Part shown: piece after piece, positions 1 through 38,306 of the stretch
Position numbering within the stretch: position 1 is the first letter of the stretch
How the letters are laid out: each line of letters opens with the position of its first letter
Source of the DNA: Deltaproteobacteria bacterium
GTDB taxonomy: Bacteria > Myxococcota_A > Polyangia > Haliangiales > Haliangiaceae
Length of the DNA stretch: 38,306 bases
Direction: 5' to 3'
NCBI GenBank assembly: GCA_013812655.1
Contig: JACCTC010000090.1
Span: forward strand, 1-38,306
Position numbers and translations under genes: made by a program
Notes under the pieces: generated by a model
Told to the model about the DNA's origin: nothing
Database searches by the model: none
What the model saw: the letters and a program-made list of their open reading frames with translations, nothing else

Positions 1-20
1 GTACCCGTTCACGGGTTGGA
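1..20. repeat. Left terminal inverted repeat of the IS66 element
   Basis: These 20 bases are the reverse complement of 1525-1544 except at position 5. The repeat starts at the very first base of the window, so the window or contig begins exactly at the tip of the element. Confidence 0.9.
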
Positions 21-1451
21 CTACGCAGCAACGAGCAGCGAGGGTGTGCGTCGATTACGTAGGGCCGCTTGAATGGCGCTGGTGAGGTAGTCGAAGAGCG
101 GACGACCTTGCTTGCGGCACGTGGATACGACCGACTTGATGTTCGCCGCGAACCGCGTACCGCGGACGCTCCGACTGCCGAATGTGAGCTTGCGCCACAT
201 GACGAAGCCTCGAAGCTCGCGCTCGGCGTGGTTGTTCGTCGGCTCAACGCCGAGTTCGTCGATGAAGGTCCACAACGCTTCGCGATGCGCGAGGATGTCG
301 CGGCACGAACCGCCAATTCCGGACAAGCCGGCGCCTTCTTCGAGCAACCGTTCGATGAAGGCGCGGACCGGTGCGATGCGGGTTCGAAATTTCGCGCGCG
401 ACAGGGTGCCGTCACGGACCTGGTGCCAGTGATCGAAGACGATGCCGGTCCACAGCAGCAGCTGGTTGCCGAGCTGTCCGGCCCGCCCGCTTCGAGTCGC
501 GTACGACGCGAACTTGCGCAACAGATGAGCAAGGCAGATTTGCCGGCGTTCCATCGCCCAGAAGCCGAACTGCGAGCCTCGGTCGGTGACGAGGATGCCA
601 CGTACCTGCGAGAGCCAGCTCTGCAGAGCCTGCTGCGTGCCGTTCGCCGCGACGTGAAACACGGTGACCGCCTTCGTCGCGAGTACCCACAGACTGCGGT
701 ACATGCCGGACTGGTACCAGGTCGTGGCGTCGACGTGCTTGACGCGCGCTGCGAGCGCATGAACAAGGGCTTCGTCGACTGCGTCGGCGACGGCCTCACT
801 GACCACTTCCTCGGATTCGCTGATGCAGCCGAGCGAGACGTCGATCCCGTACAAATCGCTCAGCAGCAGCTGCACCTTGCGACGGCTGACGTGCATCGAG
901 CCGGTCAGCACCGCGATCAAGGCCAGCAGGCGGGGACCGAACAGACCAGCCGGTGTTCCCGGCGGCAACGCTGCGCACGTCGTCGCACCGCAGGAGCAGG
1001 TGACGGTGTGCAGGCGGAACTCGTCGACCAACACGTCCTTGGGGATCTCGAACACTTGATGCCGAATTGGCGATGCGTCCGGCGTAGGCGCCAGATCCTT
1101 GTTGCATCGTCGACACGTCTCCGGGAAGCACTCGGTGGTGTTGGTCACCTTGCTTGCAGGCAACAGCGTGCGGGTCTTCCCCTTGTGCCCTGGCTGCCCA
1201 CCCGGCGCTCGACCGGATCCGAGCTTCTTGTCTTGTCGTTCATCGCGGTCCGCCGGCGAGTCGCTCGATGGCGGCTTGTTCGAGTTCGACGAGTTCTGGC
1301 CGAGGCGGCGCTTCAACTCGGCGTTCTCCGTTTTCAGAGCGGCGTTCTCTGCCTTCAACACCGCGATCTCGGCGGCCTGTGCCTCGACCCTTGCGAGCAG
1401 CTTCTCGACCTGGCGCTCCAGGCGTTCGATCCGCTCGTCGGCAACGCTCAC
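21..1451 (-). CDS. IS66 family transposase (TnpC type)
   Basis: A 476-residue DDE transposase. Residues 5-50 form a leucine-zipper-like coiled coil, the usual IS66 N-terminus. A Ser/Asn-rich and basic linker with a GGQPGHKG motif (84-91) follows, then a zinc-binding segment with Cys113/Cys116 and Cys152/Cys154. The catalytic domain shows the DDE triad at Asp241 (HVDATTW), Asp290 (VTDRGSQF) and Glu410 (NNHAERELR). The length is normal for tnpC. The start is GTG at 1451. An ATG four bases upstream is in another frame, and no strong ribosome binding site is visible. No frameshift or internal stop was seen, so the enzyme is probably functional. Confidence 0.95.
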   Translation of the reverse strand: MSVADERIERLERQVEKLLARVEAQAAEIAVLKAENAALKTENAELKRRLGQNSSNSNKPPSSDSPADRDERQDKKLGSGRAPGGQPGHKGKTRTLLPASKVTNTTECFPETCRRCNKDLAPTPDASPIRHQVFEIPKDVLVDEFRLHTVTCSCGATTCAALPPGTPAGLFGPRLLALIAVLTGSMHVSRRKVQLLLSDLYGIDVSLGCISESEEVVSEAVADAVDEALVHALAARVKHVDATTWYQSGMYRSLWVLATKAVTVFHVAANGTQQALQSWLSQVRGILVTDRGSQFGFWAMERRQICLAHLLRKFASYATRSGRAGQLGNQLLLWTGIVFDHWHQVRDGTLSRAKFRTRIAPVRAFIERLLEEGAGLSGIGGSCRDILAHREALWTFIDELGVEPTNNHAERELRGFVMWRKLTFGSRSVRGTRFAANIKSVVSTCRKQGRPLFDYLTSAIQAALRNRRTPSLLVAA

Positions 1452-1524
1452 CCATACGTTTGATCACGCGCAAGGCCACAGGTCGATCGTTGCCGATCCA
1501 TTTTTCTTGTGGGGAGATCCGGAC

Positions 1525-1544
1525 TCCAACCCGTGAACGCGTAC
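1525..1544. repeat. Right terminal inverted repeat of the IS66 element
   Basis: This is the partner of 1-20, with 19 of 20 bases complementary. It lies about 75 bases upstream of the transposase start. Confidence 0.9.
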
Positions 1545-1600
1545 TATTTGTGCACGTGATTCACTGAGTCTCACGCGAATCGACCATATGAGATTGATTC

Positions 1601-2599
1601 TCACGGCAGGAAGTCGGCCGCGGCGACCCTCACGAGCACGTACTCGGGACCGATGCCGAGCTGGATCAGCAGGTCGTCGGCGTCGCGGACGATCGACCAC
1701 GGTCCGTCGTGCTGGCACGCGACCTCCGCCGTACCACCCGCGAGCGGAACCCGGCGGACCACATGGTGACCTCCCTCCTCCGCCCAGAGCACGTGATCGC
1801 CGAAGACGAATGGCCCCATGATCGACCCGTTCGCGTTGCCAGCGCCAACCTCGGCCAGCACCGTGGCGGCGCCGTCATCGATGCGCAGGATCGCCTGTTC
1901 GAAGTCGCCGACGCGCGTCGCGACGATGCCGCCCGGCACCGGCGCCAGCGCCCCGAAGGCACCAGGCGCGACGACCTCCAGCTCCGTCCCAGCCGTGCGG
2001 ACCCGGCGGAGTGCGTAGCCGTCGCCACCATCACTCGAGAGGTACAGCAGGTCTGGCGAGACCGCGCCGACCAGAGATGCATTCCGGAGAGCGTCGAGGA
2101 CGGAGGGCGGCGAGGCCCGCGGGAAGCGTACTTGCGAAGCGCCGTCGGTCAAGCTCTCGAGGACGGCGAGGGCATCACCGACCACCGCGATGTCGCCGAA
2201 GTTCTCGGTCGCGCCGACGACGGTCAACTGCTGCGAGTCCTCGTCGAACTCGAACAGCTGATCCGCGGTGGCGAAGTAGACCGTGCCCGACGTCGGATCG
2301 GCCGCGCCGGCGCGGACCCGGATCGGCTCGATGAGCGCGGGCTCGCCACCCGCCAGGGGTACGCGCGTGAGCCCGCTTTCGGTATCGAGGTAGATCGCAC
2401 GGGCGGTCACGGCGACGACGAAGCTCACGGCGGTGCTCCGGTGGAGCACGGTCGCAGGCACCTCGTGCGGGCACGCGAGCGCCATCCGGGGAGGTTCCCC
2501 AGCGTCGGGTTGCGGCTCGAGCCGGGTGCCATCACCGCAGGCCAGGAGGAGCACCGCTGGCGCGAGCAACGGACGAAATGTGCGCGATGTTGGCTTCAT
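1601..2599 (-). CDS. Lipoprotein with beta-propeller-like repeats, function unknown
   Basis: A 332-residue protein with a lipoprotein signal peptide: basic N-terminus, hydrophobic core, lipobox ending LLAC with Cys21, then a short charged linker. The mature part has repeating units of the type 'value, then GG...V' (for example LPLAGGEPALI and VPLAGGTAEVA), which resemble blades of a WD40-like or DUF5050-type beta-propeller. No catalytic motif is visible. It is probably anchored in the outer membrane or periplasm. It stands alone, with the IS66 element 56 bases past its stop codon and a transposase relic just upstream. The fold is inferred from the repeat spacing only. Confidence 0.75.
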   Translation of the reverse strand: MKPTSRTFRPLLAPAVLLLACGDGTRLEPQPDAGEPPRMALACPHEVPATVLHRSTAVSFVVAVTARAIYLDTESGLTRVPLAGGEPALIEPIRVRAGAADPTSGTVYFATADQLFEFDEDSQQLTVVGATENFGDIAVVGDALAVLESLTDGASQVRFPRASPPSVLDALRNASLVGAVSPDLLYLSSDGGDGYALRRVRTAGTELEVVAPGAFGALAPVPGGIVATRVGDFEQAILRIDDGAATVLAEVGAGNANGSIMGPFVFGDHVLWAEEGGHHVVRRVPLAGGTAEVACQHDGPWSIVRDADDLLIQLGIGPEYVLVRVAAADFLP

Positions 2600-2609
2600 G
2601 GCCGCGACA

Positions 2610-2756
2610 CTATGGCGAGACTACCTCGCGCGCAACGACGCAAATCGTGATCGCCTCGACGGCTTCGTCGGTCGGCGGTGGCAGCGCGTGAAACGTGACC
2701 GAGCCGTCGGGCTGCTCGTGCCACACGCGCTCTGGACTACGGTGTGGAATGCAACT
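2610..2756 (-). pseudogene. Relic of an IS91-like transposase (internal fragment)
   Basis: A 48-codon stretch read from the minus strand is bounded by a stop at 2757-2759 and a TAG at 2610-2612, with no convincing start. It reads ...VWHEQPDGSVTFHALPPP followed by TDEAVEAIT. The D-G-x-V-x-F-H-A-L-P-P-P-T pattern is, to my knowledge, typical of the central region of IS91-like (zinc-binding, Y2-type) transposases in high-GC proteobacteria. Everything else of such a gene is missing, so this is a decayed fragment. It lies between two lipoprotein genes. The assignment rests on motif recall, not on a search. Confidence 0.55.
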
Positions 2757-2782
2757 TCAGCGCGCGCGAAGCGTCAGGTCGT

Positions 2783-4822
2783 CTACTGACCTTCAGAGAG
2801 CGTCTGGACGCCCGCCACGAGCGTGGTGGTCACGCCGTCGATCGTGAGCGAGCCGCCCACCGTGTCGCGGTTGAACTTGATCGTGACCTGCTTGCCGGTC
2901 GACAGGTTGACGGTGACGCCAGGCTGAGCAGTCGTTCCCGCAGACGTCTGCGAGGTCACGGCACCGTCGACGGACAGCACGTGGAGGTAGCGCTGGTCGC
3001 CGCCGGCCACCTTCTCGTCGAGGCGGTAACCACCCGTGAACGCGGTGTTCGAGGCAAACGCGTAGTTCGAGACCGTCGCCGAGCTCGGGGCCATGCGGGT
3101 GACCTTCAGCGTGTGGCCGGCGTTCGTGATCGTCGCGGTGTTGCCGCTCGTGACGGCCGCGGTCGGCGAGACGAGCTGCCAGGTCTGGGTCGTTCCCGAC
3201 GTCGTCTGCACGCGGTCGAACACGATGATCGCATTGGGCTCGAGATACAGCATCTCGCGATGCACCTTCTGGATCGCAGCGTGACCGCGATACGACGGCG
3301 TCACATCGGTCGACAGGTAGACGTAGCCAGTGCCCTTCTTGAGGGCGACAACCTTGGACACCGTCGCTGCAACCTGCTTGATCGGCACCCCACCGCTGTC
3401 GATGCGGACCAGGCTGTGCGCGGTGGTCTCCTGCGCGAGGCCCGAGCGCGAGTGGATGTTCGCGTCGTGCGCGAGCCAGCCGCCCTTGTAGATCATCAGC
3501 GAGCCCTGGTCCTGATGCGCGTGCGACTCGGTGTACGGGCCGGCGATCAGGTTGACCCACGTCGCGGCCTTGTCCCAGCCCGAGCGCGCGTAGACCGCGC
3601 CGATGCCCTTGCCGTGATAGGTCGTGTTGAGACCGGTCAGCGCCGTCGTCGTGATGCCCGGGTTGTCGTTGATGAAGTCGTAGCCGACCATGAAGCTCTG
3701 CGACATCGTCTTGGTGTTCGAGTTCGTCAACAGATATTTGGCGCGGCGCGACAGCGAGTCGGCCGGGAAGATCTGCATCAGCTCCTGGAGGTAGTCGCGG
3801 TGGTAATCGAAGAACGCGGCGGTCGCGTCGCGCGAGTGGTCACCGACCGGCGCGACCTTGTCGAGCGTCGGCATCGTCTGGTGGATGAAAGCGAGCATCG
3901 ACTTGCGGGTGTGCGGCGTGGCGCTCGCGAGCGTCTCGCCGGTCGTCGCCTTCCACCAGTCATAGAGCTCGAACAGCCGGCGCATCGCCACGCCGTAGCC
4001 CGTGCCCTCGCGCGAGGCGCCGTTGACGAGGTCGGCGTTGAACGTCGGCACGAGTTGGTTGACGATCTTCTCGTCGCGGAACTTCGTCAGCCAGGCATCG
4101 GCCTGGGTGTTCTCGCCGCGGGTGGCGAGCCCGACGAGCATCGTCGCCCGCAGGAACGAGTAGTAGTAGTTGTTCGACGGGTTGTTCACCGACCACCCGC
4201 TCCACGGGATCGTCGCGGTGCCCCACTTCGCCGTCGTGTGATTCCAGACGTTCGAGATCGCCTGGTTCGCGTACTTGATCCAGCGCGCGCGCTGCGTCGA
4301 CGTGGTCTGCGCGAAGCACCAGTCATAGACGATCGCGAGATCACCGATCATCTCGCCGATCTGCAGGTAGCTGTCTCCGGCCACCTCGGGCGCGGCGTTC
4401 ACCGCGATCTTGGTCTCGGCCGCCTTCACCTGGGTCTCGACGACGGCGACGGCCTTCGTGCAGTACTTCAGGTTGCCCGAGATCTGCGACATCAGCGCGC
4501 CGTTCCACGCCTGGAAGCCCCAGATCGATGTGCCGGCGTACCAGGCGTCGACCTTAGAGCGGAACGCGACCGCGGCGGGCGTGTTGCTATCGAGCGCCGT
4601 GGTCAGCCGGGCCTTGTTGGGGCCGAGGTAGATGCGCGGGTGATTCGACGGGTAGACGGGCGTCGTGGTGAGGGCCGAGACCGACTCGGTAACTTCGTCA
4701 TCTGCGACCTCCTCCTCACTGACCTCGTCCCCGACCTTGTCCCCGGTCTCGGTGACGCAGCCCGTCACCATCGCCAGGACCACCGTGCTCACTGCAGACA
4801 ACAAATTTTTCGTTCGAGCCAT
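2783..4822 (-). CDS. Heparinase II/III-family lipoprotein (putative polysaccharide lyase)
   Basis: A 679-residue protein with a lipobox (VTGC, Cys22) followed by a long acidic linker (about 25-50). The mature protein begins with YPSNHPRIYL, a common entry to the alpha/alpha-toroid domain of heparinase II/III-like lyases. The second half carries the hallmark segment ESHAHQDQGSLMIYKGGWL, with paired His residues, and a nearby AHDANIHSR, followed by a beta-sandwich. This family cleaves uronate-containing polysaccharides by beta-elimination. The substrate cannot be told from sequence, and no PL or sulfatase cluster lies nearby. ATG 4822 is preferred over an in-frame TTG at 4840, because it places the signal peptide directly at the N-terminus. 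Confidence 0.8.
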   Translation of the reverse strand: MARTKNLLSAVSTVVLAMVTGCVTETGDKVGDEVSEEEVADDEVTESVSALTTTPVYPSNHPRIYLGPNKARLTTALDSNTPAAVAFRSKVDAWYAGTSIWGFQAWNGALMSQISGNLKYCTKAVAVVETQVKAAETKIAVNAAPEVAGDSYLQIGEMIGDLAIVYDWCFAQTTSTQRARWIKYANQAISNVWNHTTAKWGTATIPWSGWSVNNPSNNYYYSFLRATMLVGLATRGENTQADAWLTKFRDEKIVNQLVPTFNADLVNGASREGTGYGVAMRRLFELYDWWKATTGETLASATPHTRKSMLAFIHQTMPTLDKVAPVGDHSRDATAAFFDYHRDYLQELMQIFPADSLSRRAKYLLTNSNTKTMSQSFMVGYDFINDNPGITTTALTGLNTTYHGKGIGAVYARSGWDKAATWVNLIAGPYTESHAHQDQGSLMIYKGGWLAHDANIHSRSGLAQETTAHSLVRIDSGGVPIKQVAATVSKVVALKKGTGYVYLSTDVTPSYRGHAAIQKVHREMLYLEPNAIIVFDRVQTTSGTTQTWQLVSPTAAVTSGNTATITNAGHTLKVTRMAPSSATVSNYAFASNTAFTGGYRLDEKVAGGDQRYLHVLSVDGAVTSQTSAGTTAQPGVTVNLSTGKQVTIKFNRDTVGGSLTIDGVTTTLVAGVQTLSEGQ

Positions 4823-4874
4823 GGCGCGCGTTGTAGTCAACGAACCACTACCTGCCTATTAGGGTATCTCTTGG

Positions 4875-4893
4875 TCCTAATCAGCACTTAGGA
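4875..4893. promoter_or_regulatory. Small inverted repeat upstream of the heparinase-like gene
   Basis: TCCTAA (4875-4880) and TTAGGA (4888-4893) form a 6-base inverted repeat with a 7-base spacer, about 55 bases upstream of the minus-strand start at 4822. Its local AT richness and position fit an operator, but this is inference only. Confidence 0.3.
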
Positions 4894-5003
4894 GATCAGC
4901 AGATCTCGGAGTGCGAAATACCGACGTGATCACAGGCGTGGTGCCCATTCCGCGCGAGGCAGATTACAAAGCTTGCGCGTCATGTAAGTGCCGAAATTGA
5001 GCC

Positions 5004-5019
5004 GACTGACGCGTCAGTC
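5004..5019. promoter_or_regulatory. Perfect 16-base palindrome
   Basis: GACTGACGCGTCAGTC is its own reverse complement. It lies between the end of the MFS gene (5070, minus) and the start of the heparinase-like gene (4822, minus). It has no loop and no clear T tract on the minus strand, so a dimeric-regulator operator is at least as likely as a terminator for the MFS gene. Confidence 0.4.
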
Positions 5020-5069
5020 CAGCATTTTTGTCACGAAGAGCCCGAGTGCCACGCGCGGGAGTCGTAGCG

Positions 5070-6713
5070 TCAGTGACCGCCCGGGTCGCCCGTGCGCTTC
5101 GGCTTCGCGTTCCAGATGCGTAGCGTCAGCAAGAATCCGACGAGCGCGACCGGAATCATCGCGTACGGCCAGATCGTCCAGTTGTCGATCTTGGCGGCCT
5201 CCGGGTTCTTCACGAGGCAGCCCGTCGCGGCGTCGCGGATCTTCGAGGCAGGCAGCATGGCGCCGTACAGGAACGACTGCGCCGTGGAGCCGAGGTAGAC
5301 GAAGCCGTCGATGATACCGACGGCGACGCCGGTGTTCCTCTTGCCCGCGAAGTCCGCGGACGCGGTCGCGGTCAGCATCCCGTGGACGCCGATGATCGCC
5401 ATCGACATGAACGCGACCACCCAGCCGATCGCCTGCGGCACGACGAACAGCGGGACGATCAGGATCGCGCCACCGAGCATCACGCCATAGAGCACGCCCG
5501 AGACCGGGCTACGCCGCGACTGGAACATGTGATCGCTGATCGCGCCGGCGAAGATGCCGCCGGTGATCCCCGCGATACACGACACCATCCCCCAGTTCTC
5601 GAACACGAACGTGTTGCCGAGGCCGACGCCCTTGCCGAAATCGACGCCCCACTGGAGGATCGCCTGGCGCAAGAACCCCGAGCACAGCTCGATGATCGAG
5701 ATCGTCAGGATCACCGGGTGCGTCAGCAGCTTGACGAAGACCTTGACGACGCCGAGCTTCTCGTCGGATTGCAGGCCGTCACCGAGGTCGAAGTCCGGGT
5801 GGCCGGCATCCGACGGCTGGTTCTGCACGAACAGGAACGACAGCACGAAGAAGATCGCGAGCACGATCGCCGGGATGAAGAACAGCCACTCGATCTCGAA
5901 GTACTCGGTGATCCGGCGTCCGACGTCGTACGCGAAGTAGAGACCAAGCGAGATCAGGATCCCGAAGATGCCGCCGAAGGTGCCGCGTTCGCGGACGTGG
6001 AACCACGCGGCGTTGACCTTGACGATCGAGACCGCGCCGAAGCTCTGGAAGTACATGTTGAGCGCGTACGCCGCGGAGAACGCGGTGACATGGCTCATCC
6101 CGAACGTCTCGCCGGACAGCGCCATGTAACCCATCAGCGCGTTCGCAACGCCCGAGCCCGCAGCGGAGATCAGGATGGTCTGGCGCCCGCCCCACCGATC
6201 GGTCAGCGGACCGTTGAGCAGGAACGCGATGCCGTAGACCGCGGAGCCGACGCCGAAGACCGTCCCGTACTCGAGCTCGGTCAGCCCGATGCCCTGGAAC
6301 TGCTTCATGTTGTAGCGGCCGAAGTACAGGAACGAGTACGTCAGCCCGAGCGGCAGCCAGTTGAGCAGGCGGCGGTGCCGGAACGCGGTCGAGTGACCGA
6401 GCTCGACGCGCGGCAGCCGCATCACGACGACCGTGATCACGACGATCAAAATTCCGATCGGCAACAGATCATCGATCAGCGCCTTCTTCGGCGGCGGCGG
6501 CTTCTTCGGGCACGCCGAGGCCGCCGGCATGATCGCGGGTGGAGGCGGCGGTGCGTCGACCGTCGGTGCAGTGTCCGTGGTTGCCTGCGCGACGGTGGGC
6601 GGCGGTGGCGGCTGCGCACCCGAGGGCGAGCTCGAGAACCAGATCACAGCGCCGACGACGAGCTCGAGGAAGAGCACGAACACGAACGTACTCTTGCGTG
6701 TACGGGTGGCCAT
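5070..6713 (-). CDS. MFS transporter, OPA/GlpT-like, with extra N-terminal module
   Basis: A 547-residue membrane protein. From about residue 110 it is a 12-helix major facilitator of the organophosphate:phosphate antiporter type: LNWLPLGLTYSFLYFGRYN opens the first core helix, and GPLTDRWGGRQ is the loop 2-3 signature. GlpT/UhpT-type members are about 450 residues. The extra 100 residues here comprise an added N-terminal helix (about 9-27), a Pro/Ala/Thr-rich stretch (34-76) and another helix (about 82-98). Substrates of the family are glycerol-3-phosphate or hexose phosphates exchanged for phosphate, and the precise one is unknown. It starts with ATG at 6713, 56 bases from the divergent lipoprotein gene. 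Confidence 0.85.
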   Translation of the reverse strand: MATRTRKSTFVFVLFLELVVGAVIWFSSSPSGAQPPPPPTVAQATTDTAPTVDAPPPPPAIMPAASACPKKPPPPKKALIDDLLPIGILIVVITVVVMRLPRVELGHSTAFRHRRLLNWLPLGLTYSFLYFGRYNMKQFQGIGLTELEYGTVFGVGSAVYGIAFLLNGPLTDRWGGRQTILISAAGSGVANALMGYMALSGETFGMSHVTAFSAAYALNMYFQSFGAVSIVKVNAAWFHVRERGTFGGIFGILISLGLYFAYDVGRRITEYFEIEWLFFIPAIVLAIFFVLSFLFVQNQPSDAGHPDFDLGDGLQSDEKLGVVKVFVKLLTHPVILTISIIELCSGFLRQAILQWGVDFGKGVGLGNTFVFENWGMVSCIAGITGGIFAGAISDHMFQSRRSPVSGVLYGVMLGGAILIVPLFVVPQAIGWVVAFMSMAIIGVHGMLTATASADFAGKRNTGVAVGIIDGFVYLGSTAQSFLYGAMLPASKIRDAATGCLVKNPEAAKIDNWTIWPYAMIPVALVGFLLTLRIWNAKPKRTGDPGGH

Positions 6714-6769
6714 CGGGCGGACACTACTGGCGCCGTCGACGCGGTGGCAAGGTGCTAACGTCGGCTTCG

Positions 6770-7645
6770 ATGTGTCCCAGTCCGCGCCTGTCCTTCGTAC
6801 TCCTCCCGGTCATCCTCCTCGGCTGCGGCACCAAGAAGCAGCGTGATGAGGTCGCCGTCGGATCCGCCAGCGGCGCACCCGCGATGACCGCGGACGCGAG
6901 CACCGCGGTCACCACGGACACCGTCGAAATCTTCGTCGACGCAGTATCGGTCGGGAAGGTCACCAGGGCGCAGCTCGATGGCTGGCCGCGGGTCGACACG
7001 CTGGTCCCGGTCGAGGCTCGCCGGCTCGGCACGTGGATGAACGTGAAGCTGATCGGGCGCGCGCCGACGGCGACAGACCTCGCGAAGCCGTCCGCGAGTC
7101 ACCCCGACAAGGTCCCCGTGCTGTTTCCCGGCGAGGGCGGCGCGCCGTCGTTCGGGATGTTCGACCCGGTCGAGCTCGCGAAGAAGGGGCAACCCGCGGT
7201 GCGCGAGGACGGCGTGCGCGAGGTCCGGATCTCGCTGTCGACGAGCGAGCGCGGCGGCGATCACCAGGGCGGCGCCGGCGAGGGCGCCGACCCGATGAAG
7301 ATCATCGTCAAGATCAAGACGCCGAGCGGCGACAAGGAGCTGACCGGCGAGAAGATCCTGTCGCTGCCCCGTGAGCCGCAACCGGGCAACGAGGAGACCA
7401 AGGGGTGGCGCGTCACGCAGTTCCTCGATGCTGTCGGCGTGACCAAGTATCAGTCGCTCGTGCTGATCGACGCGGGCGGCACGACGCTGCCGCTCGACAA
7501 GAAGGAGCTCGATCCGGCGACCGCGAACCCGTTCATCAAGCTCAACAAGCAGGGCCACCTGCGGTTTCGCATGTTCACGAAGCAGCGCGATGGCTGGCAA
7601 CCGGGCGCAGATCTTCGCCAGCTCGTCACGATCCAGGTCAAGTAG
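6770..7645 (+). CDS. Lipoprotein of unknown function with two similar halves
   Basis: A 291-residue protein. ATG 6770 gives a clean lipoprotein signal with lipobox LLGC (Cys19), so the longer reading frame upstream is not used. The mature protein has two segments of similar plan (about 45-105 and 170-285). Each starts with a short beta-strand (EIFVDAVSVGKV; KIIVKIKTPSGDKEL), continues with a W-containing turn and ends in a hydrophobic strand. They are separated by a Gly-rich linker (about 160-172). I do not recognise the family. Its last 8 bases overlap the 3' end of the convergent gene at 7638. Confidence 0.75.
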   Translation: MCPSPRLSFVLLPVILLGCGTKKQRDEVAVGSASGAPAMTADASTAVTTDTVEIFVDAVSVGKVTRAQLDGWPRVDTLVPVEARRLGTWMNVKLIGRAPTATDLAKPSASHPDKVPVLFPGEGGAPSFGMFDPVELAKKGQPAVREDGVREVRISLSTSERGGDHQGGAGEGADPMKIIVKIKTPSGDKELTGEKILSLPREPQPGNEETKGWRVTQFLDAVGVTKYQSLVLIDAGGTTLPLDKKELDPATANPFIKLNKQGHLRFRMFTKQRDGWQPGADLRQLVTIQVK

Positions 7646-8426
7646 CGTCGATCCAGGTGTCCTGGTTCGGCAAACGCGCACGCAGCTGGCGACGCAGCAG
7701 CGGCCGGCCGGTCTCGCACAGCGCCTCGTAGTCGGTGCCGAGGGTCGCCCAGCTGACCTCGTCGCTGCCGAACGTGCGCTGCTGCGGCACATCCGGCGGC
7801 CGTGCGGCACGCGGGTGCTGATAATAGAGCGCGTGATCGAAGCGCGCGGTCGCGTGATACCGGCCGTCGTGGACGTGCACCGTCGGGAAGAACAGCCGGC
7901 CTTCCGCGCGCGTCGGGAACGTCATCGCCATCGGGTGCACCGTCACCTTGCCCGGCGCGAGCTGGAACACCGCAAAGCCATAGTCGGCGTAGTGCGGTAC
8001 CGCGTCGAAGAGCACGTCGGGTAGCCGGAACTGCGGATCGATCCGCACGAAGTCGGCGCGGGTCGGCACGTACGAGGCGATGAACGCGCCGATCTGGTGG
8101 ACCACCAGACGCGGCCCGGCCGAGCGCGACACGCCGCCCTTCGCCAGTGCCTGGATCGGCGCGAACATCGCGGCGAGCTCTTCGAACATCCGGGGATGGT
8201 GCTCGAGGTTCACGAAGCGCACCGCATCGTCACCGCTGCCGGGGACGACGGGGAGCGGCAAGATCATCGCGACTTCGCGCGCGCTCGCGAGGTTCATCCC
8301 GTACGCGAGCGCCTGGACGCCGGGCGCCATCATTCGCGTGAAGATGTTCGTCGCCGAGACGTGAACGCGCGGCGCGAGCAGACGCGCGAGGATGCCTGTC
8401 GGCGTGCGCGCCGAGAAGCAGCACAT
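7638..8426 (-). CDS. Conserved hypothetical protein with MCCFS N-terminus
   Basis: A 262-residue protein without signal peptide or membrane helices. It starts with MCCFSARTP and continues with VSATNIFTRM and an EVAMILPLPVVPG strand. Proteins with this MCCFS start and a VLPLPVP-like strand occur in several bacterial phyla, to my knowledge without an assigned function. The adjacent Cys2/Cys3 at the N-terminus is striking and could be modified, or exposed after Met removal. The start is fixed by the TGATG overlap with the stop codon of the upstream gene, which implies translational coupling. No enzymatic motif was recognised. Confidence 0.8.
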   Translation of the reverse strand: MCCFSARTPTGILARLLAPRVHVSATNIFTRMMAPGVQALAYGMNLASAREVAMILPLPVVPGSGDDAVRFVNLEHHPRMFEELAAMFAPIQALAKGGVSRSAGPRLVVHQIGAFIASYVPTRADFVRIDPQFRLPDVLFDAVPHYADYGFAVFQLAPGKVTVHPMAMTFPTRAEGRLFFPTVHVHDGRYHATARFDHALYYQHPRAARPPDVPQQRTFGSDEVSWATLGTDYEALCETGRPLLRRQLRARLPNQDTWIDAT

Positions 8427-9445
8427 CAGGCCACCAGCGCGGCGTGAATGCCGGAGAGCACGTCCGTGATCGCCACGCCCTCGGTGCGAAGCCCGCGGGC
8501 GACGATCACGAGCCCGCGCCCGACGCAGACCTCGGGCGGCCACCCGTCATAGGTGCTGGCGTCCGGGTTCCCCGCGCTCGCGGAAGATCGCGGCACACGC
8601 GCACTGCCCGACCTCGAGGTACCACCAGAACGCGCTCGCATCGGGCGGTCGCAGATCGTCGTCCCAGACGTTGAGCTGGCGCGTCGGATCGAACGCCTCC
8701 TGCGCGGCCTCGCAGGCCTCGCGCGCCGGGTCATCGACCCACCGCGCCGCTCGCCCGAGCTGCACATCGACCGGCGCACCGTCGACGATCGGATCGCCCT
8801 CGCGCCCACGCATCCCCACCTGCTCGATCCCCGAGCCACCGGCGGCGAGCACCCGCGGAAACCCGTGCTGCGCTGCGAGCACGAGCGCGCACACGCCGGC
8901 CTCGCGATCGGTCTTCGCGAGCTGCGTGCCCCAGCGCTCGAGCCCGACGAGCTCGAGCGAATCCGCATGCGGCCACGGCAGTGCACCCGGCTCGGTTGCC
9001 AGCCGCTGCATCTCGACGACGAAGTCCTCGACCCACGCGAGCGCGTCGCGCAACCGCTGCCGTGCCCGGCCGGTCGGCACGGCGTACGTCGGCGGATCGG
9101 TCGCGCGCAGCCGCGCCGGCAGCTGTGGGGGCTGTGGCTTCGTCCGCGCAGACGGCTGCTTCCCCGCGGGCTGCTTCCTCGGAGGCTTCGCCGCAGGCTG
9201 CTTCGCCGCAGGCTGCTTCGCCGCGGACTTCTTTGCGGGGGGCTTCTTCGCCGGGGACTTCTTCGCCGGGGGCTTCTTCGTCGGGGGGACCTTCGCCGCT
9301 GGCTTCTTCGCTGGCTGGCTTGCCGACTTCTTCGGCGGGGGGTCTTCGCGGGCTGCTTTGCGGACTTTTTCGTCGCAAGTTTCTTCGCCGGCTTCTTCGC
9401 CGCGGGTTTCTTCGCCGGCTTCGTCTTCCCGCTGGATCGCGCCAT
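8426..9445 (-). CDS. Lys/Ala/Pro-rich tailed protein with two compensating frame changes
   Basis: The protein starts at ATG 9445 with MARSSGKTKPAKKPAAKKP, a histone H1-like tail. After about 35 codons the tail continues only in the neighbouring frame (PPAKKSPAKKPPAKK and so on), and so does the whole globular domain, which contains ALAWVEDFVVEMQRL and WYLEVGQCACAAIF. Near 8565 the sensible reading returns to the first frame (TYDGWPPEVCVGRGLVIVA...). It ends with a TGA that overlaps the next start as TGATG, supporting the first frame at both ends. The first change falls in a run of six G (9337-9342, C on the coding strand): one more C would restore the frame. The second would need one base fewer near 8560-8575. 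Sequencing errors or real mutations are possible. The function of the globular part is unknown. Confidence 0.65.
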   Translation of the reverse strand: MARSSGKTKPAKKPAAKKPAKKLATKKSAKQPAKTPRRRSRQASQRRSQRRRSPRRRSPRRRSPRRRSPPQRSPRRSSLRRSSLRRSLRGSSPRGSSRLRGRSHSPHSCRRGCARPIRRRTPCRPAGHGSGCATRSRGSRTSSSRCSGWQPSRVHCRGRMRIRSSSSGSSAGARSSRRPIARPACARSCSQRSTGFRGCSPPVARGSSRWGCVGARAIRSSTVRRSMCSSGERRGGSMTRRARPARPRRRRSIRRASSTSGTTICDRPMRARSGGTSRSGSARVPRSSASAGNPDASTYDGWPPEVCVGRGLVIVARGLRTEGVAITDVLSGIHAALVA

Positions 9446-9746
9446 CGCGGAGATCATCCGTCACGCGCGTTCGAAAAGCGAGCCGGGCCACGAACGGGGA
9501 GCCGGCGATTTTCTGCACGATCGCGATGGATGTCGCTGGAGGCAGCAGCCGCCGACGACGTACCTGACGCTTAGCGCCGCACGCACGCGACGCGATGCGA
9601 CGCTGATCGAGTCGAAGATCGCGGCCCTGCGGTGACGCCGAAAATGCGAACGGCCGACGCATCGCTGCATCGGCCGTCCGGCTGTGGGAGCCGCCCGCTC
9701 CAGTCCTTCGCGCCCCCCGGATTCACCTGCCGGCGGGATGCGCTTT
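9446..9746. other. Gene-free interval between the Lys/Ala-rich gene and the slipin gene
   Basis: No convincing coding region was seen. The part near 9446-9600 is the leader and promoter region of the minus-strand gene starting at 9445. The part near 9650-9677 holds a hairpin listed separately. Confidence 0.6.
9650..9677 (-). terminator. Candidate intrinsic terminator of the slipin gene
   Basis: Two 12-base arms (9650-9661 and 9666-9677) pair with one mismatch around a 4-base loop. On the minus strand the stem is followed by TCGCATTTT, a weak T tract. It lies 70 bases past the slipin stop codon. Confidence 0.5.
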
Positions 9747-10838
9747 TCAGTTCTCCTTCGCGCCGCTGGCGAACGGCAGGAGGTGCGTGAAGCCGTCAGC
9801 ACCCATGACGAGCTTGAGCTCGTCGATCTGTGCGGCGATGTCCTTCATCGTCTCGAGCTCCTTGAGGCGCATCAGCACCGGGTTCTCGGCGATCACCTTC
9901 GCGGTGTTCGCCATGTTCCGGGTTGCGGCTGCGTCCTCGCGGCGCATGATCACGTTCGCCGCTGCTGCCTTCTCGGCCTCGATGACCTTGTTGAGCAGCA
10001 GCTTCATCTCGCCGGGCAGGATCACGTCCTTGACGCCGACGCGCTGCACGCGCACGCCGAACTGCTCGGCGCGCGGCACGACCTGACCCTCGAGGTAGCG
10101 CGTGAGCGCGTCGCGACCCTCGAGCAGCTCGTCGAGCGTCACGCCCGCGACGAACTCGCGCGCCGCGAGCTGCACCGCGAGGTACAGCGCGTCCTTGACG
10201 TCGGCGACCGCGTGCACGGTCGTCGGCGCGTCGGTCGGTGCGTACTCGGCCGTGAGCGTGAGCCGGAGCGTGACCTTGTCCTTGGTCATGAGCTCCTGGC
10301 CCTCGATCTTCAGCTGCTGGAGGCGCGCGTCGAGAACCTGCACGGCAACGCGCGCTGCCGGGTGGTTCCAGAACGTGTAGCGACCCGGCTCGAGGATTCC
10401 CTCGAACCGACCCTGCACGTACTTGAGCCCGCGCTCGAACTGCCGCACCTGCGCCTCGACGATCTCGCCCGCCGGGATCACGGCGCGCAGCTCGTCGGTG
10501 AGCTCCGGTGCCGGACCGTTGACGTCGTACAGCTGCACGGCGACCCGCGTGTCGAGCGTCCAGATCCGGTGGACACCCGGGCGCAGGAACTTCACCGGCC
10601 GCTCGTCGCACGTCACGACCGCACGCTGCGTGATGCCGAGCCGGACCGTCGCGTACCACGCCTCCGGCAGGGCCGCGATCACCGCGGCCGGACCCGTGAA
10701 GACGAGGTCGTCGGTGTTCCAGCGGATCACCTCGTAGCGCTTCCAGAACGTGTAGCGGCCCGGGCCGAGCGCGCGTGCCGGCTTGCCGTGGCGCACGAGA
10801 ACCGCGCGCTCGTTGAGATGCAGATTGATGTAGGTCAT
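9747..10838 (-). CDS. Soluble slipin / SPFH (Band 7) domain protein
   Basis: A 363-residue protein. Residues 165-330 form the SPFH/stomatin domain, with the usual VTLRLTLTAEYAP strand and the EAEKAAAANVIMRREDAAATR helix. Unlike classical slipins it lacks an N-terminal membrane hairpin. Instead, residues 1-160 hold three similar turns, GPGRYTFW (25-32), RPGVHRIW (86-93) and EPGRYTFW (150-157), which suggests an internal duplication. Start ATG 10838 is supported by an AAAGGA ribosome site about 9 bases upstream. A small CGACCC/GGGTCG hairpin (10864-10878) lies in its leader. SPFH proteins scaffold membrane microdomains or protease complexes; the partner here is unknown. Confidence 0.85.
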   Translation of the reverse strand: MTYINLHLNERAVLVRHGKPARALGPGRYTFWKRYEVIRWNTDDLVFTGPAAVIAALPEAWYATVRLGITQRAVVTCDERPVKFLRPGVHRIWTLDTRVAVQLYDVNGPAPELTDELRAVIPAGEIVEAQVRQFERGLKYVQGRFEGILEPGRYTFWNHPAARVAVQVLDARLQQLKIEGQELMTKDKVTLRLTLTAEYAPTDAPTTVHAVADVKDALYLAVQLAAREFVAGVTLDELLEGRDALTRYLEGQVVPRAEQFGVRVQRVGVKDVILPGEMKLLLNKVIEAEKAAAANVIMRREDAAATRNMANTAKVIAENPVLMRLKELETMKDIAAQIDELKLVMGADGFTHLLPFASGAKEN

Positions 10839-11548
10839 GACACGTAGTCCTTTCGAGAGCGTTCGACCCCGAGGGTCGGGAGGACAAAACAAGATGGCCG
10901 GCGCCGGTGACCGCCAGCGCGCCGTGGCCTCGCACGCAAAAAGGCGGACGAGACGGTGACGCGCGGCTCCGTTCCGTCGAGGTGCGAGGCGATCCGTGAC
11001 GTGCGCACGCGATCACGGACCAGAGGCTGGCGACCGCGCGGGCATGACCGGTTTCGATTCGAGCTCGACGTGACGTGGTCGGGTGAAACCCTTCCGGGCG
11101 ATCACCGACGACGACCTGCTCAGGTTTTTTGGCGGTTTACGAGACCGCTGGGATGTTGGGATGAGCAAGCCCAGTGCGTTTACCGTTACGCCACCGCTCC
11201 ATTGTGTGGAGTGGGAAGGAGTCGAACCTTCATATCCCTGGTCTCATCGGGACCCAGTCGCCCCCGGGACGTCGTGCTTGCGAACGCGCCCCTCAAAACC
11301 CTGTGACGATCCTGTGGAGATCGACCGGGCGTGCACACCGACGCCGGTTTGGCCTGAGCGCGCGAGCGCCCGACGAGGAGGAGACGAATAAGCCATCTCC
11401 TGCAGATCGTCAATCGCAAACTTGTCGACGATTGTCACGCTCGCCGGATCGCGAGCGGCGGTGCGCGGTTAGTGCGAGTCGTCGCGCGTGAAGCACCTCT
11501 CGCTGGCGCGCGGTTGAGCTCGCCGGTCGGCTCGTGCGAGCGTGCGCC
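10839..11548. other. 710-base gene-free region with tRNA-like element
   Basis: Several short frames cross this region, but none has lipobox, domain or codon-bias support. The minus strand at 11158-11252 carries tRNA-like arms, described separately. Past it on the minus strand, about 11131-11150 forms a GCGGT...ACCGC hairpin followed by six A. The remainder (11260-11530) shows nothing I can name. Confidence 0.6.
11158..11252 (-). ncRNA. Circularly permuted tRNA-like element (3' half before 5' half)
   Basis: Read on the minus strand, a perfect T-arm comes first (11231-11215: stem GAAGG/CCTTC, loop TTCGACT with all invariant bases). It is followed by a 7-base acceptor 3' strand CCACTCC and discriminator A (11214-11207). 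After only six bases comes an acceptor 5' strand GGAGCGG (11200-11194), U8, G9 and a canonical D-arm (11191-11176: 4-bp stem GCGT/ACGC, loop AACGGTAA with G18G19). A26 and CTGGG, the start of an anticodon stem, follow. The acceptor strands pair at 6 of 7 positions (one C-A). CTGG (11174-11171) can pair with CCAG (11241-11238), and CTCATC (11165-11160) with GATGAG (11248-11243), closing the molecule. No normally ordered tRNA can be drawn here. Permuted tRNA, permuted tmRNA or a rearranged tRNA fossil are the options. Confidence 0.45.
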
Positions 11549-12106
11549 ATGCGCGAGCTCTTGCTGAGTGGAATCCTCGTCGTGACGGCATGTGGTGAAG
11601 ACGGAGGTGGCGGCGGAGGTGGCGCCGACGCGGCGGTCGATACGGTCGATGCGCCGCCCGGAACCTGCGGGATCACCGGCACCGGCACCGGCACCGTCAC
11701 CGGGACGGTCGACGGCCGGGAGGTGTCGCCGGTGATGCGCGCGTTTCAGCTCGCGGTGCCCGGCCAGGGCGTCGGCATCGTGCTCGACGAGACGGCGGGC
11801 GCCGCATGCGGCAGCCCAGCGGCGACCGGCGAGCGCATGATCCTCGGATTCTGCGCCGCACCGACAATGCGGACCTATGCGGTCGTCGGCGAGCAGGCGT
11901 TCCAGTGCCCGGGCATGAACGCGTTCGGCCTGATGGAGACCGACGGCGGCCAGGACTGGGGCGAGAGCAGCGGCGGTAGCATCACGATCGCGAGCGTGAC
12001 CGCTGACTGCGTGACAGGGACGTTCGACGTGAACCTCATCCCACGCAACGGACCCGGTACGCCGGTCCCGGTCACCGGGCAGTTCGCTGCCGTGATCTGC
12101 CCGTAG
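11549..12106 (+). CDS. Small secreted lipoprotein, function unknown
   Basis: A 185-residue protein. ATG 11549 gives a short signal peptide with lipobox VTAC (Cys15), followed by a linker of seven consecutive Gly and an Asp/Ala-rich spacer typical of myxobacterial surface lipoproteins. The mature domain (about 45-185) is rich in Gly/Thr with six Cys, probably disulphide-bonded, and alternates short beta-strands, including ITGTGTGTVTGTVDGREV. An in-frame GTG at 11534 would put extra residues before the signal and is less likely. No family recognised. It faces the IgGFc-binding-domain gene tail to tail across the 32-base repeats. Confidence 0.75.
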   Translation: MRELLLSGILVVTACGEDGGGGGGGADAAVDTVDAPPGTCGITGTGTGTVTGTVDGREVSPVMRAFQLAVPGQGVGIVLDETAGAACGSPAATGERMILGFCAAPTMRTYAVVGEQAFQCPGMNAFGLMETDGGQDWGESSGGSITIASVTADCVTGTFDVNLIPRNGPGTPVPVTGQFAAVICP

Positions 12107-12142
12107 AGCAGCCGCAGCGCTCACGACGCCCGGCGTGCTCCC

Positions 12143-12174
12143 AAGTTGAGTCAGTGGAGACCGTCCCCGATCAG
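12143..12174. repeat. 32-base intergenic repeat, copy 1
   Basis: This copy is identical to 12204-12235 at 30 of 32 positions, in direct orientation and separated by 29 bases. It contains GGAGACCGTCCCC, an imperfect palindrome like those in REP-type elements. It lies between two convergent genes. Confidence 0.8.
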
Positions 12175-12203
12175 GCGCGTGATCTCGATGCGTTGCGGAT
12201 CGT

Positions 12204-12235
12204 AAGTTGAGTTAGTGGAGACCGTCCCCGGTCAG
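12204..12235. repeat. 32-base intergenic repeat, copy 2
   Basis: This is the second copy of the 12143-12174 repeat, with two differences. Its last bases include the stop codon (12232-12234) of the minus-strand gene, so the repeat abuts or was inserted at the end of that gene. Confidence 0.8.
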
Positions 12236-13944
12236 TAGATGATGACGTCGTTGATCGGCAGGACGCCTTCGCCGGCAGGATAGCCGTAGCTGACCCAGCC
12301 GGTGTTCGTGCTCTCGCTGCCCCAGCCCCAGACCCAAACGCCGAAGGGAGCGTCGGAGTCCATCTGCTGCACGCCGTTGTTGCATCCGGCCTGGCCGGTC
12401 CACGCGTCGACGAGCTTGACGTAGGCGATCTCGGTGTCGCCGGCGGTGCCGACGGGTTGCCAGCCGCTGACGGTGCCGAGGCACGCGAGCTTGACGTCGG
12501 CGAACGCGCCGGCCTGCTTGCGACGGACGACGGTGAGCACGGTGAAGGGATAGGTCGGGTCGGTGAAGAAGACGTAGTGCCTTAGATATTGCTGCGGCGG
12601 CACGAGGCGCACGAAGTCCGCATCGCCGTAGCCGCCCTCGCCCTGATCGCCGGCACCGCTCATGTACGTGAACATCTGGAAGGGATGGGTTTCGCCCTGG
12701 CTCTTCACGCTGAACGGCGTGGCGGTCCGGATCTCGTGCCACTCGCCGAGGTTGACGGTCGCGGGGCCGGCGTTCGGCGGGTCGTAGGTGAGCTGCGTGC
12801 CGTCGACGGCGCCGAAGATGCGATAGATGCGCGGCTCGCTCGTCGGCTGGCGATCGGCGTGCGGCGCGGCGACGTACTCCGAGCCGAGGGCGCGGACTGG
12901 CGCGAGCATCTGCTCGCCGTGATCGCCGCAGCAGCGATCGATCGACATGATCTGGTGACCGCCGAAGACGCCGACGGGCTTGTCCGAGGTGATCGGGCTG
13001 CCCGAGAGCGGGCTCTGCTGCGTGATCTGCGCGTACTGACCCTTCGCGAGCGTGAACACGTACGGCTGGTTCGCGGTCCCTGCGGCCATGCCGGCGCCCG
13101 CGGCGATGTTCGACTTCGGACGCAGCGTGACGGTGGTGTTGTCTTCCTTCGCGACGATGTTGATCGACGGACCCTGTGCGATCTGGATCGGAGGCGCGGC
13201 GCCGCCGGTGTCGTACGCGCTGACCGCGACGTAGTTGGTGCCCCACGCGCTCGTCGGTAGAAGGAGCGACGCGCCGGTCGCAGCGGCGGCTCCACCGCCG
13301 TACGGCAGCATCTGGTACGCGACGACCGGCTGATCGGTCTGCAGGCGGAACGCCGTGCCCTTGCCGGTGCCGGAGATCTGCGCGTCGGTGCCGATCGCGG
13401 CGGGCACCGGGCACGCGACGTTCGGCGAGAGGGGACCGCCGCCGCCCGGCGCGTAGGCGAGAAAGAGGATCGCGACCTTGCCGGGTTCGAGGCCGGCGAC
13501 CAGATCGTACGGCGCATAGGTCAGCGACTGACCGAGGCCCTGCGGCAGCTTCGCGAAGGTCGCGAGGTTGATCGAGAGGCCGCCCCACTCGACGGTCATG
13601 TGGACGTTCGCGCGCGAGGTGTTCGCGACGAACACGGCGAAGCACGCGTCCTGCGGCGGGCCCTGTGCGGCGTCCATGTCGACCGCGTAGTAGTCGCAGC
13701 CGACCGACGAGTGGTTTGCCTCGGCGGCCGCGCACGCATTCATGCAGGCGCCTGCGGAGCACTGCTGGTCGCCCGGGCAGGCCGTCGCGTTGCCGTTGCA
13801 GTCGATGACGGCGGTGTTGTCGTCCGAGCACCGGGGACAGGTCGGGGCGTCATCGCCGCCGACGTCGTCACCACCACCACGCGCTCCCGGCCCGCAGGCA
13901 AAGACCCACGCGATGAACCATGCACACAAAAGGTTTCGCCTCAT
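12232..13944 (-). CDS. IgGFc-binding-domain lipoprotein
   Basis: A 570-residue surface lipoprotein. ATG 13944 gives a signal with lipobox VFAC (Cys17) and a Gly/Asp linker. A Cys-rich segment (about 33-75) with the CPGDQQCSAGACMNAC pattern precedes NHSSVGCDYYAVDMD, the usual entry to the IgGFc_binding N-terminal domain. That domain continues with LLLPTSAWGTNYVAVSAYD, KEDNTTVTLRP, SDKPVGVFGGHQIMSI and GSEYVAAPHADR. In myxobacteria this is a common paralogous family of large surface proteins. Binding of IgG is a name inherited from a human protein, and the bacterial role is adhesion or unknown. The longer in-frame N-terminus up to 14082 is not protein-like. Confidence 0.88.
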   Translation of the reverse strand: MRRNLLCAWFIAWVFACGPGARGGGDDVGGDDAPTCPRCSDDNTAVIDCNGNATACPGDQQCSAGACMNACAAAEANHSSVGCDYYAVDMDAAQGPPQDACFAVFVANTSRANVHMTVEWGGLSINLATFAKLPQGLGQSLTYAPYDLVAGLEPGKVAILFLAYAPGGGGPLSPNVACPVPAAIGTDAQISGTGKGTAFRLQTDQPVVAYQMLPYGGGAAAATGASLLLPTSAWGTNYVAVSAYDTGGAAPPIQIAQGPSINIVAKEDNTTVTLRPKSNIAAGAGMAAGTANQPYVFTLAKGQYAQITQQSPLSGSPITSDKPVGVFGGHQIMSIDRCCGDHGEQMLAPVRALGSEYVAAPHADRQPTSEPRIYRIFGAVDGTQLTYDPPNAGPATVNLGEWHEIRTATPFSVKSQGETHPFQMFTYMSGAGDQGEGGYGDADFVRLVPPQQYLRHYVFFTDPTYPFTVLTVVRRKQAGAFADVKLACLGTVSGWQPVGTAGDTEIAYVKLVDAWTGQAGCNNGVQQMDSDAPFGVWVWGWGSESTNTGWVSYGYPAGEGVLPINDVIIY

Positions 13945-14309
13945 CACGGCGTACCAAAACACCCGCGCGCGCGCGTCGTCAATCACCGAAACGATGGCGA
14001 TCTCCGTCGAGGAATCGTGATCGCGCACGTCGCGACACGTCTCGCGCAGCGCCTCGCGCATCGAGCGCGGCCGCCTGCTCATGTTCTGGCGCGACGGTAA
14101 CGACAGTAGCGAGGCTCACGTTCGCGGTGATCCACCGCGCACGCCCGTGGGCAGCTCGAGTGTGCTCCCACGCGCATGAGTCACTTTGTAAGAATGAATC
14201 AGGCGCGCATCACCCGATCACCATTGACTCTGTTGAACTGGATTTAATAGAACGTCCACGCGCGGCTCGTTGATGAGGCGACCGCCGGGACAAGGCCGAG
14301 GGACAAGAC
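13945..14309. other. 365-base divergent intergenic region
   Basis: This region separates the minus-strand IgGFc-binding-domain gene from the plus-strand lipase operon. The part from 14160 to 14270 is clearly richer in A+T than the surroundings and probably holds promoters. No gene or gene remnant was recognised. Confidence 0.6.
14224..14250 (+). promoter_or_regulatory. Possible sigma70-like promoter of the lipase-FadL-TetR operon
   Basis: TTGACT (14224-14229) and TAATAG (14245-14250) resemble -35 and -10 boxes, but the spacer is only 15 bases, shorter than the usual 17. It lies in an AT-rich pocket 60 bases before the first gene, so it is a tentative call. Confidence 0.3.
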
Positions 14310-16829
14310 ATGGGAATCGAACTCCTGGCTCGCAGCGGGCGGGCTCTTCTGATCTGCAGCGTCGTGACCGCGTGCGCGAGCCCGGATTTCGATCCGGCGC
14401 CGAACGTCATCCACGCGCGGTTCGATCCCGACGCCAAGTCGATCCCGATGCCGAACGACGCGGTGCGCGACGCCGAGCTCGGCGTGCTCGACCTGCCGAA
14501 CGACGATCCCGAGGAGCTCGCGCGGCTCACCGAGTCCGAGAAGGAATTCTACGCGTACCTCGAGACGCTCGATGGCTGGTCGAGCCTGATGTCGGCGACC
14601 GTCGAGCTGACCGGCGCGATCGACCCGCGGAGCGTCGACGCCACGAACCTCCAGGTCTGGCGCTGGAGCGGCACGCCGACGCTGATCGATCAGTCGCGGA
14701 TCTCGATCTCCGCCGACGGCACGAAGCTGACGGTCGATCCGCCGCGCGAGGGCTGGGCCCGCGGCGACCGCTATGTCGCGATGCTGCGCGGCGGCGTGCA
14801 CGGTGCGAAGGGCATGGCGGGCGAGCGCGTCGAGTGCGATGCCGCGTTCTACTTCCTGCGCCAGACCGAGAAGCTCGACACGCCCGAGCACGAGCGCGCG
14901 TTCCCCGGCGACACCCGCGCCGAGCGGATGGCGAACGCCGAGAAGCTCGAGAAGATCCGGCTCGACCTCGCGCCGGTGTTCGACTTCTTCGAGGCACGCG
15001 ACATCCCGCGCGCCGAGATCGCGAGCCTGTGGGCGTTCACGGTGACCACGCGCACCGAGCTCGCGATGGACAAGGCGTCGCAGCGGATGCCGCTGCCGAT
15101 CAACCTGATGCTCGATCCGAAGACCGGCCGGGTGAAGGTGCCGGTCGCGCCCTGGGATCGCCCGTTCGAGGCGGCCGCCAAGCTGCGCCTCGCCGAGTTC
15201 GACGGGTTCGGGCTGTCCGCGAGCCCGCTCTTCGAGTTCACCGCGCCGATGACGAAGACCACGGTCAGCGCGTCGACGGTCAAGCTGTTCCGGCTCGACG
15301 GTGGCGCGCCCGTACCGGTCCCCGCCGACGTCACGCTGATGGACGACCTGATGCACGTCATCGTGTCGCCGAAGGACCAGCGGTTCACCGAGAAGACCAG
15401 CTACATCGTCGTCGTCGACGCAGCCGTGCGCGACGCCAAGGGCAAGCCGGTGATGACGATGCCCGCCGGGCACTTCCTCAAGGCCCACTCGGCGGTCTAC
15501 GTCGACGGTACGAGCCAGGTGAAGGCCGTCGACGCCGAGGACGCCGAGAAGCTCGAGCTCGCACGTGCGCAGATCGGCGCGGCGATCGATCAGATCGGGC
15601 GTGACCGCGTGCTCGCGGCGTGGCCGTTCACCACGATGGAGATCAAGGCACCGCTCGCGAGTGCGCGCGCGGCTGCCGAGCGGCTCGCCGTGTCACCCGA
15701 GCCGTCGATCACCGGCCAGCAGACGCCGGGGCAGGCGGTCGCGGACTTCCCGCTCGGCATCGGCTCGCTCTCGAACCTCTCACGCGTCTACCACGGCACG
15801 ATCGAGTCACCGTTCTTCCTCGATGCGCGCTCGACCGCGCTCCGTGGCGACGGCGGCCACGAGATCGAGAACGTCGCGTTCACGCTGACGGTGCCGAGCA
15901 ACCCGAAGGCGGGTCCGATGCCGGTCGTGATCTTCGGCCATGGCCTCGTCACCGAGCGGCGGTTCGTGCTCGCGGTCGCCAGCGCGCTCGCCGCGAAGGG
16001 CTTCGCCGCGATCTCGATCGACTTCCCGTATCACGGCACCCGGACGTACTGCGCGAAGGGCGGCCCGATCTCGGTGATCGACCCGACCACCGGCCAGCCG
16101 CTCTCGCTCGAGCCGTGTGGCAGCGGCACGACCTGCAACGACTTCGGCCGCTGCGTCGATGCGAGCGGTCAGGGCAACAAGCTCGCGAAGTGGCCGATCA
16201 TCGACTTGCCGATCGCCTCGGGCGCGGTGTTCACGGACGTCAACCACATCGCGTCGACGAAGGATCACTTCCTCCAGGCGCTCGTCGATCTCGGCTCGCT
16301 CGATCGTGCGCTGCGCAAGGGCAACTGGATGCCGATGCTCGGTCGCGCCGTCGACACGACGCGGATCTATTACACCGGGCAATCGCTCGGCGGGATCATG
16401 GGCGGGATGTTCCTCGGAACGTCGCCCGACATCTCGCGCGCCGTGCTCAACGTTCCCGGCGCCGATCTGATCCGGATGTTCGACGAGTCGACGTTCTTCA
16501 GCTCGCACCTCGACGGCCTGTTCACGCGTGAGGGCGTCGACAAGGACAAGTTCGAGGGCCGGCGCCTCCTCGAGGTCGCGCGCTGGATCATGGACGCCGT
16601 CGATCCGCAGCACCTCGGCAAGGAAGCCGGCGCACGCGCGCTGCTGATCCAGATGGCGACGCTCGACTTCATCATCCCGAACGACTCGACGAAGGAGCTC
16701 CAGGCCGTCACCGGCGCGCCGCGTCGCGACTACATCGCCGAGCACGGGTTCATCACGATCCCGTTCGAGCCCGAGTACTACCGGGGCGTCAACGACATGG
16801 CCAAGTGGCTCAACGGGGAGGGGCTGTGA
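14310..16829 (+). CDS. Outer-membrane lipoprotein lipase/lysophospholipase, VolA/Pla-1-like
   Basis: An 839-residue lipoprotein (lipobox VTAC, Cys22) preceded by a GAGGGA ribosome site. The N-terminal half (about 40-480) has Ig-like beta domains with a 'PMTKTTVSASTVKLF' strand typical of bacterial Ig-like segments. The C-terminal half is an alpha/beta hydrolase: MPVVIFGHGLV as oxyanion strand, YYTGQSLGGIMGG with nucleophile Ser692, and an acid and His further on. Surface lipases of the VolA/Pla-1 (Vibrio, Aeromonas) type share this size, lipid anchor and fold, and volA lies beside fadL, as here. It probably releases fatty acids from phospholipids outside the cell. The stop overlaps the next start (TGATG). 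Substrate and gene name are not proven. Confidence 0.8.
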   Translation: MGIELLARSGRALLICSVVTACASPDFDPAPNVIHARFDPDAKSIPMPNDAVRDAELGVLDLPNDDPEELARLTESEKEFYAYLETLDGWSSLMSATVELTGAIDPRSVDATNLQVWRWSGTPTLIDQSRISISADGTKLTVDPPREGWARGDRYVAMLRGGVHGAKGMAGERVECDAAFYFLRQTEKLDTPEHERAFPGDTRAERMANAEKLEKIRLDLAPVFDFFEARDIPRAEIASLWAFTVTTRTELAMDKASQRMPLPINLMLDPKTGRVKVPVAPWDRPFEAAAKLRLAEFDGFGLSASPLFEFTAPMTKTTVSASTVKLFRLDGGAPVPVPADVTLMDDLMHVIVSPKDQRFTEKTSYIVVVDAAVRDAKGKPVMTMPAGHFLKAHSAVYVDGTSQVKAVDAEDAEKLELARAQIGAAIDQIGRDRVLAAWPFTTMEIKAPLASARAAAERLAVSPEPSITGQQTPGQAVADFPLGIGSLSNLSRVYHGTIESPFFLDARSTALRGDGGHEIENVAFTLTVPSNPKAGPMPVVIFGHGLVTERRFVLAVASALAAKGFAAISIDFPYHGTRTYCAKGGPISVIDPTTGQPLSLEPCGSGTTCNDFGRCVDASGQGNKLAKWPIIDLPIASGAVFTDVNHIASTKDHFLQALVDLGSLDRALRKGNWMPMLGRAVDTTRIYYTGQSLGGIMGGMFLGTSPDISRAVLNVPGADLIRMFDESTFFSSHLDGLFTREGVDKDKFEGRRLLEVARWIMDAVDPQHLGKEAGARALLIQMATLDFIIPNDSTKELQAVTGAPRRDYIAEHGFITIPFEPEYYRGVNDMAKWLNGEGL

Positions 16830-18043
16830 TGCGCAACCGTTCGACGATACTTGTCCTCGCGGTCGCCGTGGCTCCGCTCGCGCATCTCGGCTCTCCCCGT
16901 GGCGCGTCCGCAGGCGGCTTTGCCGTCGGCGAGCAGACCGCGGTCTCCGCTGGTACCGGCAACGCCGGCGTCGCGCGCGACGATGATCCGGGCGCGGCCT
17001 GGCACGTCCCCGCGGCGCTCGCAGATGGCAAGGGTCTGCGCCTCGACGCCTCGCTGATCGTGGCTCGCCCGTCGCTCGAGGCGCGTGCGCTCGACGGCTC
17101 GTGGAGCGAGACCAACGAAGGAGCCTGGGCGACGCCGCCGCACCTCAACGTCAGCTTCGCGCGCGATCGCTGGGCTGCCGGCATCTCGCTCGGCGTGCCG
17201 TTCGGCAGCGGCGTGACGTGGCCCGGCGACTGGCAGGGTCAGTACGAGATCGTGCAGACCCAGCTCCAGGTGTTCCGCGCCGCGCCGTTCTTCGCGTGGA
17301 GCTTCGGCAAGCTGCGCGCGTCGGCGGGCTTCCACGTCGACGCCGGGCGCCTGCAGATCGCGCGCGACCTCGACTTCATCGATGTCGAGGGTGACGTCGC
17401 GATCGACATGTCCGGCCGCGGGGTCGGCGTCGACGCCGCGCTCTACTACCAGGCGATGCCGGCACTGTCGTTCGGCCTCGCGTATCGCGGCCGCACGCGG
17501 ATGGCGCTCTCGGGTGGCGCGAACTTCACGGCTCCCGATGCGTTCGCCGGGAAGGTCCCGGATCAGAACGCGAAGAGCGAGCTCGTGCTCCCCGACCAGA
17601 TCGTTGCTGGAACCCGCTACGACTTCGGGACGTACGCCGCGCTGCTCGACGTCGAGCTGACGATGTGGTCGACGCACGCGCGCACCACGGTCGACTTCGC
17701 GCACGAGGCGACGCCCGACGTGATGCAGGAGAATGGCTGGCGGAACACGCTGTCGGTACGCACCGGCGGCGAGTGGACGCGTGGCCGGCTCGTGCTGCGC
17801 CATGGCGCCTACTACGATCAGTCGCCCGCACCGCGTGATCGCCTGGCGCCGTCGTCGCCGGACTCGACGCGGATCGGGCTCACGGCAGGCGCGAGCTGGC
17901 GGTTCGATCGTGCGTGGAGCGCGGATGCGTTCGTCGAGTCGATGTTCATCCTGCGCCGCGACACCGCGAGCATGGATGCGCTGCAGGCCAGCTACGGCGG
18001 GCGCGCCATGCTCGGCGGGCTCGGCGTGCGGTGGACACCGTGA
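16829..18043 (+). CDS. FadL/TodX-family outer-membrane channel (OMPP1)
   Basis: A 404-residue protein with a Sec signal (cleavage likely after GASA, about residue 28). The mature N-terminus GGFAVGEQTAVSAGTGNAG, followed by DDDPGAAWHVPAAL, matches the FadL hatch signature (G-x-x-x-x-E-x...G-x-G-x-A-G, D-x-s-t...N-P-A), with HVPA in place of NPA. The rest is a run of amphipathic beta-strands, and the protein ends in a strand (MLGGLGVRWTP) without the classical terminal Phe. FadL proteins carry long-chain fatty acids or hydrophobic compounds across the outer membrane. The start is fixed by the TGATG overlap and a GGGGAGGGG ribosome site inside the lipase gene. Confidence 0.85.
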   Translation: MRNRSTILVLAVAVAPLAHLGSPRGASAGGFAVGEQTAVSAGTGNAGVARDDDPGAAWHVPAALADGKGLRLDASLIVARPSLEARALDGSWSETNEGAWATPPHLNVSFARDRWAAGISLGVPFGSGVTWPGDWQGQYEIVQTQLQVFRAAPFFAWSFGKLRASAGFHVDAGRLQIARDLDFIDVEGDVAIDMSGRGVGVDAALYYQAMPALSFGLAYRGRTRMALSGGANFTAPDAFAGKVPDQNAKSELVLPDQIVAGTRYDFGTYAALLDVELTMWSTHARTTVDFAHEATPDVMQENGWRNTLSVRTGGEWTRGRLVLRHGAYYDQSPAPRDRLAPSSPDSTRIGLTAGASWRFDRAWSADAFVESMFILRRDTASMDALQASYGGRAMLGGLGVRWTP

Positions 18044-18729
18044 TCGACGCGGCACCACGCGGCGGCAAGCGCGCACGCATCCCGACGCCGCCGCGCAACA
18101 CCCCGCTGTCGCGCTTGCTCGACGTCACCCAGCCAGCCGCCGCGAGCCGGGTCACCGCGCTCGACGCCCTCGAGCTGGCGACCCAGAAGTGGCTCGCGGG
18201 CGAGCGCCTCGACATCGGCCGGCTCGCCGACGAGCTCAAGATCGGTCGCGCGACGCTGTTTCGCTGGGTCGGCAGCAAGGAGCAGCTGTACGGCGAGGTG
18301 ATCTCGGCGGCGTTCGGCGCGACCCTGGCGTGGGCGATCCGGCGCGGCACCGGGACGGGCGCTGCCTACCTCACCTCGGTCACCGATCACCTGCTGCGCG
18401 CGCTCGTGGCCTCGCAGCCGCTGCGCCGCTTCGTGCGCCACGACGCCGAGCTCGCGCTCCGGATCGTGATGTCGAGCTCGAGCCCCGTCGAGCATCGCGT
18501 GGTCACCGCGGTTCGCGAGCTGATCGACGCCGAGGTCACAGCCGGCCAGCTGGTTCCCGCGATGGACACCGGCTCGCTCGCGTACGTGATCGTGCGGATC
18601 GCCGAGTCGTTCCTCTACCGCGACGTGATCAGCGGCGAAGCACCGGACGTCGACACCGCGACCCGCGCGATCGGCCTCTTGTTCACCGCGCAGGCGGCGC
18701 AAAAGCCGGTCCGCAAGCGCGTGCGCTGA
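18040..18729 (+). CDS. TetR-family regulator of the lipase-FadL operon
   Basis: A 229-residue protein. GTG 18040 overlaps the FadL stop codon (GTGA), which makes it the third coupled cistron. After a basic, Pro-rich N-terminus (1-35), the TetR helix-turn-helix spans about 42-88, with IGRLADELKIGRATLFRWVG and SKEQL as recognition region. The C-terminal ligand domain resembles the QsdR-type TetR_C group. Such regulators often sense acyl-CoA or acyl compounds; here that would fit feedback control of lipid uptake, but this is inference from position. Another in-frame GTG lies at 18031. No matching palindrome upstream of 14310 was convincing. Confidence 0.82.
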   Translation: MIDAAPRGGKRARIPTPPRNTPLSRLLDVTQPAAASRVTALDALELATQKWLAGERLDIGRLADELKIGRATLFRWVGSKEQLYGEVISAAFGATLAWAIRRGTGTGAAYLTSVTDHLLRALVASQPLRRFVRHDAELALRIVMSSSSPVEHRVVTAVRELIDAEVTAGQLVPAMDTGSLAYVIVRIAESFLYRDVISGEAPDVDTATRAIGLLFTAQAAQKPVRKRVR

Positions 18730-18832
18730 CAGCCCAATTACATCTGCGGTACGGCGACACCGGAATTTTCGCGGTGGATGGAACACGGTCGCGGCCAATC
18801 AGGTAGGGGGGCGGGTCGCGTAAATTCGAGCG

Positions 18833-21295
18833 GTGACGGCGGCGGAGCTCCCCACGACCGAGACAGCTCGCCTCGCCGCGCTCGATCGCTACGAGGTCCT
18901 CGACACCGCAGCCGAGGAGGCGTTCGACGAGATCGCGAGGCTGGCCGCGATGATCTGCGAGATGCCGACCGCCCTCGTTTCGCTCGTCGACGCCAAGCGG
19001 CAATGGTTCAAGGCGCGGATCGCGTTCGGTGTCACCGAGACCCCGCGCGAGCTCGCGTTCTGCGCGCATACGATCCTCGGGCAGGACGTGATGGTCGTCC
19101 CGGACGCCAGGCAGGACCCGCGGTTCGCGACGAATCCTTACGTCATCGGCGAGCCCGGAATCCGGTCCTATGCGGGCGCGCCCCTGATCACCGAGGACAA
19201 CCAGGCACTCGGCTCGCTCGCGGTGATCGACTATGTCCCTCGCAAGCTCGGCAACACCCAGCTCGACGGGTTGCGCATGTTGAGCCACCAGGTGATCGCG
19301 CAGCTCGAGCTCCGGCGTCAGGTCAACGAGGCCCGGGCTCAGGGCGCGCGCGTCGCGCAGAACAGCCCTGCTCTCGCGTCGGCGCTGGTCGAGTCGTCGC
19401 TCGACTGCGTGATCGCGATCGATCACCAGGGTCGCATCATCGAGTTCAATCATGCCGCCGAGAAGACGTTTGGATACCGGCGGGTCGACGTCCTCGGCAA
19501 GAACATGGCGAAGCTGCTCGTCCCGGAGCATCTCCGGCATCGTCATAACGACGGACTCGGGAAATATCTCGCGACAGGCGTCCCGAAGAACCTCGGCCGC
19601 CGACTCGAGCTGAGTGCGCAGCGTGCGGACGGTACCGAGTTTCCCATCGAGCTCTCGATCAACCGCGTCGAGACCGATCCGCCGATCTTCGCGGGCTTCC
19701 TGCGCGACATCACCGATCGCGTCGAGGCGCAACGCGAGATCGAGCGCACGATGGAGCGGTTCGAGCTGGTCACCCAAGCGACCAACGACGTGATCTACGA
19801 CTGGGACCTGCGCAGTCATGCCATCTGGTGGAGTGAGGCCTTCACCCGGATCTATGGGGACCCGCACCTAGCCGGTCATACGGCCTACGAGGCCTGGCTC
19901 GACCGCGTACATCCCGAGGACCGAGATGCGGTCGGCCACAGCATCAACCACGTGATCGACCGTGGCGGTTCGATGTGGACCGCCGAGTACCGGTTCCGAC
20001 GTGGCAACGGCACGTACGCGAAGATCTTCGATCGCGGATACGTCATGCGCGATGCCGGCAAGCAGCCGACCCGCATGATCGGCGCGATGGTCGACCTCAC
20101 CGAGCGACACCTCCTCGAGGAGCAGCTCCTGCGGTCGCAGAAGATGGAGGCGATCGGCCAGCTCTCCGGTGGCATCGCGCACGACTTCAATAATCTGTTG
20201 ACGATCATCGATTGCAACCTGTTCCTGGTGTCCCGCGGGATCACGTCCGAGGACCCGGCGACGCGCCGGGAGCTCACGACCTACCTCGACGAGATCGCGC
20301 AGACCAGCGGGCGTGCGGCGAGCCTGACGCGTCAGCTCCTGATGGTCAGCCGCAACCAGCCGGTCCGCCAGAGCGCGACCGATCTCAACGGCGTCGTCGT
20401 CGAGATGACGCGGATGCTCCGCCGCGTGCTCGGCGAGCAGGTCGAGCTGCGGGTCGACACCAGCGCCGCGTTGCCCGCGATCATGGCTGACGTCGGCATG
20501 ATCGAGCAGGTGGTGATCAACCTCGCGGTCAACGCGCGCGATGCGATGCCCGACGGCGGCAGCCTCGCGATCTCGACCGGCGTGTCGACGCTGCGCGAGA
20601 CGACGATGATGCAGGGCCTCGAGGTGCGCGCGGGCACCTACGTCAAGCTCCTGGTCACCGATACCGGCAACGGCATTTCGCCCGAGGTGCTGCCGAAGAT
20701 CTTCGAGCCGTTCTTCACGACGAAGGACATCGGCAAGGGCACCGGGCTGGGGCTCTCGACGGTCTACGGAATCGTTCGCCAGCATCGCGGTGGCATCGAT
20801 GTTTCGTCGCAACCCGGCCAGGGCACGACGTTCGTCGTCTACCTGCCGATGACGCTGGCGGCGACCATGGCCGAGACCGCGCCGTCCCAGGGGACCGACG
20901 TCCCGCTGGGTACCGAGACGATCCTCGTCGTCGAAGACGAGCAGGTCTTGCGAGCCGGCATCGCGAGCTTCCTGCGCCGCTGCGGGTACAGCGTGCTCGA
21001 GGCGGCGTCGGCCGTGGCCGCACTCGCGGTCTGGGACAAGCATCGCGACGCCATCGCGCTGGTGCTGACCGACATGGTGATGCCCGCCGGGATGACGGGC
21101 CGTGATCTCGCCGCGCGGTTGCGCCGCGAGCGCCCGCAGCTGCCGATCCTCTACACGAGCGGCTACGCGGCGGAGCTCGCTACCGCGGGCGAGCCGCTCG
21201 TCGAGGGCGAGAACTTCATCGAGAAGCCGTACGCGCCGAGCAAGCTCGCGCAGCTGATCCGCCGCACGCTCGATCGTCAAGACCGCGCGAAGTAG
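18833..21295 (+). CDS. Hybrid sensor histidine kinase: GAF-PAS-PAS-HisKA-HATPase-REC
   Basis: An 820-residue soluble kinase starting at GTG 18833. Its GAF domain (about 20-165) opens with [16 protein letters not shown] and contains a [13 protein letters not shown] strand. PAS 1 (about 185-305) has a DITDR exit and PAS 2 (about 310-430) is of PAC type. The HisKA H-box [11 protein letters not shown] has His450. The HATPase has N-box [15 protein letters not shown]1 VTDTGNGI and G2 [13 protein letters not shown]. The C-terminal receiver (about 695-810) has phospho-acceptor Asp747 (LTDMVMP) and Lys in FIEKPY. No membrane segment is seen, so it senses an internal signal. All key residues are present. 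Its end overlaps the convergent TauE gene by 19 bases. Confidence 0.93.
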
Positions 21296-22038
21296 ACGAT
21301 CGCCACCGCGACGCCGAGCACGACGACGATCCACCGCAGCACGCGCGCCGGGATCTTCGACGCCAGCTTGCCGCCGATCACGCCACCGACGAGCGCACCC
21401 GCGAGCATGATACCGGCGACCGGCCAGTCGATGCGCTCCGAGAACATGAAGACGATCGCGGCCGCCACGTTGACGACGAGCGACACCAGCTGCTTGAGCG
21501 CATTCAACCTGATCAGGCCATCGCTGATCACGATGCCGAGCGCGGCGAGCACGATCACCCCGAGGCCCGCGCCGAAGTACCCGCCGTACACCGCGCCGAG
21601 CGCGATTGGCAGCATCGCCCACGGCTCGGCGCGCCGATGAGTGACCGGCGTGCGCCCGAACAGCCAGGTCCGGATCGCGTCCTGCGCACCGACGAGCAAC
21701 GCGGCGAACAGCAGCAGCGCTGGCACGATCACGTCGAACGCGCGCTCGTCGGTGTGCAACAGCAGGAACGCACCGCCGACCCCGCCGAGCGCACCGACCG
21801 GCAACAGCATCGCTGCGCGCCGGCCCTGACCCGCGAGATCGCGACGCTGCGCGAGCGCGGCGCCGAGGTAGCCCGGGCACAGCGCGACCGTGTTCGTGAT
21901 GCTGGCGACCACGGGAGGCAGACCGACCGCGAGCAGCGTCGGGAACGAGATCAAGCTGCCACCGCCGGCGATCGCGTTGATCGCACCCGCGGCGCACGCT
22001 GCCGCGCCGACAGCGATCATGCTGGCCGCGTCGAGCAT
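21277..22038 (-). CDS. TauE/SafE-family membrane exporter
   Basis: A 253-residue protein with about eight hydrophobic segments. The first has the family's GAINAIAGGGSLISFPTLLA loop, repeated in weaker form in the second half (LGAVYGGYFGAGLGVIVL), as expected for two TauE repeats. Family members export sulfite, sulfoacetate or related organosulfur anions; the substrate here is unknown. ATG 22038 overlaps the TGA of the upstream crotonase gene (TGATG), so the protein begins MLDAASMIAV and the longer frame upstream is a shadow of the crotonase. Its link to a crotonase and an oxidoreductase suggests export of an acidic product. Confidence 0.88.
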   Translation of the reverse strand: MLDAASMIAVGAAACAAGAINAIAGGGSLISFPTLLAVGLPPVVASITNTVALCPGYLGAALAQRRDLAGQGRRAAMLLPVGALGGVGGAFLLLHTDERAFDVIVPALLLFAALLVGAQDAIRTWLFGRTPVTHRRAEPWAMLPIALGAVYGGYFGAGLGVIVLAALGIVISDGLIRLNALKQLVSLVVNVAAAIVFMFSERIDWPVAGIMLAGALVGGVIGGKLASKIPARVLRWIVVVLGVAVAIVYFARS

Positions 22039-22949
22039 CAACCCTTGAACGTCGACGGGCCGGCGTCGCCGAACGGCTCGTCGCGATCGCGGACCGCCTG
22101 GCGGAAGCCTGCCTCGGCGGCGCGCCGCGCGAAGCCGTGCCCCTCGGGCGTGTGGCGGGCGATGCCGTCGAACACCGTGCCGAGCAGCTGGTTCCCCGCA
22201 AGCCCACCGCCGTACACGCTCTGGTTCAGCATCAGCTTCATCATCACGAGCTGATTGATCGGCATCCGCGCGATCCGTTCGAGGAGGATCTCGCAGCGCG
22301 CATCGAGCTCGGCGCGCGGTGCACTCTCGATCGCCAGGCCCCACGCGACCGCCTCGGTACCCGACAGGCAGTCGCCCGTGAACAGCAGGCGCTTTGCCTT
22401 CTCGAGCCCGATCCGGTGGACCCACAAGGCCGTCGTCGGTACGCCCCACACGCGCGCGGGCGGATAGCCGATCTTCGCGACGTCCTCGATCACGAGCAGA
22501 TCACTGCACAGCGCGAGGTCGGTGCCGCCGGCGACGCAGAACCCGTGCACCTTGCAGACGACCGGCTTGTCGCTGTGGAACAGGCTCATGAAGCCGCGGA
22601 CGTTGCGCGACATCATCTGGTAATCGACCATCGGATCCCAGGTCGCCGCAGGATCGTGGTTCGCGCGCTGCACCGCGGGATCGAGGGGCGAGCCGGCGGG
22701 CCCGACGACCGGCTGGCCGGCCATGCCCTGCTCGGCGCTGGCCTCCAGATCGTAGCCGCCGCAGAATCCCTTGCCGTTGCCGGCGAGCGCGATGACGTGG
22801 ACGGCGGGGTCGAGGTTGGCCGCCTCGACGCACGTCGCGAGCTCGCGGGGTGTGCTCAGCGTGAGGCCGTTACCGCGTGCCGGTCGGTTCAGGGTGATAC
22901 GGGCGATGCGGCCGTCGACCGCGTAGGTCATCGTCGTCAGGCCGTCCAT
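22038..22949 (-). CDS. Crotonase-superfamily protein (enoyl-CoA hydratase/isomerase-like)
   Basis: A 303-residue crotonase. The oxyanion-hole segments are AGNGKGFCGGYDLEA (about 55-69) and VHGFCVAGGTDLALCSDL (about 134-151). Further family signatures are KIGYPPARVWGVP and KRLLFTGDCLSGTEAVAWGLA. It is longer than the usual 260 residues owing to an insert at about 70-115. The two catalytic Glu of true enoyl-CoA hydratases (the E of GGGCE and of PE) are replaced by Asp (GGTD) and by an Ala/Arg context, so hydratase activity is doubtful and another crotonase reaction is more likely. ATG 22949 lies 10 bases after the stop of the Gfo/Idh/MocA gene, so both are probably co-transcribed. Confidence 0.88.
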   Translation of the reverse strand: MDGLTTMTYAVDGRIARITLNRPARGNGLTLSTPRELATCVEAANLDPAVHVIALAGNGKGFCGGYDLEASAEQGMAGQPVVGPAGSPLDPAVQRANHDPAATWDPMVDYQMMSRNVRGFMSLFHSDKPVVCKVHGFCVAGGTDLALCSDLLVIEDVAKIGYPPARVWGVPTTALWVHRIGLEKAKRLLFTGDCLSGTEAVAWGLAIESAPRAELDARCEILLERIARMPINQLVMMKLMLNQSVYGGGLAGNQLLGTVFDGIARHTPEGHGFARRAAEAGFRQAVRDRDEPFGDAGPSTFKG

Positions 22950-22959
22950 CCACCGGACA

Positions 22960-24069
22960 CTACTTCGTCGGCTGTTCGACGTCGACGAGTGGCGGCATGT
23001 CGTGCGACGCGGGCATCCTGATCTCCTGGCCGAGATCGGGCCGCCGCGGCCGCGCGATCGGATCGATAGGCACCGCCCGGCCGAACCGCGCCGATGACTG
23101 GATCGCCTGGATGATGCGGACGTCCGCCAGTCCCTCCCAGCCGCTCGGCTCGGGATCGATGTTGTCGCGGATGCAGGTCGCGAAGTACTCGATCTCGGCG
23201 GCGACCTGGTCGCGCTTCTGGAACGTCCGCGACTTCGTACCGTGCTTGCCCTCGACGTGGAGCGTCATCTCGGCAGCGTAGTCGTAGGCGTTGTCGAGCG
23301 AGAGAAAGCCCTCGGTGCCGATCACCTGGTAGTGCGCGCGATCGTAAGCTCCGAAGCTGCAGGTGAACTGCGCGACCCGCTCCTGCGGGAATCGCATCGT
23401 CACCGCGCACGCCTCCTCGACGGACGCGAACCGCGGATCGGCCCCCGCGAGCTTCATCGAGAGGACCTCGAGGGGCTCGGCGCGAAACAGGTAGCGCGCG
23501 GCGTTCACGCAGTAGATGCCGATGTCGTAGATCGGGCCGGCGCCGCGCCGGGGCTGCGTGCGGACGTTGCCGTCGCGGACCTGCATCGAGAAGATCGAGT
23601 TGAACATTCGCGGCTCGCCGATCTCGCCGCCGCGTGCGACCTCGATCGCGATCAGGTTCGCAGCCTCGAAGTGCAGCCGGTACGCGACCATCAGCTTGAC
23701 GTGCCCGCGCTCGCACGCGCGGATCATCTGCATGCACTCGGCATCGGTCGGCGCCATCGGCTTCTCGCACATCACGTGGACGCCGTGGCGCGCCGCGATG
23801 ACCGTGAGCTCGGCGTGCAGATCGTTGGGCACCGCGATGTAGAGCGCATCGATCCCGCCCTTTGCGAGCAGCTCGTCGAGCTGGTCATAGTGACAGCGCG
23901 CCGACACGTTGTAGCGCTCGCAGAGCTCGTCGAGCTTGTGATCCGAGCGCGATACCAGTGCCGCGAGCTCGACGCCCTCGAGCTGGTCTATCGCCGGGAG
24001 TACCGCCGCCTGTGCGAAGTGCCCCTGCCCCGCGACGGCGATGCGGATCCGTTTGGTTGCGCGACTCAT
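22960..24069 (-). CDS. Gfo/Idh/MocA-family NAD(P)-dependent oxidoreductase
   Basis: A 369-residue protein. The N-terminal Rossmann fold begins with RIRIAVAGQGHFAQAAVLPA (dinucleotide G-x-G-x-x-A) and continues to YIAVPNDLHAE and the family's EKPMAP motif carrying the catalytic-site Lys. The C-terminal half is the alpha/beta domain, with GPIYDIGIYCVNAARYLF, the usual D-x-G-x-H/Y substrate-site region. It resembles the glucose-fructose oxidoreductase branch, but there is no Tat signal, so it is cytoplasmic. The substrate is probably a sugar or polyol derivative. ATG 24069 is preferred over an upstream in-frame GTG (24099). First gene of a three-gene minus-strand operon. Confidence 0.88.
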   Translation of the reverse strand: MSRATKRIRIAVAGQGHFAQAAVLPAIDQLEGVELAALVSRSDHKLDELCERYNVSARCHYDQLDELLAKGGIDALYIAVPNDLHAELTVIAARHGVHVMCEKPMAPTDAECMQMIRACERGHVKLMVAYRLHFEAANLIAIEVARGGEIGEPRMFNSIFSMQVRDGNVRTQPRRGAGPIYDIGIYCVNAARYLFRAEPLEVLSMKLAGADPRFASVEEACAVTMRFPQERVAQFTCSFGAYDRAHYQVIGTEGFLSLDNAYDYAAEMTLHVEGKHGTKSRTFQKRDQVAAEIEYFATCIRDNIDPEPSGWEGLADVRIIQAIQSSARFGRAVPIDPIARPRRPDLGQEIRMPASHDMPPLVDVEQPTK

Positions 24070-24143
24070 GAGCACATCAGGCAGCAAGCGACGTTCCACG
24101 CGGTGCGTCGCGACGGCAAGCCCCTTGCAGCGTCGGCTCGGTC

Positions 24144-24401
24144 ATGAAGACGTGCGAATGCTGTGGAAACACGTACGACAAGGCCTTCGAGGTCCGGATG
24201 GGAGGCACCACGCACGTCTTCGATTCGTTCCAGTGCGCGATCTACACGCTCGCGCCCCGCTGCCTGCACTGCAAGGTGCCGATCATCGGTCAGGGCATGG
24301 AAGCCCGCGGCCAGTACTTCTGCTGCGCGCATTGCGCGAGGCAGGCCGGCATCACGGACATCGTCGATCGCGCAGACGATGATGGCTCGACGCATCCATA
24401 G
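24144..24401 (+). CDS. Small Cys-rich metal-binding protein
   Basis: An 85-residue protein with ten Cys. They sit in CECCG (4-8), a lone Cys in FQCA, CLHCKVPI (two Cys) and FCCAHCA (three Cys), consistent with two treble-clef or zinc-ribbon sites. Conserved residues around them (DKAF, FDSFQCAI, APRC, IGQG, GQYFCCAHCA) belong to a small conserved bacterial family without, to my knowledge, a proven function. It probably binds zinc. It is divergent from the oxidoreductase operon, 74 bases away, and has only a weak ribosome site. Confidence 0.75.
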   Translation: MKTCECCGNTYDKAFEVRMGGTTHVFDSFQCAIYTLAPRCLHCKVPIIGQGMEARGQYFCCAHCARQAGITDIVDRADDDGSTHP

Positions 24402-24481
24402 CACCGTGCGCCGTACGCGCCTCGCTCGGTTCGGCGTGCGCCCACGCGCATAGAGTCGGCTCTTCGTCAGCCGCCCTCGTA

Positions 24482-24838
24482 TCAGGTCCAGTACGGCGTC
24501 GCGCCCCACTGGCGGTAGACGCCTGTCGCGTACTCGAGATCGCTGAGATCGGGCCAGTGTTCCTTGTCGAAGCCCGGCATCTTCTCGAGTGCCTCACGCG
24601 TGACGTTGACGACGAACCGCTTCTTCGCCTCGTCGACCGTGAGCGCGGACCACGGGAGCGCGAACAGCTTGTTCCCGATTCCCATGAATCCACCGAAGGA
24701 AAGCACCGCGTACGCGACGCGGCCCGTCGTCACATCGATCATCAGTTCCTCGATGCGGCCGATGTCCTGACCTGCGAGGTTCACGACCTTGTCGTGGACC
24801 AGCGAGGTCGCACCGAGCGTTCTGCGAAACTTGGTCAT
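24482..24838 (-). CDS. PRC-barrel domain protein
   Basis: A 118-residue protein. The PRC-barrel spans about 10-80: GATSLVHDKVVNLAGQDIG, then IEELMIDVTTGRVAYAVLSFGG, then KLFALPWSALTVDEAKKRFVV. The C-terminal tail (MPGFDKEHWPDLSDLEYA...Y) is the usual extension of stand-alone PRC-barrel proteins that respond to stress in many bacteria. ATG 24838 is fixed by an AGGAG ribosome site directly upstream; an upstream in-frame start at 24886 has none. It is cytoplasmic and stands alone. The role (binding or scaffolding) is unknown. Confidence 0.9.
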   Translation of the reverse strand: MTKFRRTLGATSLVHDKVVNLAGQDIGRIEELMIDVTTGRVAYAVLSFGGFMGIGNKLFALPWSALTVDEAKKRFVVNVTREALEKMPGFDKEHWPDLSDLEYATGVYRQWGATPYWT

Positions 24839-24957
24839 GGATAGCTCCTGGGTTCTCGAGAGAACAACGAGCAAGCACCAGGCCACGCGAGCGTGCGCGC
24901 GGGCACGTCATCTGCCCCGCCGCTCAGCGAAAGAGAGGTTCTGATGCCGCCGGGAAG

Positions 24958-26430
24958 TCAGCGGCGCCAGGGCGGCGCGACGAGCCGGCGCTTGCCGTCG
25001 TTCGTGAGCGTGACATCGGGAGCGTCGAGGGCCTCGCGATCCCAGAGCTTGCAGGTCACCTGCTTGTGCTGCTGGTCGAGGGCCTCGCAGTAGTTCGTGA
25101 ACTCGCAGCGCCTGATCTCGCTGCCCCGACCCTGGCGGATCTTGAGGAACCAGTCCGGATCCGCGAGGCTCTGCCGCGCCGACGCGATGAAGTCGGCCTC
25201 GCCGCGCGCGAGGATGCCCTCGGCCTGCTCGAACTCGCAGATCCCGCCGGCAGCGACGACCGGCGTCTCGAAGCCCGCTCCGCGGACCGCGCCCCGGATC
25301 GTGCCGGCGATCGATGCGTTGCGCGCGAACGGCCCGCGCGCGTCGGAGTAGATCGTCGGCATGCACTCGTAGCCCGAGCGGCCGGTGTACGGGTACGCGG
25401 ACCAGCCGACCTTGGGCTGCCGCGCATCCTCGAACTTGCCGCCCTTCGAGATCGACAGGAAGTCGAGCCCGGTGCGCGCGAGCTCGACGCCAAACCACGC
25501 GGCGTCCTCGACGTGGTTGCCGCCCTCGATCACGTCGTCGCCGAGATAGCGGCAGCCGAGCACGCCGGTGCGGCCCATCTGCGCGCGGACCGCAGCGATC
25601 ACCTCGCGCGGCAGCCGGATCCGGTGCTCGCGGGCGCCGCCATAGCCGTCATCGCGCGTGTTGAGCGCCGACAGGAACGACGCCATCGTGTACGCGTGTG
25701 CGAAGTGGAGCTCGACGCCGTCGAAGCCGGCAGCCACCGCGCGTGTCGCGGCAGCGGCGAACAGCGGCGGCAACGTCTGTGGGAGATCGCGAATGTGTGG
25801 CAGGTGCGTGTCGGTGACGCGCTCGCGATAGCCGCGCTCGAGATCCTCGATCTCGCGGGCCGACAGGACGTAGGGAATGTCCGCCTCGGGCAGCGCCGCG
25901 AGCCGCGCGCGTAGCTCGTCATCGCCGAGAAGCCGGATGCCAGGATCGTCGCCGAGCAGCCGCAGCGCCTCGCGATGACGATCGGTCACCTCGAGGAAGC
26001 GCGCGAAGAACTTGTCGCGCGGCGGCCGGCGGCGGATCGAGAGGAAGTCGATCAGCTGGATGAACACCAGGGTCTCGCCGTTCGAGGCGTCGTGCACTGC
26101 ATGCGCGAGCTGGCGCAAGCCATCGACGAAGCGATCGTGGCCGATCCGCAGCAATGGGCCCGACGGGATATCGCGAATGGCGGTGGCCTCGACGACGAGC
26201 ACGCCGGGCCGCCCCTGCGCGAACCGGCGATACCAGTCGATCACGTCCGGCGTCACGAAGCCGTCCTCGGTCGCGCGCCACGGCACCATCGCCGGCACCC
26301 ACGTGCGCGTGCACGCCGTGCGGGGACCGATCTCGAGCGGCTCGAAGATCTGCGCGCCCGCCGCCTGCTGAGCCGTGGGCCACGTCGCGAGCGGCAGCTC
26401 GTGCTTGATGCGCTCGGGCGGCTGCCACAT
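24958..26430 (-). CDS. Old Yellow Enzyme-family FMN oxidoreductase
   Basis: A protein of about 490 residues with a TIM-barrel FMN fold. IFEPLEIGPRT gives the first barrel strand. GFDGVELHFAHAYTMASFL and NTRDDGYGG are the family hallmark (active-site His pair and phosphate-loop region). VVAAGGI and EADFIASARQSLADPDW are the C-terminal FMN phosphate site. It is longer than classical OYEs (about 370). A Cys-containing tail (RRCEFTNYC...TCKLW) recalls, but does not complete, the 4Fe-4S motif of dienoyl-CoA reductases. An insert of about 60 residues sits before the hallmark. Start codons at 26454, 26448 and 26430 are possible. I chose 26430 because the divergent gene starts at 26458. Confidence 0.82.
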   Translation of the reverse strand: MWQPPERIKHELPLATWPTAQQAAGAQIFEPLEIGPRTACTRTWVPAMVPWRATEDGFVTPDVIDWYRRFAQGRPGVLVVEATAIRDIPSGPLLRIGHDRFVDGLRQLAHAVHDASNGETLVFIQLIDFLSIRRRPPRDKFFARFLEVTDRHREALRLLGDDPGIRLLGDDELRARLAALPEADIPYVLSAREIEDLERGYRERVTDTHLPHIRDLPQTLPPLFAAAATRAVAAGFDGVELHFAHAYTMASFLSALNTRDDGYGGAREHRIRLPREVIAAVRAQMGRTGVLGCRYLGDDVIEGGNHVEDAAWFGVELARTGLDFLSISKGGKFEDARQPKVGWSAYPYTGRSGYECMPTIYSDARGPFARNASIAGTIRGAVRGAGFETPVVAAGGICEFEQAEGILARGEADFIASARQSLADPDWFLKIRQGRGSEIRRCEFTNYCEALDQQHKQVTCKLWDREALDAPDVTLTNDGKRRLVAPPWRR

Positions 26431-26457
26431 GGGCGCGATTCGTACCATATTCATCGG

Positions 26458-27735
26458 GTGGAGCCCTACGAGACACACCTGGCGCTCGGCGCGGCGCTGG
26501 CTGTCGGGTTGCTCGTCGGGCTCGAGCGCGAGCAGACCAAGCCCGATCGTGGCGGCGCGGAGCTCGGTGGGATTCGCACGTATCCGATCTTCGCGCTGCT
26601 CGGTGCGCTCGCGACGCTGCTCGGGCCCGCATCGATGTGGCTCCCGCTCGTCGCGCTGCTCGGCGTGTTCGCGCTCGTCGCGGTGTCGTACGCCGCCGAC
26701 ATCCGGCGCGACGTCGACCACGGCATGACGACCGAGGTCTCGGTGATCGCGACCTACTTGATCGGCGCGCTCGCGACGAGCCGCGGGGTCGTCGAGCCGA
26801 TGGCGGACCGATTGATCCTGGTCGCCGGTCTCGGCGTCGCACTCACGTTCCTGCTCGGCTCGAAGCAGTGGTTCCACGCGACCGCCGCGCGCGTCACGCG
26901 CGAGGACTTCTACGCGACGCTCAAGTTCCTCATCGTCGCGGTGATCGTGCTGCCGATGCTGCCCGACCGCGACCTCGGTCCGCTCGGCGCGCTCAACCCG
27001 CGCACGCTCGGCCTGCTCGTCGTCATGATCTCGGGGCTGTCGTTCATCGGCTACGTCGCGATGAAGCTGCTCGGTGCGCGGCGCGGACTGCTGCTCGGTG
27101 CGGCGCTCGGTGGCCTGGTGTCGTCGACGGCGGTCACGCTGTCGTTCGCGAACCGCACCAAAGCCGAGCCTCGCCTCGCTCCGGTCGCCGCCGGCGCGAT
27201 CGCGATCGCGTGGACGATCATGCTCGCGCGCGTCGCCGTGCTCGTCGCGCTTATCTATCCCGAGCTCCTGCGAACGCTCGCGATCCCGCTCGGGGCAATG
27301 ATCGGCGCGGCGCTACTCGGCCTCTTGGTCACGTTCCGCCGCAGCGATGACGAGGCCACCAGGCTCGAGCTCAAGAACCCCTTCGAGCTCGGCAGCGCCA
27401 TCAAGGTCACGCTGGTGTTCGCGCTCGTCCTGCTCGCGATGAAGGCCGCGCAGGTCTACGCCGGCGATCAGGGCATCTTCCTCGCGTCCGCGCTCGGCGG
27501 CACGACCGACGTCGACGCCGTCACGCTGTCGTCGGCGAAGCTCGCGAAGGGCGGCCTCGCTCCGCTGACCGCGACGATCGCCATCGCGATCGCGATCGCC
27601 GTCAACACGATCGTCAAGACCGGCCTCGCGATCGGCGTCGGCGGCATGGCCCTGGGCAAGCGCGTGATGCTTGTCGGCGTCCTCGTGATCGCCGCAGGTG
27701 CCGGCGCGCTCGTGGCTACCGCAGCGTTCGGCTGA
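26458..27735 (+). CDS. MgtC/DUF4010-family integral membrane protein
   Basis: A 425-residue protein with about eleven hydrophobic segments. The first is followed by GLLVGLEREQTK, the MgtC N-terminal motif (G-x-L-I-G-x-E-R). The second half holds the DUF4010 domain: GLVSSTAVTLSFANRTK, ELKNPFELGSAIKVTLVF and ALGGTTDVDAVTLSSA. MgtC relatives influence magnesium homeostasis and F-ATPase activity in some bacteria; the role of the long DUF4010 form is unknown. It starts with GTG 26458 without an evident ribosome site and may be leaderless. First gene of a plus-strand operon reaching 30456. Confidence 0.85.
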   Translation: MEPYETHLALGAALAVGLLVGLEREQTKPDRGGAELGGIRTYPIFALLGALATLLGPASMWLPLVALLGVFALVAVSYAADIRRDVDHGMTTEVSVIATYLIGALATSRGVVEPMADRLILVAGLGVALTFLLGSKQWFHATAARVTREDFYATLKFLIVAVIVLPMLPDRDLGPLGALNPRTLGLLVVMISGLSFIGYVAMKLLGARRGLLLGAALGGLVSSTAVTLSFANRTKAEPRLAPVAAGAIAIAWTIMLARVAVLVALIYPELLRTLAIPLGAMIGAALLGLLVTFRRSDDEATRLELKNPFELGSAIKVTLVFALVLLAMKAAQVYAGDQGIFLASALGGTTDVDAVTLSSAKLAKGGLAPLTATIAIAIAIAVNTIVKTGLAIGVGGMALGKRVMLVGVLVIAAGAGALVATAAFG

Positions 27736-27777
27736 GCTGCGCGTGATCGACATGGCGCCGCATGCGATGATGCCGCC

Positions 27778-28230
27778 GTGCCTGACCTCCAGACGGGCGA
27801 TGCGATGCCCGAGACCACCCTCGCCGGCGAGGCCGGCCCCGTGCAGCTTCGCGCGCGTGTCGGCAAGCCACTCGTCGTGTTCTTCTATCCGAAGGACGAC
27901 ACCTACGGCTGCACGAAGGAGGCGTGCTCGTTCCGCGATCACTACGAGGACTTCGTCGCCGCTGGAGCCGACGTGATCGGCGTGTCACGCGACGACGCCG
28001 ACTCGCACGCGAGCTTCAAGCGCACGAACCGGCTGCCATTCGCGCTGCTGACCGACGCCGGTGGCAAGGTCGCTGACGCGTGGGGCGTCCGCGGTCCGCT
28101 CGGGATGCCCGGCCGCGTGACGTTCGTGTTCGACAAGGGCGGCGTGGTTCGCCACAAGTTCGACTCGACGATCCGGTTCGGCAAGCACGTCGAGGAAGCC
28201 CTCGCGATCGTCAGGAAGCTGGTGCGCTGA
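27778..28230 (+). CDS. bcp: Peroxiredoxin, Bcp/PrxQ type
   Basis: A 150-residue thiol peroxidase. The active-site motif is DDTYGCTKEACSFRD, with peroxidatic Cys45 and resolving Cys50 five residues on, as in two-Cys PrxQ. The usual Pro of T-P-G-C is replaced by Tyr. FFYPKDDT and VIGVSRDD strands, FALLTDAGGKVADAWGV and GRVTFVFDKGG complete the thioredoxin fold. It reduces H2O2 and organic hydroperoxides with thioredoxin. It starts at GTG 27778, 42 bases after the MgtC-family gene, and its stop overlaps the next start (TGATG). Confidence 0.93.
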   Translation: MPDLQTGDAMPETTLAGEAGPVQLRARVGKPLVVFFYPKDDTYGCTKEACSFRDHYEDFVAAGADVIGVSRDDADSHASFKRTNRLPFALLTDAGGKVADAWGVRGPLGMPGRVTFVFDKGGVVRHKFDSTIRFGKHVEEALAIVRKLVR

Positions 28231-29303
28231 TGGCGACGAAGACAAAGGTCAAGGCGAAGCCGGCTGCGAAGGCGAAGGCGAAGGTTCCCGCGAAGCCGAA
28301 GGCCACCGCGATGTCGAAACCCGCCGCGATGCCGAAGCCTGCCGCGAAGGCAACCCCCGCAAAGCCCGGCGCGAGCGCGCCGGATCCGGCGAAGCTGCGG
28401 GCGTTGCTCGACGACGTGCTCGCAAACCCCGACGACGATCACGCGCGGCGGGTCTACGCCGATCTGCTGTCGGCGCACGGTGACCCGCGCGGCGACTTCA
28501 TCGCAGTGCAGTGCGAGATCGCGGCACGCGGCAACAGGACCGAGCGCGAGGATCCGAAAACCAAGCCGCTGTGGGAACGGTTTCGCGAGCTGCACTCGAA
28601 GCACTCCGCGAAGTGGACCAAGCCGCTCAAGGCGCTCGGCAAGCACACGAAGTGGGAGCTGCACCGCGGGTTTGTCCGCGCGCTGTCGCCGGCGTCGGAG
28701 GAGGAGTCAACGACGCCCGGGGCGCTCGCTGACATCCTCGCAAGCGAGCCCGTGATCGACCTCGAGCTCGGTGAAGAGCCCCGGTTGCTGGCGAAGCTGC
28801 TCGACGTCGCCGGCATCGAGCGCGTGCGACGGCTCGGCGTCCATGGCTGGTCACCGAGTAGCGGTGGCAGCTTCGTCGGCAAGGTGGTGGGCGCTGCCAC
28901 CCGCGTGACCGGCGTCCGCGAGCTCCGGCTCGGCGTCAAGCTCGGCGACCCTGGCGTGCGCGCGCTGCTCGCATCCCGCGCGCTCGGATCGGTCACGCAC
29001 CTCGCGATCGGCGGGCCGGGCACCTCCGCGAAGGTCGCCGAGGAGCTAGCGAGCTCACCGCTCGGCCAGCAGCTCGAGATCCTCGAGTGGAACCGGGAGG
29101 AGATCACGCCCGCCCTCGCAAAGGCGTTCATCGCGATGCCGAAGCTGAAGATGTTCGTCGGCTCGGACGGCTGGGTCGATGGGACCCGCGACCTGCTCGC
29201 CGAGCGGTTCGGTGATGGCTTCGTGATCGAGGACGAGCCCGGTGACGAATACATCCTCGATGGCGTCGCCGGCGTCAGCCTGCGCAAGCCGTGGAAGCGG
29301 TGA
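28230..29303 (+). CDS. TIGR02996-domain protein with Lys/Ala-rich N-terminal tail
   Basis: A 357-residue protein. Residues 1-45 form a Lys/Ala/Pro tail (repeats such as KPAAKAKAK) resembling histone H1 tails. Residues 50-92 match the repeat-companion domain TIGR02996: LLDDVLANPDDDHARRVYAD followed by LLSAHGDPRGDFI. The remainder, with repeated leucine-spaced strands (VRRLGVHGW, VRELRLGV, VTHLAIGG, LEILEW), looks like a degenerate leucine-rich-repeat solenoid, the usual partner of this domain. It is thought to be a protein-interaction module; the function is unknown. The start is fixed by the TGATG overlap with bcp, and the next gene begins 7 bases after its stop. Confidence 0.85.
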   Translation: MATKTKVKAKPAAKAKAKVPAKPKATAMSKPAAMPKPAAKATPAKPGASAPDPAKLRALLDDVLANPDDDHARRVYADLLSAHGDPRGDFIAVQCEIAARGNRTEREDPKTKPLWERFRELHSKHSAKWTKPLKALGKHTKWELHRGFVRALSPASEEESTTPGALADILASEPVIDLELGEEPRLLAKLLDVAGIERVRRLGVHGWSPSSGGSFVGKVVGAATRVTGVRELRLGVKLGDPGVRALLASRALGSVTHLAIGGPGTSAKVAEELASSPLGQQLEILEWNREEITPALAKAFIAMPKLKMFVGSDGWVDGTRDLLAERFGDGFVIEDEPGDEYILDGVAGVSLRKPWKR

Positions 29304-29310
29304 GCGCTCG

Positions 29311-30456
29311 ATGAAGTGGCCAGATCTGAAAAGCTGGATCAGCCGGTCGCCAGTCGCGGAGCATGCAGAGTTTCGGCTGCGCCACCCGGTGCCCGCGGAG
29401 CCCTCGGAGTTTTCGTCGGCGCTGTTTCAGAGCGTCGGGACGAAGATGCAGGCGGGGCATCGCGTCGAGTTGCTCGCCAACGGGACGGTGTTCGATCGCC
29501 TCGAACAGGAGATCGGCAAGGCACGGACCAGCGTCAGCATCGTCATGTACATCTGGGAGGAAGGCCGCGCGGCCGATCGGATCGTCGCTGCCCTCCTCGA
29601 ACGGGCCGCTGCCGGCGTGCGGTGCCGGCTCGTGATCGATGCACTCGGGAGCGCGGATTTCCCGAAGGTTCTCGGTCCACGGCTGACGAGCGGCGGCTGC
29701 GAGGTCCGGATGTTTCGACCCTCACTCACCACGGCTCGGCTGTCCCGCAACCATCGCAAGCTCGTGATCGTGGATGGAGCTGTCGTCATCACCGGCGGTT
29801 TCGGCATTCGCGATTGCTGGCTGGGCGACGGCTGCCAGCCGGGTGCGTGGCGAGATACCAGCGTCGTGTTCTCCGGCCCGAGCGTCGAGCACGCGCACCA
29901 GGCCTTCGCAGAGAACTGGCAGGAGGCGGGCGGTGAGCTGCTCTCCGCGCGCGAGTTTCAAGAGCCGGACGCGACTGGCCCGACGACGGCTGCCTTCGTG
30001 TCGAGCACTGCCTCGCCGTCCGTCACCAAGGCGGAGCGCTTGACGCAGCTGCTGATCGGAGCAGCGACCCGGCGGCTCTGGATCGTGAACGCCTACTTCG
30101 TTCCCAGCGAGCCGATCCTCGAACAACTCGCGGCCAGAGCGGCGGCTGGCGTGGATGTCCGGATCCTCGTCGCTGGGCACCAGAGCGATTCGAAGACCGC
30201 TTTCGGCTACCAGCAGCTGACGTACGGGGCGCTGATCGAGCGTGGCGTGCAGGTGTGGGAGTACCAGCCGTGCATGCTTCACGCGAAGACGATGGTGATC
30301 GATGACCGGCTGTCCGTGGTGGGTTCGATCAACCTCGATCCGTTGTCCCTCAACACCCTCGACGAGGTGGCCTTCGTGATGGATGACGTGGCGATCGCGA
30401 GTCAGCTCGAGCGCAGCTTCGTCGCCGATTGCGGCCGCGCCGAGCGCCAGACCTGA
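29311..30456 (+). CDS. Phospholipase D-family protein, cardiolipin-synthase-like
   Basis: A 381-residue protein with two HKD catalytic motifs: His148/Lys150/Asp155 (NHRKLVIVDG) and His324/Lys326/Asp331 (LHAKTMVIDD). Each is followed by a G-[SG]-x-N/G-type segment (VVITGGFGIRD, VVGSINLDPLS). It lacks the two N-terminal membrane helices of ClsA, and is closer in size to ClsB-like cytoplasmic or peripheral enzymes. The reaction expected is phosphatidyl transfer forming cardiolipin, or phosphodiester hydrolysis. Last gene of the operon that begins at 26458; its ORF could be extended upstream but ATG 29311, 7 bases after the previous stop, fits best. Confidence 0.9.
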   Translation: MKWPDLKSWISRSPVAEHAEFRLRHPVPAEPSEFSSALFQSVGTKMQAGHRVELLANGTVFDRLEQEIGKARTSVSIVMYIWEEGRAADRIVAALLERAAAGVRCRLVIDALGSADFPKVLGPRLTSGGCEVRMFRPSLTTARLSRNHRKLVIVDGAVVITGGFGIRDCWLGDGCQPGAWRDTSVVFSGPSVEHAHQAFAENWQEAGGELLSAREFQEPDATGPTTAAFVSSTASPSVTKAERLTQLLIGAATRRLWIVNAYFVPSEPILEQLAARAAAGVDVRILVAGHQSDSKTAFGYQQLTYGALIERGVQVWEYQPCMLHAKTMVIDDRLSVVGSINLDPLSLNTLDEVAFVMDDVAIASQLERSFVADCGRAERQT

Positions 30457-30464
30457 GCCGCGCT

Positions 30465-31307
30465 TCAGGTCTCGAGACGACCGAGACCGAGTATCGAGGA
30501 CAGCGTGCCCTCCAGCTCTCGGGTTGCCTTCTCGATGGCATCACGCACGGATCGCGGGAGCGTCATCGGCTGAGCGTCGTAGCTGCACAGCGTGCCAAAC
30601 ATCCGGCCATCCGCTCCGCGAACCGGAACGCCGATGTAGCTGACGAGCTCGTCGCGCTTGGAATGGAGCGCCGCTTTCGGATCGGTTCGGGCATCCTCGA
30701 TCGCGCACGTCTCGCCCGTTTGACGAACCAGCACGCAGTACGACGCCTGGACGGGAAGCCCCAGCGGGAACGGGTCAACGTCCGGATTCTCGCGATCGTG
30801 GGTCCACACGCTCGACAGCGTGTCGTCGTCCGTGAACCGCAGCAGGGACGTGAAGCGGCACGGCGAGGAGCGACTCAACTGCGCGAGCAGCTGGCGAATG
30901 TCTCGGGGGGACTCACCTGGATTGCGTGTGCGCAGCTCGACCGCGAGGATCGCCGCGACGAGATCGCTCATCTTGGCCGGCTTCAGCAGGTGCTTCGAGA
31001 AACCAGCCGCGAAGGCTGCGTCGCGTTCGGGCGCGGTGCCCTCCCCGGTGAGCGCAATGCCGGGCAGGTGCTGGAGCCCCGGCAAGCTCCGGACCCGCTG
31101 CATCAGCTGACAGCCGTGCATGTCGGATAGGCCCAGATCCGAGACCAGAACATCGGGCCGTTGATTCGCGAGCAGGGCCAGCGCTTGTTCGCCAGCCGCA
31201 GCAGTCACCGGCTCCGCGCCGTGGCGCGCCAGCCCCTCGGCGAGCAAGAAGAGGGTGTCCTCGTCATCTTCGACGAGGAGAACGATCCGACCGGCGAGCG
31301 GAAGCAC
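30465..31307 (-). CDS. Response regulator with C-terminal GAF domain
   Basis: A 280-residue protein. The receiver domain (8-125) has the acidic pair in VEDDED, phospho-acceptor Asp57 (LVSDLGLSD), Thr in ALTGEG and Lys in LLKPAKM. The GAF domain follows (about 135-270) with CRFTSLLRFTDDDTLSSVW, YIGVPVRG and GRMFGTLCSYDA. There is no DNA-binding or enzymatic output domain, so it may work by protein contact or as a ligand-gated phosphate sink. The GTG start at 31307 is imposed by the frame and no strong ribosome site is seen. It is tail to tail with the phospholipase gene, separated by 8 bases. Confidence 0.87.
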   Translation of the reverse strand: MLPLAGRIVLLVEDDEDTLFLLAEGLARHGAEPVTAAAGEQALALLANQRPDVLVSDLGLSDMHGCQLMQRVRSLPGLQHLPGIALTGEGTAPERDAAFAAGFSKHLLKPAKMSDLVAAILAVELRTRNPGESPRDIRQLLAQLSRSSPCRFTSLLRFTDDDTLSSVWTHDRENPDVDPFPLGLPVQASYCVLVRQTGETCAIEDARTDPKAALHSKRDELVSYIGVPVRGADGRMFGTLCSYDAQPMTLPRSVRDAIEKATRELEGTLSSILGLGRLET

Positions 31308-31464
31308 CAGCGCCTGGTAGCACGATTGTCCGACCCGAGCACGCTGTCAGCCTCCTGGCCGCTGGCGTGGCACGAAGCGCGAACGCCCTGGCAATGTTTC
31401 GATCCAGGATCACGTCGAGCGTGTGGATGCTGATTGTCGTAGGGCGGCGCCGCCGGCGCGCGAA

Positions 31465-33738
31465 TCACGACAGCTGATCGAGCTCGAGCGGCACGCTCTG
31501 GATCGACGGCATGTCGGTGGGCAGCTTGCGCTCGAGGGCTGCCATCGCCAGCGCGTCGAGAAAGGCCGACGACCACGAACACGGATTTTCGGAGGTCACG
31601 ACCGCATGCAGACGCGCGTGCCGGGTCACGCGCTCGGTGAGCGGCATGCGGAGCGCGCGATCGAGGTCGGCGGCGAGCCCGTCGGGATGGAACGGGTTCG
31701 TGATCACGGCATCGGTGAGCTGGGTCGCCGCGCCGGCGAATCGCGACAGCACGAGCACGCCCGGTGATTCTGCGTCCTGGGCGGCGACGAACTCCTTGGC
31801 GACGAGGTTCATGCCGTCGCGCAGCGGCGTCACGACCGCGACGCTCGCGAGCCGGTAGAGCTGCGCGAGCACCGTGTGGTCGTACGAGCGGTACAGGTAG
31901 CGGACCGGGATCCAGTCGGCTTCACCGAACTTGCCGTTGATGCGCCCGACCATCGTCTCGATGCGCTGACGTAGCTCGGCGTAGTCGGCGAGCTCCGCGC
32001 GCGAGGGCACCGAGACCTGGACGAAGCTGACCCGGCGCCGCCACTCGGGATAGCTCTCGAGGAGCCGCTCGAATGCCGCGAGCCGCTCGGGGATGCCCTT
32101 CGAGTAATCGAGGCGATCGACGCCGAGCAGCAGCCTGCGGTCGCCGAGCTGTGCCCGGAGGCCGCTGACATCGGAGCACTCGGGCCCGTCCGGCGTGAAC
32201 GCCGTGGCGTCGATGGGGACCGGGAACACGCCGACCACGGTTCGGCGCGTGCCCTGCGTGATCGTGCTGGCGGTGACGCTCGTCGCGGGTTGCCGGCGGG
32301 CGACGTCGACGAAGTGGCCGGCCCAGCGCTCGGTGTGAAAACCGACGAGGTCGTAGTCGAGCAAACCATCGACGAGCTCGGCCTGCCACGGCATCGTCTC
32401 GAACAGCTCGTACGGCGGGAACGGGATGTGAAGGAAGAACCCGATCGGACCGCGATGGCCGAGCCGCCTGAGCTCGCGGGCGACGAGCAGCAAGTGATAG
32501 TCATGGACCCAGATCGTCGCGTCCGGGCGCGCGAGCGCGACGGCGTGGCGCGCGTAGGCTTCGTTCGCCTCGACGTACGCCTTCCAGTCGGCGTCGTCGT
32601 AGCGCGTGCGCATCGGGAAGCTGTGGAACAGCGGCCACAACGTGCGGTTGCAGAAGCCGCCGTAGAACTTCTCGCGCCAGACGCGCGAGAGATCGAAGCT
32701 GGCCCGCGGCGGTTCGGCGAGCGCGTCGATCGCGAGTGTCTCCTTGCCATCGCGTTCGTGGCCGCTCCAGCCGAGCCAGATCCCTTGCCGGCTGCGCAGG
32801 GCCGGCTCGAGCGCCGACACCAGTCCACCGACCTCGCGGCCGCGACCGGTCGCGACACTCGGCGTTCGATTCGAGATCGTCACGAACGTTCGCTCGCGCG
32901 CAGGCTGCAGCTCGACGACCGGTCCCACCGGTGGCGGGCCGAGATCGCTGGCGCCGGCTCGACAGCTCGTGAGCCACCGCACCAGCTCGAGGACGGCGTG
33001 CGGCCCCGCCAGTGATGCATGGGCGAGCGTGCGCCGGCGATGGTCACCGACCGAGGCCCCGACGTCGCCGTCGACGAGCTCGGCAAACATGTCCTCGTCG
33101 CTGACATCCGCGCCGATCGCGATGATGCGCGCTGGTGGTAGATGTTCGCGCACGCGGCGGACCGCGATCCCGCGCGTGATGTTGCGCCTGCGCACTTCGA
33201 GGCTCTCGAGACCGGCGACGCGCTCGAAGTCCTGGTGTGTCTCGAGCCACTCGTCACAGGCCAGCTCGGCAGCCGCCATGAGCGAGATGCGGTCGGCATG
33301 ATCGACCCCGCGCCAGTGGATGCACACCGCGTGGGACTTGTGCTCGGTGCGAGCGGGCTGAACGCACGCAAGCTCGGCGAGCGTGGTCGCGAGGTCATCG
33401 AGCTCCGCAGACCGCTCCGCAGGCCCCGTCCACACGCCGCGAATGAGCTGCCAGGCGCCGTGCTCGGCGAACCACCACGCGCCGATCAGCCGATCCACGA
33501 GCGGTTCGATGGTGGCACGTGGTCGACCGGACACGATGACGACATGGATGCCACCGTCGATCGCTTGCTGGATCGCGGCGACCGTCGCGTCGTCGAGCGT
33601 TGCCTGCTCGGGCGTCGCGGCAAGCTCGACGAGGGCACCGTCGAGATCGAGCAGCAGCGAGAGGCCGTGGTAGCAGGCGAGCTCGCGCCAGCGCGCGGAA
33701 TCGGGCAACGAGAACGCAAGGTTCGTATACATGGGCAT
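31465..33738 (-). CDS. Fused trehalose-6-phosphate phosphatase (N) and synthase (C)
   Basis: A 757-residue bifunctional protein. The N-terminal HAD phosphatase (about 15-245) has motif I LLLDLDGALVEL (Asp31, Asp33), motif II VVIVSGRP and motif III GADVSDEDMF. From about 285 it is a GT20 synthase, with SNRTPSV, GGLVSALEP, VHDYHLLLVARELR, LLGVDRLDYSKGIPERL and TPLRDGMNLVAKEFV. Together they would make trehalose from UDP-glucose and glucose-6-phosphate. The order is the reverse of the common TPS-TPP fusion. All synthase residues look intact. ATG 33738 (MPMYTNLAFS) is preferred over an in-frame GTG at 33834; ATG 33732 is also possible. Confidence 0.9.
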   Translation of the reverse strand: MPMYTNLAFSLPDSARWRELACYHGLSLLLDLDGALVELAATPEQATLDDATVAAIQQAIDGGIHVVIVSGRPRATIEPLVDRLIGAWWFAEHGAWQLIRGVWTGPAERSAELDDLATTLAELACVQPARTEHKSHAVCIHWRGVDHADRISLMAAAELACDEWLETHQDFERVAGLESLEVRRRNITRGIAVRRVREHLPPARIIAIGADVSDEDMFAELVDGDVGASVGDHRRRTLAHASLAGPHAVLELVRWLTSCRAGASDLGPPPVGPVVELQPARERTFVTISNRTPSVATGRGREVGGLVSALEPALRSRQGIWLGWSGHERDGKETLAIDALAEPPRASFDLSRVWREKFYGGFCNRTLWPLFHSFPMRTRYDDADWKAYVEANEAYARHAVALARPDATIWVHDYHLLLVARELRRLGHRGPIGFFLHIPFPPYELFETMPWQAELVDGLLDYDLVGFHTERWAGHFVDVARRQPATSVTASTITQGTRRTVVGVFPVPIDATAFTPDGPECSDVSGLRAQLGDRRLLLGVDRLDYSKGIPERLAAFERLLESYPEWRRRVSFVQVSVPSRAELADYAELRQRIETMVGRINGKFGEADWIPVRYLYRSYDHTVLAQLYRLASVAVVTPLRDGMNLVAKEFVAAQDAESPGVLVLSRFAGAATQLTDAVITNPFHPDGLAADLDRALRMPLTERVTRHARLHAVVTSENPCSWSSAFLDALAMAALERKLPTDMPSIQSVPLELDQLS

Positions 33739-33914
33739 TCCGGTTCGGAAGGCGGCCCGACCCCCCGCGATGCCTGCAGCCGACCTGGCTGCACCCTGAA
33801 GTATTCGTATGTGCTCAAACGATATGATTGTCACGATCGAATTACAAGTGACTTTGGCCGCGCACGTCCGTGAGACGCGCTACCTGTCTGAGATCACTAC
33901 GAGCGAGCCGCGCG

Positions 33915-35324
33915 CTACGCCTTGAGCGCGGTGACGACCTTCTCGATCGCGTCCTTCGAGTCGCCGAACAGCATCTTCGTCACCGGCTTGTAGAACAGCG
34001 GGTTGTCGATACCCGCGTAGCCGGCGGCGCGGCTGCGCTTGTTGACGATCACCAGCTTGGACTTCCAGACCTGCAGCACCGGCATGCCGGCGATCGGCGA
34101 CGTCGGATCGTCCTCGGCGGCGGGATTGACGATGTCGTTCGCGCCGATCACGATCACGATGTCGGTCGTCGGCAAGTCGCCGTTGATCTCGTCCATCTCG
34201 AGGACGATGTCGTACGGCACGTTGGCCTCGGCGAGCAGCACGTTCATGTGGCCAGGGAGCCGGCCAGCGACCGGGTGGATCGCGAACCGCACCTCGACGC
34301 CCTGCTTGCGCAGGATGTCGGTCATCTCGCGGACCGCGTGCTGGGCGCGCGCGACCGCCATGCCGTAGCCGGGGACGATGACGACGGACTTCGAGACCCG
34401 GAGCGCGTCGGCGAGCGTGACGGCGTCGATCTCCTGGACCTCGCCCGCGGGCTTCGCCGGTCCACCTGCGGACTTCGGAGGCGCCGCGCCGAAGCCGCCG
34501 AAGATCACGTTCCAGATCGAGCGGTTCATCGCGCGACACATGATGTACGAGAGGATCGCACCGCTCGATCCGACGAGCGCGCCGGTGATGATCAGCAGAT
34601 CGTTGCCGAGCATGAAGCCGGCGGCCGAGGCGGTCCAACCGGAGTAGCTGTTGAGCATCGACACGACGACCGGCATGTCGGCGCCGCCGATCGCCGCGAC
34701 CAGGTGCACGCCGAGCACGCACGCGACCGCGGTGCCGACGTGGAGCGCGGTCTGGTTGCCGTCGTTCGCGTAAACGACCGCGCAGACGAGCGAGGTGATC
34801 AGCATCGCGAGGTTCAGGAAGTGGCGCGCCGGCAGGAGCAGCGGCTTGCCGCTGACCGAGCCGCGGAGCTTGAGGAACGCGAGCACCGAGCCGGTCGTGG
34901 TGATCGCGCCGATCCACACGTCGATGAAGATCTCGATGCGATGGGTCAGCGATGGGAGCTCGCGCAAATCGAGCGAGTAACCGACGAGGACGGCGGCGAG
35001 CCCGACGAAGCTGTGCAGCAGCGCGACGAGCTCGGGCATCTGGGTCATGCCGACGCGCGATGCCATGACGGCGCCGATCACGGCACCGCCGCCGATCGCG
35101 GCGAACACGAGCGGGTGGAACTTCAGCGGGTAGCCGGCGTGGCTGACGAGCTCGGTGTTGGTCGCGAGCGTCGCGCCGATCGCGATCGCCATGCCGACGA
35201 TACCGTAGAGGTTGCCGCGACGCGCGGTCTCCTGGCTCGACAGCCCGCGGAGGCTCATGATGAACAGGACCGCCGCGACGATGTACGCCGTGATGATCAG
35301 CGCCTGGGAGACGGGAAAGCTCAT
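33915..35324 (-). CDS. pntB: NAD(P) transhydrogenase beta subunit PntB
   Basis: A 469-residue protein. About nine transmembrane helices occupy residues 1-260, including the conserved [14 protein letters not shown] and [21 protein letters not shown] segments. After a short Pro/Ala linker, the NADP-binding domain III (about 290-469) has [63 protein letters not shown] and [13 protein letters not shown]. With PntA it couples the proton gradient to hydride transfer from NADH to NADP+. It starts two bases after the pntA stop, with AGGAAG inside the pntA end as ribosome site. Confidence 0.96.
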
Positions 35325-35326
35325 GG

Positions 35327-36955
35327 TTACTTCCTGAACATCGCGAGCATCCGGCGGGTCACCAGGAAGCCGCCGGCGATGTTGATGGTGGCGAAGAACG
35401 TCGCGATCACCGCGACCAGCACGCCGTTCGGCAAGCCGCCGGGTGTCAGCGCGCCGAGGAGGCCACCGACGACGATGATGCCGCTGATCGCGTTGGTCAC
35501 CGACATCAGCGGGGTGTGCAGCGCCGGCGCCACGTTCCACACGACCTGGAAGCCGACGAACACCGCCATCACGAACACCGTCAGGTGCTGCAAGAGCTGC
35601 GCGGTCTCGACGCCGGCGCTGGCCTCGGCGCGGCCAAACCGCACGTAGAGAAAGCCGATCGCGGCGACCAGGCCGATCAGCGACATCACGATGCCGACCG
35701 CGCGGGACGGTGGACGCGGCGCCGGGCCATGGCTCGACTTGACCGCAGGCCGGTGCTCGGGGGGCTTGCTGACGACCGCGGCCGGCGGTGGTGGTGCTGC
35801 GGGCTTCGCAGCCTCGGGCTTCGCCGGCGCAGGCGGTGGCGGCCACCGGGTCTCGCCCTGCTCGAGCACGAGCGCCGGGCGGACCGCGTCGTTCGCGTGA
35901 TCGACCTTGTGGCCTGCCGCGCCGCCCATCTCGTCGAGGAAGTGCAGCAGATTCGTGCCGTAGAGATCGCTCGCGACGTGCGCCATCCGGCTCGCGAGGT
36001 CGGTGTAGCCGACGATCGTGACGCCCTTGTGCTCGATGACCTCGCCCGGCTTGGTGAGCTCGCAGTTGCCGCCCTGCTCGGCCGCCATGTCGACGATCAC
36101 CGAGCCCGGCTTCATCAGCTCGACCATGTCGGCGAACCACAGCTTCGGCGCGGGCCGCCCCGGGATCAGCGCGGTCGTGATGACGATGTCGACCTCGCGG
36201 GCCTGCGCGCGGAACAGGGCGTACTCGGCGTCGAGGAACTCCTTCGACATCTCCTTCGCGTAGCCGCCCTGCCCCTCACCCGACTCCTTGATCGAGACCG
36301 TGAGGAACTCGCCGCCCAAGGACTTCACTTGCTCCTCGACGGCGGGCCGCACGTCGAACGCGCGCACGATCGCGCCGAGGCCCTTCGCGGCCCCGAGGGC
36401 GGCGAGACCGGCGACGCCAGCGCCGATGATCAGCACCTTCGCGGGCGGCACCTTGCCGGCGGCGGTGAACTGGCCGGTGAAGAAGCTGCCGAACCGGTTC
36501 GCGGCCTCGATCACCGCGCGGTACCCGGAGATGTTCGCCATCGACGACAGCGCGTCCATCTTCTGGGCGCGGCTGATCCGCGGGACCTGATCCATCGCGA
36601 GGACGGTCAGCTTCTTCGCGGCGAGCTTGGCCAGCAGCTCGGCGCTCTGCGCGGGCTGGATGTACGAGACGAGCGTCGCGCCGTCTCGCATCTGATCGGC
36701 CTCGCACGAACCGTCGGGGTTCAGGATCGGAGCCCGGAGCTTGACGACGATGTCGCTGTCGGCCCAGGCCGCGCGCGGCTCGACGATCGTCGCGCCCGCG
36801 GTCTCGTAGTGCGAGTCTGGATAGCTCGCGAGCACGCCAGCGCCGCGCTCGACCTGCACGATCCAGCCCGCTTTGACCCACTTCGCGACGACTGCCGGCG
36901 ATGCAGCGACCCGGCGTTCTCCCGGCCAGGTCTCCTTGACGATGCCTAACTTCAT
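35327..36955 (-). CDS. pntA: NAD(P) transhydrogenase alpha subunit PntA
   Basis: A 542-residue alpha subunit of the undivided, E. coli-like type. Residues 1-375 form the NAD-binding domain I ([73 protein letters not shown]). A Pro/Ala-rich linker of about 55 residues (about 385-440) then joins it to four transmembrane helices (about 440-535, with [11 protein letters not shown]). The linker is longer and more Pro-rich than usual. ATG 36955 is the start, 86 bases from the divergent zinc-ribbon gene. It forms a two-gene operon with pntB. Confidence 0.95.
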
Positions 36956-37041
36956 GCCGCGGCGAAGATTCCCAAATCGCGTGCACTTGCGGAAGGGCCC
37001 GGAACGGTTAAAGCCCCCAAAAGCCGTGCGAGACTCCGCGC

Positions 37042-37437
37042 ATGGCGGATCATTCCGAGCAGATCGCGACGCTGCGTGACGAGCTGGCGACCCTGCGTGA
37101 CGAGGTGGCGAGCCTTCATCGCGACCTCCGGCGCGCACGCGAGCACGTCGACCTGACGATGCGCGGTCAGCTGCGGTGTCGCGCGTGTGGCTGCCGCAAG
37201 ATCGCGCACGCGATGAAGGTGCTCGATCGTGCCGATGGCAGCTTGCGCGAGGGCATGGCCCTCTACCAGCCGAGCTGGTGGAGCAGCAAGACGCGCGGCG
37301 AGCTCGAGGCGTACGCGTGCACGCGGTGCGGGCTCGTCGAGTGGTGGGTCGTCGACCCGAAGTCACTCCAGCCACACGACGAGTTTCTGCGGATCATCGA
37401 TGGCGAGCTCGCGGGTCCCACGGATCCGTACCGGTGA
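37042..37437 (+). CDS. Coiled-coil zinc-ribbon protein, function unknown
   Basis: A 131-residue protein. Residues 6-36 form a regular heptad coiled coil ([21 protein letters not shown]). A zinc-ribbon-like pattern follows, with Cys46-x2-Cys49 (plus Cys51) and Cys93-x2-Cys96. The region between and after is rich in Trp (PSWW, EWWVVDP). I do not recognise the family. It is divergent from pntAB, and its stop codon overlaps the GTG start of the next gene (GTGA), so the two are co-translated and probably work together. Confidence 0.75.
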
Positions 37438-38306
37438 TCGCACCCTACGGCACGACCTACGAACGAGACGATGGGAACCGGCTCGTCCGCGTGATCGATC
37501 GCGCCGGGTACGTGTGGGCCACGCTGTCGTGGGACGGCGACCGCCTGGTGCGGCTCGAGGTGCCGGGGGCGATCGTCGACGGTGCGCGGATCGACGATCC
37601 GCTGCTCGGCGAGGCGCACCGCATCATCGGAGCTGGAGCGAAGCCAGCGAACGCTGGCGAGCGGGGCCCAGACGCCACCACGACGATGACCGCGCTCGAC
37701 TGGGCGGCGCCTGCGCAGATCCCGACGGTGGCCGCGCCCGGTCGCCTCGTCGCCGGTGCCGGTGCCGCGATCCTCAACGTGATCGCGCTGCTCGCCCACG
37801 ACGCCGGCATCCCCGCGCTGCGCTATGCCGGCCGCTACCCGACCTCCGCGCTGTTCCGCGCGCTCGCACGCTCGTTCCGCACCACCGCGACCGAGGATGA
37901 CTTCACGGCCCATCTGGCCGAGCGACTTGGCGGCGCCGGCGATCCGATCCCGGTCGACTTCGTCCCCGCGCCGCTCGAGCGCCTCGGCAACCCGCACGGC
38001 TTCCTCGAGCTGCGGGTCGGCCTCGAGCGCGCTGTCATCGATCGCGTGAGCTACGAACCCGGCGGTTCGCCCGCGCGGCTGGTCGATCTGCGCGCCGAGC
38101 TGTGGTTTGGCGATCAGGTCTACGCGCGGGTCGCCGCGTTCGATGTCCACGGCGAGCTGCTCGACGGACCGTTGCCGATCCCGCGCTGCACGTCCGAGGT
38201 CGTCGGCCAGCAGTTCCCGCCGGCCCTCGCCGGCGCCCTCGCCGAGCTGGTCGCCCAGGCGGTCCCCGCGCCGATCGCGGCCGATGCGCGCCGCTGGCTC
38301 GCCACC
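37434..38306 (+). CDS. Hypothetical protein, coupled to the zinc-ribbon gene; truncated by the window end
   Basis: From GTG 37434 (overlapping the upstream TGA as GTGA) the frame stays open for 291 codons to the last base, so the 3' end is missing. It begins [20 protein letters not shown] and continues with a beta-rich segment (YVWATLSWDGDRLVRLEV). A low-complexity linker (about 64-82) and an Ala/Leu-rich helical part (RLVAGAGAAILNVIALLAHDAG) follow, then another beta-rich part (ELRVGLERAVIDRV, AELWFGDQVYARVAAFDV). Codon usage matches its neighbours. No signal peptide and no recognised domain. Inside it, 37643-37658 (GCCAGCG, AA, CGCTGGC) is a perfect inverted repeat within the linker. Confidence 0.75.
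   Translation, partial: MIAPYGTTYERDDGNRLVRVIDRAGYVWATLSWDGDRLVRLEVPGAIVDGARIDDPLLGEAHRIIGAGAKPANAGERGPDATTTMTALDWAAPAQIPTVAAPGRLVAGAGAAILNVIALLAHDAGIPALRYAGRYPTSALFRALARSFRTTATEDDFTAHLAERLGGAGDPIPVDFVPAPLERLGNPHGFLELRVGLERAVIDRVSYEPGGSPARLVDLRAELWFGDQVYARVAAFDVHGELLDGPLPIPRCTSEVVGQQFPPALAGALAELVAQAVPAPIAADARRWLAT

Follow-up and report, generated by a model that had tools for sequence, protein, structure and literature searches.

A permuted tRNA-mimicking RNA upstream of slipin-like genes in Myxococcota

Organization of the locus

The window analysed here is a stretch of 38,306 nucleotides from a Deltaproteobacteria bacterium (Myxococcota_A, family Haliangiaceae; GenBank assembly GCA_013812655.1, contig JACCTC010000090.1, positions 1 to 38,306). 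Its minus strand carries a gene for an SPFH/Band_7 (slipin-like) protein and, upstream of this gene, the RNA described below (Table 1); other loci, genomes and contigs are designated by L, G and C numbers. An earlier sequence-only reading had noted a tRNA-like element in which a T-arm and the acceptor 3′ strand precede the acceptor 5′ strand and a D-arm. This swapped order was found at the place that it had given (minus strand, 11252-11158), as was the acceptor pairing at six of seven positions; the element as we delimit it spans about 11254-11109. The D-arm is followed by the anticodon-like hairpin, ATCCC, the GCGGT/ACCGC hairpin, A6 and TGAGC, in that order. In the window element the acceptor is not followed by CCA. 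The same reading had placed the element in a gene-free setting, whereas the region is not isolated, the SPFH gene following it.

In an alignment of seven sequences, the TTGACG of the putative promoter was kept in all seven and a TAGT box in five. Folding of seven full-length relatives predicted separate 5′ and 3′ domains, each with its own closing helix, with both supporting and broken pairs. P1, predicted by RNAalifold to close the 5′ domain, had two-sided changes in some pairs and breaks in others, and the helix predicted to close the 3′ domain was suggested by RNAalifold and lengthened by eye. A pseudoknot considered early in the analysis, between GAGAC and the CTC of the hairpin loop, clashed with P1 in the full-length fold and was dropped.

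A search with ARAGORN and covariance models, as proposed earlier, did not name a tRNA or tmRNA at the site: ARAGORN found neither in the window, and an Rfam search of 10850-11560 at E 10 gave nothing beyond four matches, which are weak and unrelated. A permuted group I intron-exon arrangement was also rejected, as its core-like CCTGAGC was seen by eye only and had no Rfam support. Elsewhere in the window, an nhaA-I motif (RF03057, 44.8 bits; 33796-33747, minus strand) lies within the opening codons of a trehalose-phosphate synthase/phosphatase gene, if this is taken as its longest ORF (31465-33834); the true start of the gene may lie further inside the ORF.

Table 1. Features of the RNA locus and the adjoining gene in the window. 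Counts of paired cells refer to 15 hand-parsed sequences.
Feature	Position	Strand	Sequence or pairing	Basis
SPFH/Band_7 (slipin-like) protein, 363 aa	9747..10838	-		Pfam PF01145, E 1.8e-27
Putative sigma70-like promoter	11385..11413	-	TTGACG 11413-11408, 17-nt spacer, TATTCG 11390-11385	Read from sequence
5′ domain	11243..11377	-	Closed by P1: CTCGTCGGG 11377-11369 / CCCGATGAG 11251-11243	Predicted
Variable-arm-like helix, 5′ strand	11234..11238	-	GGGAT, partner 11154-11150
T-arm	11215..11231	-	GAAGG-TTCGACT-CCTTC	Read from sequence and scanner; 74/75 cells paired
Acceptor 3′ strand	11208..11214	-	CCACTCC	99/105 cells paired
Linker, acceptor 3′ to 5′ strand	11201..11207	-	ACACAAT (A73 plus six bases)
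Acceptor 5′ strand	11194..11200	-	GGAGCGG	6/7 pairs with acceptor 3′ strand in the window
D-arm	11176..11191	-	GCGT-AACGGTAA-ACGC	45/45 cells paired, over 3 pairs
Anticodon-like hairpin	11157..11173	-	TGGG-CTTGCTCAT-CCCA	Stem invariant in 15/15
Anticodon-like loop bases	11166-11162	-	GCTCA, pseudoknot partner of TGAGC
Variable-arm-like helix, 3′ strand	11150..11154	-	ATCCC, partner of GGGAT, which shortly precedes the T-arm
Hairpin	11132..11148	-	GCGGT-CTCGTAA-ACCGC	Alignment of relatives
A6 linker	11125..11130	-	A6	Window sequence and relatives
Pseudoknot strand	11118..11122	-	TGAGC, pairs with loop GCTCA	73/75 cells paired
3′ domain, then T-rich	10896..11116	-	Closed by GGTCGTCGTCGGTGA 11116-11102 / TCACCGGCGCCGGCC 10910-10896	Predicted

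Covariation supports the permuted core

A purpose-written scanner for permuted units found the window element and gave two hits in 60 block-shuffled windows searched on both strands, so that the element is just moderately unlikely from the window alone. Its folding energy gave no signal (z -0.25 and -1.0). A DNA search of 30 genomes of the family gave some match at E 0.1 in 24 of them, and 12 of the matching loci were inspected, the window's own included. An exact 23-base core was present on six named contigs, from metagenome-assembled genomes of Kofleriaceae (2), Myxococcales (2) and deltaproteobacteria (2). Covariance model R1 was built from eight sequences. At E 1e-6 it matched 16 of the order's 35 genomes, at E 1e-5 it matched 54 of 289 genomes across the class, and at E 1e-8 it matched 15 of 377 across the phylum, these matches being a mixture of the window type and other permuted tRNA-like units. 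An exact-pattern scan of viral contigs gave no match. The conserved RNA occurs in several groups of myxobacteria-like bacteria.

Among relatives the acceptor strands vary yet pair (CTGGCCC/GGGCCGG, CTGCCGC/GCGGCGG and CAGCTCC/GGAGCTG). In alignment A2, which has eight rows including the window, 95.8% of cells were paired, 12 pairs had two-sided changes compared with a shuffle mean of 4.9, and the covariation score was 0.275 compared with 0.109 in shuffles. None of 500 shuffles reached the covariation of A2 on four measures, and 2 of 500 did so on a fifth. A2 and a further alignment, A6, leave out L009, the interrupted copies L054 and L007, and L117 and L118. Linkers between the acceptor strands were 5-35 nt long in other window-type RNAs, except for the 159 nt of L009.

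We also parsed 15 Myxococcota sequences by hand, a set that includes the window and leaves aside L054 and L007. All passed a check of element order except L066, which has about five acceptor pairs and was kept in the counts (14/15). The helix registers in these counts, that of the variable-arm-like helix among them, were chosen by hand. Both sides had changed at six of the seven acceptor positions and at three of the four positions in the core of the variable-arm-like helix; this 4-bp core was paired in 60 of 60 cells, and the helix was paired in 85% of cells on A2. The anticodon-like stem (60/60 cells paired) has no covariation because it is identical in all 15 sequences. Four compensations were found in the pseudoknot that joins the anticodon-like loop to the strand following A6: GCACA/TGTGC (L009), GCCA/TGGC (L012), ACTCA/TGAGT (L117) and GATCA/TGATC (L118). 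Loops paired with their own partners at four or five of five positions, and with swapped partners at one to five (mean 3.5). The discriminator was A in most window-type units read and G in L012 and L066.

Because the relatives covary beyond the shuffles, we regard the permuted tRNA-like element as confirmed by comparative sequence analysis, and the same covariation establishes the predicted core structure and its permuted topology. In the alignment of relatives that the sequence-only reading had proposed, the acceptor and the D- and T-arms are retained, and the arms vary in step. Two of its details fared less well: the outer helices CTGG/CCAG and CTCATC/GATGAG are not kept in the aligned relatives, and its anticodon loop CTTGCAG is unconfirmed, the relatives having the anticodon-like hairpin of Table 1.

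One further copy, in G004 (L054 and L055), is split between C392, which carries an integrase-like ORF (by eye), and C156; the two halves have a 22-base stretch, GTAAACGCACTGGGCTTGCTCA, in common. This looks like an integration site inside a tRNA-like gene.

The RNA is linked to SPFH genes

The distance from the element to the SPFH start was about 255-530 nt in window-type loci. Of the window-type loci, 14 retain the 3′ half intact; a regular expression found a similar downstream ORF in 12 of these, and an SPFH-like ORF was read by eye in the remaining two (L009 and L099); L117 and L118 also have an SPFH-like ORF downstream. Pfam recognized Band_7 in all eight ORFs submitted, from L099, L100, L117 and L118 and from four loci whose RNA differs from the window type (L102, L103, L109 and L111). 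Among the R1 matches whose downstream ORFs were listed, an SPFH-like start was absent downstream of L101, L104, L105, L107, L108, L113, L114, L119 and L120.

As an independent test of linkage we used the 30 loci returned for SPFH homologues, which were present at E 1e-30 in just 41 of 377 genomes. A permuted unit lay on the sense strand within 1.5 kb upstream in 16 of the 30 loci; none lay downstream (0/30) or antisense (0/30). These 16 hits were obtained in 0.235 Mb of real sequence, compared with 3 in 9.41 Mb of block-shuffled loci. R1 identified a 17th linked locus, L131. Several tRNA types are represented among the linked units, some of which have acceptor linkers of just 2-6 nt. Neither the scanner nor the R1 list gave a permuted unit in the other 13 loci, of which five (L140, L141, L143, L145 and L150) have ARAGORN tRNAs upstream on the sense strand and eight have neither. 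From these data we conclude that the permuted RNA and the SPFH gene are linked within Myxococcota.

Outside the phylum, a relaxed scan of four plasmid SPFH loci gave one doubtful hit (L153, with an 86-nt linker) and no clear permuted unit, and the YrlA model had no match in these loci at E 0.1. Odd tRNA-like genes lie upstream in two plasmid SPFH loci (L152 and L154). No phage match was found for the SPFH protein, and a search of open-licence papers found none linking slipin to Y RNA or tRNA-like RNA.

Permuted units in other settings

Arrays of permuted units were seen at L081:9967-11059, L082:2493-3246, L083:6858-7653 and in L095 (minus strand). By eye, their units have anticodon arms with differing anticodons, and most share the scaffold CTACACGC ... 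ACTCGG and an outer stem GCGCCC/GGGCGC. In L081 and L082 a gene for a VWA-domain protein comes directly after the array, the domain scoring 29.4 bits in L082 and just under cut-off in L081. This protein was found in 7 of 28 family genomes, and scaffold units precede its gene in L093-L096 and not in L097 or L098. Its identification as Ro60 is not supported (no phmmer match; hhalign probability 1.2, with shallow profiles). The Rfam YrlA model had a single match, below cut-off, in each of L083 and L095. Permuted units also form tandem pairs, spaced by about 165 nt, at L027:7243-7478, at L026:6614-6850 and in L071, L074, L077 and L078, and L075 has a single unit of this type. The pairs adjoin a DUF7873 gene in the two loci with genes checked, and their second unit encodes NCCA in seven of seven cases.

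Relation to YrlA and Ro60

Circular permutation of a Y RNA has already been published: YrlA of Salmonella (6CU1) can be superposed on tRNA if the order of parts is circularly permuted (PMC11472068). A review describes mimicry of the D, T and acceptor parts by YrlA, together with an Rsr-binding stem and tethering of PNPase (PMC8394870). The Rfam YrlA model (RF02553) matched 9 of the 18 SPFH loci scanned, out of the 30, at E 1.2e-7 to 0.19; all nine matches, including the best (L134, 47.8 bits), lie below the gathering score of 69 bits. Eight of them sit on the scanner-found unit, where they fall within positions 23 to 88 of the 114 in the model; the ninth (L149) extends over the full model but belongs to a neighbouring unit. 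The model had no match at E 10 to the window or to L121, L122, L123, L129, L131 and L132, and none at E 0.1 to L003, L004, L006 and L012. Because it misses the window type, we describe the RNA as a variant that would work like YrlA and not as a member of that family. It is probably a permuted tRNA mimic that resembles YrlA but carries additional structure and has slipin, in place of Ro60, as its neighbour.

Ro60 (rsr) is not near the RNA in the window's own genome, lying on contig C445 with the RNA on C427, and neither Ro60 nor RtcB is encoded in the window, both being on other contigs. This Rsr-like Ro60 (E 7.8e-123 to 2nvo) is found at L025:3591-8582, surrounded by the 19 tRNA genes that the first 16 kb of C445 contain. 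Chen et al. (2014) reportedly found tRNA-like Y RNAs close to Ro60 in many bacteria. Ro60 was present in 9 of 11 window-type carriers compared with 8 of 17 other family genomes, which is suggestive on these small numbers. The permuted-unit scanner had no hit in six Ro60 loci (L048-L053; flanks of 1.5 kb or less), so it does not recover Y RNAs at these loci.

Alternative explanations

The element could be a cis-acting leader, in which tRNA enzymes would bind or cut the tRNA-like fold and thereby switch expression of the SPFH gene. Its distance from the SPFH start in window-type loci is in favour of this possibility, as is the T-rich end of the 3′ domain, which lies shortly ahead of the ribosome site in the seven-sequence alignment. 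However, the closing helix would span about 220 nt, unlike that of an ordinary terminator, and permuted tRNA-like units also occur in arrays with no SPFH gene seen adjoining. We consider a leader function doubtful.

A true permuted tRNA gene, whose linker would be opened by RNase P and 3′ processing so that the two halves work as a tRNA, is improbable. Circularly permuted tRNA genes are described in archaea and algae (PMC3978253 and PMC3218864), and the order of tRNA parts is common to these genes and the window RNA. The acceptor, D- and T-arms are complete in their swapped order, the discriminator is A in most window-type units, and NCCA is encoded by the second unit of the related pairs. Unlike the archaeal and algal genes, however, the window RNA has no CCA, the outer helices proposed earlier as its bulge-helix-bulge-like junction are absent in relatives, and its anticodon-like loop is not free, since it covaries with an internal partner. 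In addition, some SPFH-linked units have acceptor linkers of 2-6 nt, and the bacterial Y RNA YrlA has the same topology (PMC11472068). For these reasons a permuted tRNA gene is unsupported; the description as a circularly permuted tRNA-like element holds as anatomy and not as a statement about a tRNA gene.

A permuted, two-piece tmRNA, the main alternative of the sequence-only reading, is very improbable. It would share with the window RNA the permuted order of acceptor, T- and D-arms and a hairpin followed by an A-rich linker; the hairpin, A6 and GCN resemble what we take, by eye against the E. coli sequence, to be PK1 and the resume codon. A search for an ordinary ssrA gene had also been proposed, and the window's own genome has no tmRNA over cut-off. 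However, 23 of 28 family genomes have a standard one-piece tmRNA that scores over cut-off, among them nine carriers of the window RNA (G004, G012, G017, G022-G025, G027 and G029), although carriers G000 and G026 have none at that score. The D-arm is canonical, there is no G3-U70, no tag frame ending in Leu-Ala-Ala was seen by eye, and neither ARAGORN nor tmRNA models matched the site. The stretch after A6 that would encode the tag is predicted to be the upstream strand of the helix that closes the 3′ domain, and this, together with ordinary tmRNA in most family genomes, leaves a permuted tmRNA unsupported.

Chance resemblance or a pseudogene remnant, which the scanner null and weak folding z-scores of the window by itself might have suggested, is refuted by covariation: several families of Myxococcota keep the element, and its paired positions change in compensation.

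Proposed function

The best explanation, to which we assign a probability of roughly 60%, is that the element belongs to an SPFH-linked, YrlA-like tRNA-mimic RNA that would act with slipin in tRNA damage or translational stress. The non-coding RNA, structured and about 500 nt long, would be made from its own promoter directly upstream of the SPFH gene and is probably transcribed together with it. Its core is a permuted tRNA mimic composed of T-arm, acceptor, D-arm, anticodon-like hairpin and variable-arm helix, with the acceptor stem closed by the linker and the 'anticodon' loop bound internally by the strand after A6. Acting like YrlA, the RNA would offer a tRNA-shaped surface to tRNA-binding proteins and would not serve in translation, and the RNA and the neighbouring slipin would respond together to tRNA damage or translational stress. 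We infer the single transcript, the two side domains, the partner proteins and the role in tRNA damage. The RNA may be an undescribed part of tRNA-damage handling in such cells.

A more speculative extension, which we put forward tentatively, is that SPFH assemblies and a dedicated permuted RNA with a pseudoknot-locked loop form a second tRNA-mimic RNP beside that of Ro60 and Y RNA, in which cutting or unlocking of the loop by tRNA-damaging enzymes might signal to slipin. Where slipin genes stand in RNA-repair and tRNA-array settings, the SPFH-linked tRNA-mimic RNA provides a concrete RNA partner to test. It also suggests that Y RNAs acting as tRNA mimics are not confined to Ro60, and it adds an RNA group that is supported by covariance and whose anticodon loop is held in an internal pseudoknot.

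Comparison with known systems

Slipins are also found in settings of RNA repair and tRNA arrays. On a plasmid of Citrobacter freundii (L151:3540-7493), a slipin gene is divergent from rtcR, which encodes an RNA-repair regulator, and is followed by a nucleotidyltransferase gene; a T-arm-like hairpin was seen by eye in the rtcR-slipin gap. In Anabaena, the genes whose expression rises when TrcR is missing include slipin alr0740 and rtcB, and a tRNA array is likewise under repression by TrcR (PMC10272220); a second study reports changes in the same genes and warns of a possible erythromycin effect (PMC9938897). The rtcR/rtcBA setting of Citrobacter and the Anabaena TrcR regulon resemble the locus here in having a slipin, and ordinary tRNAs lie near several of the SPFH genes here. 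Unlike those settings, the window has no rtcB and no ARAGORN tRNA. The context in Citrobacter and Anabaena, together with that of Ro60, supports, without showing, a role in tRNA damage or translational stress.

YrlA (RF02553; 6CU1) and the window RNA are both circularly permuted mimics of the acceptor, D- and T-arms, and the middle of the Rfam model, taken as its tRNA-like part, is matched by several SPFH-linked relatives, whereas the window type is not matched. YrlA is encoded near Ro60, whereas the RNA here neighbours SPFH. In YrlA the 5′ and 3′ ends pair into a Ro60-binding stem; for window-type RNA the alignment fold gave two closed side domains instead and predicted no such pairing. Unlike YrlA, window-type RNA has an extra anticodon-like arm, a variable-arm helix and a pseudoknot.
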